A stretch of 64,000 nt of DNA. Origin: Wenzhouxiangella sp. (GTDB lineage Bacteria > Pseudomonadota > Gammaproteobacteria > Xanthomonadales > Wenzhouxiangellaceae). Positions 1-64,000 of this stretch are shown here, one piece after another. A program made the translations under genes and the position numbers. The notes beneath the pieces are model-generated. The model made no database searches. It was given only the letters and a program-made list of their open reading frames with translations, and was not told where the DNA came from. Each line of letters starts with the position of its first letter. The first letter of the stretch is position 1. The stretch covers positions 1 through 64,000 of the forward strand of contig SKQS01000008.1 in the NCBI GenBank assembly GCA_007118895.1. Reading direction: 5' to 3'.

Positions 1-516
1 GATCTGATCCGAGTAAGGCGCGAGTTCCGCCTTGCCACCAATGCCGAACAGAAACGGCACGATGTTTTGCCACTCGCCATCGTCGATCTGAAAGCGTCCG
101 TAGTTGCGGTGCAAAAACTTTAGCCGGATGGTGCCGGCCGAGCCGGCCGGCTGCGGCTGCTGGCTCGGGCAGCCGATGCAGGTGCCGCCCTCGACCATGC
201 CCAGCTCGGTCTCCAGCTTCCACAGCACCTCGCCTTCGCCCGGTTGGAGGGTGCCGATGATGATCGCCCAGGTCGGATCGCCATTCTGGTCATAGTGGTG
301 GAAAATCCCGCCCAGCCGACCGGCCTGGATCTCGAACATGAAACCGCCCTCGAAGCTCTCGGGATTGTGCCAGTTACCTGACAAGGGATAGGGCTGGATC
401 GATTGCAGCGGCGGGCAATCAATGCAAGGGATATTTGGACCCTGCTGGCCCTGCGCGGCGACAGGCGTCAAGCATAGTGCGACAACAAACAGAAAGCTGG
501 CTATGGAATACTTCAT
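1..516 (-). CDS. Secreted hypothetical protein, cut by the left window edge
   Basis: An open frame runs leftwards from an ATG at 516 to the window edge without a stop, so only the first 172 codons are visible. An AGGAGA ribosome site lies five bases before the ATG. The protein starts with a signal peptide (MKYSIASFLFVVALCL, then a predicted cut after VAAQG). A CIDCPP cysteine pair and aromatic, glycine-rich beta-type sequence follow, including a segment around GIFHHYDQNGDPTW and another cysteine pair in CIGCPS. I do not recognise the family. It lies 60 bases downstream of the broken metzincin on the same strand, so the two may have been co-transcribed. Export is well supported; the function is unknown. 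Confidence 0.7.
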   Translation of the reverse strand, partial: MKYSIASFLFVVALCLTPVAAQGQQGPNIPCIDCPPLQSIQPYPLSGNWHNPESFEGGFMFEIQAGRLGGIFHHYDQNGDPTWAIIIGTLQPGEGEVLWKLETELGMVEGGTCIGCPSQQPQPAGSAGTIRLKFLHRNYGRFQIDDGEWQNIVPFLFGIGGKAELAPYSDQI

Positions 517-576
517 GATTCTCTCCTGGCAGCTGGCGCCGCCTGACTATTCACCTCAAGGACAAGAAAGCAGGAT

Positions 577-1882
577 TCACAGGCATTGACTCTGCCAGGT
601 AACACCGACCGAGCTGCTCAGGCTGCTGCAGCCACTACCGTTGCAGGCCCGGACCGCGAGCAGCCAGCTGCCGTCGGACTGCGGAACAATCACGGTCGTG
701 CTGGTGCCGGTTCCATGGTAGGCCAGTATCGACCACTGCTGGGCGCCGGGGTCATAGCGCAACAACTGGTAGTGCTCGGCATGAGTTTGTGATGTCCAGG
801 ACATCTGGTAGAGACCGTAGCAACCGGACCAGTTGGAAGACAATGTCGGCGTGGCCGGTGCGGCATGCGGATAGGACGTCCACTCCGCCACATCCGGCAT
901 GGTCATGTTCAACGCCCTGGCCATGAAGGCGTCGGCCAGAGGAGGGGAATCCATGGCACCGGTAGGCTTGCCCTGGTAGTAAACATCCGGATTGGACCAA
1001 AGCGGGATACGGACACAATTTTGGTCCCAGGGAGGATCTTCGAACCAGAGGAACGTACAATTACCTCCATAGCCACCCATGACGGTTTGCCAAGTCGCCT
1101 GCTCATGCTGAGGGACATTTGGCTCGAGGAAGCCCCTGGCGCAGTCGGGCGTGCCGGTTACAGGACCAAATGGATTCCCCTGCTGGTGGCCTCCACCCAG
1201 CACATGCCCCAACTCATGAGGTGCTGTTAAGTCTCCGAGCGCGAAGCCTGCGGAGGAAGTTGCGTACGGAACCGGTGCACTCATCGAGTGAGTAATCGGA
1301 ACACCACCACCGAATCGGTCTTGTTCCGCAGGTCCAAGTTCTTCGCAGCGCTCGGGGAACAATAGTAAGGCTACGTCAGCGTAGGCTATTTGCATCTCCA
1401 GTGGTAATTGTCCAAACGGTGCAGCGTGATCCCTCATCTTGTTAGTGATCTCGAACCTATCGCAGCATGAACAAATCGGATCCAACTCGAAATTCGTCTG
1501 AATATTAGTGGCATCCGCCACACTGATGTAATTCTTGGGATCCACCCCGCTGTTGTAGGTCGAAAGATTGAACTCGGCCACGATGTTGGCGATCAGCAGC
1601 GAGGCGTTGTAGTCGTTATCAACCCAGGGGGTGTAGTAGAACAGCACCCGGACATTGCCGTTGTCGGTACCGGCGCTCCCGCATCCCGAAGCGTAGCGGT
1701 GTAGACCCCGATCCGGGCCTCGGAAAACAAACTGCTGGTCAGCAAACCGTGCTGGCCGCGCTCTACTGCGGCCTGGGACTTCAACTCGAGAGCAGGCGAG
1801 TTACGCCCCCCGCATGAACAACTGTTGCGAAAAGCAAAGAAACGAAAATTGAAACTGAAACCAACGAGATTCTTGCATCCAT
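577..1882 (-). pseudogene. Secreted metzincin zinc metalloprotease, interrupted by two frameshifts
   Basis: The longest open piece is 577-1647 (356 codons from a GTG). It contains the metzincin signature HELGHVLGGGH (H144, E145, H148, H154 counted from that GTG) and a C-terminal fibronectin-III-like segment. That piece lacks a signal peptide. One exists upstream: an ATG at 1882 starts MDARISLVSVSIFVSLLF...VVHA but then runs into a stop. A middle segment (about 1800-1690, reading LELKSQAAVERGQHGLL...RIGVYTATL) is open in a third frame. Adding one base at the six-G run at 1806-1811 and one at the GGG near 1692 joins all three into one protein of about 430 residues. Both sites are G runs, so the cause may be real decay, phase variation or read errors. 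The family digests extracellular protein. Confidence 0.65.
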
Positions 1883-2052
1883 CAGCAATCCCCTGTCATG
1901 TGCCTGGTTCTTTTCCTACCAAAGACAAGTGGTGATGTCAAATCGAGGGTGGGGTTGATGTGGGAAAGGGGAAACGGAAAATGAGGAGGGGGGGAGAAGG
2001 ATAGACGGGAGAGGGGCTGGCTCAGCGGCATCGGGTCCCGGGTTCCGAATGC
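1883..2052. other. Intergenic stretch with a purine-rich tract
   Basis: No convincing gene is visible between the metzincin start and the tandem repeats. The segment around 1962-2016 is almost pure A and G on the plus strand. It is low-complexity sequence of the same general character as the microsatellites next to it. The metzincin promoter should lie here, but I see no clear -35/-10 pair. Confidence 0.4.
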
Positions 2053-2087
2053 AGGATCAAGGATCAAGGATCAAGGATCAAGGATCA
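2053..2087. repeat. Tandem repeat, 7-base unit AGGATCA, five copies
   Basis: Five perfect head-to-tail copies of AGGATCA occupy this 35-base stretch. It lies between the broken metzincin and the DUF1800 gene and overlaps no supported gene. Only 15 bases separate it from a second array with an 8-base unit, which suggests local slippage-driven growth. Confidence 0.9.
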
Positions 2088-2102
2088 ACGAGACTTTCCC
2101 GA

Positions 2103-2222
2103 CGTACCGCCGTACCGCCGTACCGCCGCACAAACGCACAGACGCACAGACGCACAGACGCACAGACGCACAGACGCACAGACGCACAGACGCACCGTCG
2201 CACCGCCGCACAGACGCACCCT
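2103..2222. repeat. Tandem repeat, 8-base unit, fifteen copies
   Basis: The stretch is periodic at exactly 8 bases for 120 bases. It has three copies of CGTACCGC, then CGCACAAA, then seven perfect copies of CGCACAGA (2135-2190), then CGCACCGT, CGCACCGC, CGCACAGA and CGCACCCT. The degenerate edges and uniform core fit a slippage array. A unit of 8 is not a multiple of 3, so copy-number change would shift any reading frame through it, although no real gene spans it. Confidence 0.9.
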
Positions 2223-2313
2223 CTTCCGTTAACTCCATCACGGAAATCCCCCCGGCGCGGCGCTAACATGACAGCTCGAATCCGGACAAGGGGGTAGTCG
2301 CGGGAGGTTGCTG

Positions 2314-4005
2314 GTGGATTTGGACAATGTGATGGGCGGAGACGAGGCCGACGAGCTGATCTTCGCCGATGCTTTCGAGGCAATCAGTCAACCGCCGGTG
2401 CCGTTTGCCCGCAGGGTGCTGGAGCGCCTCAGTTATGGTGCGACGCCGGAATCGCTGGCCGAGTTCGAGGCGCTGGGTGGCGATGATCAGGCCCGCCTGA
2501 CGGCATGGGTTGACTGGCAGCTCAATCCGCAGGCCATCGACGATAGCCATTGCCAGTCGCTGATCCTTTCTGGCGGCTACCAGACCCTGGACAAGCCGCT
2601 TGCCCAGTTGTGGGCGGATCATGTGCGCGGGAGCATGAGCAGCGGGTCGCAGCGCTATCTGCCGGTGGCCGAGACAGACGCGGCACGGATTGTTCGCGCC
2701 CAGTCCAGCCGCCGGCAGCTCTACGAAATGATGGTCGAATTCTGGCATGACCATTTCAACGTGTTCGGCTGGTCATTCTCGATTGCCCCGGTGTTTGCTC
2801 ACTATGACCGCGATGTGATTCGTCCCAACGCCCTGGGCAACTTTCGCGAGATGATCGAGCTGGTCGCCTCATCGACCGCGATGCTCTACTACCTGGACAA
2901 CCGTTCCAGCCGGGGCTCAGAGTTCAACGAGAACTATGCCCGCGAGCTGCTCGAGCTTCACACCATGGGCACCGATGCCTACTTCCCGACCAACGACCCC
3001 GGTGACGTGCCTATCGGGCCGGACGGTATGCCGGCCGGTTATTCCGACTGGGATGTGTACGAGGCGGCGCGCTGCTTTACCGGCTGGACGGTGCGCAACG
3101 GCCACTGGCACTTTCCGTCGGATCCGGCCTACGACACCGGTGAATTTCTGTACTGGCCCGCCTGGCATGATGTGGCCGGGAAGTTCTTCCTTGGCCAGTT
3201 CATACTGCCCAGCCAGCCGGCGCTGGATGACGGCCGGCGGGTGCTTGACCGGCTGTGTCAGCACCAGGCCACGGCCCGGCACGTGTGCGCCAAGCTGATC
3301 CGGCGTTTTGTCGCCGACGAGCCACCGCCGGACCTGGTTGAATCAGTGGCGGCAGTATTTCTCGCCCACGGAGAGGCGCCGGACCAGATTGCACGCGTGC
3401 TGCGCCATGTGCTGCTGGCTCCGGAAGCCTTCGATACTGGCAGCGGCAAGGTGCGCCGACCGTGGGAACTGGTCATGGCGGCCTTGCGCAAGACTCAGGC
3501 AGACGCGGTGCCGATTCCATACTCGGACTGGCAGCCCTGGGGGCTGTTTTTCAATCGGCTGAACCAGACCGGACACGCTTCGTTTCGATGGCAGCCGCCG
3601 GACGGATACCCGGATACCGCCTCACGCTGGACCTCGGTCTCGGCGATGGGCCAGTCGTGGCGGCTATTGAGCGTATTGCCCGAGCTTCGCGAGGGTTCGG
3701 TGCCGGTACTGCCGGTGGTCGCGCTGACCCTGCAGGCTTTTCCAGACCCGGCCAGCCGCAGCGCGGCGGCGATAGTTGACTGGTGGCTGGATCGCCTGCT
3801 GGGTTATTCGCCGGAGCCTGCGCGGCGCACCCGGCTGATCAGCTTCCTGCGTCAGAACGCCGCCTTCGACGAGCCGCTGGACCTGGAGAGCTCGGCGCCT
3901 GACGGGTTCTGGTCGTCCGGCAATCTCAAGAATCACTATGTGCAGGCACGGCTGCGCACCACCGTCGCCCTGATGTTCACCCTGCCGGAATTCCACCGGC
4001 GCTGA
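2314..4005 (+). CDS. DUF1800 family protein
   Basis: About 563 residues, recognisable as DUF1800: an early PFARRVLERLSYGATPE segment, then MVEFWHDHFNVFGW, then ENYARELLELHTMG, then EAARCFTGWTV. GTG 2314 is preferred because GGGAGG lies six bases before it. TTG 2308 and ATG 2332 are in-frame alternatives, and an in-frame stop at 2269 rules out a longer start. No signal peptide is visible. It lies 13 bases before a DUF1501 gene, and the two families are very often paired. The biochemical function of the pair is not established. The call is secure at family level only. Confidence 0.9.
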   Translation: MDLDNVMGGDEADELIFADAFEAISQPPVPFARRVLERLSYGATPESLAEFEALGGDDQARLTAWVDWQLNPQAIDDSHCQSLILSGGYQTLDKPLAQLWADHVRGSMSSGSQRYLPVAETDAARIVRAQSSRRQLYEMMVEFWHDHFNVFGWSFSIAPVFAHYDRDVIRPNALGNFREMIELVASSTAMLYYLDNRSSRGSEFNENYARELLELHTMGTDAYFPTNDPGDVPIGPDGMPAGYSDWDVYEAARCFTGWTVRNGHWHFPSDPAYDTGEFLYWPAWHDVAGKFFLGQFILPSQPALDDGRRVLDRLCQHQATARHVCAKLIRRFVADEPPPDLVESVAAVFLAHGEAPDQIARVLRHVLLAPEAFDTGSGKVRRPWELVMAALRKTQADAVPIPYSDWQPWGLFFNRLNQTGHASFRWQPPDGYPDTASRWTSVSAMGQSWRLLSVLPELREGSVPVLPVVALTLQAFPDPASRSAAAIVDWWLDRLLGYSPEPARRTRLISFLRQNAAFDEPLDLESSAPDGFWSSGNLKNHYVQARLRTTVALMFTLPEFHRR

Positions 4006-4018
4006 CCGAGGCCCCACG

Positions 4019-5389
4019 ATGAAAAGAAGAACCTTTCTGAAAGGGTGCGGAGCGGCTGCCGGGGTAGGGATGCTGCCGGTCAGCGGCTGGTTCAATCCCT
4101 TTGCCTTCGGCGCTGGCCTGCAGAACGACGTACTGGTCTACTGCTTTCTGCGCGGCGGCATAGACGGCCTGCATCTGCTGGCGCCGATATCCGGTCCGGA
4201 GCGATTTCCTTACGAGGACAAGCGCCAGAACATGGCGATCCCCGCCGGGCGCCTGCGCCCGCTGGAAGGCCACTGGGGACTGCATCCGCGAATCGGCGGC
4301 GCGGCCGGCGATCCGGTCGGCACCGTGCCGAAGTGGCTGCATGAGCTCTACAACCAGCAGCGACTGGCCATCATTCAAGCCGCCGGCATGCCAACCGTGG
4401 TCAACCGCAGCCACTTCGATGCCCAGGCCTTCATGGATCTGGGCACGCCGGGCAACAAGTCGGGCAGCCAGGGCTGGCTGGCTCGCTACCTGGCCTCCGC
4501 GACCGGCTTGCCCGAACCGCTGCTCAGTTCCGCCTTCGGCTTTGCCAGCGTTCAGCCGCTGCCGCTGTTCGGTAACGATTCGGCCTTTACCCTGAATAGC
4601 GCCCAGGAGTTCCGGGTCGACGGCTTCCACTGGTCGTGGAACAACACCAATCCTGATATCGCAGGTCATGCCGGCGCCCATCACCAGTTGTTCCCGCTGT
4701 GGCTTGGCGCTCAGTCGGACCTGGTCCAGGCCGGCCGACTGGCCGCCGAGGCGCTGGCCTACCTGCGAGAGATCGACTTCCGCCTGTTCCATCCCGACAA
4801 TGCCCCGACCGGCTACCAGCCCGAGGGCGGCGCCCAGTACCCGGATACCGGACTGGGTACGCAGCTTAGAAACCTGGCCCAGTTGATCAAGCTTGATGCC
4901 GGCCTGGTTGCGGCCACGGTGGACTTCGGCGGCTGGGACACCCACGACGGGCAGGGCATGCCCGATCCCGGCAACCCCAACCATTTCGACTATTTCGGCA
5001 ACCGGATCGAGGAATTCTCGCGCGCCCTGCATGCCTTCTACAGCGATCTGGCCGGCTCGGTCCAGGGCGACTTCATGCAGCGGGTCAACGTGGTTGTCTT
5101 GAGCGAGTTCGGCCGCCGGGTCCGGCCCAACGCCTCCAGCGGCACCGATCACGGCTACGGCAACGTGATGATGGCGCTGGGTGGACGGGTCAACGGCGGG
5201 CTGCACGGCCAGTTCCCCGGGCTGGACGACCTGGCGCTGTTCCAGGGTCAGGATCTCGACGCCGATATCGATTACCGGCAGATTCTTTCCGAACTGCTGG
5301 TCAGGCGCCTGGGCTTTTCAGCTTCCGGTCTGGAATCGGTCTTCCCGGGCCTGGGCAGCTACCAGCCGGTGGGCATCTTCCAGAGTTGA
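4019..5389 (+). CDS. DUF1501 family protein with Tat signal
   Basis: 456 residues. The N terminus MKRRTFLKGCGAAAGVG is a twin-arginine (Tat) export signal, implying folding in the cytoplasm before export. DUF1501 belongs to the alkaline-phosphatase-like/sulfatase-like superfamily. Visible landmarks are DVLVYCFLRGGIDGLHLL near the start, VVNRSHFDAQAFMDLG, ATVDFGGWDTHDGQ, VVLSEFGRRVRPNASSGTDHG and a glycine-rich end. It starts 13 bases after the DUF1800 gene, so they are probably one operon. The downstream M3 peptidase gene converges on it, with 34 bases between the stops. Confidence 0.92.
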   Translation: MKRRTFLKGCGAAAGVGMLPVSGWFNPFAFGAGLQNDVLVYCFLRGGIDGLHLLAPISGPERFPYEDKRQNMAIPAGRLRPLEGHWGLHPRIGGAAGDPVGTVPKWLHELYNQQRLAIIQAAGMPTVVNRSHFDAQAFMDLGTPGNKSGSQGWLARYLASATGLPEPLLSSAFGFASVQPLPLFGNDSAFTLNSAQEFRVDGFHWSWNNTNPDIAGHAGAHHQLFPLWLGAQSDLVQAGRLAAEALAYLREIDFRLFHPDNAPTGYQPEGGAQYPDTGLGTQLRNLAQLIKLDAGLVAATVDFGGWDTHDGQGMPDPGNPNHFDYFGNRIEEFSRALHAFYSDLAGSVQGDFMQRVNVVVLSEFGRRVRPNASSGTDHGYGNVMMALGGRVNGGLHGQFPGLDDLALFQGQDLDADIDYRQILSELLVRRLGFSASGLESVFPGLGSYQPVGIFQS

Positions 5390-5423
5390 CATCGCGCCCG
5401 CCATCGACTCGGTTCGACCCGGA

Positions 5424-7601
5424 TCACTCGTAACTGATCGAATCGATTAGCGCACTCATCTCCGGCGGCCGGCCGCGGAAGGCCTCGAAGCTGTCGAGTA
5501 CCGGCCGGGTGTTGCCGCGGGCAAGAATCTCGTCCCGCAGCCGGTCGGCGGTTTCCCGATCCAGCACCCCGGTCTCGGTAAACGCCGCGAAGGCATCGGC
5601 TGCCAGCACCCGGGCCCACAGGTGCCGGTAATGCCCCTGGCCATGGGCGTGGCCGAAGGCGTCGATGAAGGCGGTGGAGGGCAGGGCAGGCAGGATTACC
5701 GGGGCAATGTCGCGGCCTGAGTAAAGCCCCGCTTCCATGGCTTCGGGAGCCGGTATCTCCTGATCGGAACCGATCCGGTGCCAGGCCAGCTCCAGACGTG
5801 CCGCCAGCACCTGGCCGGCCAGCTCGATGGCGCTGCCGATCTGCCAGGCATCGGCCAGTCGGCTGCTCAGGGCATCCGGCAGCGCCGCGCCGGTCTGGTG
5901 ATGGAAGGCATACAAGCGCAACAGCTCCGGGGTCAGCGCCCAGTGCTCGAACAAAAGAGCTGGAAACTCGACGAAATCGGCTGGCACGTTGGTGCCGGCC
6001 AGGGCGGCGTACTCGGCTTCGGAAAAGATCGCGTGCAGGGCGTGACCGAATTCGTGGAACAGGGTGACGGCCTGGTCGGGCTGCAGCAGCGGCGGGGTCT
6101 GACCCATCGGGCGCGGAAAGCCGGCGACATTGGCAACCACCGGGGCGATGCGATCATCACCGCGGCCGGACTGCGGGCGGTATATCGACATCCAGGCCCC
6201 TGACTGCTTGCCAGGTCGGGCCAGGTAGTCCAGGTAAAGTACGCCCAGGTCGCGGCCATCGGCGTCGCGGACCAAGAAAGTCTCGACTTCCGGATGGTAG
6301 CGCGGCAGATCGGCACGTTCGTGGAAGGACAGGCCCCACAGGCGGCCGGCCAGGGTAAAAGCTCCCTGGCGGACCTGCTCCAGCCCGAACCACTCCGGCA
6401 GTTCGGCATCCTCCAGCTCGAGCACACGCTGGCGTTGCGTCTGGATCAGGTAGGGCAGGTCCCATGGCTCGATGTCGCCGTCGATGCCGTAATCGGCAGC
6501 CGTCTGCCGCAGCTGCTCAAGCTCGACCTCAGCTTGTTCCAGCGCCGCATCCAGCAGCCTGTCCAGCAAATCGTCGACACTGAAATTGTCGTTGAAGCTG
6601 CTTTCTGCGAGCATGAACTCGGCATGGTTGGCCAGGCCCAGAAGCTCGGCATGGCTTTGGCGCAGCGCCACCATCCGCTCAATGATCTCACTCAGCGCCG
6701 ACCGGTCTTGATCGGCGCCGGCATGACGCCAGGCCTTGAACACCTCGCGCCTGAGCGAGCGGTCCGGTGCATGGCGCAGGAAGGTGGCTACTTCCGCCTC
6801 GTCCAGGGTCAGCACGAAGCCATCGGCGTGACCGTGCTCGCGGGCCTGGCGCCGGCCGTGCAGGATCAGCTCGGCCGGAAGACTGGCGACAAGGGCCTCG
6901 TCCTCGATCAGCAGCTGCCAGGCATGTCGAGACTCGGCCAGCCTGGCCTGGTAGCGCTCGGCCAGCTCGGCCAGTTCGGCATTCAGCGTACGCAGGCGGC
7001 GCCGGTCGGTACGATCCAGCGCCGAGCCGGCGGCATGAAAGCGCTGCAGGGTCAAATCCAGCAGCTGGCGCTGCTCGCCAGCAAGCTGAGGTCCATGCTG
7101 TTCGGCGACCTGCCTGACCCGGTCGAGCAGGCCTCGGTCCTGGAGCATCCTGTCGTTGTGGGCGATGATTTCGGGGGCCTGCTCGGCGATGATGTCAGCC
7201 AGTTCGGGATCGCCGGTGGCTGCATGCAGGCCGTAGAGCAGGGCGACCAGCCGGCCCAGACGCTCGCCGGCACCGGCCAGCGCCGCAATGGTGTTGTCAA
7301 AGTCGGCAGCCGAAGGGTTGTTGACGATGACCTGGATCTGATTGACGTGTTCGTCCATGGCCGCCTCGATGGCCGGCTCGAACTGCCATGGCTCGATGCG
7401 ATGGAACGGTGGTGCCCCTAATGGGGTGGTCTGGACATCGTCAAGCAGGGGGTTCGGGCGGTCAACCGGCGACTCGGCGACGGGTTCCTCGGCAGGTTCG
7501 GAGACAGTATCGGCTGGCTGTTCGGCCGGTTGGCAGCCGGCAAGCGTCAGTCCGAACACGACCGCGATGATCGTGATTATTGGGTGGCTATTGAATGGCA
7601 T
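5424..7601 (-). CDS. M3 family zinc oligopeptidase, lipoprotein
   Basis: 725 residues from the ATG at 7601, chosen because it begins a lipoprotein signal (MPFNSHPIITIIAVV ending LTLAGC, lipid cysteine at 23). An upstream in-frame start would add 22 residues unlike a signal. The zinc site FHEFGHALH is at about residues 515-523 (H516, E517, H520). The length and layout match M3 peptidases of the oligopeptidase A/Dcp type. An acidic proline-rich linker follows the lipid cysteine. Dcp/PrlC relatives are usually soluble; a lipid anchor places this one in the periplasm, where it would trim short peptides. It is the only gene in its transcript that I can see. Confidence 0.9.
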   Translation of the reverse strand: MPFNSHPIITIIAVVFGLTLAGCQPAEQPADTVSEPAEEPVAESPVDRPNPLLDDVQTTPLGAPPFHRIEPWQFEPAIEAAMDEHVNQIQVIVNNPSAADFDNTIAALAGAGERLGRLVALLYGLHAATGDPELADIIAEQAPEIIAHNDRMLQDRGLLDRVRQVAEQHGPQLAGEQRQLLDLTLQRFHAAGSALDRTDRRRLRTLNAELAELAERYQARLAESRHAWQLLIEDEALVASLPAELILHGRRQAREHGHADGFVLTLDEAEVATFLRHAPDRSLRREVFKAWRHAGADQDRSALSEIIERMVALRQSHAELLGLANHAEFMLAESSFNDNFSVDDLLDRLLDAALEQAEVELEQLRQTAADYGIDGDIEPWDLPYLIQTQRQRVLELEDAELPEWFGLEQVRQGAFTLAGRLWGLSFHERADLPRYHPEVETFLVRDADGRDLGVLYLDYLARPGKQSGAWMSIYRPQSGRGDDRIAPVVANVAGFPRPMGQTPPLLQPDQAVTLFHEFGHALHAIFSEAEYAALAGTNVPADFVEFPALLFEHWALTPELLRLYAFHHQTGAALPDALSSRLADAWQIGSAIELAGQVLAARLELAWHRIGSDQEIPAPEAMEAGLYSGRDIAPVILPALPSTAFIDAFGHAHGQGHYRHLWARVLAADAFAAFTETGVLDRETADRLRDEILARGNTRPVLDSFEAFRGRPPEMSALIDSISYE

Positions 7602-7744
7602 GGTTACAAAGATACCTGAGGGCGCGGCACGGCAGGGGCAAGGGTGCCAACCGGGCCGGGCCCGCAAGCTCAGCGTTGCCGGGGCTTTTCACCGTCGCCA
7701 TTTGCTGGCATGGTATGTACCCTTGATCATCAGGGACGACAAGC

Positions 7745-8647
7745 ATGCGAAAGATGAAGGTTGCCGTTTTCGGCGCCACCGGAGTACAGGGCCATCCGGT
7801 GCTGGATGCGGCCCTGGAGGCCGGGCACCAGGTGCGGGCGGTCAGTCGTGACCCGGACAGTGCAGAAGAAAGGCTGCCGGGTCGGGTAGAAAAAGTCTAT
7901 GGCGACTACGCCGACCGCGATTCGCTGGTCGATGCCCTGGACGGCGTCGAGGCCCTGTTCTTTCACCTGCCGATGCTGCCTTCGGAGGCCGGCGATGCGG
8001 TTGATAACCTGCTGGAGGCGGCGCACCGCCAGGGCGTGGAACGGATCGTGTTTTCCACCGGCGCCTGGTGTGGCAAGGGCATGCCGGATATCGCCCTGGT
8101 CGACGGACTGCGGCGGGTCTCGGCCCAGGTGCTCGACAGCGGCATCGATGCGGTGGTGCTGCGGCCGACGCTGTACCTGGCCAACCTGGTCTGGCCGCAC
8201 CTTTTGCGTGAACTACGCGAGACCGGGCGCCTGAGCTACCCGCCGCTGGACCATCATCGTCGCATCAGCTGGACCGCGACCGAGGACCAGGGGGCGATTG
8301 CCGCGGCCTGCCTGCACGCCGATGTGGTGGGGCAGACGCTTGACATTGCCAGCCCCGAGCCGGTCACCGGTCCGGAATTATGCCGCCTGCTGGCCGGGGT
8401 ATTCGATCGCGAAATCCACTTTGCCCCGGAAACCATCGAGGAATTTTCCAACACCATGACCAGCCTGTCGGGCTCGGCCGAGATGGGGCGTCAGATTGCC
8501 GACTTTTACGCTGCCATCGATGAGCTGCCGCCCAAGGGCATGATTGTCGATGCTTCCCGCCTGGCCGATCAGCTGGGCGTGAAGCTGACGCCTGTCAGCC
8601 GCTGGGTCAAGCGTCGACTGGGTCGTCTGCTCGACCTGTACGGCTGA
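7745..8647 (+). CDS. NmrA-like NAD(P)-binding oxidoreductase
   Basis: 300 residues with an N-terminal Rossmann motif GATGVQG in MKVAVFGATGVQGHPV. The classical SDR YxxxK catalytic pair is not evident. This is the pattern of atypical SDRs of the NmrA/NAD(P)H-binding family, which act as redox sensors or reductases on unknown substrates. It starts at 7745 (MRKMK); an internal ATG four codons later is possible. It is divergent from the M3 peptidase and converges on mlaA. The substrate cannot be told. Confidence 0.85.
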   Translation: MRKMKVAVFGATGVQGHPVLDAALEAGHQVRAVSRDPDSAEERLPGRVEKVYGDYADRDSLVDALDGVEALFFHLPMLPSEAGDAVDNLLEAAHRQGVERIVFSTGAWCGKGMPDIALVDGLRRVSAQVLDSGIDAVVLRPTLYLANLVWPHLLRELRETGRLSYPPLDHHRRISWTATEDQGAIAAACLHADVVGQTLDIASPEPVTGPELCRLLAGVFDREIHFAPETIEEFSNTMTSLSGSAEMGRQIADFYAAIDELPPKGMIVDASRLADQLGVKLTPVSRWVKRRLGRLLDLYG

Positions 8648-8667
8648 GTTCCTGCTGGGTAGGCGGC

Positions 8668-9399
8668 CTACCAGTCCTCGTCGTCGTCGAGGAAGTCGTC
8701 GTAGTCGGGTAACGGCGCGTCGTCGCCGTGAATCAGAAACTCACGGCGCTGCAGCCAGGCGTCGCGCAGGAACAGATACTCGTCGAAGGCCGCTTCCAGG
8801 TCCGCGTCGCGCGGCAGCAGGGCAGCCCGCGTCTGGATGATGTCCAGTGCCAGCAGGTAGTAGCTGGCCTGCTCCAGCGCCAGGTACCACTCTGGGTTCA
8901 GCGGCGCATCGGCGACGCGGCCAAATCCATCTCGAACGGTGGACGGCCCGAGAAACGGCAGCATAAGGTAGCGGCTGCTTTCCCAGCCCCAGGTAGCCAT
9001 GGTCTGGCCGAAGTCCGCGTTGTAACGCTCCAGCCCCCCGGCACTGGCCACGTCGAACAGGCCGGCCACGCCGAACACGGTGTTGACGAAGAACCGCTCG
9101 AAGGCGCGGCCGCTGTCGCCAGGCCGGCCTTGCAGCAGCAGGTTGACAATGGTTACCGGCGAGCGCAGGTTGGTGAAGAAATTCCCGACACCGCGCTGCA
9201 CCGGCTGCGGTGTGACGGTGTCGTAGCCGCGCGCCACCGGTCGCAGCATGGCCCGGTCCACGCCGCGGTTGAACTGGTAGACGCTGCGGTTGAACGGCTC
9301 CCAGGGATCGCGCGGATCGCGCTCCTCTGGCGGGGCTGCGGTGGTTGCGCAACCGGCCACCAGTCCGGCGGCAAACAGCAGGATCAGCAGACGCTTCAT
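8668..9399 (-). CDS. mlaA: MlaA (VacJ) outer-membrane lipoprotein
   Basis: 243 residues with lipoprotein signal MKRLLILLFAAGLVAGC (lipid cysteine 17). The VacJ core follows: DPWEPFNRSVYQFNRGVDRAMLRPVARGY, then GVGNFFTNLRSP, then FGQTMATWG and YLMLPFLGPSTVRDGFG. MlaA removes mislocalised phospholipid from the outer leaflet of the outer membrane and passes it to MlaC. The C terminus is strongly acidic (DYDDFLDDDEDW). Its ATG overlaps the mlaB stop (ATGA). In E. coli mlaA lies elsewhere, so the fused operon mlaF-E-D-C-B-A here makes the whole pathway one unit. Confidence 0.95.
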   Translation of the reverse strand: MKRLLILLFAAGLVAGCATTAAPPEERDPRDPWEPFNRSVYQFNRGVDRAMLRPVARGYDTVTPQPVQRGVGNFFTNLRSPVTIVNLLLQGRPGDSGRAFERFFVNTVFGVAGLFDVASAGGLERYNADFGQTMATWGWESSRYLMLPFLGPSTVRDGFGRVADAPLNPEWYLALEQASYYLLALDIIQTRAALLPRDADLEAAFDEYLFLRDAWLQRREFLIHGDDAPLPDYDDFLDDDEDW

Positions 9400-9698
9400 G
9401 AGTTTTCCTCAAGGTTCGTTGACCAGCCCAGCAGTGTCTCGACCTGACTCAGCGAAGCCAATACCTTCAGAGTGTCCGGCGGATTGCGAAAAATGATTTC
9501 TCTGCCGGCCTGGCGCGCACGGGACTGCCATTCCAGCAGCAGCGCCAGGGCGCTGGAATCGCTTTTCTGAACCGTGGCCAGATCAATGATCGTCGGCGGC
9601 ATTTGACCATCACCCCAGCGGCGGGTCTGCTCGAACAGCCGGGCAACTGCCGTGGCGCGCAGGTCGGCCGGGAGTTCTATGCCGGCTGCTTCACTCAT
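9396..9698 (-). CDS. mlaB: MlaB, STAS-domain subunit of the Mla transporter
   Basis: 100 residues starting MSEAAGIELP at 9698; the longer in-frame extension upstream is an antisense-like shadow inside mlaC. The core PTIIDLATVQKSDSSALALLLEW is a STAS motif with a conserved serine pair. MlaB binds the ATPase MlaF and is needed for stable MlaFEDB complex activity at the inner membrane. Its start overlaps the mlaC stop by 8 bases and its stop overlaps the mlaA start by 4, so translation is probably coupled. Confidence 0.9.
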   Translation of the reverse strand: MSEAAGIELPADLRATAVARLFEQTRRWGDGQMPPTIIDLATVQKSDSSALALLLEWQSRARQAGREIIFRNPPDTLKVLASLSQVETLLGWSTNLEENS

Positions 9699-10302
9699 CG
9701 AACTCGATCTCGACTTCTCCGGCCTTGAGCCTTTCCAGCAGCCGATCGAACCCGTCGCGGCGGATTTCCTCGCCGATCTGGTTGCGGAAGGTGGCGACAT
9801 AGGAGATGCCCTCGACGATGACGTCGAACACACGCCATTGCCCGTCGCGCTTGCGAAACACGAAGTCGACCGGCGCCCTGGAACCGGAATCCAGACGAAT
9901 GCGGGTACGCACCCGGGTCATGCGCTCGGTGTTGTCGCCGGCCAGTGGCAGCACCTCGACCTGGTCGCGCGAGCGGAATTCCAGCAGGCCGGTGGCGAAA
10001 CGCTGGATCAGCAATTCGCTCATTGCCTCGGCGAACTCCTCGATGCGCTCGGTCTCGATGCCGCGCCCGTGGCGACCCAGCACCAGGCGTCCAGAGTAGA
10101 CGGTGTCGATATGAGGCAGCAGCCGATCGCGAACCTCGTCCTGCAGCAGCGCAGGCTCGGCCTGGTATTCCTCGCGATTGGCGTCGATATCCTCGAACAG
10201 GCCGTCCAGGGTGCCCCGAACGATCTCCACCGGACCGTCTTCGGCCTGAACCGGCGCCAGACCGAGCAGCATCAGGGAAAGCAGTAACGGAATCATTCTC
10301 AT
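9691..10302 (-). CDS. mlaC: MlaC, periplasmic phospholipid carrier
   Basis: 203 residues with signal peptide MRMIPLLLSLMLLGLAPVQA. The body shows the Ttg2/MlaC pattern: a helical first half ending in LLPHIDTVYSGRLVLGRHGR, then the sheet region with VRTRIRLDSGSRAPVDFVF and KRDGQWRVFDVIVEGISYV. MlaC carries phospholipid between MlaA and the inner-membrane MlaFEDB complex. It lies 4 bases after mlaD and overlaps mlaB. Confidence 0.95.
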   Translation of the reverse strand: MRMIPLLLSLMLLGLAPVQAEDGPVEIVRGTLDGLFEDIDANREEYQAEPALLQDEVRDRLLPHIDTVYSGRLVLGRHGRGIETERIEEFAEAMSELLIQRFATGLLEFRSRDQVEVLPLAGDNTERMTRVRTRIRLDSGSRAPVDFVFRKRDGQWRVFDVIVEGISYVATFRNQIGEEIRRDGFDRLLERLKAGEVEIEFDE

Positions 10303-10306
10303 TGCT

Positions 10307-10768
10307 TCATTCTCCGTCCGTATTGAACAGGTAGCGGCTGATCAGCTGTTCCAGCACCACCGCTGACTGGGTGATCAGTATGGCATCGCCGTCGCGCAAG
10401 GGTTCCGGCGATCCGCCGGGTTCCAGCCCGATGTACTGATCGCCGAGAATGCCGGCAGTCAGAATGGATGCCGAGGTATCTTCCGGCAGGTCGTTGTAGC
10501 GCTCACTGATGCGCATGGTGACCCGCGCCTCGAAGGTGTCGGGGTTGAGTTCGATGCGCTCGACGCTGCCGATCCGCACTCCGCCCATGCTGACCGCGGC
10601 CCGCGGCTTGAGTCCGCCCACATTGGAAAAATCGGCCACCAGTTCATAACTCTCTCCCCTCATCGCGGCACCGCCATCGGTGGCTTGCACGGCCAGAAAC
10701 ACCAGGGCAGCGATGGCCAGCAGCAGGAAGATGCCGGCGGTAAATTCGATCTGATGTGATGATTTCAT
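10307..10768 (-). CDS. mlaD: MlaD, MCE-domain substrate-binding subunit
   Basis: 153 residues. A short cytoplasmic start is followed by one membrane helix (about residues 10-30, FTAGIFLLLAIAALVFLAV) and a single MCE domain with the motif NVGGLKPRAAVSMGGVRIG and then TAGILGDQYIGLEPGG. MlaD forms a hexameric ring that passes lipid through its centre between MlaC and MlaE. The length is normal for a single-MCE MlaD. It lies 28 bases downstream of mlaE. Confidence 0.95.
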   Translation of the reverse strand: MKSSHQIEFTAGIFLLLAIAALVFLAVQATDGGAAMRGESYELVADFSNVGGLKPRAAVSMGGVRIGSVERIELNPDTFEARVTMRISERYNDLPEDTSASILTAGILGDQYIGLEPGGSPEPLRDGDAILITQSAVVLEQLISRYLFNTDGE

Positions 10769-10796
10769 GGTGATTTCCGAGGCATTGACACAGGCA

Positions 10797-11558
10797 TTAG
10801 AGCATTATGGCCGAGAGGATGAAGTCCACCAGCAGTACGCTGATGGCGGTTGCGATCACGGTCTGGGTGGTGGCCAGGGCCACTCCTTCGCTGGTCGGCC
10901 GCGCCGTCCAGCCGTAGTAGACGGCCAGCCAGCTGGCCAGGAAGCCGAAGGCGACGGCCTTGATCATGCCGCCCATGAAGTCGCGGCCGAGCTCGACCGA
11001 GGCCTGCATGTTGCCCCAGAAGGTGTTGGGGTCCACGCCCATCAGGAAAACCGCGAACACAACGCCGCCGAAGATGGCGGTGACGTTGAACACCAGCACC
11101 AGCGCCGGTACCGCGATGATGCCAGCCAGCAGGCGCGGCTGAACGATGCGTTCCATCGGGTCGATCGCCATCAGGTCCAGGGCATCGAGCTGCTCGGTAG
11201 CCCGCATCAGGCCGATCTCGGCGGTGATCGAGGTGCCGGCCCGGCCGGCAAACAGGATGGTGGTCAGCACCGGCCCCAGTTCGCGGAACAGCGACAGCGC
11301 CAGCACCGTGCTGACCGCGTCGCCGGCACCGAAACGGGTCAGGGTGTCATAGGTCTGCAGCGTCAGCACCAGGCCGACGAAGAATCCGCAGGTGACGATG
11401 ATGACCAGCGAACGCACGCCGGTGAAGTAGACCTGGCGCAGTGTTTCGGCTATCTGCAGGCGAGTCAGCCGCATGCGGCTGATGGCGGTCAGCAGAAATA
11501 CCAGCGCCCGGCCGAGCTCGCGCACCGGGTTGGCAAACAGGGTTCGCGGCGCGGCCAT
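10797..11558 (-). CDS. mlaE: MlaE, permease of the phospholipid ABC transporter
   Basis: 253 residues with an amphipathic N terminus and about five hydrophobic segments. The family signature is visible as FRELGPVLTTILFAGRAGTSITAEIGLMRATEQLDAL. MlaE is the inner-membrane permease dimer that works with MlaF, MlaD and MlaB in retrograde lipid transport. The mlaF stop and mlaE start overlap as TGATG (one base shared), so the two are translationally coupled. Confidence 0.95.
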   Translation of the reverse strand: MAAPRTLFANPVRELGRALVFLLTAISRMRLTRLQIAETLRQVYFTGVRSLVIIVTCGFFVGLVLTLQTYDTLTRFGAGDAVSTVLALSLFRELGPVLTTILFAGRAGTSITAEIGLMRATEQLDALDLMAIDPMERIVQPRLLAGIIAVPALVLVFNVTAIFGGVVFAVFLMGVDPNTFWGNMQASVELGRDFMGGMIKAVAFGFLASWLAVYYGWTARPTSEGVALATTQTVIATAISVLLVDFILSAIML

Positions 11559-12379
11559 CAGCGCGCTCCACTATCCAGCAGGTCCTGGTCAAGCGGACGT
11601 GCCGGGAAATGAAACGGTACCGGCCCGTCGGCCAGGCCCTGCATGAACTGGCGCACGGTCTCGTCCTCGCTTTCAGCCAGGTCTTCGGGTGCGCCCTTGG
11701 CGACCACCCGGCCTTCGGAGATCAGGCAGCAGTAGTCAGCAAACTGCACCACCTCGTCGACATCATGGGTGATCACGATGCTGGTGATGCCCAGTGCCCG
11801 GTTGATGTCGCGGATCAGCCGCAGGCTGGTACCCATGGAGATCGGGTCCAGCCCGGCAAAGGGCTCGTCGTAGAGCATGATGTCCGGGTCCAGCGCCATC
11901 GCTCGGGCCATCGCCACCCGCCGGTTCATGCCGCCGGACAGTTCGCGGGGATACATGTCGGCGGCACCGCGCAGGCCCACGGTCTGCAGCTTGAGCAGCA
12001 CCAGGCGGCGGATGATGGGCTCGGGCAGTGGGGTGTGTTCACGCAGCGGCAGGGCTACGTTGTCGAAACAGGTCAGATCGGTAAACAGCGCGCCGTTTTG
12101 CAGCAGCACGCCGATGTTGCGCCGCAGATGATTCAACTCACGCGGCTTCAGTTGGCCGACGTCGATCTTGCCGACCAGCACCCGGCCGCGGTCAGCTATC
12201 TGCTGGCCGGTGATCAGGCGCAGCACGGTGGTCTTGCCGCAGCCACTGGGCCCCATGACGGCAGTGACGCGGCCGGCAGGAATGGAGAGATCCAGGTCGC
12301 GCAGCACGGGTTTGTCTCCCCAGGCGAAGCTGACCTGCTCGAGTCGGATGGCGGCTGATTGGCTGTCGTTGTTGTTCAC
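11558..12379 (-). CDS. mlaF: MlaF, ATPase of the phospholipid ABC transporter
   Basis: 273 residues, a complete ABC ATPase. Walker A is GPSGCGKTT, the signature is LSGGMNRRVAMARAMALDP, and Walker B runs into IMLYDEPFAGLDPIS, followed by the switch histidine in SIVITHDVDEV. It is the first gene of the mla operon. The stop of hslU, on the same strand, lies 48 bases upstream of its start, so some read-through from hslVU is possible. Confidence 0.96.
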   Translation of the reverse strand: MNNNDSQSAAIRLEQVSFAWGDKPVLRDLDLSIPAGRVTAVMGPSGCGKTTVLRLITGQQIADRGRVLVGKIDVGQLKPRELNHLRRNIGVLLQNGALFTDLTCFDNVALPLREHTPLPEPIIRRLVLLKLQTVGLRGAADMYPRELSGGMNRRVAMARAMALDPDIMLYDEPFAGLDPISMGTSLRLIRDINRALGITSIVITHDVDEVVQFADYCCLISEGRVVAKGAPEDLAESEDETVRQFMQGLADGPVPFHFPARPLDQDLLDSGAR

Positions 12380-12427
12380 GCCGGATAGTGTCGCCCGAAG
12401 TTCGTGAAGGACCTGGTTGGTCGCCGT

Positions 12428-13768
12428 CTAAAGGATATAACGGCTCAGGTCCTCATTGTCCGCCAGATCCTTCAGCGTGCGATCGACATGTTCGGCATCA
12501 ATGACCACGGTGGATCCCGACTGGTCCGGCGCCGAGTACGAAATGTCATCCAGCAACCGCTCCATTACCGTGTGCAGGCGCCTGGCGCCAATGTTTTCGG
12601 TCGACTCGTTGACCGAGAAGCTGATTTCGGCAATCCGGGTGATCGCATCGTCGGCGAATTCCAGGGTAACTCCTTCGGTGGCCATCAGGGCGCGGTACTG
12701 CTCGGTCAGCGAGGCGTCCGGTTCGGTCAGGATGCGCTTGAAGTCGTCGGCAGACAGCGCCCGCAGCTCGACCCTGATCGGCAGCCGGCCCTGCAACTCC
12801 GGCACCAGGTCGGAGGGCTTGGCGACATGGAACGCGCCGGAGGCGATGAACAGCACGTGGTCGGTGCTGATCGGGCCATAGCGGGTATTGACGGTACAGC
12901 CCTCGACCAGCGGCAGCAGATCGCGCTGCACGCCCTCGCGCGAGACCTCGCCGGAGCTGCTGCCTTCGGCCCGGCGACAAACCTTGTCGATCTCGTCGAT
13001 GAACACGATGCCGTTCTGCTCGGCCATTTCCAGCGCCTGCTGCTTGACCTCCTCGTCGTTGATCAGGCGCGAGGCTTCTTCCTCGATGAGGATCGGGATG
13101 GCATCGCGGACCTTGACCTTGCGCTTCTGCTTCTTCTGTCCCGACAGGTTGGAAAACATCTGCTGCAGCTGGCTGGTCATCTCCTCCATGCCGGGCGGGG
13201 CCATGATCTCGACGCCGATGCTGGCGCTGACGTCGATCTCGATCTCGCGGTCGTTGAAATCGCCGTCCAGCAGCTTGCGGGTGATCTTGCGCCGGGTCTC
13301 GGAGTCATCGCGGGCCGGCTCGGCAGGGGCATTGGCAAAGCCCGAACTGGCCGGCCGGGGCAGCAGGATTTCGACCACGCGCTCGACCGCGGCATCCTCG
13401 GCCCGCGAACGCACCCGGGCCATGGCCTGGCCCCGTGCCATCTTGACCGCGGTCTCGACCAGGTCACGGACGATCGATTCGACGTCCTTGCCGACATAGC
13501 CGACTTCGGTGAACTTGGTTGCCTCGACCTTGACGAACGGCGCATCGGCCAGCGCCGCCAGGCGACGGGCGATTTCGGTCTTGCCGACCCCGGTCGGCCC
13601 GATCATCAGGATGTTCTTAGGGGTGATTTCCGGGCGCAGCTTCTCATCCACCTGCATGCGGCGCCAGCGATTGCGCAGGGCAATCGCCACCGCGCGCTTG
13701 GCCGCCTGCTGGCCGATGATGTGGCGGTCCAGTTCCTGAACGATTTCGCGCGGAGTCATCTGTGACAT
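12428..13768 (-). CDS. hslU: HslU, ATPase subunit of the HslVU protease
   Basis: 446 residues from the ATG at 13768 ([19 protein letters not shown]); a longer in-frame start would run into hslV. Walker A is GPTGVGKTE and Walker B is [10 protein letters not shown], with an acidic inserted I-domain between them that begins after the VKMARGQ segment. The end, [11 protein letters not shown], is the conserved C-terminal tail that docks into HslV. HslU unfolds substrates such as SulA-type proteins and feeds them to HslV. It lies two bases after hslV. Confidence 0.97.
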
Positions 13769-13770
13769 GA

Positions 13771-14313
13771 TTATTCGGTTTCCAGCGATTCGAGAGTGAT
13801 CTTGTGGTTGGTGTAGATGCAGATCTCGCCGGCGATGCTGAGCGCCTCGCGGCAAATGGTTTCGGCATCCATATCGGTATGGCGCAATAGCGCGCGGGCG
13901 GCGGCCTGAGCAAACGGGCCGCCGGAACCGATCGCGATCAGCCCTTCCTCCGGCTCGATCACATCACCGTTGCCCGAGATGATCAGCGAGGCTTCCCGGT
14001 CGGCCACCGCCAGTAACGCTTCGAGGCGCCTGAGCAGCCGGTCGGTGCGCCAGTCCTTGGCCAGCTCCACGGCCGCCCGGGTCAGATGCCCGGAATGCTG
14101 CTCGAGCTTGGCCTCGAAACGCTCGAACAGGGTGAAGGCATCGGCCGTCGCGCCGGCAAATCCGGCCAGCACCTGGTTCTTGTAAAGGCGCCGGACCTTG
14201 CGCGCGTTGGACTTCATCACCGTGTTGCCCATCGACACCTGGCCATCTCCGGCAATCACCACCTGCTTGCCGCGCCGGACCGAAACGATGGTCGTTCCCC
14301 GATATTGCTCCAT
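13771..14313 (-). CDS. hslV: HslV, peptidase subunit of the HslVU protease
   Basis: 180 residues from ATG 14313. A short propeptide MEQYRG is removed to expose the catalytic N-terminal threonine in TTIVSVRRG. The proteasome beta-type body includes [51 protein letters not shown] and the end [13 protein letters not shown]. An extension to 14370 would add 19 proline-rich residues and bury the threonine, so it is rejected. It is the first gene of the hslVU pair. Confidence 0.97.
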
Positions 14314-14372
14314 CGGTGCTGTTTCCTGTGCGTAAACGGGGAAGATGGGGACGGCCGGTGGTGCTGGCAAGC

Positions 14373-14804
14373 TCAGGTCAGGGGATGTTGCCAGCGCAGT
14401 TCGCTGAAGCGGTCAAAATCGGAATCCGTGCTGACCCAGGTGCAACCATGCTCAATGGCCATGGCCGCATGCTGGGCGTCCGCCGCCAGCTTTCCCGTCG
14501 CGCCAGCTTGTCGGCACAGGCGTTCCCAGATCTCAAGGTGTCGCCGTCCTGGAGCAAGTACTCGCGCATTGGGCCGATCAACCAGTTCCCGGATGAACAG
14601 GAACACCTCATCGAGAGTGGAAGGGCGGCGGAAGATCCTGGCGTTGGTCACGATTCGAACGAAGCCGACCAGCGTCAGAACCGACAGGGCAAAGGGCTCG
14701 TCTCCGGTCGCCAGCGATTCCAGCCAGGCGGCATAGGCAGGATGCTCGTCATGCGAATCACGCCGATGGGCGTAGATCAGCACGTTTACATCGGGCATCA
14801 GCAC
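14373..14804 (-). CDS. VapC-type PIN-domain toxin
   Basis: 143 residues from GTG 14804; ATG 14798 is also possible. The PIN ribonuclease pattern is clear: the first acid in [12 protein letters not shown], then [14 protein letters not shown], then the acidic cluster around [14 protein letters not shown] and the end [18 protein letters not shown], which is typical of one VapC subfamily. Such toxins cut tRNA or rRNA when freed from antitoxin; the target here is unknown. It lies five bases after the antitoxin gene. Confidence 0.88.
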
Positions 14805-14809
14805 GAAAA

Positions 14810-15064
14810 CTAACCGTGTCTGGACCAGTTGGACTCGTCCTCGTCGGCCTCGATCTTCCTTGGCCGGTCAAGATCGATGCCGCTGGTTACCCCGGATCCG
14901 CCCACGGTAACCAGTCGAAACGGTCGTTGCGGTTCCGGTTCTTGCCGCTTGAGGTTGTCGTCCAGGATCCGGGCGATAAAGGCGCTCACGCTCATCCCAT
15001 TCGCCGCCGCGCGTCGGCGAACCTCTTCGGCCAGTCGATCATCGAGCGAGATAGTGGTTCGCAT
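14810..15064 (-). CDS. VapB-type ribbon-helix-helix antitoxin
   Basis: 84 residues from ATG 15064. MRTTISLDDRLAEEVRRRAAANG is a ribbon-helix-helix DNA-binding fold, followed by MSVSAFIARILDDNL and a disordered tail (FRLVTVGG...SNWSRHG) that should wrap the toxin. An upstream in-frame ATG at 15088 would add eight residues (MKACYALH). I prefer the shorter start because a perfect 17-base palindrome occupies 15069-15085, just where an autoregulatory operator should lie. It is followed directly by the PIN toxin. Confidence 0.85.
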   Translation of the reverse strand: MRTTISLDDRLAEEVRRRAAANGMSVSAFIARILDDNLKRQEPEPQRPFRLVTVGGSGVTSGIDLDRPRKIEADEDESNWSRHG

Positions 15065-15068
15065 ATGC

Positions 15069-15085
15069 AAAGCATAACATGCTTT
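15069..15085. promoter_or_regulatory. Probable VapBC operator palindrome
   Basis: A perfect inverted repeat, AAAGCAT-AAC-ATGCTTT, begins five bases upstream of the antitoxin ATG at 15064. Ribbon-helix-helix antitoxins typically bind such short palindromes over their own promoter. Read on the minus strand it contains TATGCT, which could serve as a -10 box. If so the transcript would be nearly leaderless. The operator role is inference. Confidence 0.6.
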
Positions 15086-15110
15086 CATAATTGCACCAGA
15101 TCGTCATTTG

Positions 15111-15172
15111 CCCGCCTTGTTCTCCATGGCACCTGGCGGCTCCGCAGTAGGTGCCATGGTGAACAAGGCGGG
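15111..15172. other. Long inverted repeat, 24-base arms
   Basis: The arms 15111-15134 and 15149-15172 are complementary at 23 of 24 positions, around a 14-base loop. This is by far the longest stem in the window. It lies directly after the stop of the UppP-like gene and before the VapBC promoter. There is no T run after it on either strand, so it is not a standard intrinsic terminator. It could be a Rho-type 3' end stabiliser or a repeat element. Confidence 0.75.
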
Positions 15173-15173
15173 T

Positions 15174-16064
15174 TTACCAAGAGCCTACACCCCCGCCCAG
15201 ATCAATGACGCCAAGGAGAATCAGCAGGGCCAGCGCCCAGACATAGAAGGCGAAAATCTTGAGTTGGGCGCGATAGAGCAGCACGATCACCAGCTTCAGC
15301 GAGATCACGCCGACCACGGCGGCGACCACGAAGCCAACTGCCAACGCCGCCAGGCTGACTTCGCCCAGCCCGGCACCGGAGCGGGCGATGCCGGCGCCCT
15401 GGACCAGGGTTGCGGCCAGTATGGTGGGAATGGCCAGAAAAAAGCTGTACTCGGCCGCCCAGCGCCGCTTCAGGCCGCAGAACAGGGCGAATACGATGGT
15501 CATCGCGCTGCGCGACAGCCCCGGCGCCAGCGCCATGCCCTGGGCCAGGCCGATCACCGCGGCAGTGCCCAGACCGGTGGTCTTCAGCCGCCCCTTGCGC
15601 GGGCTAAGGCGGTCAGTCCACCACAGCACCAGGCCGGTGAATACCAGGCTGGCCGCGACCATGCCGGGCCGGGCAAACACGAACTCGAATCCGGCTCTCA
15701 GGCCCAGACCAAGAATCCCCGTGCACAGCACCGAGAACATGCCAAGCAGAAACAGGCGAAAGAATACCTGCGGGCGCTTACGCCCACCGGCGCGCGCCCA
15801 GGTCAGGCCATCGCAAGCGGCACGCTGGCAAAACCGCGACAGGCTGGACCAGAACACCACCACGATGGAAACCAGCGTGCCCACATGCACCACCAGCGCG
15901 AACAGGATCATCTCCGGACTTTCCGGCGCCGGCAGCTCGTGACCGCGCGCGATCAGCCAATGCTCGACCAGCACCATGTGCGCCGTCGAGCTGACCGGCA
16001 GGAACATGAACAGCCCCTGGACCACGCCCAGCAAAACGGCAATCCAAAGGGCCATCAGCAGCAC
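15174..16064 (-). CDS. UppP/BacA-like membrane protein lacking both motif glutamates
   Basis: 296 residues with about eight hydrophobic helices. The two BacA motifs are placed correctly: VVQGLFMFLPVSSTAH near residue 15 and APGLSRSAMTIVFALFCGLKR later. BacA dephosphorylates undecaprenyl diphosphate to recycle the lipid carrier for the cell wall. In E. coli the first motif is EGLTEFLPVSSTGH with essential glutamates 17 and 21; here those positions are Q16 and M20. The serines, the histidine (H29) and the PGxSRS arginine remain. It may be a divergent phosphatase or a flippase-like relative. The start is GTG 16064 or ATG 16055; no clear ribosome site distinguishes them. Confidence 0.8.
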   Translation of the reverse strand: MLLMALWIAVLLGVVQGLFMFLPVSSTAHMVLVEHWLIARGHELPAPESPEMILFALVVHVGTLVSIVVVFWSSLSRFCQRAACDGLTWARAGGRKRPQVFFRLFLLGMFSVLCTGILGLGLRAGFEFVFARPGMVAASLVFTGLVLWWTDRLSPRKGRLKTTGLGTAAVIGLAQGMALAPGLSRSAMTIVFALFCGLKRRWAAEYSFFLAIPTILAATLVQGAGIARSGAGLGEVSLAALAVGFVVAAVVGVISLKLVIVLLYRAQLKIFAFYVWALALLILLGVIDLGGGVGSW

Positions 16065-16106
16065 AAAGGGAGATCAGCCATGGGCGGCAATGGTAGCCGA
16101 ATTTTT

Positions 16107-16667
16107 TCAGTTCAGCCCGATCCAGCTGCCCAGCAGGATCAGGACGATGCCGGCGATGACTCGTATGGCGTTCAGGGGCAGGTTTCGGCCGAAGCGGTGG
16201 CCCAGCCAGACGACCGGCGCGTTGATCAGCATGACCGCCAGTACCGCGCCGGTGGCAACGGGCAGCCATGTGCCAAAGTGGGCGGACAGTGCCAGGGTGG
16301 CCAGCTGGCTCTTGTCGCCGAGCTCCATCAGGGTGATGGCGATGAAGCTGGTGCCGAAGGCGCCCAGGCCGGAGCGAGGGGCAGGGCGGTGGCGGACCTG
16401 GATGCCGGGATGGAGCAGTAGCCAGGCACCCATGATGATCAGAATGCCGGCGACCAGCCAGTGGACGATCTGGGGGTCGATCAGGTGACCCAGGCTGACG
16501 CCGATGGCAGCAGATACGCCATGGCCCAGGACGGAGGCGGCGAGCAGGCCGCCGAATACCGGTAGCGGGCGGCGAAAGCGGGCGGCCAGCAGCAGCACCA
16601 TGATCTGGCTGCGATCGCCGATCTCGGCCAGACCGACTGTCAGCAGCGACAGCAAAAGCGCTTCCAT
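16107..16667 (-). CDS. GDT1/TMEM165 (UPF0016) family cation transporter
   Basis: 186 residues with six hydrophobic helices in two homologous halves. Each half carries the family motif E-x-G-D-K/R-S: EIGDRSQ near residue 15 and ELGDKSQ near residue 118. Bacterial members (MneA/MntX-like) export manganese, and eukaryotic members move Mn2+, Ca2+ or H+. A histidine- and arginine-rich loop (VRHRPAPRSG) joins the halves. It lies 42 bases upstream of the UppP-like gene and 3 bases after xerC, so it may be read from the dapF-xerC operon. Confidence 0.88.
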   Translation of the reverse strand: MEALLLSLLTVGLAEIGDRSQIMVLLLAARFRRPLPVFGGLLAASVLGHGVSAAIGVSLGHLIDPQIVHWLVAGILIIMGAWLLLHPGIQVRHRPAPRSGLGAFGTSFIAITLMELGDKSQLATLALSAHFGTWLPVATGAVLAVMLINAPVVWLGHRFGRNLPLNAIRVIAGIVLILLGSWIGLN

Positions 16668-16670
16668 TGA

Positions 16671-17597
16671 CTACTTCTCGCGCTTGCGCGCCCGGGGGTG
16701 GGTCTCGTCATAGACCCGGGCCAGGTGCTGAAAATCCAGGTGGGTGTAGATCTGGGTAGTGCTCAGGTTGGCATGGCCAAGCAGCTCCTGGACTGCGCGC
16801 AGGTCGCCACAGGATTCCAGGATGTGCGAGGCGAAGGAGTGCCGGAGCTGGTGGGGATGGACGCGCTGGTCCAGTCCCTGGCGTTGAGACCAGTAGGCCA
16901 CCCGCTTCTGGATGGCGCGCACGCCTAGTGGCCTGCCCTTGAGGCTGATGAAGACCCGGGTCGTGTCGGCGCCAGGCAGGCTGGAAATGATCTGGCGCCA
17001 GGCCCTGAGCGCTGCGATGGCGTGACGGCCGACCGGCACCAGCCGCTCCTTGCGACCCTTGCCCAGCACCCGGACCATGCCATCGTCCAGGTCCAGCCGA
17101 TCCCAGGACAGTCCGGCCAGCTCGCTGACTCGCAGGCCAGAGGCATAGAACAGTTCCAGCATGGCTCGATCGCGGGTCGCCAGGTCATCCTCGGCAGGTA
17201 TCTCCAGCAGCGCCTGGACCTGGTCGACATCAAGTACTTCGGGCAGGCGGCGCCTGACTTTCGGCGCGCGCACCGCCAGGGCGGGATTGTCCTTGACCTC
17301 GCCGGTGCGCAGCAGCCAGCCGAAGAATCGCCGCAGCGCCGACAAGCGGCGCTGCACGCTGCGCGGGCTGATCCCGCGACGGTGTTCGCTGGCGGCGAAG
17401 GCGCGCACTTCGGCCTGGCCGATGGCCTCGGGCCGGTCAATCTCATGCTGGTGACACCAGTCAGCCAGCAGCTTCAGATCGCGCTGGTAGGCATCGATGC
17501 TGGACGGGCTCAAGTTGAGCTCGTCGCGGGCATGTGCCATGAAGGCCTTGATCGAGGCGTTCAGCCGGGTCGGTTCGGGCGGGTCGGGGCTGCTCAC
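16671..17597 (-). CDS. xerC: XerC, site-specific tyrosine recombinase
   Basis: 308 residues from GTG 17597, which overlaps the DUF484 stop as GTGA; the longer open frame upstream is a shadow of DUF484. The SAM-like N-terminal core-binding domain (DELNLSPSSIDAYQRDL) is followed by the catalytic domain. Its catalytic residues are visible in ASGLRVSELAG (Arg), GKGRKERLVP (Lys), HPHQLRHSFASH (His/Arg), LLGHANLS (His) and TTQIYTH (Tyr). With XerD it resolves chromosome dimers at dif. The gene order dapF-DUF484-xerC is the conserved one. Confidence 0.96.
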   Translation of the reverse strand: MSSPDPPEPTRLNASIKAFMAHARDELNLSPSSIDAYQRDLKLLADWCHQHEIDRPEAIGQAEVRAFAASEHRRGISPRSVQRRLSALRRFFGWLLRTGEVKDNPALAVRAPKVRRRLPEVLDVDQVQALLEIPAEDDLATRDRAMLELFYASGLRVSELAGLSWDRLDLDDGMVRVLGKGRKERLVPVGRHAIAALRAWRQIISSLPGADTTRVFISLKGRPLGVRAIQKRVAYWSQRQGLDQRVHPHQLRHSFASHILESCGDLRAVQELLGHANLSTTQIYTHLDFQHLARVYDETHPRARKREK

Positions 17598-18274
17598 GCC
17601 CGCTTGCGTTGAGCTTGCTCCGGGAGGTCCAGCCGGTGCTTGATGGTGGCGGCCAGTAGCTCCAGAAACAGTGTGCCCATGTCGGGGTAGAAGCGCTCCG
17701 GCGAGCTGGCCGCGATGGCCAGCACGCCATGACCCGGTATCGGCACCAGCGCGGCCGAGCCGATTTCCACCTGCTGATCGGGGAACAGCGTTTCCTGCTT
17801 GCTGCGCACCAGCCGACCACACTCGGGCCGCGAGTCGGTCATCAGTCGGTCCAGCCAGTCCGGCAGAGGTTCTGGCGCCAGGGTAATGGTATCGCTGCCA
17901 GCCAGTGCCGGGTGCGGGTGGACCAGAACCAGGCCTACTCGCTCGGCGCGAAAGTCCCTGGCCAGGCGGTGGCACAGCTGGTCGATGAATTCGGTCGTGC
18001 TGGCCGTGGTCATGATTTCCAGGGTCAGCTGGTGCAGCCGCTGCATCAGTTTTTCATTTTGCCCGGCGATGCCGGCCAGTTCATGCAGCTGGCGCTTGAG
18101 CGCCCGGTTATCCTCGCGCAGAAGGTGGACCTGACGTTCGATAAGCGAGCTGGCCTCTGTGCCGTGAGCAAGGTCCAGATCGCGCAGCAGTTCCGGGTGC
18201 CGGGCCAGGAATTCCGGGTGCTCGCGCAGCCAGTCGGTCACGGACTTTTCGTTCAGGGTCTGAGGTTTGGCCAT
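17594..18274 (-). CDS. DUF484 family protein
   Basis: 226 residues from ATG 18274. The N terminus (VTDWLREHPEFLARHPELL) is the DUF484 signature. A coiled stretch (LIERQVHLLREDNRALKRQL) comes next, then a GAF-like domain (FIDQLCHRLARDFRAERVGLVLV...GHGVLAIAASSPERFYPDMGT). It is always found between dapF and xerC in this lineage, but its function is not established. It overlaps dapF by 22 bases and xerC by 4. Confidence 0.93.
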   Translation of the reverse strand: MAKPQTLNEKSVTDWLREHPEFLARHPELLRDLDLAHGTEASSLIERQVHLLREDNRALKRQLHELAGIAGQNEKLMQRLHQLTLEIMTTASTTEFIDQLCHRLARDFRAERVGLVLVHPHPALAGSDTITLAPEPLPDWLDRLMTDSRPECGRLVRSKQETLFPDQQVEIGSAALVPIPGHGVLAIAASSPERFYPDMGTLFLELLAATIKHRLDLPEQAQRKRA

Positions 18275-19101
18275 CCAAGGTTTCCTTCGAAAATCAGCCG
18301 GGCCGGGCCGGTCATGGTGATCGGCTGGCTGCCGCCCGGCCAATGTATCACAAGCGTACCGCCGGGCTGCTCGATGCTGGCCGGGCTGTTGATCCGTCCG
18401 GCGCGAATAAGCAGGCTGGCCGCAGCGCAGGCGCCGCTGCCGCAGGCCGGTGTTGGCCCGGCACCGCGTTCACAGACCTTGAGGTCTACATGGTCTCGCG
18501 CCATCACCCGGGCTAGGCCAATATTGGCGCCGTTGTTCAGGCGCGGTTCGCTGGCGGCAAATTTCCCGGCAGCCAACACTTCGTCGGCGCTGACTGGATG
18601 GTCGACCTCCACCACCAGGTGAGGGTTGCCGATCGAGACGCCTGCTGCTGGCCGGGGTCGGTCGCCAAGATCGACCATCAGCTGGTCCGGGCTATCGCCG
18701 ATGTAGCCCCAGGCGGCAGGGCGGAAATCCGGTGGCGGCAACTCGACCAGTATTTGTCCATTGTCGCCGGGCCCGACGCGGACCTTGCCGCCGTCAGTGA
18801 AAAGCCGGGTTGTTTCACTGATCTCGCCGCGCTCGAGCAACCACAGGCCAATGGCGCGCAGACCGTTGCCGCATTGTTCTGCCGGCGAGCCGTCGGCGTT
18901 GTAGACCTTGACTGCCAGCAGGCAGTCGGCATCTCTTGCCGGCGCGAGCACCAGGACCTGGTCACAGCCGATGCCGTGCCGGCGGTCGGCCAGCGCCCTG
19001 ACGGTATCCGGTGTCAGCTTCAGATTTCGCTGCCGGGCATCGATCAGCACGAAGTCGTTGCCCAGGGCTTCGAGCTTGGTGAAGGCCAGCGGCGAGCTCA
19101 C
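18253..19101 (-). CDS. dapF: DapF, diaminopimelate epimerase
   Basis: 282 residues from GTG 19101, overlapping the methyltransferase stop as GTGA. The two catalytic cysteines are in PAEQCGNGLRA and PTPACGSGACAA. FTKLEALGNDFVLIDAR at the start and GNPHLVVEVD are further family landmarks. The enzyme converts LL- to meso-diaminopimelate for lysine and peptidoglycan. It is part of a chain of overlapping genes running lptM, methyltransferase, dapF, DUF484, xerC. Confidence 0.97.
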   Translation of the reverse strand: MSSPLAFTKLEALGNDFVLIDARQRNLKLTPDTVRALADRRHGIGCDQVLVLAPARDADCLLAVKVYNADGSPAEQCGNGLRAIGLWLLERGEISETTRLFTDGGKVRVGPGDNGQILVELPPPDFRPAAWGYIGDSPDQLMVDLGDRPRPAAGVSIGNPHLVVEVDHPVSADEVLAAGKFAASEPRLNNGANIGLARVMARDHVDLKVCERGAGPTPACGSGACAAASLLIRAGRINSPASIEQPGGTLVIHWPGGSQPITMTGPARLIFEGNLGWPNLRP

Positions 19102-19766
19102 AGCTTTCCGCTCACCAGCCAGTGCCGGTCGCTGGGGTGGGAGATGGCAAGACGGTCGGCGAGGCCGGCGGCCTCGAGCTGGGCCTGAACTTCGTCGGGA
19201 CGCCAGGCCGCGCACAGGCTGTTATGGAAGTCCTGGCGCAGCACTTCCGGCTCCGATGCGGCATGGGTGGCGACAATCTGGTGCACCTCGGTCTCGGATT
19301 CCGGCCGGGAAAGGTCCATGACCTGGACCAGACTGCCGCTGGCGCCGAGCTTGCCGATGGCCTGCCATAACAACATCGGGTCGGGCAGGTGATGAAGCAG
19401 ACTGTTCGATACCAGGGCATCGAACGGGCCGGTCACGGCAAGTTCTGGCAGCCTGGCCAGCACCAGCTCGATCTGATCGGCCAGTCCTGCCAACCGCACT
19501 GCATCGTCAGCCAGGGCCAGCATGTTCGGGCCGGCGTCCAGGCCGACAATCGACCAGCCCGGCAAGGCCCCGGCCAGCCGGATGCAGATATCGCCGGGTC
19601 CGCAGCCCAGGTCGATCAGACGTCCGGTCGGCGGTGGAGCAAGCGACAGGAAGTGGCTGACGAACAGCGCGTTTGGCTCGGAAAAGTCCGCTTCGGCGTA
19701 GGCACGGGCCTGCGCCGGCTCATCCATCAGTTCAGGTTCCGGGATCCGTTGCATCGTCGTTGTCAT
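19098..19766 (-). CDS. Class I SAM-dependent methyltransferase
   Basis: 222 residues. The SAM site is LIDLGCGPGDICIRLA, followed by IVGLDAGPNMLALA and the SNSLLHHLPDP motif. It resembles ubiquinone/menaquinone-type small-molecule methyltransferases, but the substrate is unknown. It sits between lptM and dapF, which are adjacent in E. coli. Its start overlaps lptM by 35 bases and its stop overlaps dapF by 4, so it is fully embedded in the operon. Confidence 0.88.
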   Translation of the reverse strand: MTTTMQRIPEPELMDEPAQARAYAEADFSEPNALFVSHFLSLAPPPTGRLIDLGCGPGDICIRLAGALPGWSIVGLDAGPNMLALADDAVRLAGLADQIELVLARLPELAVTGPFDALVSNSLLHHLPDPMLLWQAIGKLGASGSLVQVMDLSRPESETEVHQIVATHAASEPEVLRQDFHNSLCAAWRPDEVQAQLEAAGLADRLAISHPSDRHWLVSGKL

Positions 19767-19935
19767 GTTCGACTAACTCATCTTCTTCGGTCGGTTCGAG
19801 CCATGCCGGTTCGACGCCCGGGCGCGCGCTGTCCGATCCGTCCTCGGGGAGGTACAGGTCTCCCTTGAGGCCGCAGCCGGTGATGAAAAGCAACAGCGCC
19901 ACCAGGGTCAGCAGTGCAGTTAAACTGGATCGCAT
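19732..19935 (-). CDS. lptM: LptM (YifL)-like small lipoprotein
   Basis: 67 residues with a lipoprotein signal (MRSSLTALLTLVALLLFITGC, lipid cysteine 21) followed at once by the LptM signature CGLKGDLYLP. The rest is an acidic, disordered tail. In E. coli LptM helps the LPS translocon LptDE mature. The dapF neighbourhood supports the call. Its ATG (19935-19933) interlocks with the ATG of the divergent esterase at CATG. Confidence 0.88.
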   Translation of the reverse strand: MRSSLTALLTLVALLLFITGCGLKGDLYLPEDGSDSARPGVEPAWLEPTEEDELVEHDNDDATDPGT

Positions 19936-20626
19936 GAATGATGAATCCCGATTGAATCTGGAGTGCGTGGTCAGGGAGACCGGCAGTGCCCCTGCCCATG
20001 CCGTGATCTGGCTGCACGGTCTGGGTGCCGACGGTCATGACTTCGTGCCGATTGTACCGCACCTGAAAAGTGCAGCCTTGAGGCCGGTGCGATTCATATT
20101 TCCCCATGCCCCGGTCCGGCCGGTGACCATTAACGGCGGTATGCAAATGCGGGCCTGGTACGACATTCGAGGCATGCAGATCGATCGTGACCAGGACCAG
20201 CAGGGCATTCAGGACTCGCTGGCTGCCGTCCATCGTCTGATCGATCAACAGATCGAGTCCGGTATCGCGCCGGAGCGGCTGGTCCTGGCCGGATTCAGCC
20301 AGGGTGGGGCAATGGCGCTGCGCGCCGGGCTGGAACGCGAATCACCGCTGGCCGGCATCATGGCCCTGTCATGCTATCTGCTCGATGCAGGCGAGCTATC
20401 GCGCTGGGCGCGCTCTGGCAATAGCCAGGTGCCGATTTTCATGGGGCATGGGGATCATGACCCTATCGTGCCCGTGGGCCTTGGCCAGGCCAGCGTACGC
20501 GCCCTGGAAAGCGCCGGCTTCGCGGTGCAGTGGCAGACCTGGCCGATGCCGCATTCAGTCAGTCCGGAGGAAATTGTCGCAATCGATGAGTGGCTGGAGC
20601 GGGTGTGGTCGAAAGCCAGAAACTGA
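19934..20626 (+). CDS. Carboxylesterase of the phospholipase/carboxylesterase family
   Basis: 230 residues from ATG 19934. It is an alpha/beta hydrolase with VIWLHGLGADGHDFVPIV, nucleophile elbow GFSQGG, acid in MGHGDHDPIVPV and histidine in MPHSVSPEE. Relatives are Pseudomonas EstB-type esterases and acyl-protein thioesterases acting on short acyl esters. No signal peptide is seen. The ATG shares two bases with the divergent lptM ATG and has no good ribosome site, so the mRNA may start inside lptM. The regulator gene downstream overlaps its end. Confidence 0.92.
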   Translation: MNDESRLNLECVVRETGSAPAHAVIWLHGLGADGHDFVPIVPHLKSAALRPVRFIFPHAPVRPVTINGGMQMRAWYDIRGMQIDRDQDQQGIQDSLAAVHRLIDQQIESGIAPERLVLAGFSQGGAMALRAGLERESPLAGIMALSCYLLDAGELSRWARSGNSQVPIFMGHGDHDPIVPVGLGQASVRALESAGFAVQWQTWPMPHSVSPEEIVAIDEWLERVWSKARN

Positions 20627-21318
20627 ATGCGGTTCTGGTCGATGACGAGCCGCCGGCACTGGAACGTCTCAAGCGCATGTTGGAGGAGGGTGGGCAGGCC
20701 AGGGCGATTGCCTGCCTGTCCAATCCGGCCGATGTCGAGTCCTGCTGCAAACGCCTGCATCCCGACCTGGTGATCCTGGACATCGAAATGCCGGGCGTGG
20801 ACGGCGTCAGCCTGGCCCGGCGGCTGGCCGGGCTAAGCTCGCCGCCGGCCGTTATTTTCTGCACTGCATACGAAAATTACGCGGTGGATGCTTTCGAGAT
20901 CGATGCCGTCGACTACCTGGTCAAGCCGATTCGGGCACAACGCCTGAACCGTGCCCTGGAGCGGGTGCGGCGGTCCCGGCTGACCTCAAGGCAGGACTGG
21001 CTGAGTGCCCGCCTGGGTGACCGGCTGCTCAAGATCCCGCTGGCCAGCATTCGGGTGCTGGCAGCCGAGGACAAGTACACCTGCGTCCACCACCTGGAAG
21101 GCCAGGCCCTGGTGGAGGACTCGCTGGTCAGCCTGGAACAGCGTTATCCGGAGACCTTCATGCGGATTCACCGCTCGACTCTGGTCAGCCGCGCTCACCT
21201 CAAGGCCCTGTTCCGCGATGCGGAGGGCAGGGACCTGGTCGAAGTCGATGGGGTGGCCCTGCAGCCGGAAGTCAGCCGAAGAAACCTGGCCGAGGTGCGA
21301 AAGTGGCTGCAGAACTGA
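20590..21318 (+). CDS. algR: AlgR-type LytTR response regulator
   Basis: 242 residues. The receiver domain runs from NAVLVDDEPPALERL, with phospho-acceptor in LVILDIEMPGVDG and the conserved lysine in DYLVKPIRAQRL. A LytTR DNA-binding domain follows (IPLASIRVLAAEDKYTCVH...FMRIHRSTLVSRAHL). GTG 20605, preceded by GGAGCG, is as likely a start as GTG 20590. As in Pseudomonas, it lies directly before hemC, but no AlgZ-type kinase is next to it; an esterase takes that place. The end overlaps hemC by 16 bases. Confidence 0.9.
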   Translation: MAGAGVVESQKLNAVLVDDEPPALERLKRMLEEGGQARAIACLSNPADVESCCKRLHPDLVILDIEMPGVDGVSLARRLAGLSSPPAVIFCTAYENYAVDAFEIDAVDYLVKPIRAQRLNRALERVRRSRLTSRQDWLSARLGDRLLKIPLASIRVLAAEDKYTCVHHLEGQALVEDSLVSLEQRYPETFMRIHRSTLVSRAHLKALFRDAEGRDLVEVDGVALQPEVSRRNLAEVRKWLQN

Positions 21319-22256
21319 ACCGGCCACGACGAGTGCGGATTGCCACCCGGAAGTCGCCGCTGGCGCTGTGGCAGGCAGAGCATGCCGCGGTCATGCTGTC
21401 AGCCCGGTGTCCCGACCTGGTTCCGGATCTGGTCCCAATGACCACCCGCGGTGACCAGATCCTGGATCGCTCACTGGCCGAATTCGGTGGCAAGGGCTTG
21501 TTCCTGAAAGAGCTTGAGCATGCCATTCTGGAAGGTCGGGCCGACTTGGCCGTGCACTCGCTTAAAGACGTGCCGGCCACCCTGCCGGACGGGCTGTGCC
21601 TGGCCTGCTTTCTGCCGCGCGAGGATCATCGTGACCTGTGGTTGAGCGCTGATGGCCTGCCGGTAGGCGAGATGCCCGACGGCAGTCGGGTCGGCACCTC
21701 CAGTCTGCGACGTCAGAGCCAGCTGCTGGCCATGCATCACGGCCTGGAGATCGTCGCCGTGCGCGGCAATGTGCAGACGCGTCTGGAGCATCTGGACGAC
21801 GGACGGGTCGACGCGCTGGTGCTGGCTGCTGCCGGCCTCAAGCGCTTGGGACTAAGTCCACCCAACTGCCGGGTTCTTGACGGGCCTGAGTTCCTGCCGG
21901 CGCCGGGTCAGGGTGTGATCGCCATCGAGTGCCGTGCCGATGATCACCGACTGATCCAGCAACTTGAGTCGATCGCCTGTCCCGACACCACAATGGCGGT
22001 ACGCGCCGAGCGGGCGGTAGTTCAGGCCCTGGGCGGCGACTGTCGCATGCCGCTGGCGGCCCTTGCGCGTCTTGGCGGCGAAGATATGGCGCTGCATGCC
22101 CGGCTGGCCAGCCCCGACGGCCAGACCTTGATCGACGCGGTCGTTGAAGGAAGTGCCGGGCAGGCTGAGTCGCTCGGGCAGCAAGCAGCTGACTTGCTGA
22201 TCGAGCGTGGTGGCCAATCCATTCTTGATGGTCTGGAGCCTGCCCGTGGGTCGTGA
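21303..22256 (+). CDS. hemC: HemC, porphobilinogen deaminase
   Basis: 317 residues from GTG 21303, inside the end of algR. Landmarks are RIATRKSPLALWQAEH, GGKGLFLKELEHAIL, DLAVHSLKDVPATLP, VGTSSLRRQSQL, VRGNVQTRL and APGQGVIAIECR. The dipyrromethane cofactor cysteine is in ALGGDCRMPLAAL. It joins four porphobilinogens into hydroxymethylbilane, the substrate of HemD. HemD is not adjacent: a methyltransferase gene and a likely RNA gene lie between. Confidence 0.97.
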   Translation: MAAELNRPRRVRIATRKSPLALWQAEHAAVMLSARCPDLVPDLVPMTTRGDQILDRSLAEFGGKGLFLKELEHAILEGRADLAVHSLKDVPATLPDGLCLACFLPREDHRDLWLSADGLPVGEMPDGSRVGTSSLRRQSQLLAMHHGLEIVAVRGNVQTRLEHLDDGRVDALVLAAAGLKRLGLSPPNCRVLDGPEFLPAPGQGVIAIECRADDHRLIQQLESIACPDTTMAVRAERAVVQALGGDCRMPLAALARLGGEDMALHARLASPDGQTLIDAVVEGSAGQAESLGQQAADLLIERGGQSILDGLEPARGS

Positions 22257-23388
22257 GAACTCGATTGATCCGTCAATGAGCCCGCCGGCCGATCTTCCGC
22301 GGCTGGTGGGCGAGCTGGCCGCCCAGGTGCTCGGCACCGATCGGCTTGCAGTGGATGTCGACGTCGACCCACGCTGCCAGATGCTGGCTCACTCGCTGCG
22401 CCATCACGATCATCCCGGGGCGGCCTGGAGCCAGTATTACAACGTGGCGCTTCAGCAGTTCTCCATGCTGTGCCAAGTCCGCGAGCGCCTGGCGGGCCGG
22501 TGGCCAGCGAGCCCGCGAGTGCTGGATTTTGCCTGCGGCTACGGGAGGCTGACCCGGCTGCTGGTTCATGCCGTGCCCGCCGAGCGAATCTGGGCGGCCG
22601 AGATCCAGCCCGAGGCGGTCAGCTACCTGTCTCGTCGCTTCGGTGTTCACGGCCTGGTTTCCCCGCCCGGCCCGGAAGACTTCACTCCTGACCGGCAGTT
22701 CGACCTGATCTGGGTCGCCTCGCTGTTTTCTCACTTGCCTGAATCCCTGTTCCGGCGCTGGCTCAAGCGGCTGCTGACGCAGTTGTCCAGTGATGGTGTG
22801 CTTTGCTTCAGCGTGTGTGACCAGGCGATTTTGCCCGCCGGCATGCATATGCCGTCAGATGGTCTGCTGTTCTTTCAATCCAGTGAGATCGATTCACTGG
22901 ATCGCGAGATCTATGGCGCAACCTACGTCACCGAATCATTCGTCAGGGCAGCGATTGCCGATCTGGCCGGCGCCGACCGACCGATCTGGCGGATACCCAG
23001 GGGTCTGGCGCATGAGCAGGATTTGTACATCGTGGCCGGCGATGACAGCATGAGCCTTCCCGATCTGGACGACATCGATCGCGGCACCTGGGGCTGGGTC
23101 GACCTCCGCCAGCGCCAGCCAGACGGCTCGATCGAGCTGGCCGGGTGGGCGGCCTCGCTCGATCATGGTCCGGCCGACGAGGTCATGGTCAGTGCAGCCG
23201 GGCAAGTCTGGCGGACAGGCTGCAATTTGATCCGCCCGGATGTTGCCGAATCGCTGGGCAACCCGGCACTTGCCCCCAGCGGCTGGTCGCTGACGATTGC
23301 ACCTGCCGTACATGGACCGCAAGAAGTCATCGTTTGCGCCAAGGTTGGCGAGTACCCGCCCGCGCTGCTGTTTAGTGGTGAGCTGTGA
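22246..23388 (+). CDS. SAM-dependent methyltransferase with C-terminal extra domain
   Basis: About 380 residues from GTG 22246, which has GGAG eight bases upstream; ATG 22276 is an alternative. The SAM domain is VLDFACGYGRLTRLLV, then AAEIQPEAVSYLSRRFG and FDLIWVASLFSHLPESLF. After the methyltransferase a C-terminal segment of about 110 residues (WGWVDLRQRQPDGSIELAGWAASLD onward) looks like a separate beta domain, often seen in glycan- or cell-surface-related methyltransferases. The substrate is unknown. The gene overlaps hemC by 11 bases and interrupts the usual hemC-hemD pair. Confidence 0.85.
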   Translation: MGRENSIDPSMSPPADLPRLVGELAAQVLGTDRLAVDVDVDPRCQMLAHSLRHHDHPGAAWSQYYNVALQQFSMLCQVRERLAGRWPASPRVLDFACGYGRLTRLLVHAVPAERIWAAEIQPEAVSYLSRRFGVHGLVSPPGPEDFTPDRQFDLIWVASLFSHLPESLFRRWLKRLLTQLSSDGVLCFSVCDQAILPAGMHMPSDGLLFFQSSEIDSLDREIYGATYVTESFVRAAIADLAGADRPIWRIPRGLAHEQDLYIVAGDDSMSLPDLDDIDRGTWGWVDLRQRQPDGSIELAGWAASLDHGPADEVMVSAAGQVWRTGCNLIRPDVAESLGNPALAPSGWSLTIAPAVHGPQEVIVCAKVGEYPPALLFSGEL

Positions 23389-23479
23389 CCTGCCTCTATT
23401 GGTTCATTTGCAAAAAATCTAAATTCCGGGCTGGACAAGCCGGATTGGCTATGGCAATATTACAACCGTGTTGATCACT

Positions 23480-23646
23480 TAGGGTGGTTCACCGATTAGC
23501 TTTCCGGGTGTCGTCCACGGCATGAATTGCTGATGTGCGTCCCCCTACTGCCAACGCCAACACGCAAGCCCCCTGCACGTTGGTGATTTGTGTCAGACAC
23601 CCGGATCTTATCCTAGGCCCGTCGTAAGCGACGGGTCTTTTTTTTG
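23480..23646 (+). ncRNA. Candidate structured RNA or hemD leader
   Basis: The 262-base gap before hemD holds a foldable unit. A perfect 10-base stem closes it (TCCGGGTGTC at 23503-23512 with GACACCCGGA at 23596-23605). Inside, CCAACG (23551-23556) pairs with CGTTGG (23578-23583), and GCA/TGC presents the C-rich loop AGCCCCC. A second C-rich run (CCCCCT) is at 23541-23546. A small GGTG/CACC hairpin is at 23483-23493. An intrinsic terminator ends the unit at 23645. A weak promoter may be TGGACA (23432) with CAATAT (23455). I cannot match it to a known family. It is either a free small RNA or an attenuating leader of hemD. Confidence 0.5.
23618..23645 (+). terminator. Intrinsic terminator directly before hemD
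   Basis: The stem CCCGTCG (23618-23624) and CGACGGG (23629-23635) surrounds the loop TAAG and is followed by TCTTTTTTTT. This is a textbook Rho-independent terminator on the plus strand. The hemD ATG begins only five bases after the T run, so hemD has no separate ribosome site outside the hairpin and no room for its own promoter after it. Confidence 0.9.
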
Positions 23647-23650
23647 CTCG

Positions 23651-24406
23651 ATGTCCTTATCACCATTGATCGTTGTCACCCGCCCCGAGCCTGCTGCCTC
23701 AGCCCTGGTTGCCCGCCTGGTGTCGGCTGGACATAGCGCGCTTGCGCTGCCGCTGATTCGGGTTGGTCCGGTCGCCGAGCAGGAAGAAGCGAGGGGCCGA
23801 CTTTCTGCAGCGCTGCCGGCCGATGTCCTGGTGTTCACAAGTGCCGAGGGCGTGCGCCAGTCAGTATCGCTGGCTGGCGTCGAGGCGCTGAATGCCCAAC
23901 CGATAGTCGTTCCCGGTCCGGGCACCGCAGCGGTGGCGGCAACTTCGGGGTTGAAGCAGGTTTGTTTTCCGCCTGCCGGCGGCACCAGCGAGGCCATGCT
24001 GACACTTCCGGAGCTTGAGTCGGTGAAGGGCAGGCGCGTGCTGATCCTGGCTGCTGCCGATGGTCGGCGCAAGCTGGACAAGGTGCTGGGCCAGCGCGGT
24101 GCGCGGGTTGAGCGCTTGGTGGTTTATGAGCGCACGCCGGTTGAGCCGGATTGGCAGGCCCTGAGCGCGATAAGCAGGGCCGGGCAGGTGATCGTGCTGG
24201 TGACAAGCAGTGAGGTATTGCGGCGTCTGGGCGAACTGATCGCGCCGGAGCAGCGCATGCAAGATGGGTGGTTGACCCTGCTCGTTGCCTCCTCCCGATT
24301 GGCAGGCATTGCCAGGGACAGCGGTTTTGTACAGGTGATCAACGCCGGCGCAGCTGACGATGCGAGCATGCTCGAGGTGCTGGCAGGAATGGATGTGATC
24401 CGTTAG
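23651..24406 (+). CDS. hemD: HemD, uroporphyrinogen-III synthase
   Basis: 251 residues from ATG 23651 (MSLSPLIVVTRPEPAA). The fold is typical of this poorly conserved family: VTRP near the start, DVLVFTSAEGVRQSV, IVVPGPGTAAVAATSG, GRRVLILAAADGRRKL, and VVYERTP before the second half. It closes hydroxymethylbilane into uroporphyrinogen III. An intrinsic terminator and possible structured RNA lie immediately upstream. A TTG at 23588 opens the same frame through that hairpin. hemX follows 33 bases later. Confidence 0.93.
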   Translation: MSLSPLIVVTRPEPAASALVARLVSAGHSALALPLIRVGPVAEQEEARGRLSAALPADVLVFTSAEGVRQSVSLAGVEALNAQPIVVPGPGTAAVAATSGLKQVCFPPAGGTSEAMLTLPELESVKGRRVLILAAADGRRKLDKVLGQRGARVERLVVYERTPVEPDWQALSAISRAGQVIVLVTSSEVLRRLGELIAPEQRMQDGWLTLLVASSRLAGIARDSGFVQVINAGAADDASMLEVLAGMDVIR

Positions 24407-24439
24407 CATCCCTCAAGAACCCCATTCACTGGTCGATAA

Positions 24440-25645
24440 ATGACTGAATCCGAGGAAAGCAAGTCGGTCGAGGAGCAGCCGTCGCAGCCACCCGATAACC
24501 GCCAGAGGCGTTCTTCCGGGCCCGGCTGGTTGGCGCTGTTGATTGCCATTGTCGCGCTGGGTGCGGCGGCCTGGCTATGGTTTTCACCTGCCATGGTTGC
24601 GCCGCCAGAGGACACTGAAAATTGGCAGGCTCGGATTCCCGGGATCGAAGAGCGTATGGACGCTATGGCAACCGAGCTACACGGCCTGGCCGGTGCGCTT
24701 GAGCAGACCGAACGCGCGCTGGAATCGGATCGGTCGGAGCGCGAGCATCTTGCCTCGCGGCTGGGTGCTCGCCTGGACGACATCGAAGGCTCGCAGCAAT
24801 CACTGCATGTCCAACTGGATGGGCTGGCAGCCTCGTCTGACCTGGAAGCTCTCGAAGGTCGCATTGACAGCCTGGCAGGACGGCTTGACGAGCTCTCCGG
24901 TCGGCTGGAGGATGTCAGCGGACGTATCGTCGAGGTAGCGGAGCTGTCATCGGCCGAGCGCGAACAGGCGCATCGGCAGCTGATGCGCCGACTCAGATTG
25001 ATGGAGATCGTTGGGCTGTTACGACTTGGCCAGGACCGACTCGACCTGGCCGCCGATGTCGAAGGTGCGCGCGAGGCTTTCGAGCGGGCAGCGCAGGCGC
25101 TGACCGAGCTGGATGATCCGGCGCTGGCAGCTGCCCGTCGGCAGTTGGCAGATGAGCTGGAAAGCCTGCGCGGGCTGGACAAGCCTGATACCGTAGCCCT
25201 CGGCGCCCAGCTGCGCGGCATTGCAGGGGAATTGCACCAGTGGCCTGGCCGGCAGGACCCGACGGCGCCAGACATAGAGCCTGTCGACAGCGATGAGCCG
25301 GGTTGGCGGGCGAGGCTTGGAACAACGCTGGGTCGACTGATCACCGTACGAGAACGTGCCCAGGCCGGTCCGACTCCGCTGGAAATGGACCTGGCGCGCG
25401 AGCAGCTGGCGCTGCGACTGGTTGCAGCAGAGCTTGCGCTGGCGCGAGCCAGCGAGTCCGAGCTTGACGCCCAGATCGATGCGATCAGGCTGCTGATCGA
25501 TACGCATTTTGCAAGCGACCATTCGCTAGTCGCCGCTGCGCTCGCGCGCCTTGATCGCCTGGCTGAGCAGGCGCGGTGGCCGGCACTGCCAGAGCTGGGG
25601 CGGGCGCGGATGATGATCGCCGAAGAGCTGGACCGACGACCGTGA
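24440..25645 (+). CDS. hemX: HemX-like membrane-anchored coiled-coil protein
   Basis: 401 residues. A charged cytoplasmic start precedes one membrane helix (about residues 29-50, GWLALLIAIVALGAAAWLWF). A long periplasmic part follows that begins as coiled coil (IPGIEERMDAMATELHGLAGALEQTERALE onward). Some annotations call this family uroporphyrinogen-III C-methyltransferase, but no methyltransferase motif is visible here and the role is unproven. It sits between hemD and hemY as in Pseudomonas and E. coli. Its stop overlaps the hemY start as GTGA. Confidence 0.9.
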   Translation: MTESEESKSVEEQPSQPPDNRQRRSSGPGWLALLIAIVALGAAAWLWFSPAMVAPPEDTENWQARIPGIEERMDAMATELHGLAGALEQTERALESDRSEREHLASRLGARLDDIEGSQQSLHVQLDGLAASSDLEALEGRIDSLAGRLDELSGRLEDVSGRIVEVAELSSAEREQAHRQLMRRLRLMEIVGLLRLGQDRLDLAADVEGAREAFERAAQALTELDDPALAAARRQLADELESLRGLDKPDTVALGAQLRGIAGELHQWPGRQDPTAPDIEPVDSDEPGWRARLGTTLGRLITVRERAQAGPTPLEMDLAREQLALRLVAAELALARASESELDAQIDAIRLLIDTHFASDHSLVAAALARLDRLAEQARWPALPELGRARMMIAEELDRRP

Positions 25646-26838
25646 AGCGACTGCTTATCATCATCGCTGTATTGCTGGCGCTGGTGGCGATGGCCTTCAT
25701 CGCGCCGACCCTGCTGGACGATCCCGGGTACGTGCTGCTTGATATCGGTCGCTGGCGGATCGAGATGTCAGTGCTGGTTCTGGTCGGCGTTGTGTTGTTG
25801 ATCTGGGTAGTTCTTTCGATTGCCAGCGGGTTGTTTCGGTTACCAGGACGCGCCGCCAGGCGCCTGCGCCAACGACGTGCGCGCAAGCAGATGGAGACCG
25901 GCCTGCTGGCGCTGACCGAGGGAGACTGGGAGCGCGCCGAGAAGTCGCTGGCCAGGGCGCTGTCGTACCGCTCTTCGACTGTTGGACTGCTGGCCGCGGC
26001 GCGCGCAGCGCAGGGCCGGGCCGATCCCGAGCGGCGCGATGCCTGGCTTGCGCTGGCTGATTCGCGCTTCGGCAAGCGCCATTTCGTGACTGGACTGGCC
26101 CGGGCCAGACTGCTGATCGGCGAGGGGCGGATCGATGAGGCCATTCCCGTGCTCGAAGAGTTGCACCTGCGCAAGCGTCGGCATGCCGGTGTTCTCAGGC
26201 TTCTGCTTCAGGCCTACCAGGAGCAGGATCGCTGGCGCGAGGTGCGTTATCTGATCAAGCCGCTGCAGAAAGCGGGCGTGATCGATCGTGATCGCGCCGA
26301 TGAATTGACTGGGCTGGCGGCAGCGCGCGAACTTGGCGCAAGCAGCGATATCGGCGAGCTGGAAGCGGCCTGGCGCGATCTCCGAAGGCGTCTGCGCAAG
26401 CGCCCGGAAGTCGTCGAGGCCATGGCCCGGCGAGCGATTGACCTTGGCCGGCCTGACCTCGGCGAGCCGGCGCTGCGGGCACTGATTGACAACGAGCCGC
26501 ATCCCGATGCGCTGAGGCTGTATGCCTACACCGACGACAGTGGGCGTGCCGGAAGAATTCGTCACTGCGAGCGCTGGCTGGACAGTCACCCCGAGGACGG
26601 TGCACTGCAGTTGACGCTGGGAATGCTGTACCTGGACGATCGGCAGTATGATCGCGCCCAGGAGCTGCTGGAGCAGGCTGTCCGTCGCCAGCCGGAAAGT
26701 GAAGCCTATGCGGCGCTGGGTCGCGTGCTCGACCGGGCCGGACGCCTCGAGGCAGCCGCCCAGTGCTATCGCAATGCGCTTAGACTCAAGTCTGGCCGGG
26801 CAGCAGAGCCGCTGCTGCCACCGGCCGGCGAAGCCTGA
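25642..26838 (+). CDS. hemY: HemY, TPR-containing heme-biosynthesis-associated membrane protein
   Basis: 398 residues from GTG 25642, which overlaps the hemX TGA. Two membrane helices open the protein (VKRLLIIIAVLLALVAMAFI and VLVLVGVVLLIWVVLSIA). Helical repeats of TPR type follow, such as ALTEGDWERAEKSLARAL and LGMLYLDDRQYDRAQELLEQAVRRQPESEAYAALG split over the last third. The family is linked to heme synthesis by gene position; a direct role has not been shown. It converges on the ferredoxin reductase gene, with adjoining ends. Confidence 0.92.
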   Translation: MKRLLIIIAVLLALVAMAFIAPTLLDDPGYVLLDIGRWRIEMSVLVLVGVVLLIWVVLSIASGLFRLPGRAARRLRQRRARKQMETGLLALTEGDWERAEKSLARALSYRSSTVGLLAAARAAQGRADPERRDAWLALADSRFGKRHFVTGLARARLLIGEGRIDEAIPVLEELHLRKRRHAGVLRLLLQAYQEQDRWREVRYLIKPLQKAGVIDRDRADELTGLAAARELGASSDIGELEAAWRDLRRRLRKRPEVVEAMARRAIDLGRPDLGEPALRALIDNEPHPDALRLYAYTDDSGRAGRIRHCERWLDSHPEDGALQLTLGMLYLDDRQYDRAQELLEQAVRRQPESEAYAALGRVLDRAGRLEAAAQCYRNALRLKSGRAAEPLLPPAGEA

Positions 26839-27864
26839 TCAGTCCTTCAGGCCCAGCCGCTTGTGCATGATCGGGCTGGTGGTGGTGTACTGCACGAACT
26901 GCCTTGCCTCCGGATCAAGGTGCTTCTGAACCGCGAACGCAGCCAGAGCCGCCTCGTGGAAGCCGGACAGGATCAGCTTCTTCTTGCCCGGGTAGGTATT
27001 GATGTCGCCGACGGCAAATACTCCCGGGATCGAGGTCTGAAATTTCTCGGTATCGACCTGGATCTGCTTTTTCTCGATCTCCAGCGACCAGTCAGCGATC
27101 GGCCCGAGGTTGGGCGCCAGGCCCCAGAACACCAGCGCCGCATCGCACTCGATGCGTGATCTTTCGCGCTCGAGGTTGATGATTTCAAGTGCCGTCAGCC
27201 GTCCCTCATCGGCGTGCATTTCATTGATGATGCCCTGATGTTCGCGCATCCGGCCGGCTGCTGCCAGCTGTTTCATCTTCTCTACCGATGCCGGCTGAGC
27301 CCGATACTCTCTGCGGCGATGGATCAGGTCGATTGACTCTGCCACGTCGATCAGATCCAGTGTCCAGTCCAGCGCCGAGTCACCGCCGCCGAGAATCGCC
27401 AGGCGCTTGCCGGCGAAGGATTGACGATCGGTGACCTTGTAGTGAATGTGGGCCGGATCGACCTGTTCCAGCCCCTTGGCCCGCAGACGCCGCGGTTGAA
27501 AGGCGCCCAGCCCGGCAGCGATAATGACCGCACCTGCATTGATCCGGGTGCCGGTCGAAGTGCTTATAGAGAATCGTCCGTCATCGTCGATCTTGAAGGA
27601 GTCGACCTGCTGGCCGAGGTGAAACCCGGGGTTGAAGGGACTGATCTGCTCCATCAGCTTGTCGATCAGTTCCTGCGCGCCGATCACCGGCCAGGCCGGG
27701 ATATCGTAGATTGGCTTTTCCGGGTACAGCTCGGCGCATTGGCCACCGACCTGTGGCAGGCTGTCGACCACTTCAGCCTTCAGGCCGAGCAGGCCCAGCT
27801 CGAAGACCTGGAACAGGCCGACCGGGCCGGCACCGACGATAACGGCATCGGTTGTGATGGTCAT
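26839..27864 (-). CDS. Ferredoxin/flavodoxin--NADP+ reductase, thioredoxin-reductase type
   Basis: 341 residues from ATG 27864; TTG 27870 is an in-frame alternative, but AGGAA is better spaced for the ATG. The FAD motif is [17 protein letters not shown], the NADP motif is [13 protein letters not shown], and the FAD-binding end is [17 protein letters not shown]. There is no CxxC redox pair, which separates it from thioredoxin reductase and matches the YumC-type ferredoxin reductases. It would pass electrons between NADPH and ferredoxin or flavodoxin. The gene is divergent from ung. Confidence 0.9.
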
Positions 27865-27933
27865 TGGCAAGAGATTCCTGGATTGGTGATATCGGGTAAA
27901 CCGCGATCATGTTACATGGAGACCATCGACCGA

Positions 27934-28617
27934 ATGTCCAAGCCTCGCCAGGTTAAAATCCACCCCGAGTGGCGCCAGGCCCTGGCGACCGAGTTCGAGC
28001 AACCGTACATGAGCCAGCTGCGCGACTTCCTGCTGGAAAGGAAACGTGCCGGGGCTCGCATTTACCCGCCGGGTGAGCTGATCTTCAATGCCCTGGATTC
28101 CACGCCGCCATCACGGGTCAGGGTAGTCGTTCTGGGCCAGGACCCCTACCACGGCCCGGGTCAGGCCCATGGCCTGTGCTTCTCGGTCCGTCCGGGGGTG
28201 CCCAAGCCGCCGTCGCTAGTCAATATTTTCAAGGAATTGCAGGAGGATCTGTCCATCAATGCTCCGGAACATGGTTGTCTGCAGCGTTGGGCCGAGCAGG
28301 GCGTGCTGCTGCTTAACGCGGTGTTGACGGTGGAACAGGGTCGGGCAGGCGCTCACCAGGGAAAGGGCTGGGAAAGATTCACCGATGCCGTCATCGATCA
28401 TGTCAATGGCAGTGCCTTGCCGGTGGTTTTCATGCTCTGGGGCAGCCTGGCCCAGCGCAAGGGCGCGGCCATAGACAACGCGCGCCACCTGGTCCTGAAA
28501 GCGCCACATCCCTCGCCGCTTTCCGCTCACCGCGGTTTTTTTGGTTGCCGGCACTTTTCCAGGGCGAACCAGTGGCTTGAGCAGCAGGGTCGGGGAGCCG
28601 TGGACTGGCGCTTGTGA
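27934..28617 (+). CDS. ung: Uracil-DNA glycosylase, family 1
   Basis: 227 residues from ATG 27934 ([13 protein letters not shown]); ATG 27916 is possible and would add six residues. The catalytic motif is [21 protein letters not shown], with aspartate in GQDPYHG. The DNA-clamp motif is [16 protein letters not shown]. It removes uracil from DNA to start base-excision repair. The size and order of motifs match E. coli Ung closely. It lies 54 bases before the NYN-domain gene on the same strand. Confidence 0.97.
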
Positions 28618-28671
28618 TGCCGCCCCCCAGCGGTGGTATGCTGCCTGCTTTAAATTCTGGGGAATCAAGCA

Positions 28672-29484
28672 ATGTCCCACGGCTCCACGGCCCGCAACCT
28701 GGCGTTGTTCTGCGACTTCGAGAACATCGCGCTGGGCGTGCGTGACATCAATGTCTCGGCCTTCGACATCAAGAAGGTTCTGGAGCGGCTGCTGCTCAAG
28801 GGCAATATCGTGGTCAAGAAAGCCTATTGCGACTGGGGGCGCTACCGGGAGTTCAAGCCGTCGATGCACGAGGCTGCTTTCGAATTGATCGATATCCCCC
28901 ACCTGCGCCAGTCGGGCAAGAACTCGGCCGATATCCGCATGGTGGTCGATGCGCTGGATCTGTGCTACACCAAGTCACATGTCGATACTTTCGTGATCAT
29001 CAGCGGCGACTCGGATTTTTCACCATTGGTCAGCAAGCTGCGGGAAAACAACAAGCTGGTGATTGGCGTAGGCGTCAAGAGTTCGACATCGGACCTGCTC
29101 ACTTCCAACTGCGACGAATTCATCTTCTACGACGACCTGATTCGCAAGGAAGCCCGCAAGACCGAGCGCAGCAAGAAGAAGAAGGCCAAAAAGAAGACCG
29201 CCAAGAGCAGTGCGCGCAGCGAGGATGACAAGCAACAGGAGGCCATCGACCTGGTCATGGGCACGGCCGAGGCGCTGTTCGAGGAGCGCGATGCCGAGGA
29301 AAAAATCTGGGGCTCGATGGTCAAGCAGGCGCTGAAGCGTCGCAAGCCGGGTTTCAATGAGAGTTACCACGGATTTCGAAGCTTCAGTGAGCTGCTCAAG
29401 GCCTGTGAGCAGCGCAAGCTGCTGACCCTGCTGCATGACGACAAGTCAGGCGGCTATATCATCACCTCGCTGCAGGGAGACTGA
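28672..29484 (+). CDS. NYN-domain (LabA-like) protein with OST-HTH/LOTUS domain
   Basis: 270 residues. The NYN nuclease-like domain has LALFCDFENIALG, ADIRMVVDALDL and FVIISGDSDFSPLVSKL, whose aspartates would form a PIN-like metal site. A lysine-rich linker follows (TERSKKKKAKKKTAKS), then a C-terminal OST-HTH/LOTUS domain (GSMVKQALKRRKPGFNESYHGFRSFSELLKAC). LOTUS domains bind RNA, including G-quadruplexes, so an RNA-handling role is likely but unproven. It stands between ung and a convergent mscS-type gene, with a strong hairpin right after its stop. Confidence 0.9.
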   Translation: MSHGSTARNLALFCDFENIALGVRDINVSAFDIKKVLERLLLKGNIVVKKAYCDWGRYREFKPSMHEAAFELIDIPHLRQSGKNSADIRMVVDALDLCYTKSHVDTFVIISGDSDFSPLVSKLRENNKLVIGVGVKSSTSDLLTSNCDEFIFYDDLIRKEARKTERSKKKKAKKKTAKSSARSEDDKQQEAIDLVMGTAEALFEERDAEEKIWGSMVKQALKRRKPGFNESYHGFRSFSELLKACEQRKLLTLLHDDKSGGYIITSLQGD

Positions 29485-29504
29485 GCCCGGGCAGAAGCCC
29501 GGGC
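29485..29504. terminator. Strong GC hairpin between convergent genes
   Basis: Two GCCCGGGC arms (29485-29492 and 29497-29504) flank the loop AGAA, immediately after the TGA of the NYN gene and 22 bases before the stop of the opposing mscS-type gene. It could end both transcripts, but no T run follows on either strand, so intrinsic termination would be weak. Confidence 0.55.
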
Positions 29505-29525
29505 CACAATCATCCAGTACAGCAT

Positions 29526-30344
29526 TCAGGCAGCGTCCTTCTGATGCAGATGGACGTCTCGCTGCGGGAACGGAATCGAGCAACCGGATTGCTCCAGTGC
29601 GACCTTGATCTGCTCCATCAGCTCCGAGCGCACGACCCAGAAATCGGCCGAGTTGACCCAGGGGCGCACGGCAAAATCCACGCTGGAGTCACCCAGGTCC
29701 ATCAGCATGATGACCGGCTCCGGATCGTCAAGCACCTTTTCATGCTTTTCAAGCACTTCGGCGATGGTCTTCCGAGCCACTTTGAGGTCGTCGCCGTAAT
29801 CCACGCCGATGATCAGGTCTATGCGACGGGTGTCGTAGGCAGAGTAGTTGGTGATCGACCCGGAAGTAATCGCGCTGTTGGGCACGATTACATGACGGTT
29901 GTCAGGAGTTTTCAACTCGGTGTGGAAAATGCCGACCGCCTGTACGGTGCCGGAAACACCGCCTGCCTCGACGAAGTGTCCGCGAGTGAAGGGCCTGAAG
30001 GCAACCAGCATGACCCCGGATGCGAAGTTGCTCAGGCTGCTTTGAAGTGCCAGTCCCACCGCCAGTGCGGCGCCACCAAGTATGGCAATCAGCGGAGTGA
30101 CCGCGATACCCAGTGATCCCAGCGCAACCAGAATCACCGAGATCAGCAGGATGGCGTAGACAATGCGGCCGAGAAAACCGGTCAGCATCTCGTCCATGCC
30201 GCGCGCGTTGAGCGTGCGGCGCATGGTCTTGACGATAAAGCGTGACAGCCAGCGCCCGATGATGAAGATCAGCAGGGCGCCAAGTACGTTCCACGCCAGC
30301 GCCAGGCCGTCGGCCAATTCGAATTCCGAAATCAGTTGTTCCAT
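29526..30344 (-). CDS. MscS-type mechanosensitive channel
   Basis: 272 residues with three membrane helices. TM3 is the glycine/alanine-rich pore helix (AILGGAALAVGLALQSSLSNFASGVML), followed by the beta domain (FRPFTRGHFVEAGGVSGTVQAVGIFHTEL). The size is close to E. coli MscS (286). It opens on hypo-osmotic shock to release solutes. It is the last gene on the strand after the branched-chain catabolism run, 42 bases below the small YbjN-like gene. Confidence 0.94.
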   Translation of the reverse strand: MEQLISEFELADGLALAWNVLGALLIFIIGRWLSRFIVKTMRRTLNARGMDEMLTGFLGRIVYAILLISVILVALGSLGIAVTPLIAILGGAALAVGLALQSSLSNFASGVMLVAFRPFTRGHFVEAGGVSGTVQAVGIFHTELKTPDNRHVIVPNSAITSGSITNYSAYDTRRIDLIIGVDYGDDLKVARKTIAEVLEKHEKVLDDPEPVIMLMDLGDSSVDFAVRPWVNSADFWVVRSELMEQIKVALEQSGCSIPFPQRDVHLHQKDAA

Positions 30345-30386
30345 GTTGTTCTCCCTGTGGCCGGAGGCTTGAAGGCCCCCTGATGA

Positions 30387-30794
30387 TCAAAACCAGTCCC
30401 CGCCCCTGGTCAGTGTCTGCTCGATATTGTCTCCCAGCTCGGCGATGCGGGTAATGTAATAGTCGAGTATCGATTCACTGATGGCCGAGTAGCTCAAGTT
30501 TTCACACAGCTTCAGGAAGGCCACACCTTCCATGTCGCCGACCGCAAGATAGCCGGTGCGCAGCATCATGTTCACCCGCAGACACTTCTCGGCATCATGA
30601 GCACCCAGCGGAGCGACCGTGGTCTCTATACGCAGGAACCGGCGACCATCCGGCCCCTTGAGTTCGGCCAGAAACACGCTCTGGCGGCGGCCGGATTTGC
30701 CGGCAGGTACCTCCAGACCGAGCATGAATGGCTCTTCGTGAACGATTTGAAAACGCGACTTGATGTGACTCTGGATGGCGGCGAAGGTTTCCAT
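30387..30794 (-). CDS. Small hypothetical protein, possibly YbjN/chaperone-like
   Basis: 135 residues from ATG 30794, coupled to the SDR stop as TGATG. The alternating sheet and helix pattern (FQIVHEEPFMLGLEVPA, SVFLAELKGPDGRRFLRIETTV, LRVNMMLRTGYLAVGD, CENLSYSAISESILDYYI) resembles the type III chaperone/YbjN fold. I only infer this from the pattern. No catalytic residues are evident. Tight coupling to the SDR suggests it was co-opted into the operon. Confidence 0.7.
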   Translation of the reverse strand: METFAAIQSHIKSRFQIVHEEPFMLGLEVPAGKSGRRQSVFLAELKGPDGRRFLRIETTVAPLGAHDAEKCLRVNMMLRTGYLAVGDMEGVAFLKLCENLSYSAISESILDYYITRIAELGDNIEQTLTRGGDWF

Positions 30795-31564
30795 CACTTG
30801 GGTTCCAGGCGAATTGCGCCATCGAGGCGGATGACACTGCCGTTGAAATAGCCGTTTTCGATGATGTGGGCAACCAGTTCGGCAAACTCGGCAGGTCGCC
30901 CCAGGCGCTTGGGAAAAGGCACCGAGGCGGCCAGCGCCTCCTGAACATGCTCAGGCATGACATCAGCCATAGGGGTCAGAAATATACCCGGCGCGATGGT
31001 CATTACCCTCACACCGATGCGGGTGAATTCGCGGGCCAGCGGCAAGGTCATACCGACCACGCCGCCCTTGGATGCCGAGTAGGCAGCCTGTCCGATCTGT
31101 CCTTCATAGGCGGCGACCGACGCGGTGTTGACGATGACTCCGCGCTCGCCATCGACTCCGGGCTCATTGTTCTCCATGCGCGCTGCCGCCGCCTTGATCA
31201 CATTGAAGGTGCCGACCAGGTTGACCATCACGGTGGTGCTGAAACGCTCCAGCGGCATCGGGCCCTCGCGGCCCAGCACCCGCCCGGCGCCCAGGATGCC
31301 GGCGCAGTTGACGTTGACATTCAGCGTGCCCAGCCAGTCGGTGGCTGCATCCACCGTGTCGGTCACGGCCTGCTCGCTGGTCACATCGACCTTGAAGAAG
31401 CGCGCCTTGTCCGATCCCAGGTGGTCAATGACTTTCGTGCCGGCCTCCTGGTTGACATCGGCCAGCGCAACTCTGCCGCCGGATGCCACCAGGTGCTCAG
31501 CCACGGCCAGTCCAAGTCCCGACACGCCCCCGGTAATCAGGGCGCGCGATTGCTCAAGTTTCAT
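30794..31564 (-). CDS. Short-chain dehydrogenase, 3-hydroxyacyl-CoA dehydrogenase type II-like
   Basis: 256 residues. NAD site ITGGVSGLGLAVAEHL, NCAGILG, and the active site serine plus Y-x-x-x-K in AAYSASKGG. Its length and the inserted segment AARMENNEPGVDGERGVIVNTAS match HSD10 (17-beta-HSD10/short-chain 3-hydroxyacyl-CoA dehydrogenase). HSD10 relatives oxidise 2-methyl-3-hydroxybutyryl-CoA in isoleucine breakdown, which fits the neighbouring thiolase. The start overlaps the HMG-CoA lyase end by 11 bases. Confidence 0.9.
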   Translation of the reverse strand: MKLEQSRALITGGVSGLGLAVAEHLVASGGRVALADVNQEAGTKVIDHLGSDKARFFKVDVTSEQAVTDTVDAATDWLGTLNVNVNCAGILGAGRVLGREGPMPLERFSTTVMVNLVGTFNVIKAAAARMENNEPGVDGERGVIVNTASVAAYEGQIGQAAYSASKGGVVGMTLPLAREFTRIGVRVMTIAPGIFLTPMADVMPEHVQEALAASVPFPKRLGRPAEFAELVAHIIENGYFNGSVIRLDGAIRLEPK

Positions 31565-32477
31565 GTACGTTTCCTGTTGGTGTGCGTTTCAGCCAGGCCT
31601 GACCGGCTCGGCTGCGCGGTCGGTCGAGCTGGCTGGTAATCCATTCGCCGGTTTCGGCGAGTTTCTGTAGATCGATGCCGGTCGCCATGCCCAGTCCGTC
31701 TAGCATGTAGACCAGGTCCTCGGTAGCGACATTGCCGGTTGCTCCTCGCGCATAGGGGCAACCGCCCAGGCCACCCACCGAGCTGTCAACCACGCGCACG
31801 CCGGCCTCCAGGCAGGCGTAGATGTTGGCCAGCGCCTGACCATAGGTATCGTGAAAGTGGATTGCCAGCTGCTCCATGGGGATGGATTCGGCAACCGAAC
31901 GCAGCATGCGTCGCGCGCTGGCTGGCGTGCCGACCCCGATGGTATCCCCCAGCGAGATTTCGTCGCAGCCTTCATCGAGCAGGGCCTCTGCCACCCGCAC
32001 TACATCGGCGATAGGTACTTCGCCCTGGTAGGGGCAGCCCAGTGTGCAGGAAACATAACCCCGCACCCGAACGGCATCCCGGCGGGCCAGGGCCATAACC
32101 GGCGCGAATCGAGCCAGCGATTCGTCGATGCTGCAGTTGATGTTCTTGCGATTGAAGGCCTCGGAAGCGGCAGTGAAAACCGCGATCTCGTCTGCACCAA
32201 CCGAGCGGGCTCGCTGATAACCCTGTTCATTGGGTACCAGCACCGGGTAGCACACGCCAGGCTTGCGCTTGAGCCCCGACATCACTGCCTCGGCGTCGGC
32301 AAGCTGGGGAATGGCCGGTGCGCGCACGAAGCTGGTTGCCTCGATAACCTTCAGCCCGGTTTTGGACAGACGGTGGATCAGCTCAAGCTTGATCTCGGTG
32401 GCGATCGCATAGGGCTCGTTTTGCAGACCGTCGCGCGGCCCGACTTCGACAACCTTGACTGCATCACCGGCGCTCAC
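31554..32477 (-). CDS. Hydroxymethylglutaryl-CoA lyase
   Basis: 307 residues. It begins VKVVEVGPRDGLQNEP and carries the family signature GGLGGCPYARGATGNVATED with the catalytic cysteine. EISLGDTIGVGTP and HFHDTYGQALANIYACLEAG hold the metal-binding residues. It splits HMG-CoA into acetyl-CoA and acetoacetate, the last step of leucine breakdown. The thiolase gene ends 18 bases upstream, and the SDR start lies inside its 3' end. Confidence 0.95.
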   Translation of the reverse strand: MSAGDAVKVVEVGPRDGLQNEPYAIATEIKLELIHRLSKTGLKVIEATSFVRAPAIPQLADAEAVMSGLKRKPGVCYPVLVPNEQGYQRARSVGADEIAVFTAASEAFNRKNINCSIDESLARFAPVMALARRDAVRVRGYVSCTLGCPYQGEVPIADVVRVAEALLDEGCDEISLGDTIGVGTPASARRMLRSVAESIPMEQLAIHFHDTYGQALANIYACLEAGVRVVDSSVGGLGGCPYARGATGNVATEDLVYMLDGLGMATGIDLQKLAETGEWITSQLDRPRSRAGQAWLKRTPTGNVHET

Positions 32478-32495
32478 GGTTGCCTGAAGCCGCCG

Positions 32496-33665
32496 TCAGT
32501 AAAGCTCGACAGCTACCGCCGTGGCTTCGCCGCCACCAATGCACAGCGAGGCCACCCCGGTCTTCTTGCCGTGAGCTTTCAGCGCATGAAGCAGGGTGAC
32601 CAGGATGCGTGCGCCGCTGGCGCCGATCGGGTGGCCCAGGGCGCAGGCGCCACCGTGGACATTGACTTTGGCGTGATCCAGCGACAGTTCGGACATTGCG
32701 GCCATGGTCACCGTGGCAAATGCTTCATTGATCTCGTACAGGTCGACCGTATCGGCGTGCCAGCCAGCCTGTTCGAGCACCTTCCGCATTGCGCCGACCG
32801 GGGCAGTGGTGAACCATTCCGGCTCCTGGGCATGGCCGGCATGGGCGACAATGCGGGCCAGCGGCTTCAGGCCCCGACGATCGGCCTCGGACTCGCTCAT
32901 CAGCACCAGCGCGGCTGCGCCGTCGGAAATCTTCGACGAGCTGGCTGCGGTAATGGTGCCGTCGCGGGCAAAGGCCGGGCGCAGGCTGGGCATTTTCTCG
33001 ATATTGCAGCGCGCCGGTTCCTCGTCGGTGTCTACCGTGGTGTCGCCGCGTCGGCTGGAGATTGTTACCGGGGCGATTTCCTCGGAGAAACGGCCCTCGG
33101 CAATCGCGGCATTGGCCCGCTCTACCGAGGCGCGGGAAAAGTCATCCTGCTGTTCGCGGGTGAAGCCATATCTGGCCACGCACTGCTCGCCGAAATGCCC
33201 CATCATGTTGCCGTCGTAAGGATTCTGCAGTCCGTCAAAGAACATGTGGTCAAGCAACTTGGCATGACCCATGCGCAGGCCTCTATCTACCAGGTAGGGT
33301 GCATTGGTCATCGACTCCATGCCCCCGGCAACAACGATGTTCGCAGAGCCGGTCCGGATCAGGTCATGGCCGAACATCACCGCCTTCATGCCCGATCCGC
33401 ACACCTTGTTGATCGTGGTGCAGCCGACTTGCAGCGGCAGTTCGGCGCCCAGGGCGGCCTGGCGGGCCGGCGCCTGGCCGGCGCCGGCCGGGAGCACGCA
33501 GCCCATGATCACTTCATTGATGTCGGAACCGTCGATACCGGCATCTGCAACGGCTGCAGCAATGGCCTGTGAGCCCAGCGCAGGCGCCTTCAAGGCGGAA
33601 AACTGGCCCTGGAAGGAACCAATGGCGGTTCGCCGGGCGGCGACGATAACGATGCTGTCTGTCAT
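32496..33665 (-). CDS. Acetyl-CoA acetyltransferase (thiolase)
   Basis: 389 residues. The acyl-enzyme cysteine is in TTINKVCGSGMKAVM, the catalytic histidine in NVHGGACALGHPIGASGARI and the second cysteine in ASLCIGGGEATAVAVE. It could make or cleave acetoacetyl-CoA, and in isoleucine breakdown could cleave 2-methylacetoacetyl-CoA to acetyl-CoA and propionyl-CoA. It lies between isovaleryl-CoA dehydrogenase and HMG-CoA lyase, which favours a catabolic role. Confidence 0.94.
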   Translation of the reverse strand: MTDSIVIVAARRTAIGSFQGQFSALKAPALGSQAIAAAVADAGIDGSDINEVIMGCVLPAGAGQAPARQAALGAELPLQVGCTTINKVCGSGMKAVMFGHDLIRTGSANIVVAGGMESMTNAPYLVDRGLRMGHAKLLDHMFFDGLQNPYDGNMMGHFGEQCVARYGFTREQQDDFSRASVERANAAIAEGRFSEEIAPVTISSRRGDTTVDTDEEPARCNIEKMPSLRPAFARDGTITAASSSKISDGAAALVLMSESEADRRGLKPLARIVAHAGHAQEPEWFTTAPVGAMRKVLEQAGWHADTVDLYEINEAFATVTMAAMSELSLDHAKVNVHGGACALGHPIGASGARILVTLLHALKAHGKKTGVASLCIGGGEATAVAVELY

Positions 33666-33721
33666 GATCCGATCCCGCTTGTGTCTCGTGTAGAAATTGA
33701 TTATCGCATGGCCGGGCGGGG

Positions 33722-34870
33722 TTACGCCCGACCCTCGACCAGCTCGCGCCCGATCAGCGTGCGTCGAATCTCGTTGGTGCCCGCACCTATGTCGTAGAGC
33801 TTGGCATCGCGCAGCAGCCGACCGGTCGGATACTCGTTGATGTAGCCGTTGCCGCCCAGCGCCTGGATGGCTTCCAAAGCGACCTGAACCGCGCTGGTCG
33901 AGGCGTGATACAGGCAGGCGGCGGCATCAACCCGCGAGTTGTTGCCGGCGTCGTAATCGGCGGCAACCTGGTAGGCGAAGCCGCGCGCCGACTGCAGCGC
34001 CGTGTAGACATCGCCGATCTTGGCCTGCATCAGCCCGAAATTGCCCAGCGGACGGTCAAACTGCTTGCGTTCGCGCACGTAGGGCAGGATCTGTTCCAGG
34101 CAGGCCTGCATGATGCCGATCGGACCACCGGAGAGCACGAGTCGCTCTGAGTTCAGGCCCGACATCAGGATTTTGACGCCCTGGTTGACTTCGCCCAGCA
34201 CGTTTTCCTGAGGAATCTCGCAATTGTCGAACACCAGTTCGCAGGTATTGGAGCCGCGCATTCCCAGCTTGTCCAGTTTCTGCGCCCGACGGAATCCAGG
34301 GAAGTCGCCTTCAATCAGAAACGCTGTAACCGAGCGCGAGCCGGCGTCCTTGCCGGCGGTGCGCATGTAGCACAGCACCACGTCGGCTTCCGGTCCGTTG
34401 GTTATCCACATCTTGGAACCGTTGGCCACCCAGACATCACCGTGCTTCTCGGCCTTGCAGCGCATCGAGCCGACCACGTCGGAGCCTGCTCCCGGCTCGG
34501 ACATGGCCAAGGCACCCTTCCACTCGCCGCTGATCAGCCTGGGCAGAAACTTCTCGCGCTGGGCCGGTGAGGCATTGCGGAAGAGATTGTCCACGCAAAG
34601 GTTGGAGTGAGCGCCGTAGGACAGGCCCACCGAGGCCGAGGCGCGGGAGATTTCCTCCATCGCGACGAGGTGGGCGAGGTAGCCCATTTCGGCGCCGCCG
34701 TACTCGGACGGGATGGTGATGCCAAGCAGGCCCAGCTCGCCGAGCTCGGCCCAGAGCTCCTGCGGGAACTCGTTGCGCTCATCGATCTCGGCTGAGCGCG
34801 GCGCAATCGCCTCGTCGGCAAAGCGGCGAACAGTCTCGCGCAACAGTTCGATGTCTTCAGAAAGCCTCAT
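33722..34870 (-). CDS. Isovaleryl-CoA dehydrogenase
   Basis: 382 residues of the acyl-CoA dehydrogenase family. LSYGAHSNLCVDNL and NSERLVLSGGPIGIMQACLE match the isovaleryl branch, in which the catalytic glutamate sits in the second motif. AMSEPGAGSDVVGSM and WITNGPEADV contact FAD, and the end is GTNEIRRTLIGRELV. It converts isovaleryl-CoA to 3-methylcrotonyl-CoA. The next enzyme, methylcrotonyl-CoA carboxylase, is not in the window. Confidence 0.93.
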   Translation of the reverse strand: MRLSEDIELLRETVRRFADEAIAPRSAEIDERNEFPQELWAELGELGLLGITIPSEYGGAEMGYLAHLVAMEEISRASASVGLSYGAHSNLCVDNLFRNASPAQREKFLPRLISGEWKGALAMSEPGAGSDVVGSMRCKAEKHGDVWVANGSKMWITNGPEADVVLCYMRTAGKDAGSRSVTAFLIEGDFPGFRRAQKLDKLGMRGSNTCELVFDNCEIPQENVLGEVNQGVKILMSGLNSERLVLSGGPIGIMQACLEQILPYVRERKQFDRPLGNFGLMQAKIGDVYTALQSARGFAYQVAADYDAGNNSRVDAAACLYHASTSAVQVALEAIQALGGNGYINEYPTGRLLRDAKLYDIGAGTNEIRRTLIGRELVEGRA

Positions 34871-34940
34871 GCTGGAAAGTCCTGCTCTTCAAGCGTGAAT
34901 TGGCGGCCATGCGCCGTCCGTCATCCTCTTACCTCTTACC

Positions 34941-34964
34941 TTCTTCCCTTCTTCCCTTCTTCCC
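34941..34964. repeat. Short tandem repeat, 8-base unit TTCTTCCC, three copies
   Basis: Three perfect copies of TTCTTCCC lie in a pyrimidine-only stretch (about 34923-34975) between leucine dehydrogenase and isovaleryl-CoA dehydrogenase. The period of 8 matches the array at 2103-2222, although the sequence differs. It separates two genes of one catabolic run, so it lies in the mRNA if they are co-transcribed. Confidence 0.8.
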
Positions 34965-34975
34965 TATTCCCATCC

Positions 34976-36079
<1,104 letters not shown>

Positions 36080-36198
36080 TGACTATCCTCCAGGGCCTGC
36101 GCTTCTTTGTCGCAAGCGTTGTGGCCGGACCCCGATGTACCGGCCAAGAAAGTGTGAGAAGACCTGAGCCCGACGCTGCGTCCGGTCGGACGTGGACC

Positions 36199-36224
36199 GC
36201 CTGGACCGGATTCCCGGTCCAGGC
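36199..36224. terminator. 11-base-pair hairpin between the DsrE-like gene and leucine dehydrogenase
   Basis: The arms GCCTGGACCGG (36199-36209) and CCGGTCCAGGC (36214-36224) pair perfectly around the loop ATTC. A smaller TCCG/CGGA dyad lies next to it near 36180-36191. It is 50 bases past the DsrE-like stop and 120 bases before the leucine dehydrogenase ATG on the minus strand. With no T run there, it may be a weak terminator or a leader structure. Confidence 0.5.
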
Positions 36225-36273
36225 AGCTGGTCATTTTAACGCAAACGACCCGGAGGATAGGGGGTGGTAGCTT

Positions 36274-36705
36274 TTACTGGGCAAGTATGCGGGTTGCAGG
36301 TGCCATCATCCATGCCGCCACATCGGCCGGATCGGCAACGCCGATGCCGTCAACCAGGTCGTCCGGCGCGTACTCGGTGTTGGGCAGGAAGATTGCGCAG
36401 ACCTCCGCGGTGTGGCCATTGCCGATCAGGCGCATAAGCAAGTCCCGAGCGGTGATATCGCGCGGCGCAAAGGTCTCCGGCTGATGGCTTTCAACCGCCA
36501 GTTCGGCGCCGGCCCCGCACAGCAGCACGCGAACCTCGGCACCCTGATCCATGGCCTGATTGGCCAGTACTAGGGGCATGACCTGCTCCTGCAGCCCGCT
36601 GGCGGTAACAGTGACGAACAGGCGGGATTCACCGTTTCCGGCCATGCTGGTGGAAGCCAGCAGCAGGCTGAATACAGCCAGCGGTCTGAAAAGCGTTCTG
36701 ATCAT
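36274..36705 (-). CDS. DsrE-like periplasmic protein
   Basis: 143 residues from ATG 36705, with AGGAG nine bases upstream. The signal peptide is MIRTLFRPLAVFSLLLASTSMA. The rest (LFVTVTASGLQEQVMPLVLANQAMDQGAEVRVLLCGAGAELAV, split here by position) has the alternating DsrE/DsrF-like fold, with one cysteine in LLCG. DsrE relatives carry sulfur or bind small redox partners. This export-targeted form is of unknown role. It is divergent from acnD. Confidence 0.8.
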   Translation of the reverse strand: MIRTLFRPLAVFSLLLASTSMAGNGESRLFVTVTASGLQEQVMPLVLANQAMDQGAEVRVLLCGAGAELAVESHQPETFAPRDITARDLLMRLIGNGHTAEVCAIFLPNTEYAPDDLVDGIGVADPADVAAWMMAPATRILAQ

Positions 36706-36897
36706 GGGGTTTGCTCCTGGTGTGTTGTATCTTGCGAAAGTGGCCGCAATATTAGCATACGATGAATTAGCGTTCGTCAATGTACTGCGGCGCGGCACTT
36801 TCCGCCCCGGATTCCGCGCGCGGAGCGGCTCGCCGCGGTGCACCGTCCGACCGCCGGGTTATCATGTAGCACTGGTTCACGATCACCGAGCAACGCC

Positions 36898-39495
36898 ATG
36901 AATACTCGCTTCCGCAAGCGCCTGCCAGGCACCGAGCTCGACTACTTCGATGCCCGCGAGGCGGTAGAGGCCATTCGTCCCGGCGCCTGGTGCGGTCTGC
37001 CATACGTTTCGCGCGTGCTGGCCGAGAATCTGGTCCGACGCTGTCCGCCCGAAGAGCTCAACGATTGCCTTGAACAGCTCATCGAGCGCAAGCGCGAACG
37101 CGATTTCCCGTGGTTTCCTGCCCGTGTGGTCTGCCATGACATCCTCGGCCAGACCGCGCTGGTCGACCTGGCGGGCTTGCGCGACGCCATCGCCGACAAG
37201 GGTGGTGACCCGGCCCAGGTCAACCCGGTGGTTCCGGTGCAGCTGATCGTCGACCATTCGCTGGCCGTGGAACACGCCGGCTTCGAAAAGGACGCTTTCG
37301 AGAAGAACCGCCAGATCGAGGAGCGGCGTAATGCCGATCGTTTCGATTTCATCAACTGGACCAGGGAGGCTTTCGACAACGTCGACGTGATTCCGCCCGG
37401 CAATGGCATCATGCACCAGATCAACCTGGAGCGGATGTGCACGGTGGTAGAGGTGCGCGACGGCGTGGCCTTTCCCGACACCCTGGTCGGTACCGACTCG
37501 CACACCCCGCACGTGTGCGCACTCGGCGTGATCGCGATCGGGGTAGGGGGGCTGGAAGCCGAAAACGTGATGCTGGGCCGGGCCTCCTATCTGCGCCTGC
37601 CCGACATCGTCGGCGTGGAGCTGACCGGCCAGCCGGCTCCCGGAATCACTGCCACCGACATCGTGCTGGCGCTGACGGAGTTTCTGCGCAATGAGCGGGT
37701 GGTTGGTGCCTGGCTGGAATTCTTCGGTCCTGGCGCGCGCTCGCTGACCGTGGGTGACCGGGCGACGATATCCAACATGACCCCGGAATATGGCGCTACC
37801 GCCGCGATGTTCCACATCGACGAGCAGACCATTGATTACCTCACGCTGACCGGCCGCGATGAGCACCGGGTCAGGCTGGTTGAAGACTATGCGCGGCATA
37901 CCGGCATCTGGGCCGATGACATCGAGACGGCGGAGTATGAACGAGTGTTGCGCTTCGACCTGTCGACCATCGGCCGCAACATCGCCGGTCCGTCCAACCC
38001 CCACAGCAGGGTTGCCACTTCGGCACTGTCCACCAGTGGCATCGCCGGGCCCTACGAGATACCTGAAGACGGCTCCATGCCCGACGGCGCGGTGATCATT
38101 GCCGCCATCACTTCGTGCACAAACACTTCCAATCCGCGCAACGTGATCGCTGCAGGGCTTCTGGCCAGGAAGGCCAACGAGCTGGGACTGACCCGCAAGC
38201 CATGGGTCAAGTCCTCGTTTGCCCCGGGCTCGATCGCGGTGCGCCTGTACCTGGAAGAAGCCGGCCTGCTGGATGAGCTGGAAAAGCTCGGTTTCGGCAT
38301 CGTCGCCTTTGCCTGTACCACCTGCAATGGCATGAGCGGTGCGCTGGATCCGAAGATCCAGCAGGAGATCATCGATCGCGATGTGCATTCGGTGGCGGTG
38401 CTGTCGGGCAACCGCAACTTCGACGGCCGCATCCACCCCTATGCCAAGCAGTCGTTTCTGGCCTCGCCGGCACTGGTCGTGGCCTATGCCATCGCCGGCT
38501 CGGTACGCTTCGATATCGAGCGTGATGTGCTCGGCGAGGATGCCGATGGCAATCCGATCACCTTGAAGGAGCTGTGGCCCAGCGACTCCGAAATCGACGC
38601 CATCGTCGCCTCCAGCGTCAAGCCGGAGCACTTCCGCAAGGTCTACGAGCCCATGTTCGGGCAGAAATTCAAGCGCATCAGGAAGGTCAGCCCGCTGTAC
38701 GACTGGCGGCCCGAGAGTACCTACATCCGCAGGCCGCCCTACTGGGAAGGCGCACTGGCCGCCGAGCCGTCCTTGACCGGCATGCGGCCGCTGGCCGTGC
38801 TGGGCGACAACATCACCACCGATCACCTGTCGCCGTCCAATGCCATCATGGCCGACAGCGCGGCAGGCGAATACCTGGCGCAAATGGGCCTGCCGGAGGA
38901 AGACTTTAATTCCTACGCCACCCATCGCGGTGATCACCTGACTGCGCAGCGCGCCACCTTTGCCAACCCCAAGCTGATCAACGAGATGGCCGTGGTCGGC
39001 GGTGAGGTGAAACAGGGTTCGTTGACTCGGCTCGAACCTGACGGCAAGGTGATGCGGATGTGGGATGCGATCGAGACCTACATGGAGCGCAAGCAGCCGC
39101 TGATCGTGATTGCCGGCAAGGATTACGGACAGGGCTCCTCGCGCGACTGGGCCGCCAAGGGCGTGCGCCTGGCCGGGGTCGAGGCCATCGTCGCCGAAGG
39201 CTTCGAGCGCATCCACCGCACCAACCTGATCGGCATGGGCGTGCTGCCGCTGGAATTCACCGAGGGTCAGAATCGCAAGACGCTGGCCATTGACGGCAGT
39301 GAGTCTTTCGACGTCCGGGGCGAACCGGCGCCAGGCGCCACGCTCACCCTGGTCATTCACCGTCAGGATGGTGAATCCGTGGAGGTGCCGGTCAAGTGCC
39401 GCCTGGATACCGCCGAGGAGCTGTCTATCTACTCAGCCGGCGGCGTGCTGCAGCGTTTTGCCCAGGACTTTCTGGCCGAGTCGGCGGCGGCGTGA
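36898..39495 (+). CDS. acnD: AcnD, Fe/S-dependent 2-methylcitrate dehydratase
   Basis: 865 residues from ATG 36898 (MNTRFRKRLPGTELDYFDAREAVEAI), the start characteristic of AcnD rather than AcnA. The 4Fe-4S ligands are C407 (ITSCTNTSNP), C473 and C476 (FACTTCNG). GTDSHTPHV, GLLARKANELG and YGQGSSRDWAAKG are further aconitase landmarks. AcnD dehydrates 2-methylcitrate to an isomer that PrpF converts to 2-methylaconitate for the methylcitrate cycle. Neither prpC nor prpB is beside it; prpF is 10 kb away at 49780. An earlier in-frame ATG at 36838 is not supported. Confidence 0.92.
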   Translation: MNTRFRKRLPGTELDYFDAREAVEAIRPGAWCGLPYVSRVLAENLVRRCPPEELNDCLEQLIERKRERDFPWFPARVVCHDILGQTALVDLAGLRDAIADKGGDPAQVNPVVPVQLIVDHSLAVEHAGFEKDAFEKNRQIEERRNADRFDFINWTREAFDNVDVIPPGNGIMHQINLERMCTVVEVRDGVAFPDTLVGTDSHTPHVCALGVIAIGVGGLEAENVMLGRASYLRLPDIVGVELTGQPAPGITATDIVLALTEFLRNERVVGAWLEFFGPGARSLTVGDRATISNMTPEYGATAAMFHIDEQTIDYLTLTGRDEHRVRLVEDYARHTGIWADDIETAEYERVLRFDLSTIGRNIAGPSNPHSRVATSALSTSGIAGPYEIPEDGSMPDGAVIIAAITSCTNTSNPRNVIAAGLLARKANELGLTRKPWVKSSFAPGSIAVRLYLEEAGLLDELEKLGFGIVAFACTTCNGMSGALDPKIQQEIIDRDVHSVAVLSGNRNFDGRIHPYAKQSFLASPALVVAYAIAGSVRFDIERDVLGEDADGNPITLKELWPSDSEIDAIVASSVKPEHFRKVYEPMFGQKFKRIRKVSPLYDWRPESTYIRRPPYWEGALAAEPSLTGMRPLAVLGDNITTDHLSPSNAIMADSAAGEYLAQMGLPEEDFNSYATHRGDHLTAQRATFANPKLINEMAVVGGEVKQGSLTRLEPDGKVMRMWDAIETYMERKQPLIVIAGKDYGQGSSRDWAAKGVRLAGVEAIVAEGFERIHRTNLIGMGVLPLEFTEGQNRKTLAIDGSESFDVRGEPAPGATLTLVIHRQDGESVEVPVKCRLDTAEELSIYSAGGVLQRFAQDFLAESAAA

Positions 39496-39560
39496 GCAAA
39501 CCAGCCGGATCGAGGCTCGATGAAGCGGCCTGTTGTGTCGCTTCGCTTCCGGACTGAGCC

Positions 39561-42500
39561 TTGACTCGCCTCAGGCGTCTTTTTCTGGCTGCCTTGCTGT
39601 CGGCTGGCGCGCTCATCACCCCCTTGGCGCAGGCGCTGTCGCCGGAGGTGCCGGTACACCAGCTGAGCGAGAAATTCTGGGATGTTTCGTCCGGCCTGCC
39701 GCATTCCAGCGGCAAGGCGGTGCTGCAGGCTGCCAGCGGCGCGGTGTGGATTGGCACCCAGAACGGCCTGGCTCGTTTCGACGGCGTCGAGTTCGAGGTG
39801 TTCAGGGCCGATCGTCACCCCGGACTGACCGACAACTACATTCGCGCCCTTTTCGAGGATGAAAGCAGCCGATTGTGGATTGCCACCCAGCGGGGTGTCA
39901 GCTTCCATGAAGGCGGAGACATCCGCATGCCGGGCGGCGAGGGTCGTGCCACCGGGCGTGTTTTTGCAATAGCGCCGGGGCCTGGCCCAGACGAGGTCTG
40001 GCTGGCGACCAATAACGGCCTGTTCCTGGCGAGCCCGGATCGGCTCGAGGCCCATTCTCGGATTCGTGAACCAGTATTCAGCCTGGCGCACATCGAGGGT
40101 GGAAGGCTGGTGGTTGGAGGACGCGGCCGCATCTGGCTGCTGGATGGCAATGAGCTCGAGGTTCATGCACTGCCCGACGAAGAGGCGGAGCTGGTGGTTT
40201 ACACCCTGCTGATTGACGGAAAGGATCTCGTTCAGGGGCTTTCCACGGGTGGTGGTTTGCGACGGGCGCCGATTGAACAGCCGACGGTCTGGACCGAACA
40301 GTTGCTGGAAGACCTCTATGTTCTGGATCTGCTGATCGATCACCATGGCACACTTTGGATTGCCAGCAACTCCGGGCTCAAGCGCAGGCTTCCTGGCAAT
40401 ACCGGGATCGAGGCAGTTCGTACCCGCTCACTGGGCGAGATCGACTGGGTCTGGAGCCTGCATGTCGACACCGAAAGCAATCTCTGGATTGGCTCGCAGT
40501 CCGGGGTCATGAGACTGTCGAAGAGCGCCTTCAGGCACTACGGCGAGATCGACGGTCTGCCGGATGGTCCTGTCTGGGTCTACTTCGAGGACCCGGTCGG
40601 GGATATCTGGGTTGGCAGCGATGACCGCGGCGCGTTTCGCCTCGACGGAGATCATTTCGAGCAGGCCATTTTGCCTCGCGATCTGCCCCATGCCACGGTC
40701 AACGGTTTTCTTGTCGACCGAAATCAGCGCCTGTGGGTGGCGACCATGCGCGGAGTAGCCTGGTTTTCATGGCCTGAAATCGAACCGCTGGAAACCCCGG
40801 CCGAACTGGCAGCGCTAAACGTGCTGGGGTTGATACAGGCTGCTGATGGCAGGGTATGGCTGGCCGCCCGTCCGGGCATCTACTCATGGCGGGAGGGCGA
40901 GCTTGAGCGCGTCGATTCCCGACCGAGGCTGGACCAGTTGCTGGCCAACGACGTGATGGAAGATCGGCGCGGCCGCATCTGGGTGGCCACCGACAACGGT
41001 GTCTTTCGGGGGGATGCCCGCGGGCTGGAGGCCGTCGGCATGGAACTTGGTCTGATGCAGTACACGGCCTCCACCCTGTTCGAATTCCACGACGAGATCT
41101 GGGTCGCCATGGGTGGACCCTTGGCCAGATTTGTCGAGGTTGAAGCGCGCATCTATGATGGTCATGGGCTGGGTACCAGCCTGGGTTCTTTCCTCGCGCT
41201 GGATGCCGACGATCATCTGTGGCTGACCACTCATGAAGGCATCCAGCGCGTGGCGCGCTCGCAGTTTGACCAGATTGATCGCGGAGAGCGGGAAAATCTT
41301 GAGATGGAGGTTTTCGGTCGCCTGACCGACCCGGTAATCGCCCAGTGTACCGGTGGCCAGGGTCAGGCCGGCCTGTACCAGGACGGGCCTGGCGTATTGT
41401 GGTGTCCGACCATGCGTGGGGCCCTGCGGCTGGACCTGGCCAGGGCGGTTCAGGCCCCGCCACCCCCCCTGCCCAGACTCCGGGCTGTGCGTTCCGGCGG
41501 TCAGCTTCATCGCCTGGATTTTGTCGAGCAGGCGCGGCTTGACCTGCCGCCTGAGGCACGGGATCTCGAAGTGGCGTTTTCGGGCCTGCAGTTTCGCCAT
41601 CCGGAAGGGGTGCAGTACCGATACCGGTTGCACGGATTCGATGCTAACTGGCAGGATGCCGAGCGAAGACGCAGCGCCTTCTATACCAACCTGCCGCCAG
41701 GCGACTATCGGTTTGAAGTGTTCGCGCTCAACGAGCACGGCGTGCAGTCGCCGCTGCCGGCCAGCCTGGACCTGCGCTTTGCGCCTCGGCTTCACGAGCG
41801 ACTGGCATTTCGCATTCTTATGCTGATGGTTGGGCTGCTGGGCCTGTACGCGCTGTGGCGCTACAGCGTGCATCAGCTTCGACAGCGTCAGCATGTGCTC
41901 GAACAGCGCGTGCAGGAACGCACCCGGCAGCTCGACGAGGCCAACCGGCAGCTTCGCCAGGCCAGCCTGACCGACCCGCTGACCGGTCTGCGTAACCGCC
42001 GCTACCTGACCGAACACCTGCCGCAGGACGTTGCCCAGGTCGACCGGGCATGGCACGATGCCGAAAACCCTGAGCAGCAGGACATAGTTTTTCTGATTAT
42101 CGACCTGGACCACTTCAAGCGCATCAACGACGAGTACGGACACCGAGTCGGTGACGAGGTGCTGAAACAGATTGGCGAGCTGCTGCTTTCCCTCGCACGA
42201 GAGTCTGACTACATCGTGCGCCTGGGTGGCGAGGAATTTCTGATCGTGGCTCGGCAGGCTTCGCGTTCACAGGCCACGGTACAGGCCGAGCGCATCATGG
42301 CGTCGCTGCGCAGGCAGCGCTACTGCATCGACGGCCACGAAATCGAGTGCAGCTGTTCAATCGGCATCGCCTGTTATCCAGCGCTGCCAGGCAGGCCGCG
42401 TGCCCTGTCGTGGGAATATGCGCTGGAGCTGGCTGACGTGGCGGCCTATCTGGCCAAGGAAGAGGGCCGTGATCGCTGGATTGCTCTGGAGCTGACCGAC

Positions 42501-42605
42501 TCGGCCCAACTGGATGACTTCATGCTGCGCTTGCGCGATAAGGGCGTCGAAGCACTGGCGGCATGCGGAGAGGTGACCCTGCGGCGGGAAAAGTCCCCGG
42601 CCTGA
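39561..42605 (+). CDS. Diguanylate cyclase with periplasmic two-component-regulator propellers
   Basis: 1014 residues from TTG 39561. A signal peptide (ending TPLAQA) leads into propeller repeats (for example SGAVWIGTQNGLARFDG, SRLWIATQRGVSF, SNLWIGSQSGVMRLS, GDIWVGSDDRGAFR). A Y_Y_Y domain follows at about 660-735 (YRYRLHGFDANWQDA). One membrane helix lies at about 748-768, then a coiled coil and the GGDEF domain with RLGGEEFLIV. An RESD upstream of GGEEF matches the product-inhibition I-site. It should make c-di-GMP in response to a periplasmic ligand of unknown type. Confidence 0.93.
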   Translation: MTRLRRLFLAALLSAGALITPLAQALSPEVPVHQLSEKFWDVSSGLPHSSGKAVLQAASGAVWIGTQNGLARFDGVEFEVFRADRHPGLTDNYIRALFEDESSRLWIATQRGVSFHEGGDIRMPGGEGRATGRVFAIAPGPGPDEVWLATNNGLFLASPDRLEAHSRIREPVFSLAHIEGGRLVVGGRGRIWLLDGNELEVHALPDEEAELVVYTLLIDGKDLVQGLSTGGGLRRAPIEQPTVWTEQLLEDLYVLDLLIDHHGTLWIASNSGLKRRLPGNTGIEAVRTRSLGEIDWVWSLHVDTESNLWIGSQSGVMRLSKSAFRHYGEIDGLPDGPVWVYFEDPVGDIWVGSDDRGAFRLDGDHFEQAILPRDLPHATVNGFLVDRNQRLWVATMRGVAWFSWPEIEPLETPAELAALNVLGLIQAADGRVWLAARPGIYSWREGELERVDSRPRLDQLLANDVMEDRRGRIWVATDNGVFRGDARGLEAVGMELGLMQYTASTLFEFHDEIWVAMGGPLARFVEVEARIYDGHGLGTSLGSFLALDADDHLWLTTHEGIQRVARSQFDQIDRGERENLEMEVFGRLTDPVIAQCTGGQGQAGLYQDGPGVLWCPTMRGALRLDLARAVQAPPPPLPRLRAVRSGGQLHRLDFVEQARLDLPPEARDLEVAFSGLQFRHPEGVQYRYRLHGFDANWQDAERRRSAFYTNLPPGDYRFEVFALNEHGVQSPLPASLDLRFAPRLHERLAFRILMLMVGLLGLYALWRYSVHQLRQRQHVLEQRVQERTRQLDEANRQLRQASLTDPLTGLRNRRYLTEHLPQDVAQVDRAWHDAENPEQQDIVFLIIDLDHFKRINDEYGHRVGDEVLKQIGELLLSLARESDYIVRLGGEEFLIVARQASRSQATVQAERIMASLRRQRYCIDGHEIECSCSIGIACYPALPGRPRALSWEYALELADVAAYLAKEEGRDRWIALELTDSAQLDDFMLRLRDKGVEALAACGEVTLRREKSPA

Positions 42606-42640
42606 GCCGGGCAGGAAAGGCCGGGGCCGGTTGCCGGCTC
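42604..42640 (+). terminator. Possible terminator after the propeller-GGDEF gene
   Basis: GAGCCGG (42604-42610) and CCGGCTC (42634-42640) form a stem over a GC-rich inner part that can also pair (GGCCGGGGCCGG). It overlaps the stop of the GGDEF gene. There is no T run, so the call is tentative. Confidence 0.35.
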
Positions 42641-42762
42641 AGATAGTCTAAGGATAGCGAGCGCTATGAGATCAGTTATTGAAAGGCCCAACATCGATAG
42701 CTGGCCGAAAGTCAGGAGGCCGGGATTGGAGCGCCTTGGCTGGTCGCAAGAGCGCCCGATGC

Positions 42763-43581
42763 ATGCCTGAAGGTCCGGAAATGTATCGGGTTGCGCGCCG
42801 GATCAGCCGCACCCTGGGCGATGCACCGTTGGTCGAGGTCTGGTTTGCATTTGACCACCTCAAGGGCTGGTCGGGCCGGCTGGAAGCCCAGCGTCTGGCG
42901 ACGGTGAGGACGCTGGGCAAGGCGCTGCTGCTGGAGTTTGCAGACGGCGTCACCATCTACACTCATAACCAGCTCTATGGGCGCTGGCTGTTCTCCCCGG
43001 CTGATCGTCGCCCCGATACCGGTCGTCAACTGCGTCTGGCCTTGAGCAGCGGTGAGCGCTCGGCGCTGCTCTACAGCGCATCGGAGATCGACGTGCTGGC
43101 CCCGGGCAGCGTCAACGAGCACCCCTTCATTCGCCGCGCCGGGCTTGACATCCTTTCCAGCGGCGCCAATGTGGCCGAGGTTGCCGCCTGGATCTCAAGA
43201 CCGGAGTTTGCCCGTCGGCAACTGGGGCACCTGCTGCTGGACCAGTCCTTTCTGGCCGGGGTAGGCAACTACCTGCGTTCGGAAATCCTTTTCATTGCCG
43301 GCCTGGACCCGACGCGTCGCCCGATGGACCTGGTCCCGACGGAGCAGGCGAAACTGGCCGAGGCGGCGAGAACGATGATGTGGCGGTCGGCTGAAACCGG
43401 CGGCATTACCAACGACCCCCAGCGCGTCCGTCAGCTCAAGGCTGCCGGCTGGCGACGTCGCGACTATCGCCACTTCGTGTTCAGTCGCGAGGGACAGGCC
43501 TGTTTCCTGTGCAATGGCGAGATCACTCGTCAAACGGTCAGCGGGCGGCGCCTGTATGCCTGTGCCCGCTGTCAACGCTGA
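42763..43581 (+). CDS. nei: Endonuclease VIII (Nei), Fpg/Nei family
   Basis: 272 residues from ATG 42763, required because the mature enzyme must start PEGPE: the N-terminal proline is the nucleophile, here in MPEGPEMYRVAR. The lysine in LGKALLLEF, the helix-two-turn-helix near DQSFLAGVGNYLRSEILF and the C-terminal zinc finger ACFLCNGEITRQTVSG...YACARCQ are all present. It excises oxidised pyrimidines and nicks the strand. A longer in-frame start would spoil the N-terminal proline. Confidence 0.95.
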   Translation: MPEGPEMYRVARRISRTLGDAPLVEVWFAFDHLKGWSGRLEAQRLATVRTLGKALLLEFADGVTIYTHNQLYGRWLFSPADRRPDTGRQLRLALSSGERSALLYSASEIDVLAPGSVNEHPFIRRAGLDILSSGANVAEVAAWISRPEFARRQLGHLLLDQSFLAGVGNYLRSEILFIAGLDPTRRPMDLVPTEQAKLAEAARTMMWRSAETGGITNDPQRVRQLKAAGWRRRDYRHFVFSREGQACFLCNGEITRQTVSGRRLYACARCQR

Positions 43582-43637
43582 GCTTAAGAGCGTAAGCGTT
43601 GCTGGCCCCAAAGTGTTGGCCGGCGAAAAAGCCTCTC

Positions 43638-44507
43638 TCAGGGGAGCTGACGCAGCACCTTTTCCCGCTCGCGCTGGTAGTCCTCTGCCGAAATCAGGCC
43701 GTCGTCGTATAGCGTTTTCAGAAAGGCCAGTCGGTCCCGAATGGCCTCACGACTTGTTGGCAAATCATCCGGCATTTCCGGCAGTGCGGCTTGCGAAGCG
43801 GGGCTTGCCGACGTGGCTGTCTGCGCGGGTTCCGGATCGGTAGCTGGCGATGCGATGGGTGCTAGGTCTCGAGTACCAGCCCTCGCCGGCGTCGTCTCGA
43901 TGCCTGCCTTGACCCACATCGGCCAGGAAGATCCATCACCGCGGCGCTTGGCCACGAACACCGAGTCTTCCACGTTCAGGCGTGTCAGTGCGCGGTCGCT
44001 TGCAAGCGGGTCGCCAAACGAGAAATCGCGGAACCGCGTGAAGTCGTCATCAACCGTCATCAGCTGGCGAATGCCGGCAAATGCAATGTTCAGCTCGCGC
44101 TGGTCATCGACGAAAACGGTGCCCTCGGTCTTGCGCATGTTGCCGATGCCCATGCCGATGTGGCCGAAGGAGACGAAGTCAACCCGCTGGTCAGAGCGGG
44201 CTGAAGTCAGCGCTTCGGACAGACCGGGCGCCAGTGAATTGATTTCTACCTCACTGAAAACCGGCTGGTGACCGCCGGACAGCAATCGGCCGCCTTCTTC
44301 GTACTCCAGTGCGGCAAGAAACGCGGCCATCGCATCGGCTTCGATCCGGTGCGGGTGGGCCAGGGCGGAGCCGGCTTGCCCTGCCGGTGCAAGGCGCACG
44401 ATGTGATGATCATCGCTGGATTGGGCAGTCGTGCGGTCCGGTGTTGCGCAGCCGACCAGGCACAGGACAAGCCCAGCGGCAAGGATCGAACTCAGTGAGC
44501 GAAACAT
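43638..44507 (-). CDS. Lipoprotein with C-terminal SHOCT-like segment
   Basis: 289 residues with lipoprotein signal MFRSLSSILAAGLVLCLVGC (lipid cysteine 20). The central domain of about 150 residues is unknown (GGRLLSGGHQPVFSEVEI, FGHIGMGIGNMRKTEGTVFVDD). A proline- and alanine-rich linker leads to a SHOCT-like end (RLAFLKTLYDDGLISAEDYQREREKVL). SHOCT segments often sit on oligomerising or membrane proteins. No enzyme motif is visible. It is divergent from the oxidoreductase at 44710. Confidence 0.85.
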   Translation of the reverse strand: MFRSLSSILAAGLVLCLVGCATPDRTTAQSSDDHHIVRLAPAGQAGSALAHPHRIEADAMAAFLAALEYEEGGRLLSGGHQPVFSEVEINSLAPGLSEALTSARSDQRVDFVSFGHIGMGIGNMRKTEGTVFVDDQRELNIAFAGIRQLMTVDDDFTRFRDFSFGDPLASDRALTRLNVEDSVFVAKRRGDGSSWPMWVKAGIETTPARAGTRDLAPIASPATDPEPAQTATSASPASQAALPEMPDDLPTSREAIRDRLAFLKTLYDDGLISAEDYQREREKVLRQLP

Positions 44508-44709
44508 GATGGGACCTGCGTCGGTAAAACATCAGACTACCATCCGGATTATTTCAGTTTATTGACAGCGCAACGAAATTCCGGTGACGTTCCATTGTCT
44601 GGCGGGTTAATAACTCAGCTCTCTTGTGGGGTCCTGTACTGACGAGAACACGACGTCTGCGGTTGTTCTGCTACCCTTCAACGCAATTGAATGGAGCCCG
44701 AGAGTCTCG

Positions 44710-45678
44710 ATGAAAGCAATACAGATCCACGAGTTCGGCGACCCCGCGAAAATTGCCCCGCAGGAAATTGACGCCCCGCCGGCGCCGGGGCCCGGGCAGG
44801 TGCGCCTGGATGTGGCCGGAGTCGGCATCGGCTATTTCGATGGCCTGCTGATCCGCGGCGACTATCAGATCCGCCCGGAGCTGCCGTTCATCCCCGGCAG
44901 TTCGCTTGCCGGCCGGGTCGAGTCGACAGGCGAGGGGGTCAGTCATCTTTCGCCGGGTGACCTGGTCGCCGCATTCGCCCTTCATGGCGGCATGGCCGAG
45001 CAGATTCTGCTGCCGGTAAGCTCTTGCGCGCCACTGCCGCCAGGCATCGATCCGCTGGCCGCGGCGAATTTCTTCATCGCCTGGGCCACCAGTCTGTACG
45101 GCCTGCGCGAGATCGGCGGCCTGGCGACTGACGAAACGGTGCTGGTGCTGGGTGCAGCCGGCACCACCGGCAGCACCGCAATCCAGTGCGCCAAGGCCAT
45201 GGGCGCCCGCGTCATTGCTTGCGCCAGCAGCGAGGAAAAGCGAGCCCATTGCCTGGCCCAGGGCGCGGAGCTGGTCATCAACTACACCGCTCCTGACTGG
45301 CGTGAGCAGGTCAAACAATCTGTTGGCGCGGTCGACGTGGTCTACGATCCGGTCGGCGGGGAAATGGCCGAGCCAGCTCTGAGGCTGCTCAAGCCAGGCG
45401 GCCGTTACCTGGTGGTCGGCTTCGTCACCGGTATTGCACGAATTCCACTCAACCTGCCGCTGCTCAAGCGCTGCAGCATTCATGGGGTCAACTGGGGTGG
45501 TTCGGTAATGGCCGACCCTTCCGTCGTGCCGCCCGTGATCCGCACGCTGGCCGAGTGGTCCCTGCAGGGCAGGATCGACCCGGCGCCTGCCGGGATTTTC
45601 GACCTGGACCATGCCGGAGAAGCCTTCGCCGCGTTGTTCGATCGGCGCTCCCTGGGCAGCATCGTGGTGCGGCCATGA
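44710..45678 (+). CDS. Quinone oxidoreductase-like zinc-free alcohol dehydrogenase
   Basis: 322 residues from ATG 44710. The N-terminal GroES-like domain has MKAIQIHEFGDPAKI and FIPGSSLAGRVESTGEGV. The NADPH site is VLVLGAAGTTGSTAIQCAKAMGARV, split at its glycines. No zinc-binding cysteine cluster is present, which matches the quinone oxidoreductase/enoyl reductase branch (NADPH-dependent reduction of an activated double bond). It ends ATGA into the DUF427 gene, so they are likely coupled. Confidence 0.9.
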   Translation: MKAIQIHEFGDPAKIAPQEIDAPPAPGPGQVRLDVAGVGIGYFDGLLIRGDYQIRPELPFIPGSSLAGRVESTGEGVSHLSPGDLVAAFALHGGMAEQILLPVSSCAPLPPGIDPLAAANFFIAWATSLYGLREIGGLATDETVLVLGAAGTTGSTAIQCAKAMGARVIACASSEEKRAHCLAQGAELVINYTAPDWREQVKQSVGAVDVVYDPVGGEMAEPALRLLKPGGRYLVVGFVTGIARIPLNLPLLKRCSIHGVNWGGSVMADPSVVPPVIRTLAEWSLQGRIDPAPAGIFDLDHAGEAFAALFDRRSLGSIVVRP

Positions 45679-46154
45679 GCGTGCCTGCGCTGCCGGATTG
45701 CGAGTCGGTCTGGGACTATCCGCGACCGCCGCGCATCGAGCCGATCGACTGGGCGCTCAAGGTCGAGCATGACGGCCGGGTACTGGCTGAAACCCGACAG
45801 GGGCTCCGGATTCTTGAAACCTCACACCCACCGTGCTTTTATTTCCCGCCCGAAGCGGTGGACTTCAGCCGGCTGGTTGCCGGCGAAACCCGCACCTTTT
45901 GCGAATGGAAGGGTCAGGCACGGTACTGGCATCTGCAGGGTGAATCGGGGCTGGTGCGCGACGTCTGCTGGGCCTACCCCGATCCGGTCGACGACAGGAT
46001 TCGCGATCATCTGTCTTTCTATGCCGGTCGGGTGGATGCCTGCTTCGTCGCCGGCGAACGCGTCAGGCCGCAAGCCGGCGATTTCTACGGCGGCTGGATC
46101 CTGTCATGGGTCAGGGGCCCGTTCAAGGGCGGGCCGGGCACGCGCGGTTGGTAA
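45675..46154 (+). CDS. DUF427 family protein
   Basis: 159 residues from ATG 45675, overlapping the oxidoreductase stop as ATGA. Visible DUF427 features are DYPRPPRIEP at the start, a repeat of FYFPPEAVDFSRL, FCEWKGQARYWHL and CWAYPDP, and an aromatic end FYGGWILSWVRGPFKGGPG. The biochemical role is unknown. Its stop directly abuts the stop of the opposing alkyl-DHAP synthase-like gene (46154/46155). Confidence 0.9.
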   Translation: MSVPALPDCESVWDYPRPPRIEPIDWALKVEHDGRVLAETRQGLRILETSHPPCFYFPPEAVDFSRLVAGETRTFCEWKGQARYWHLQGESGLVRDVCWAYPDPVDDRIRDHLSFYAGRVDACFVAGERVRPQAGDFYGGWILSWVRGPFKGGPGTRGW

Positions 46155-47744
46155 TTATTCCGGATCGATCAGCACGCCGGGATTGAGTACGCCTTGGGGA
46201 TCCAGCTCTTGCTTGACTGCGCCCAGCGCCCTGGCGAACAGGGCAGGTCGCTGACGGTCATAGCCCGGGCGATGATCGCGGCCGACGGCGTGATGATGGG
46301 TGACCGTGGCGCCGTGCCGGTCAATGGCCTCCATCGTTGCCAGCTTGATCTCGTCCCATTGCTCGATCATCGACCCGGGCCGGCCCGGTGCGATCACTGT
46401 GTAGTAGGGCGCCGGCCCGTCCGGATAGACGTGGGTGAATCGACAGCCGACGGCGGCCCCACCGCACACCCGCCGGGCGGTGTCCTGAACCGCTGAAACA
46501 ATCGCTGCGTGCGTGTCCTCGAAGCGATCCCAGGTCACCGCGGTTTCGAAAGTCTCGACAATCATGCCCAGCCGGACCAGGGCATCGCGCATGTAGGGCG
46601 CCCGCAGGAAGGTCGAGCGCCACTGGGCGGCCGGATCATCAGTCTGCCCGGGATTCTCCAACACCTCGCCGCCGGTATCGCGGCAGATCTCAAGCGCCCG
46701 TCCCAGCCAGGCATCGACCGGGTGGTCGGCCGACTCGAAGGCAAGAATCAGCAGCTCGCGAGTGCCGTCGCCGATATCTGAAAGCACCGCCTCGGTGGCA
46801 TCGATCAGCCGGCAGTTGCTCGGATACAGTCCGGACTGGGCGATCTGGCGCACGGCTTTGCAGCCGTCTTTCATGCGCTCAAAGGCAATGGTGCATCCGG
46901 CCCGGTGTTCGGGCCGGGCCTGCAGCCGCATCCAGGCCGAGACGAAAAAACCCAGTATCCCTTCCGAGCCCAGCAACAGCCGATCCGGCGAAGGCCCGGC
47001 GCCGGAGGCGGGAAGGCGCCGGGTTTCGATCAGCCCGCTGGGTGTCAGCAGGCGAGTCGACTCGACCAGGTCGTCGATATGGGTTGGTCCCGTGGCGAAG
47101 TGCCCGCCGGCGCGGGTGGCCAGCCAGCCGCCCAGGGTCGAGAACTCGAACGACTGCGGATAATGCCTGAGCGTCAGGCCATGGGGTTTCAGGGCCGCTT
47201 CCAGCGCCGGTCCGTACAGCCCTGCTTGCAGATGGGCCGCGCGCGAGACCGGGTCGACCTCCAGCACCTGGTCGAAACGCGCCATGTCGACGCTGAGCGC
47301 GCCGGCCCAGTCGCCGTCCAGCCGTGCCTCGACCCCGCCGACCACGCTCGATCCGCCGCCGTAGGGAATCACGGCCAGGCGCTGGCTTGCGGCCCAGTCG
47401 AGCAGATCCAGAAGCTCCTGTTCGCTTGCCGGGCGGGCTACCAGGTCCGGCGCACGGCGAAAATCGCCATTCAGGCCGCGCACGATGTCGCGAAACGCCT
47501 TGCCGTAGGTGTGGCCGGCGCGGTCGCGGATGTCGTCGGACATCATGCCGGTCAGGCTTGCCGGGGGACAGACACGGCTGGCGGGAAGCTCCAGCCCTTC
47601 AGCCGTCGGTATCGGCGACGGCTTATCTACCGGCAGGCCGAACTGTGCTTTGAGTCGCGTAGCCAGCGCGTCGATCTCGTCGGGAGCAAGCGCTGCCTGC
47701 TCCAGACCCCAGCCCCAGAAGCTTCGTGTCGTCATCTTGAGCAT
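46155..47744 (-). CDS. Alkyldihydroxyacetonephosphate synthase-like FAD oxidoreductase
   Basis: 529 residues. The VAO-type FAD domain has VIPYGGGSSVVGGVEA and then FEFSTLGGWLATRAGGHFAT, which resembles the substrate site of AGPS. Near the end THHHAVGRDHRPGYD matches the AGPS histidine triplet. AGPS swaps the acyl chain of acyl-DHAP for a fatty alcohol to make ether lipids. Bacterial members may instead oxidise hydroxy acids, so the activity is inferred. It is the last gene of an operon with an epoxide hydrolase-like gene (30 bases upstream) and a DUF3667 gene. Confidence 0.85.
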   Translation of the reverse strand: MLKMTTRSFWGWGLEQAALAPDEIDALATRLKAQFGLPVDKPSPIPTAEGLELPASRVCPPASLTGMMSDDIRDRAGHTYGKAFRDIVRGLNGDFRRAPDLVARPASEQELLDLLDWAASQRLAVIPYGGGSSVVGGVEARLDGDWAGALSVDMARFDQVLEVDPVSRAAHLQAGLYGPALEAALKPHGLTLRHYPQSFEFSTLGGWLATRAGGHFATGPTHIDDLVESTRLLTPSGLIETRRLPASGAGPSPDRLLLGSEGILGFFVSAWMRLQARPEHRAGCTIAFERMKDGCKAVRQIAQSGLYPSNCRLIDATEAVLSDIGDGTRELLILAFESADHPVDAWLGRALEICRDTGGEVLENPGQTDDPAAQWRSTFLRAPYMRDALVRLGMIVETFETAVTWDRFEDTHAAIVSAVQDTARRVCGGAAVGCRFTHVYPDGPAPYYTVIAPGRPGSMIEQWDEIKLATMEAIDRHGATVTHHHAVGRDHRPGYDRQRPALFARALGAVKQELDPQGVLNPGVLIDPE

Positions 47745-47774
47745 CCAGAAAGTGATCCTTGCATGACGCTCATG

Positions 47775-48728
47775 CTACTGCATGCGACCCGGTTTGCTAC
47801 CAGTCGGCGATTCCTCATCCGACTCCCGAAAAAATCGCAGCGTCTCTTCGATCACCGGATCGGGAGCTTCCAGCGGCAGGAAGTGCCCGGCACCTTCTAT
47901 CATCCGATAGCGTCCACCGAATGGGGCCACGGCACGATCGCAATGCCTGAACATGGCTGGCGTGATGCAGCGGTCCCGTTCGCCGCTGAGCACAAGTACC
48001 GGGCCCTTCAGCGCGCCGAGGAACAGTTTGCGACTGAGCAGCCAGCGGCCGCAGTCGGCCGGAGACGGTCTTAGCAGCCCGCGGTAGTAGGCCATGGCGG
48101 CGCGTGCATTGACCGGCTCTGACAGCGTGGCTGTCACTTCATCGATACGCTGCTGAAAGCGGGTCATGTCACCGCTCCAGGCCCGCCACAGCCGGGCAAT
48201 GAATCGACTTTTGCTCGAGCGCAGTCTGCTTTCCGGCAGCCACGGCAGCTGGAAGAAAAGAATGTACCAGCTGCGCGCCAGCTGGCCCGGGTTGCGCAAC
48301 AGGTTGCCCAGGAATACCCGTCCAGGAGGCACCGACATCATAACCGCCTTGCGATACAGCTCCGGATTGCGGTTGATCGCTGCCTGGACTGTAATCGCCC
48401 CCCAATCATGGCCTGCGAGATACACGCTTTTGCAGCCCAGGCGAGCCTTCAGCGCCTGGCTGAGCTTGGCCACATCGGTCGCCAGATCGGCAATCTGTGT
48501 GGTGGCCAGCGAACACCGACGAACAGGCTCCGGAACCTCGCTCGGCCGATAGCCACGCATGAATGGCGCGGCGCAGCAAAAGCCGGCCTCGCTCAGACGC
48601 TGCATCATCGGTATAAACGACCGGGCGTCGTCCGGGAAGCCATGCAGCATCAGCAACAGCCTATCCGAGCTGCCGGCGACCAGCACCTCGAATTCCAGAT
48701 CGTTGGCAGTGATCCGTATCGCTTGCAC
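47775..48728 (-). CDS. Alpha/beta hydrolase, epoxide hydrolase-like
   Basis: 317 residues from GTG 48728. The oxyanion motif is LMLHGFPDDARSF and the nucleophile elbow is YLAGHDWGAITVQ, with aspartate as nucleophile. The histidine is in EGAGHFLPLE near the end. An Asp nucleophile fits epoxide hydrolases and haloalkane dehalogenases rather than esterases. No signal is seen. It starts three bases after the DUF3667 stop, so they are co-transcribed. Confidence 0.88.
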   Translation of the reverse strand: MQAIRITANDLEFEVLVAGSSDRLLLMLHGFPDDARSFIPMMQRLSEAGFCCAAPFMRGYRPSEVPEPVRRCSLATTQIADLATDVAKLSQALKARLGCKSVYLAGHDWGAITVQAAINRNPELYRKAVMMSVPPGRVFLGNLLRNPGQLARSWYILFFQLPWLPESRLRSSKSRFIARLWRAWSGDMTRFQQRIDEVTATLSEPVNARAAMAYYRGLLRPSPADCGRWLLSRKLFLGALKGPVLVLSGERDRCITPAMFRHCDRAVAPFGGRYRMIEGAGHFLPLEAPDPVIEETLRFFRESDEESPTGSKPGRMQ

Positions 48729-48731
48729 GGC

Positions 48732-49592
48732 TCAGGTCGCCAGAAAAACCGCCAGGAACTGAACCAGCCGGAACACGAAGTGACTGACTACCAGTACGAA
48801 AAACAGGGCCAGCGTTAGCAGCACCGCGCGGATCCAGCCCAGCCGGTAGCAGCGACGCAGCGACAGCAGCCAGTGAGCGAAGATCAGCGCCGGCATGCTG
48901 CCCCAGATGATGCGGAACACGGACATGAAATCGATGCCGAAAGCGGCATTTCCGGCCCGGATGATCAGCAGACCCAGCGGATACATCAACAGCGTCACCA
49001 GCAACAGGAAGGTGAACAGGTGGGTAGCGACGATGAAGTGCTCCGCGTAGAAGAGCTGACGCTTGAACAGCAGCAGCTTGAGCGCCAGGGCCAGCATCGG
49101 CAGGTGCAGTATGATCAGAGAGCGGGCCAGATTCAGGTTGATTCTTTCATAGCTCTCGGCATATTCAGTAAAACTTGTCTCACGTCTTTCCACCCTGGCA
49201 TCGACCAGCGGCTGGATCAGGCTGCTGTAGGGTTGCATGTAGTACTGCTCGTACAGATCCAGATTGAAGTCGGTCATCGGCGGGGCGATGAAGTAGAGCA
49301 GGTTGACCAGCAGGAACAAACCGATCGGCGAGAGGTAAGTGACTCTCTGCCCGTTCAGGTAGGCCGCACTGGGCAGGCCTGGGCGAAAGACCAGGGCGAT
49401 GAGGGTACGCACCAGCTTGCCCTCCACGTGCAGCAGCTCGTGGGCAAACTGGCCCAGCACATGGCCGAAGCGCCGGTCCCGCTCGGTCAGCACCTTCTGT
49501 CCGCACTGGCTGCACCAGCGACCCCCGAGCCGGGCGCCACAATTGGCGCAGTGTTTGCTTTCAGGCTGTGAGCTCACCAGCAGTCTCGTCAC
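48732..49592 (-). CDS. DUF3667 membrane protein with N-terminal zinc ribbon
   Basis: About 286 residues from GTG 49592; the start is uncertain, and GTG 49577 is also possible. Any start above 49780 would run through the opposing prpF start region. The N terminus carries a zinc ribbon CANCGARLGGRWCSQCGQK. Then come several hydrophobic helices (YLSPIGLFLLVNLLYFIA, LIILHLPMLALALKLLLF, FTFLLLVTLLMYPLGLLII and more). This pattern is DUF3667. The function is unknown, but it leads an operon with lipid-like enzymes. Confidence 0.85.
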   Translation of the reverse strand: MTRLLVSSQPESKHCANCGARLGGRWCSQCGQKVLTERDRRFGHVLGQFAHELLHVEGKLVRTLIALVFRPGLPSAAYLNGQRVTYLSPIGLFLLVNLLYFIAPPMTDFNLDLYEQYYMQPYSSLIQPLVDARVERRETSFTEYAESYERINLNLARSLIILHLPMLALALKLLLFKRQLFYAEHFIVATHLFTFLLLVTLLMYPLGLLIIRAGNAAFGIDFMSVFRIIWGSMPALIFAHWLLSLRRCYRLGWIRAVLLTLALFFVLVVSHFVFRLVQFLAVFLAT

Positions 49593-49779
49593 GGTGGGGA
49601 TGGCATTGATGACAGCCCATTGCAAGCAGACTCGGTCACGACAGGCTCCAAACAGGAATCCAGTCGCCGATTCTATGGCCGGGACGTCGCCTTGGCAAAA
49701 CGAATCGTTGAAACTGGCCATGTCGCGGCAAAACTGTGTAGTCTGGAGCAGTTGAGTTCGACACGAGCATCGAAACATC

Positions 49780-50946
49780 ATGATCCTTCGACCACAGCTT
49801 CGGATTCCCGCCACTTACATGCGCGGCGGCACCAGCAAGGGGGTGTTCTTTCGCCTTGAAGATCTTCCTGAACCAGCCCGTCAGCCTGGCCCGCAACGCG
49901 ATGCCCTGCTGCTCAGGGTCATCGGCTCGCCCGATCCCTACGGCAAGCACACCGACGGCATGGGTGGGGCCACCTCGAGTACCTCCAAGACGGTGATCCT
50001 GTCCCGATCCGGCAGGCCCGATCACGATGTCGACTACCGGTTCGGCCAGGTCTCGATCGACAAGCCCATCATTGACTGGTCGGGCAACTGCGGCAATCTG
50101 ACCGCCGCGGTGGGCTCGTTCGCCATTGCCAACGGCCTGGTCGATGCTGATCGCATTCCCGACAACGGCATCTGCAAGGTCCGCATCTGGCAGGCCAATA
50201 TCGAAAAGACCATCATCGCGCATGTGCCGATCAACAACGGCGAGGTGCAGGAAACCGGCGATTTCGAGCTCGATGGCGTGACCTTTCCGGCAGCCGAGGT
50301 AAGGATCGACTTCATGCATCCGACCGGCGACGAGCCGGCACTGCCGACAGGCAATCCGGTGGATGAATTCAACGTCCCCGGTTTCGGCCGCATCCTGGCC
50401 AGCTTCATCAGTGCCGGCATTCCAACCGTGTTTGTCAACGCCCTGGATATCGGAATGACCGGCACTGAACTGCAGTCGGCGGTCAACGACAACTCTGAGC
50501 TGCTGCAACGGCTGGAGCTGCTGCGCGCCCACGGCGCGGTGGCGATGGGCCTGATCGAGCAGCTTGACCAGGCGCGCCACCGCCAGCACACCCCGAAACT
50601 GGCCTGGGTAGCGCCGCCGGCTGACTACACCGCTTCCAGCGGCCGCCCGGTCAGCGCAGCCGATATCGATCTCAACGTGCGCGCCATGTCCATGGGCAAG
50701 TTGCATCACGCGATGATGGGTACGGCCGCCGTGGCCGTTGCCGCGGCCGCAGCGATTCCCGACACCCTGGTCAACAGGGCGGCAGGCTCGGCAGCAGAAG
50801 GTGGCGTTCGTTTCGGTCATCCTTCCGGCACCCTGGAAGTTGGCGCCAGCGTGGTTGAGGAAAACGGCCTGTGGCGGGTCGAGCGAGTCAGCATGAGCCG
50901 CAGCGCCCGGGTATTGATGGAAGGCTGGGTCAGGGTGCCGGGATGA
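49780..50946 (+). CDS. prpF: PrpF, 2-methylaconitate cis-trans isomerase
   Basis: 388 residues. It opens RIPATYMRGGTSKGVFFRLEDLPE, the PrpF signature with the active-site lysine, followed by GMGGATSSTSKTVIL and DWSGNCGNLTAAVG with the cysteine. The end has GAAEGGVRFGHPSGTLEVGA-like sequence. It isomerises the AcnD product so that the methylcitrate cycle can finish. It stands apart from acnD by 10 kb. Its stop overlaps the next gene as ATGA. Confidence 0.93.
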   Translation: MILRPQLRIPATYMRGGTSKGVFFRLEDLPEPARQPGPQRDALLLRVIGSPDPYGKHTDGMGGATSSTSKTVILSRSGRPDHDVDYRFGQVSIDKPIIDWSGNCGNLTAAVGSFAIANGLVDADRIPDNGICKVRIWQANIEKTIIAHVPINNGEVQETGDFELDGVTFPAAEVRIDFMHPTGDEPALPTGNPVDEFNVPGFGRILASFISAGIPTVFVNALDIGMTGTELQSAVNDNSELLQRLELLRAHGAVAMGLIEQLDQARHRQHTPKLAWVAPPADYTASSGRPVSAADIDLNVRAMSMGKLHHAMMGTAAVAVAAAAAIPDTLVNRAAGSAAEGGVRFGHPSGTLEVGASVVEENGLWRVERVSMSRSARVLMEGWVRVPG

Positions 50947-52481
50947 AGGTGGAGCGGCGGTTGCTGCTGGCGCCTGGCTCAGTCGCACTTGCGCTGATGC
51001 TGCTGGCCGGCTGCGGTCAGCGCGATCCCACTCTGGACACGCAGGACTGGCCGGAGCTGCTGGCCACGGCTGCGGTGGTCTCCGATCATCTGTTTCCCGG
51101 CTCGCGCGGCGAGCAGCTGGCATGGGTTGCCGAAGGCCTTTCTGTCCAGGGGCATGAGGAGGCTTCGCAGATTCTGCTCCGAAGAGCAGCCGGCGACCTG
51201 CGACGCATCGACAGTGCCGATGCCCGGGCCGCCCTGATTGCCGAACTGGCCTGGGTCGAAGCCAGGATGGGGCGTGCAGAGCAGGTACGCGAACGGCTGG
51301 CCGAAGGCGATCCGGTTTGGACGCGGCACTATCAGCGACTGGCTTCGACCATCGAGGCTCTGGTCGAGCACGGTCTGAACGATCAGGCGGTCGAGCTGAT
51401 GGAGTGGATGGAGATACGAGCCGAGTCAGTTCGACCACATGAGCCGGCACCCGTGCACTGGCGGCTGGCCCGTGGCTGGCAGGCGCTGGGCGAGATCGGT
51501 CGTGCTGCGAATCGGCTGGCAATCGCTGCCGATCAGGAGGCGGCACCTGACTACTTTTCGCTGGTGCTTGTCGCGGAGCAATACGCTTCGATCGGGCTGG
51601 AGGAGGATGCTTTGGCGACGGCGGCTCGAATCAGTGACATCAATCCGCATGGCAGAGCCCTGTATGGCAGCTGCCGCAGGCTGGCGCGTGACGGCCTGGT
51701 TGACCGAGCGGCATCATTTATCGGGCACTTTCAGCCAGAACGCCGCGAAGGTGCGGAGCGTAACCAACTGAAGTACTGGCAGGATTATTGCCGCAGAGAG
51801 ATCGTGGCCGGCCTGGTTGTCGAACGGAGACTGGATGAGGCCCTGGAAATACTGGAAGACATTGATAGTGCCGCGGTCAAGATCATGGCCACGGCAGCCT
51901 TCGCCCCGGCAGCCTGGCCGGAGCCGTCGCTTGCGGGTCGGGCGAAATCAACGCTGCATGAGGCCGAGCGCCTGGCGGCACGCATGCAACCCTATAGTCA
52001 GTCCCTGAGACTGGTCGACCTGGCTGCCGGTTTCTTGAGTGTCGGGATTGACAGCGAGGCTCGGCGGCTCTTGAACCGCGCCTATCATGTCGCGGCCGAT
52101 GTCACGGTTTACCGGGAGCGTGGCGAGATCAACCAGCGCCTGGCGCGGCGCTACATCGAGCTGGGCGATCTGCAAACCGCCCGGCAGGTGGCCGATAGAA
52201 TGCGGGGCGGAAACGCGCGGGCACGCATGCTGACTGCGATTGCCACGGCCCATGCCGAGTCCGGGCAATGGAGCGATGCGCTGGCGGCTGTGGCCGAAAT
52301 TCCGCGACGAGACATGATGACGCACCGATCCCGTGCCCTGATAGCGCTGGCGGGTATCTGCCACGCTGACGATTGCCAGCTGAATCAGGCAGAGCTTGCG
52401 CTGCTGAAGCAGCTTGAAAACGAGGCAATGCGTACCCGCCGTTTTTTCCGACTGATGAGAATCCTTGATCGCCTGTTCTGA
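50943..52481 (+). CDS. TPR-like helical-repeat lipoprotein
   Basis: 512 residues from ATG 50943, overlapping the prpF stop. The lipoprotein signal is MKVERRLLLAPGSVALALMLLAGC (lipid cysteine 24). The rest is helical, alanine-rich repeats of TPR type (for example LVAEQYASIGLEEDALATAARI, RRYIELGDLQTARQVADRM, AHAESGQWSDALAAVAEI). It should be a periplasmic scaffold. There is no sign of an enzyme. The link to prpF may be transcriptional only. Confidence 0.85.
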   Translation: MKVERRLLLAPGSVALALMLLAGCGQRDPTLDTQDWPELLATAAVVSDHLFPGSRGEQLAWVAEGLSVQGHEEASQILLRRAAGDLRRIDSADARAALIAELAWVEARMGRAEQVRERLAEGDPVWTRHYQRLASTIEALVEHGLNDQAVELMEWMEIRAESVRPHEPAPVHWRLARGWQALGEIGRAANRLAIAADQEAAPDYFSLVLVAEQYASIGLEEDALATAARISDINPHGRALYGSCRRLARDGLVDRAASFIGHFQPERREGAERNQLKYWQDYCRREIVAGLVVERRLDEALEILEDIDSAAVKIMATAAFAPAAWPEPSLAGRAKSTLHEAERLAARMQPYSQSLRLVDLAAGFLSVGIDSEARRLLNRAYHVAADVTVYRERGEINQRLARRYIELGDLQTARQVADRMRGGNARARMLTAIATAHAESGQWSDALAAVAEIPRRDMMTHRSRALIALAGICHADDCQLNQAELALLKQLENEAMRTRRFFRLMRILDRLF

Positions 52482-52535
52482 TTATCCCGGATTATTCATG
52501 ACCCAGACGTAGCGCCGCCGAAAACGCTGGGATAA
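52482..52535 (+). terminator. Possible terminator between the TPR lipoprotein and serpin genes
   Basis: TTATCCC (52482-52488) and GGGATAA (52529-52535) can form a long stem with an inner AGCG/CGCT. The arms are only seven bases and the loop is long. The stem begins right at the stop of the TPR gene and has no T run, so it is weak support. Confidence 0.35.
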
Positions 52536-52601
52536 AGACCTGCAACCGAGCCGGCCGGCTACTGTCGAACAACGGTATCGGCCGTTTCAAGGAGAAAACC
52601 A

Positions 52602-53981
52602 ATGCAACGAGTTCTCAGTTTTGCCGTCGTCCTGGCCATGGCCGCCCTGTTGGCGGCCTGCGAAAGGCCGCCGGAAGTGCCGGATCAGCCGGAGCGGGTG
52701 GTCGAGCGCGTCCCGCAGCCCGAGGCAGAGCCGCCAGAAGAGCGGCCGGACGAGGAACCAGTACAGGAGGTCGACACAATGCCGCTGACTGATGAAGATT
52801 TCGCGCGCTTTGGCGAAGGTCATCGCGATTTTGCCCTGGCGCTGTTTGCAGCGCTGGCTGAAGACCCTGAAATGACCGACAAAAACCTGCTGGTCTCTCC
52901 GCATTCCATCCTGTCGGCGCTGGCCATGGTCTATGCCGGCGCCGATGGCCTGACCCGCGAGCAGATGCGAAAAGCCCTGCGCCTGGGCCTGGATGAGCCG
53001 GCCCTGCATGGCGCTTTCTCGCGTCTTGATCAGGCCCTGGCCGAACGCTCGGCGATCAAGCGAGAGGACGAGGCGCGCGGCTTTACGCTGAACGTGGTCA
53101 ACCGGCTGTGGGGTCATCACGACTACGAGTTTGTGCCGGCCTACCTGGACCTGGTCGAGGCCTACTATGGCGCCGGCATCGAGCGGGTGGATTTCGAGGC
53201 CGACCCGAATAAAGTGCGCGGCCAGATCAATGCCTGGGTCGAGGAGCAGACCCGCGATCGCATTCGCGATCTGCTGCCGGACGGTAGCCTGGACGAGGAC
53301 ACCCGACTGGTGCTGGTCAACGCCATCTACTTCCTGGCCAGCTGGCACGAGGCCTTCGAGGAGGCCGAGACCCGCAAGGCGCCGTTCACCCGGCCCGACG
53401 GCAGTCCCACCGAGGTCGACATGATGCATCGCACCGGCAGGCTGCAGGCCCATGTGGGTGAGGAAACGGTGGCGGTGGCCATTCCCTACCTGGGTGGTGA
53501 TACCGTGCTGCTGGCAATGATGCCGGCTGACCCGCAAGCCGACTTCTTAGCCTGGGAGCGCTCGCTGGACCGCGCCGCATTCGATGCCGCGCTGGTCAGA
53601 ATGGAGTCTGAGCAGGTGGCGCTGGACTTTCCGAAATTCCGCACCGAAGGCGGCTTCCGGCTCAGTGATTTGCTCAAGGCCATGGGCATGGAAGAAGCCT
53701 TCGATCCGCCCCAGGCCAACTTCGAGCGCATGACCGGGGTGCCACCGGGCATCATCGGGCGCTCGCTGTATATCGACGAGGTGTTCCACAAGACCTTCAT
53801 CGATCTCGACGAGGCCGGCACCGAGGCGGCCGCTGCGACCGCCGTGGTCATGATGCGCCTGACCGCCGTGCAGCCCGAGCCCGAACCGATCAGCATCCGC
53901 TTCGACCGGCCGTTTGTCTATGCCATCTATGACCAGCCGACCGGCACCATCCTGTTCCTGGGCAGGCTGCTGGATCCATAG
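52602..53981 (+). CDS. Lipoprotein serpin (inhibitory type)
   Basis: 459 residues. The lipoprotein signal is MQRVLSFAVVLAMAALLAAC (lipid cysteine 20), followed by a proline- and glutamate-rich spacer to about residue 60. The serpin fold follows: LLVSPHSILSALAMVYAGA, LNVVNRLWGHHDYEFVPAYL, DTRLVLVNAIYFLASWHEAFE, LYIDEVFHKTFIDLDEAGTEAAAATAVVM, split at its motifs, and FDRPFVYAIYDQPTGTILFLGRL. The hinge AGTEAAAATA is the short-side-chain pattern of true inhibitors. By counting from hinge glycine P15, P1-P1' would be Leu-Thr in MMRLTAV. AAGGAG before the ATG is a good ribosome site. Confidence 0.95.
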   Translation: MQRVLSFAVVLAMAALLAACERPPEVPDQPERVVERVPQPEAEPPEERPDEEPVQEVDTMPLTDEDFARFGEGHRDFALALFAALAEDPEMTDKNLLVSPHSILSALAMVYAGADGLTREQMRKALRLGLDEPALHGAFSRLDQALAERSAIKREDEARGFTLNVVNRLWGHHDYEFVPAYLDLVEAYYGAGIERVDFEADPNKVRGQINAWVEEQTRDRIRDLLPDGSLDEDTRLVLVNAIYFLASWHEAFEEAETRKAPFTRPDGSPTEVDMMHRTGRLQAHVGEETVAVAIPYLGGDTVLLAMMPADPQADFLAWERSLDRAAFDAALVRMESEQVALDFPKFRTEGGFRLSDLLKAMGMEEAFDPPQANFERMTGVPPGIIGRSLYIDEVFHKTFIDLDEAGTEAAAATAVVMMRLTAVQPEPEPISIRFDRPFVYAIYDQPTGTILFLGRLLDP

Positions 53982-53982
53982 C

Positions 53983-56103
53983 CTATTGTTGAGCGCGAAT
54001 AAACCAGCACTGATGAATGCGGGAGTTGCGCTCGAAGTCCTTGGGTACTGACCAGGCGCTGCGATCTTCGACCACGAAGTCCTCGCCCAGCGACGGATCC
54101 AGGCGGAACTTGCGCAGGTTGGTCGAGAAGATCAGCAGGCCATCGGGCGCCAGGCAGTCGGCGGCTCGCTGAATCAGCTCGACATGGTCGCGCTGAATAT
54201 CCAGCGTGCCGGACATCCGCGTCGAGTTGGAAAAACTGGGCGGGTCGAGAAAGATCAGATCATAGCGCTGTTTGCAGTGGGTCAGCCATTCCCGGCAGTC
54301 GGCACGCACCCGCTCATGCACGGCCTTGTCGAGCCGGTTGAGTTCCAGGTTGTGACCCAGCCAGTCTAGGTAGGTGTTGGACAGATCGACGCTGGTGGTC
54401 GAGCGTGCGCCGCCAACCGCCGCGTGCACCGTGGCCGCGCCGGTATAGCAGAACAGGTTCAGCAGCCGCTTGCCCTTTGCCTGTTCGCCCAGCCACAGCC
54501 GCAGCGGTCGATGGTCCAGGAACAGGCCGGTGTCGAGATAGTCTGTCAAGTTGACCGCCAGCCGGCAGCGTCCCTCATTGACCACCAGCATCCGGCCCTG
54601 CTGCGACTGGCGGGTGTACTGACTGTCGCCGCGCTGACGCTGGCGAATCTTGAACACCATCCGGGCCGGGTCGACATCAAGCGCTGTGGGCAGCGCGGTC
54701 AGGGCCGCCTGAAGCCGGCTGCGCGCGCGCGCCGGATCAATGCTTGAAGGTGCGGCGTACTCCTGCACATGCAGCCAGCGGCCGTCGTCGGTCTGGTAGA
54801 CATCGACTGCCAGGGCATACTCCGGAATGTCGGCATCGTAGACCCGGTAGCAGCTGATGTTTTCACGTGCAAGCCAGCGCTTCAGATGCTGCTGGTTCTT
54901 GCGCAGGCGATTGACCAGGTCTTCGGCTGGCAGCACACGAGCTTCATCAGCCTGGCTGGCGATCTCGAAGCGCTCCAGGCTGCAGCGCAAGGGTCCGTTG
55001 AACATCACCCAGGTCCGTTCAGGCTTCAGGCCGACCTGGCACCCGGCGCCGTTGAGGATGATCGCCCGCCAGCCGGCAAACTGCCCCTTTAGTACCTGGC
55101 CCAGGCGCAGATAAAGCGGCACCAGCTCGTGGCTCTGGCCCAGCCGCTCGCCATAGGGCGGATTGACAGCAACCAGCCCGGTGCCGCCCGATGCCGGCGG
55201 ACTGACCCGACCAAGCTCGACCTGGTCGACATCGATCCGACCCTCAAGCCCGGCGCGGCGAATGTTCTTCCGCGCGAGGACCACCGCCGATCGGTCTTGG
55301 TCGTAGCCGATGATGGCTGGTAGCTGCTCAAGACCTTTTTCCTGACGCTCCAGCGCCTCATCGACCAGGCTCTTCCATACCTCATCGTCATGCCTAAGCC
55401 AGCGCTGAAAACCGAAGCGGGTGCGCAGCAGCCCCGGCGCGGTATCGGAGGCGATCATCGCCGCCTCGATCAACAGCGTGCCGGAGCCGCACATGGGATC
55501 GATAAAGGCACCACCGGCACCGGCAATCTCAGGCCAGTCGGCGCGCAACAGCATCGCCGCGGCCAGGTTCTCCTTCAGCGGCGCCAGCGTGCCGGTCTCA
55601 CGGTAGCCGCGCCGATGCAGGCTGTCGCCGGAAAGATCAATGGCAATGCTGACCTGCCTGCCGTGCATGTGCACATTGATCCGCACATCCGGATTCAGCG
55701 TATCCACCGAAGGCCGCGCGCCAAGGTCCGCACGTAGCCGGTCAACAATCGCGTCCTTGACCTTCTGCGCCCCGAACTGGCTGTGGGTAATTGCAGCCCG
55801 AATGCCAGTAAAATCAACCGCCAGCGTCCGGTCCGCATCCAGATGCTCACGCCAGGGCAGGGCATGCACACCGGCGTACAGCGAGTCGGCATCGTCAGCC
55901 TCGAACGAGCCCAATCTGAACAGCACCCGATTGGCCACCCGCGACCACAGACAGGCCCGGTAAGCACCAGCCAGCCCCCCGCCAAACACCGCCCCGCCAC
56001 GCTGACTGGCAACTGACTCCAAGCCCAGACCAGCCAGTTCTCCGGCCAGCAAATCCTCCAGACCGCGCGGTGCAGTGGCAAAGAATGGGGCTTGTTCAGT
56101 CAT
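53983..56103 (-). CDS. rlmL: RlmKL, bifunctional 23S rRNA methyltransferase
   Basis: 706 residues from ATG 56103 (MTEQAPFFATAPRGLEDLL), close to the E. coli length. A THUMP domain comes first, then the RlmL half with FIDPMCGSGTLLIEAAMIA and AVNPPYGERLG (N2 methylation of G2445). The RlmK half has LLNLFCYTGAATVHAAV and LIFLDPPSFSNSTRM (N7 methylation of G2069). The serpin gene converges, with one base between the stops. Confidence 0.96.
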   Translation of the reverse strand: MTEQAPFFATAPRGLEDLLAGELAGLGLESVASQRGGAVFGGGLAGAYRACLWSRVANRVLFRLGSFEADDADSLYAGVHALPWREHLDADRTLAVDFTGIRAAITHSQFGAQKVKDAIVDRLRADLGARPSVDTLNPDVRINVHMHGRQVSIAIDLSGDSLHRRGYRETGTLAPLKENLAAAMLLRADWPEIAGAGGAFIDPMCGSGTLLIEAAMIASDTAPGLLRTRFGFQRWLRHDDEVWKSLVDEALERQEKGLEQLPAIIGYDQDRSAVVLARKNIRRAGLEGRIDVDQVELGRVSPPASGGTGLVAVNPPYGERLGQSHELVPLYLRLGQVLKGQFAGWRAIILNGAGCQVGLKPERTWVMFNGPLRCSLERFEIASQADEARVLPAEDLVNRLRKNQQHLKRWLARENISCYRVYDADIPEYALAVDVYQTDDGRWLHVQEYAAPSSIDPARARSRLQAALTALPTALDVDPARMVFKIRQRQRGDSQYTRQSQQGRMLVVNEGRCRLAVNLTDYLDTGLFLDHRPLRLWLGEQAKGKRLLNLFCYTGAATVHAAVGGARSTTSVDLSNTYLDWLGHNLELNRLDKAVHERVRADCREWLTHCKQRYDLIFLDPPSFSNSTRMSGTLDIQRDHVELIQRAADCLAPDGLLIFSTNLRKFRLDPSLGEDFVVEDRSAWSVPKDFERNSRIHQCWFIRAQQ

Positions 56104-56457
56104 TGGGGGAGTGTGCCATGGTCTGTCATCAACGGATTTGGCCATGGTATTGGTTCTCGAGCACGTTGTGTGCCATTGGTTTTCCGGTCATGGTCTGAGT
56201 CTTGGATCGCCGGACCGAAGTGCGTCGCTACCATGCCGCCGACCTGGAGACATCTCGCCACACCCAGGGCGAGAACGCCGGACGCATCGGGAAACGACAG
56301 GGTAGTAGCCGGGCTCACTCCCGGCGACGATATGGCTGCGTGGATAAGTCATGTAGCCGTTGTGGCAATCCGCCAAGCGGCCCGCTATGGCAAATCGACG
56401 CGGAAGGTTATAGGAAATTTCTGATCGATGCCTGTCTCGTTCTTGCTCCAGTTCAAG
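56104..56457. other. 354-base stretch without a supported gene
   Basis: Between rlmKL and the DUF924 gene I see no ORF with credible coding character; the small frames here are short and lack a ribosome site or known motif. Several CATGG-type palindromic words recur around 56111-56195. The region must hold the rlmKL promoter, but no strong -35/-10 pair stands out. Confidence 0.4.
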
Positions 56458-57009
56458 CTAGAAACTCGATCCGGGCTGTTTCAGGAATTCCAGTTCTTCG
56501 GCCGTGGACTCGCGCCCGAGTATGGCGTTGCGGTGGGGATAGCGGCCGAAACGATCAATGATGACCTTGTGCTTGAGCTCGAACTCGTAGTTCTCCGCTG
56601 GGGCGTGGCATTTGTACAAACGCTCGGCATGTTCGTGGATCAGCCGCGACTCGCTGTGCATGTACGGCAGTAACAAAAAGGCGCGCTCGATGTCGTTGAG
56701 GGCAGCCAGGTTGCCGCTGGCTACGGATTCCTGGGCCAGGGCGAGGGCTATCGGGTCGCAGGCAAAAGCCAGCGGCGTGCCACGATGGATGTTGCGCGGG
56801 AACTGATCAAGCACGATGACTTCGGCCAGGCGTCCCCTTGCATTCTTGCGCCACTCAAACAACTCTCCCTGTCTGGCCTGATCCAGCAGTTTGCCGAAGC
56901 GCTCCTTGATGAGTGCATCGAAAGCTGGATCCACAGCCCACCAGGATGTCGGGGAAATCTCCTCGAACCAGAATTGCAAAACCTCGGCTGGCGAACTGGT
57001 CAGGTTCAT
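56458..57009 (-). CDS. DUF924 family protein
   Basis: 183 residues. The family pattern is clear: VLQFWFEEISPTSWWAVDPAFDALIKERFG, then VIVLDQFPRNIHRGTPLAFACD, then LLLPYMHSESRLIHEHAERL and FGRYPHRNAILGRESTAEELEFL. The fold is an all-helical TPR-like bundle. It is widespread, with no established function. It lies 28 bases downstream of nhaC on the same strand. Confidence 0.92.
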   Translation of the reverse strand: MNLTSSPAEVLQFWFEEISPTSWWAVDPAFDALIKERFGKLLDQARQGELFEWRKNARGRLAEVIVLDQFPRNIHRGTPLAFACDPIALALAQESVASGNLAALNDIERAFLLLPYMHSESRLIHEHAERLYKCHAPAENYEFELKHKVIIDRFGRYPHRNAILGRESTAEELEFLKQPGSSF

Positions 57010-57037
57010 TGCCCATCAACCTCAAGCTGCAAGCCCG

Positions 57038-58471
57038 TTAGTTTTCGATCCGCAAGATGCGGAAATCGAACACGGCGTAGAGAATGCCCAGCAGCGGCAC
57101 GAGCAGCAGGAAGAAGGCAAAGGGCGCATAGGCCAGCGGGCTGACGCCGAGGACACCGAACATGTAAACCCCGCAGGTATTCCAGGGAATCAGCGGCGAG
57201 GTGATGGTGCCGCCGCCTTCCAGGCTGCGTGAGAGAACGCGCGGGTCCAGGCCGCGATCGCGGAACTCGGCCTTGAACATTCTGCCCGGCAGGACAATCG
57301 CCATGTACTGGTCGGCGGTGAGCAAGTTGGTGCCAAATGCGGTAAAGATGGTGGTGGTGACCAGAGATGCTGTTGACTTGACCATGCCGATCACGCCGCG
57401 CAGCAGCTTTTGCAGCAGGCCGGTGGTTTCAACCACGGCACCGAAAGTCATGGCGCAGATTACCAGCCAGACGGTGTTGAGCATGCTCGACATGCCGCCG
57501 CCGCTGAGTAGTCGGTCCAGATCCTCGTTGCCGCTTTCGACTGAAGTGCCGTCTGCCAAAGCCAGCCAGGCTGCCTGGATTGCCTGCAGGACGCCCTCGC
57601 CGTCGGCTAGTTCGGCGACTCGTTCCGGCTGGAACAGGATGGCCCAGATCCCACCCAGCAGGGCCCCGATGAAAATGCTCGGCAGCGCCGGCTGGCCAGC
57701 CACGGCCAGACCGAACAGCACCAGCAGGGGAATGAGCATGAACACGTTGATGGTAAACAGCGACTTAAGCTGTTCCTGCATTTGCATAAGCCCGGCGGCG
57801 TCTTCCGCGCCGCCACCGCGCAGGCCGATGAGGACATACAGGATCAGGGCAATGACCAGCGCCGGCACGCCGACCCAGGTCATGTAGCGGATATGTGCAA
57901 ACAGCTCGGTTCCGCTGACTGCCGGGGCCAGGTTGGTGGTGTCGGACAGCGGCGACATCTTGTCGCCGAAATAAGCGCCGGACAGCACCGCGCCCGCGGT
58001 AATTGCCGGCGACATGTCCAGACCAACGGCGACACCGATCAAGGCAACACCGATAGTGGCTGCCGTGGTCCAGGAGCTGCCGATGGCCAGGGCTATGATG
58101 GCGCAGATCAGGCAGCTGGCGGCATAGAACACGGTAGGGCTGAGCAGCTCCAGGCCGTAGTAGATCATGGTCGGCACAATGCCGGCCAGCAGCCAGGTAC
58201 CGATCAGGGCGCCGACCATCAGAATGATCAGAATGGCGACCAGGGCCACCGAAATCCCGCGCACGATGCCGTCCTGGATGTTGGTCCAGGAGTAACCGTT
58301 ATACAGACCGATGATGGTTGCGATTGCAGCGGCGATCAGAAGTGCGATCTGATTTGGCCCATAGGAAGAGTCATCGCCAAACAGCCACACCGAGCTGGCC
58401 AGCATCAGAATCAGCGCCAGCATTGGCAGCGCCGCCTGCAGGTAGGAAGGGGTTCTGGGTGTTTCACTCAT
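57038..58471 (-). CDS. nhaC: NhaC-type Na+/H+ antiporter
   Basis: 477 residues with about eleven hydrophobic helices. NhaC-family landmarks are GSSWTTAATIGVALIGVA, GAVLSGAYFGDKMSPLSDTTNLA and the late GGGTITSPLIPWNTCGVYM. It exports Na+ in exchange for protons, consistent with a saline or alkaline habitat. The small ORF 58548-58652 lies 76 bases upstream on the same strand. Confidence 0.93.
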   Translation of the reverse strand: MSETPRTPSYLQAALPMLALILMLASSVWLFGDDSSYGPNQIALLIAAAIATIIGLYNGYSWTNIQDGIVRGISVALVAILIILMVGALIGTWLLAGIVPTMIYYGLELLSPTVFYAASCLICAIIALAIGSSWTTAATIGVALIGVAVGLDMSPAITAGAVLSGAYFGDKMSPLSDTTNLAPAVSGTELFAHIRYMTWVGVPALVIALILYVLIGLRGGGAEDAAGLMQMQEQLKSLFTINVFMLIPLLVLFGLAVAGQPALPSIFIGALLGGIWAILFQPERVAELADGEGVLQAIQAAWLALADGTSVESGNEDLDRLLSGGGMSSMLNTVWLVICAMTFGAVVETTGLLQKLLRGVIGMVKSTASLVTTTIFTAFGTNLLTADQYMAIVLPGRMFKAEFRDRGLDPRVLSRSLEGGGTITSPLIPWNTCGVYMFGVLGVSPLAYAPFAFFLLLVPLLGILYAVFDFRILRIEN

Positions 58472-58547
58472 GCTTGAGCATTTGCCTTTGTTTGGTCGTC
58501 GATCCGGCCTAGTGTCTGTTGATTTCGGCCGACCAGATCACGGTTTT

Positions 58548-58652
58548 TTACTGAAGGCCAAGGGATTCCAGCAGGGCTTCATCAGGCAACTGCTCGGTCA
58601 GCTCTCGAGCCTTGGTCTTCACGGTGTCTGCTTTCGATGCCATGGTCTCCAT
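58548..58652 (-). CDS. Possible 34-residue small protein upstream of nhaC
   Basis: An ATG at 58652 has GGGAG seven bases upstream and opens 34 codons to a TAA. The product is METMASKADTVKTKAREL followed by TEQLPDEALLESLGLQ. It is hydrophilic, helical and acidic, with no membrane segment. A second ATG at 58643 is in frame. It could be a small regulatory protein or a short leader peptide for nhaC. The good ribosome site and clean helix support it; the short length keeps confidence low. Confidence 0.4.
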   Translation of the reverse strand: METMASKADTVKTKARELTEQLPDEALLESLGLQ

Positions 58653-58718
58653 TCTACTGCTCCCGTTGTTCATCTTCTGTCCGTTGCCTGTAGCCGCAGC
58701 CACGTGTTCTCGCCGGCA

Positions 58719-61700
58719 TTAATCGAATGCATCGCTCTCGAATCCATCGCGGAATATCACATCGAGATCGTAGATGAAAACACCGTGTACGCTGATGTTG
58801 TCGAAGCGGTTGTTGCCGCTCTCGTTGCTGGCCGCCTCGCCGACGAAAAGGATCCTGAACTGCAGGTCGGGATTGTCATTGACCTCGGTAAAGTCGACCA
58901 GCGAAATCGTTCTGGCAAGATAGCCGTCTTCATCCAGGGTGGCAACCTGATAAGGCTCGTCAACGGCCACCCAGGTTTCACCGGAATCGACCGAAAAGAA
59001 GAAATGTTGCTGCTCGGATCCGTTATTGGTTCGGGTCGTGGCGAAGGAAATCACGAGATCCTGATACCCGGTCGACGGCGCTTCGATCTTCAGCATGTTT
59101 TCGTGCGATGGGTTGCGCACCCGAAGCACATTGCCGGAGTCAGGTTCCTGGAATAGCAGCAAATTGAAATTGCTAACCGGGTTGTTGCTGTTGTGGCTGC
59201 GTCGATCCATCACGCCGCTGGGGGTGCCGGGGTCAATGCCGGGGAAGGAGATCTGCCCGCTGTCAAGCATCGAGAAGTCGGACAACACGATCTCCAGCTC
59301 GCCGTCTTCTAAGTCGTTGAAGTGCCAGTAGTGTATCAACTCGCCCACATCGGGCAGGCCGAATAGGGCCGTGTAGGAAAGATTCGAAGCAGGCATGGCG
59401 AAGCTCGTTTCGGGCTGTGCAGAAAACAGCGTTCCGGTCGCATCGAACCAGCCTTCGAAAGCGAAGCCCGAATCGACCGAGGCGCTGATCGTTACCTGCT
59501 GTCCGGCTTCGAACTGCCCCGCGCCGGCAATCTCGCCCGCGCCCTGGACATTGGCCGCCAGGTTCAGGGAGTAGGTTCGCAGCAGGACTTCGAATGGCTC
59601 GCTGACAGCGGCGTCCAGCGATGCGGCCGCGGCTTCGAGCGCGACATTGTTGTCGGGCTGGCTGTAAACGACGCCGCTGATGGTGACTGTTTCGTCGCCG
59701 GCGGCGATGGTTCCGACCAGGGTGCCGGACAGCTGGCCGACGCCGGTGACCAGCGACAGGCTGACCTCGGTCTCCGTCGCAACCGTGGCGGGAACGCCCT
59801 GGCTGTCCTGGGACTGGACCGTGACGAAGAACGGCTCGCCCGCGTACACCGGCTGATCGTCATTCACGCTGAGGATGGCCAGTTGCGTGGTCTCTGCGGG
59901 CGGGATGGCGAGTCCTTTGATGCTGATGTTGTCGAAGCGGTTATTGCCGCTGGTGCCCGTAGTATTGCCCTCGAACTCGATCTGGATCATGAAGTCGGGA
60001 TTGTTGTCTGCGCCTTCGATATCAGAAAAGTCCAAGTTGACCAGGTAGTAAGTTCCGGCCTCTTCGATCTCGAACTCGACTACGGCGAGACCGTCCTGGA
60101 CGAAGGTTTCGCCGTCCAGGCTGTAAGAGAGGATGTTGGTCAGCATGCCGTTGTTGGTGCGTTCCACTGCATAGGTGAAGTTGATTGCCTCAAAGCCCGT
60201 GGTCGGGGCTTCGAACAGCAGGGTGCGCCCGTCGGAGGGGTTTCTGACCCGGGCGGCCCGGCCCGGAGGTTCGCCAAGGTGCTGGTTGAGGTCAGAACCG
60301 GACTCGACGGCATCGATATCCCGGGGACCCGAGCCGGTATAAGTCATCGAGCCGATGATGCCGGGGATGGCGCTGAAGTCGGCGTCAATGCTGGTGACGT
60401 CTTCCGGGGTGACCAAATCGTTGAAGTGCCAATAATGGATGACTTCGCCGTCGGTAGCTGGTGGATTGAAATGCGCGGTCACCGATGTGGCCTGGGTGAT
60501 CATCAATTCGATTTGCGCTTCGGTCAGCGAAGGCGGCAGCGCCGCGCCGTCGATCTCCCAGTGGCTGAAAGTATGCCCCATGGCGGGATCAGCCAGCAGG
60601 CGCGTGGGGGTATTGCCGAACAGCTGGGCATTAAACGGATAATCCGGCAGCCATTCGGCATTCATGCGGATACTGCCGCCGTCGGCCGGCACCACCGCAA
60701 ACTCAGTCTGGAAGGGGCCGGTCAGCTGGTAACAGTCTTGCAGACCGCCATTCATCAAAAAATCGTTGCGGTCGGTAATGAAGTCCCTGATATCCTGGAC
60801 ATTATTCAACCAGGTTGCGAAATCGCCGCCCCAGCGCTCGATGTGCCTGGGCATCTCGGGCGCGATGTCGTCGATCATGCTGTCAAGCAGTGCAATCGAA
60901 TTCTCGGTTGAGAAATGCGTGTTCAGCAGGTCGATATAGCGGCCGACGTAGCGTTGGCGGACCTCCGGATTCTGCTGAATCAGTTCCTTCAGGATGGTGG
61001 TATGGCCGTCGCCGACGGTCAGGTTTTCGGCCTGGCAGGGCGGTGCGGTCGCGGTGGGATTGGGCAATCCAGTGTAGTTGATGAAATGACCTAGGGCGGC
61101 TTCCATGTCCCATAAGGTGTAGCGCCATTCGCGCGCTGATCCGGCCGGATTCAGACCGCGCCACCAGCCGGTGTTGTAGTTGAGCCAGTCGCGCGAGACT
61201 ATCCAGGAGTTGATCACGAAATAGTCGATCAGGCTGTCGATATTCAGCTGACTTTGCACATACTCGAAATGAACCGGGTCACCCATGTCGTTGTTCTGCA
61301 CGTACTGCCTGAGACTGGTCCAATCGCTGATGGCCGGCTGGTTGCCGAAATGCGCCTCAGTGCCCGCCCAGGTTTTCAGGTACTGCAGGTAAAGATCGCT
61401 TTCCCGGTAGATATAGTCCTGCCCGTAGTAGAAGTCGGTAAAGTTGTTGTCATCTACCCGCTCCCTCAGGTCATAAACACCCCAGTACTGGCCATTGACG
61501 AACACCAGTACATTCGTCGAGCTTCGCTCGTCCATATCCAGGCCGGCAATCTGCGACAGGTGCTGGATATAGGAATCCCGAATGTGCGCGCCACCGGGCT
61601 CGCCCGGGAAATTGTCGTTGGCCGCCGCCTTGACCATCAGGCGGCGGAAGCGGGTGCGGTCCGATGTCTCGAAGAACTTGTGCTCAAGCCGACGCTGGTA

Positions 61701-63911
61701 GCCGTAGTCGTCGCGCGATATGAAGTCGACTCCTCGCTGCGCGTAATTCCACGAGTCGTTGCCATGCTTGTTGAAGTCGCCGAAGTTGCCGTCGACGAAC
61801 TGGCCGTCGGACTCGAAGTACTCGAAATGCCCCAGGGGCCTGAGAAACTGGTTGCCGCCGAACAGATCCAGCATGTCCTGGTCACCGGAAAATGAGAAAA
61901 CGGGCAGGGAAATGTCTTCGTTGACCAGGTAGGTCCTGGTTTCAATGAAGCTGGGCAGGATGCTTGAGTCAGTGCTGAATGTGCGGGCTCTGACCACCGT
62001 CGTCTGGTCCAGGGTGATCGGGCCGGTGTACAGGGCTGAGGATGGCGATGGCGTGGAGCCGTCGATGGTGTAGCGAATCTCTTCATCAACACCGCCAGAG
62101 CTCATTTCCAGCACCACGCTGCCCTGGTAAGTGCCGGCATCCGCGCTGAAATCGGGCCTGGAGGCGTAAGTGGCGAACGCTCCGGCGTTGACGTTTCCGG
62201 GCGACGGTGAGGCGAACACGCCCCACTCATCGGCGCCATCCGTGATGCGGCCGACGGAATGAAAGACTTGGGTGACCACCATTTCATGGCTTTCCAGGAT
62301 GTTGCCGTCCGGGTCGGCGAGCACGACCTGATCCGGCCGCAGCTGGGTCAGGTTGAAATTGGCGTGCTGGACCATGCCGGAAGAAATATCACGCCTGGAG
62401 GCGAACACGATCACATGGCCGCCGGGTGGAATGACGCCGTCGGTGATTTGCCACTGGGTGGGATCCTGGGCGTCGTTGCTCAGATGAAATCCGGACAGAT
62501 CGAAGAAGCGATCAGGATCGAGATTGTGCAGCTCGATCCAGTCTTCGGTCCGGTTGAAGCCGTCCTCGAAGCTGCGGTTGGAAGCGGAATATTCGTTGAT
62601 CGTGACCGGGCCGTCGCCGAACTCGATTGTGCCGTAGGTGACCGACACCACGCGCCGGTTGATGAAGTTGAAGCTGGCATTGCAGCCGGAACCACCCCAG
62701 GTCCTCGCGGCATGAAAGACATATTCGACCTCGCCCGGTGAGACGCCGTTGCCGACTTCCGACAGGTTGATGCTGTAGGTCTGCGTGCCTTCAGTATTTC
62801 CCGAACCGGAGAAAACTTCCGTCTGGCCCGCCGGCCCGGCGATGAAACTGCGCTGGTCCGACAGCCAGCCATCATTGACGGCGACAAAGTCGTGCTCGAA
62901 GTCGGTCCACAGCACCGTTTCACCTTGCGGCACCTCGACGGTCACGGTGGATTGCTGGTAGGTCGGGAAAAAGCATGAATCGACCATGGTGTGGTCATCG
63001 ACCGTGATCACCGATCCCATGCGCAGCGGAAATACTCGTGCGGGATCGTTGAGCCAGTCAGCCGGCAGTGTCATGCTGACCGTGTAAGTCGATTCTCCCG
63101 TCTGCTCGAACCGAAGCGATGCCTTCTTGGCTGAGTACAGGTGGCGGTTCTTGAGTGTCACTTCCTGCGCGTCGAACAGGACGGGCGGATGGATGGTCGA
63201 GGCCACCCGGCCCAGTGCGTCCAGCACCACGACGGGCCTGGCCTGCTGACTGCCTGTGTCATCGTAAGTCAGGGTATAGCCGGCTGGCAGCTGGAAATCC
63301 TGTTCGAAAACCAGGCCTTCAGATGCCGGGGAGAGCACTTCGGGCGATTGCAGCACAACGGTGTTGACCATGGTGCCGGGGAAGAAGCGGCTCTCAATAT
63401 CAATGCCGGGAAAGGCATCCTTGCGCATGAGAGTTTGCGCATCTGCCAGGCTGAGTGTCCCGCGCAGGGGTTCTAGACGCTCGCCAGAGACCAGTCGAGC
63501 GCTGCTGGCCTGTATGGCCGTTTGCTGCTCAGAGCCGATCAAGGCCACATTGCCGGTGGCCGGATCAATGACAAAGCTGGGGTTTTGGGAGGGAAAGATG
63601 AACTGATCGTTTCTGGCCGTCAGTTCATGGCGCAGACTCAGCCAATACCCATTTCCATCCTGGTAGTGAAGCGGCACCGAGGACTGGAGGGTGGTCCGGG
63701 TCTGGTTGTCGTTCAGTATGACCCTGGAGTGCTCCGTGCGCAGGTGCACCAGTTCATAGCTTGCCCGACTGTACGGCCTGCTCTCGACGGGCAGTCCAAG
63801 CTCCGGATGGGCTCGGTAGGCCTGCGGAATCAGATCGAAATCGTCAGCAACAGCCAGGTAAGAAAAACTCAGACTCGCAACGGCGAGACAAAGAACAACA
63901 AGATGTTTCAT
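58719..63911 (-). CDS. Giant secreted CotH-kinase-family protein with lamin-tail and repeat modules
   Basis: 1730 residues. The signal peptide is MKHLVVLCLAVASLSFSYLAVA. A lamin-tail domain lies at about 435-577 (INEYSASNRSFEDG...GHVIVFAS), a chitobiase C-like domain near 600-640 (YTIDGSTPSPSSALYTGPI), then a CotH kinase domain at about 670-1057 with YTLWDMEAALGHF. Two related modules of about 180 residues start HYWHFNDL at 1154 and 1524, each with RVRNPS and ending SGNNRFDNIS. An Ig-like and an InlB-like repeat segment lie between. The tail is VIFRDGFESDAFD. CotH kinases phosphorylate secreted proteins; here the target is unknown. Confidence 0.92.
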   Translation of the reverse strand: MKHLVVLCLAVASLSFSYLAVADDFDLIPQAYRAHPELGLPVESRPYSRASYELVHLRTEHSRVILNDNQTRTTLQSSVPLHYQDGNGYWLSLRHELTARNDQFIFPSQNPSFVIDPATGNVALIGSEQQTAIQASSARLVSGERLEPLRGTLSLADAQTLMRKDAFPGIDIESRFFPGTMVNTVVLQSPEVLSPASEGLVFEQDFQLPAGYTLTYDDTGSQQARPVVVLDALGRVASTIHPPVLFDAQEVTLKNRHLYSAKKASLRFEQTGESTYTVSMTLPADWLNDPARVFPLRMGSVITVDDHTMVDSCFFPTYQQSTVTVEVPQGETVLWTDFEHDFVAVNDGWLSDQRSFIAGPAGQTEVFSGSGNTEGTQTYSINLSEVGNGVSPGEVEYVFHAARTWGGSGCNASFNFINRRVVSVTYGTIEFGDGPVTINEYSASNRSFEDGFNRTEDWIELHNLDPDRFFDLSGFHLSNDAQDPTQWQITDGVIPPGGHVIVFASRRDISSGMVQHANFNLTQLRPDQVVLADPDGNILESHEMVVTQVFHSVGRITDGADEWGVFASPSPGNVNAGAFATYASRPDFSADAGTYQGSVVLEMSSGGVDEEIRYTIDGSTPSPSSALYTGPITLDQTTVVRARTFSTDSSILPSFIETRTYLVNEDISLPVFSFSGDQDMLDLFGGNQFLRPLGHFEYFESDGQFVDGNFGDFNKHGNDSWNYAQRGVDFISRDDYGYQRRLEHKFFETSDRTRFRRLMVKAAANDNFPGEPGGAHIRDSYIQHLSQIAGLDMDERSSTNVLVFVNGQYWGVYDLRERVDDNNFTDFYYGQDYIYRESDLYLQYLKTWAGTEAHFGNQPAISDWTSLRQYVQNNDMGDPVHFEYVQSQLNIDSLIDYFVINSWIVSRDWLNYNTGWWRGLNPAGSAREWRYTLWDMEAALGHFINYTGLPNPTATAPPCQAENLTVGDGHTTILKELIQQNPEVRQRYVGRYIDLLNTHFSTENSIALLDSMIDDIAPEMPRHIERWGGDFATWLNNVQDIRDFITDRNDFLMNGGLQDCYQLTGPFQTEFAVVPADGGSIRMNAEWLPDYPFNAQLFGNTPTRLLADPAMGHTFSHWEIDGAALPPSLTEAQIELMITQATSVTAHFNPPATDGEVIHYWHFNDLVTPEDVTSIDADFSAIPGIIGSMTYTGSGPRDIDAVESGSDLNQHLGEPPGRAARVRNPSDGRTLLFEAPTTGFEAINFTYAVERTNNGMLTNILSYSLDGETFVQDGLAVVEFEIEEAGTYYLVNLDFSDIEGADNNPDFMIQIEFEGNTTGTSGNNRFDNISIKGLAIPPAETTQLAILSVNDDQPVYAGEPFFVTVQSQDSQGVPATVATETEVSLSLVTGVGQLSGTLVGTIAAGDETVTISGVVYSQPDNNVALEAAAASLDAAVSEPFEVLLRTYSLNLAANVQGAGEIAGAGQFEAGQQVTISASVDSGFAFEGWFDATGTLFSAQPETSFAMPASNLSYTALFGLPDVGELIHYWHFNDLEDGELEIVLSDFSMLDSGQISFPGIDPGTPSGVMDRRSHNSNNPVSNFNLLLFQEPDSGNVLRVRNPSHENMLKIEAPSTGYQDLVISFATTRTNNGSEQQHFFFSVDSGETWVAVDEPYQVATLDEDGYLARTISLVDFTEVNDNPDLQFRILFVGEAASNESGNNRFDNISVHGVFIYDLDVIFRDGFESDAFD

Positions 63912-64000
63912 AAATAGCCGCTTGGGGTTTGCTTTGCTCTTGCCAGCACGCCGAGCACCTGGCAGACCTGGCCTGTTCGAACCGGACCCTTCAGCTGGCT
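63912..64000. other. Right edge, upstream of the CotH gene
   Basis: These 89 bases hold the promoter side of the CotH gene. I see no gene in them and no strong -35/-10 pair. The piece is too short to tell whether a divergent gene lies beyond the window. Confidence 0.4.

Follow-up and report, generated by a model that had tools for sequence, protein, structure and literature searches.

The hemC-hemD interval

The window, which is the whole stretch of 64,000 nucleotides that was analysed, carries two genes of heme synthesis separated by a methyltransferase-like open reading frame and a structured intergenic gap. Within this gap (23389-23650), a closing stem of 10 bp and another long stem carry a C-rich apical loop, and an intrinsic terminator follows. 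The features are as follows.

21303-22256, + strand: hemC, porphobilinogen deaminase, the neighbour upstream of the RNA (Pfam PF01379, E 1.1e-75)
22207-23388, + strand: methyltransferase-like open reading frame in the hemC-RNA interval (Pfam Methyltransf_23, E 5e-10)
23432-23437, + strand: putative -35 element, TGGACA, of the small RNA promoter
23455-23460, + strand: putative -10 element, CAATAT, preceded by TGG (extended -10, consensus TGnCAnAnT)
23467-23646, + strand: whole predicted small RNA, its ends placed from the promoter and terminator positions
23502-23605, + strand: conserved structured core of 104 nt (model R1)
23503-23512, + strand: helix 1, 5' arm, TCCGGGTGTC, pairing with 23596-23605 (10 bp)
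23519-23538, + strand: helix 2, 5' arm, pairing with 23575-23594
23538-23573, + strand: apical loop, CGTCCCCCTACTGCCAACGCCAACACGCAAGCCCCC, of which the first base closes the stem
23575-23594, + strand: helix 2, 3' arm, pairing with 23519-23538
23596-23605, + strand: helix 1, 3' arm, GACACCCGGA, pairing with 23503-23512
23615-23645, + strand: intrinsic terminator, a 10-bp stem followed by T8
23651-24406, + strand: hemD, uroporphyrinogen-III synthase (Pfam HEM4, E 8.6e-31)

The annotated start of hemD looks right, given the Pfam HEM4 match and an N-terminus that aligns with those of relatives. The real start of the methyltransferase-like open reading frame probably lies further inside. No such frame is present in the other hemC-RNA gaps that were measured. 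The distance from the end of hemC to the loop is 1288 nt in the window versus 85-223 nt in most relatives, and in the window the methyltransferase-like frame has been interposed between the two.

A covarying two-helix fold

A 147-nt segment folds at -60.4 kcal/mol (z = -5.25, a value equalled by none of 200 shuffles), and the whole predicted transcript gives z = -4.40. The fold, together with homologues that display strong covariation, means that the structure exceeds what is expected by chance. The core was recovered from 32 genomes of the window's own family, with every copy 104 nt long and free of indels; the model built from them matches the window's genome with E 1e-24, the window copy being itself in the model. 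Across these copies the 28 pairs of the two helices are paired in 98.1% of cells and 17 of them have changed on both sides, a level reached by none of 500 shuffles, and structures slid along the alignment are only 31-40% paired. When a second family is included the number of pairs changed on both sides rises to 22 of 28, although this alignment was fitted to the model and hence leans towards it, whereas the family-only alignment was not. The members of each family, taken alone, give the same fold.

The helices contribute as follows. In helix 1 all cells (100%) are paired and 7 of the 10 pairs are compensatory across the two families; in helix 2 both sides have changed in 13 of 18 pairs within the family and in 15 of 18 across the two. 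The resulting architecture is one stacked stem with one apical loop, followed by the terminator. The closing 10-base stem described in the first-pass annotation is present and always paired in homologues, the covariation that it had called for is found in both stems, and the second C-rich run, the terminator and a hemD ATG (23651) five bases 3' of the T run are all where it placed them. Its inner CCAACG/CGTTGG hairpin fares differently. The window sequence allows it to be drawn, but 25 of 32 relatives break pair 54-78 without compensation; the fold that is conserved places CCAACG in the loop and gives CGTTGG the 5' side of helix 2 as its partner.

Could the uniform length reflect coding? A small conserved peptide might be proposed from the open frames in the loop and the constant size of the family copies, yet none of the frames stays open throughout the 32, amino-acid-changing differences exceed silent ones in every frame (4479 against 1273 at best), variable columns are distributed across all codon positions, and lengths in the other family vary. 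With no conserved reading frame the peptide was rejected and is regarded as very improbable.

The invariant apical loop

The 36 columns of the loop are without any variation in 32 of 32 aligned copies while the stems vary. C runs lie at 23541-23545 and 23569-23573, within UCCCCCU and GCCCCC respectively. The core of the loop, CTACT..CGCCAA.A.GCAA..CCC, is also retained in the other family and in reduced genomes, and one homologue (G158, AUAUCUACUG) has lost the 5' C run and retained the middle of the loop. The loop has GGGCUUGCGUGUUGGCG as its complement. In the window, the stretches that could pair with the loop are few and short, none longer than 12 nt once the RNA is set aside; they are not notable, and no target was found among them.

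Boundaries of the RNA gene

The TGGACA site, which is also the one sigma-70-like site predicted, recurs as TGGACA or a one-base variant in 34 of 34 family copies inspected. The -10 pattern is kept in relatives, and the spacer is 17 nt in the window and 17-18 nt across the family copies inspected. The position of this promoter puts the probable transcription start near 23467 and so gives an RNA of about 180 nt. At the other end the terminator comprises a stem at 23615-23638 and eight T at 23638-23645, and a terminator-like hairpin follows 31 of the 32 family copies; none was found in four homologues of the other family or in the reduced genomes. At the level of sequence, the RNA gene of the window has its own promoter and intrinsic terminator, as a trans-acting small RNA gene would, and the RNA would be transcribed as a separate unit.

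Several further elements surround the promoter. At many family loci (e.g. L024, L025, L010) an inverted repeat like TGTCACA..TTGTGA is found some 40-60 nt 5' of the -35 element; it resembles a regulator site, and no such repeat is seen at the copy of the window. In the other family (L100, L101, L102) a conserved TTTACGATAnTGTTCGTAnTAAG with the inverted repeat TACGA..TCGTA replaces the TGGACA promoter and lies some 65-80 nt upstream of the stem of the RNA. The leader between promoter and stem contains, at most family loci (e.g. L012, L013), a conserved GGGG run and ACGATTTGCTT; this G run could pair with a C run of the loop, and was not seen in the other-family copies looked at.

Distribution and independence from hemC and hemD

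By blastn, 30 of the 61 genomes searched carry the RNA, every one from the window's own family, and a short-pattern search found it in 36 of 43 Wenzhouxiangellaceae genomes, covering four of seven genera. The cultured species W. sediminis and W. limi are among the carriers. The synteny is strong, with family copies nearly always sitting between hemC and hemD. The covariance model adds four copies of 98-103 nt in another family of the same order, directly 3' of hemC. Wider searches, which apply strict filters, gave no credible further homologue in 369 genomes spread over the class, and viral contigs, plasmids and phages gave no match, the phages being searched with less than the full hem-linked RNA. 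Two 31-bit matches were rejected, one (G251, L128) falling in a GC-rich palindromic insert within coding sequence and the other (G596, L107/L146) lying inside a vWA-like gene on the opposite strand, and many of the 52 loci from a pattern scan of genome contigs fail the model and are put down to chance.

The RNA is absent from three of the family's genera and from two other-family genomes, and so is not essential everywhere. On a HemC tree the carriers cluster, with 3 state changes against a shuffled mean of 14.8. The two other-family non-carriers nest among carriers and have hemC abutting hemD, which suggests loss of the RNA.

Why, then, is the RNA located so consistently ahead of hemD? The first-pass annotation had considered an attenuator or riboswitch-like leader for heme synthesis; as a cis-acting leader it would set hemD expression through terminator read-through. 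Its near-fixed location in the family, the terminator in all but one family copy and a hemD start so close to the T run, here and in some relatives, would all fit such a role. Between the terminator and hemD, the window and some relatives leave no space for a hemD promoter, from which it follows that hemD probably depends on read-through. To this extent the claim that hemD must cope with the structure stands, but the RNA is not dedicated to hemD. In two reduced genomes, G030 (95% complete) and G065 (63%), the locus order is carboxylesterase, RNA, hemX-like gene, such that a LytTR gene, hemC and hemD are gone and the RNA and its promoter are kept; the hemX-like assignment is based on position, the mutual similarity of the two genes and a weak match to the HemX of the window. 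No hemC match was found in either genome, and the absence of hemD refers to the locus. Two further reduced genomes without hemC are also without the RNA.

The retention of RNA and promoter where hemC and hemD have been lost from the locus separates the RNA from its neighbours, and indicates that it works apart from hemD and is not merely a hemD switch. A riboswitch or attenuator would be expected only before the gene that it controls, with its terminator conserved alongside the aptamer-like part; here the terminator is a feature of the window's family, missing from the four other-family homologues and the reduced genomes. Moreover, no conserved alternative pairing was seen and the same loop is present at non-heme sites. 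The leader reading mostly fails on these points and is considered improbable.

Relationship to known RNAs

At the gathering score Rfam returned no family match, tRNA apart, in the window or 14 related loci. Relaxed thresholds gave nothing credible, the weak matches being mainly on the terminator side. Literature searches on heme-linked RNA produced nothing relevant and, in the literature searched, no small RNA paper for the lineage. On this comparison the RNA is a structured family absent from Rfam; its comparative support is very strong, and its fixed loop is of unusual length.

The length near 180 nt and the closing stem are reminiscent of 6S RNA, which raises the idea that it is some known housekeeping RNA in divergent form. 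Besides the lack of an Rfam match, however, the genome has its 6S RNA (RF00013) elsewhere (G000:C225:2837-3023, 103.1 bits), and this separate gene rules out a 6S identity, leaving a divergent housekeeping RNA a highly unlikely explanation.

The closest parallel is sX13 of Xanthomonas, an RNA of 115 nt with three stem-loops that lies beside polA, is reported only from Xanthomonadaceae and uses C-rich loops, with UCCCCCU as the motif of loop 3, to repress mRNAs in which G-rich motifs lie close to the start (PMC3771888). Both are intergenic small RNA genes from the same bacterial order with a C-rich loop containing UCCCCCU. The hemD-side RNA differs in having one long stem and one 36-nt loop in place of three stem-loops with three C-rich apical loops, in its lack of an Rfam match, and in that the copies examined adjoin hemC/hemD or the remnant locus rather than polA. 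HPnc5490 of Helicobacter pylori, which also has a UCCCCCU loop and represses a target mRNA (PMC3771888), belongs to a different phylum and, by description, shares only the C-run motif. Burkholderia anti-hemB (RF02837) and the Betaproteobacteria toxic small RNA (RF02278) are likewise small hairpin RNAs, and members of the latter have CU-rich unpaired stretches and occur in several copies per genome (PMC5688073). The scores of 18.7 bits (cut-off 49.5) and 13.9 (cut-off 50), respectively, are well below threshold, and both weak matches are carried by the terminator, not the invariant loop.

Function of the loop

The reading that best accounts for these observations, and which is given a probability of about 0.55, is a gene for a stand-alone small regulatory RNA, about 180 nt long, with a C-rich loop that pairs in trans with G-rich mRNA starts. 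A sigma-70-type promoter would drive synthesis of the RNA, two stacked stems would expose the mostly unpaired 36-nt loop, and the intrinsic terminator would end the transcript. The loop would then act in trans, with UCCCCCU, GCCCCC and the intervening bases pairing with G-rich start regions of mRNAs in the manner of the sX13 loops, and any read-through into hemD would not be the purpose of the RNA. The first-pass annotation had offered a small RNA gene with C-rich loops as its second option, and this gene is favoured by its own promoter and terminator, the covarying scaffold, the invariant loop and its persistence without hemC and hemD. The pairing with mRNAs is the more conditional part of that claim: the presence of UCCCCCU and a second C run in the loop makes antisense action the leading hypothesis.

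The constancy of the loop is a difficulty for pairing of this type. Given that G158 has lost the 5' C run and kept the middle of the loop, simple C-to-G pairing does not explain why 36 bases are fixed, whereas a protein partner would. The same small RNA gene may thus present its loop as a protein binding site, in a ribonucleoprotein or a protein-titrating RNA, with base pairing secondary. The 36 bases fixed in 32 genomes exceed what a C-run seed requires, the centre (CUACU..CGCCAA.A.GCAA) is retained even where the 5' run has gone, and elsewhere the loop sequence is largely kept on an unrelated minimal stem. These properties make a protein partner a strong rival, albeit one that is viewed as possible rather than probable, since there is no candidate protein and the loop has the UCCCCCU motif used by known antisense small RNAs.

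Minimal hairpins with the same loop

The loop is also found outside the full RNA, at accessory sites, in no fewer than eight hairpins, each about 66 nt long, where the same or a slightly shortened loop is mounted on a different 13-bp stem (GGTTGCCCGGC / GCCGGGCAACC type).

L172:1418-1495, minimal hairpin near an integrase-like gene (weak Pfam match)
L179:136-213, minimal hairpin
L181:3436-3511, minimal hairpin
L182:5600-5677, minimal hairpin near AbiEi/AbiEii
L183:4334-4408, minimal hairpin
L184:4307-4382, minimal hairpin near a tRNA, a primase-like gene and a ParA-like gene
L185:3766-3843, minimal hairpin
L186:6239-6316, minimal hairpin near AbiEi/AbiEii

Others lie between ordinary genes. 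Two further copies, more degenerate, were located, one (L217) close to SIR2 and an IS-type transposase and the other (L218) close to an integrase. Several minimal hairpins have a -10-like TGTGCTAnnAT immediately upstream. The stems show very little variation, which makes the pair statistics weak.

These hairpins may be mimics, decoys or relics. In one more specific and rather unlikely scenario, the loop would be recognized, as a module of 36 nt, by a single conserved partner, either protein or RNA; the minimal 13-bp hairpins, which have the same loop and are directly preceded by promoter-like sequence, would be carried by genomic islands and mimic the host RNA or serve as its decoys. In any event, the minimal hairpins constitute a natural test of the binding partner of the loop.

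Matches of a further model, R3, at L220-L223 were rejected, as stem or loop is not conserved in them. L219 has a tandem pair of minimal-type hairpins (3934-4011 and 4121-4196) with a spacing of about 190 nt, of which the second has kept the stem and not the loop. One minimal hairpin belongs to a bin labelled Verrucomicrobia.
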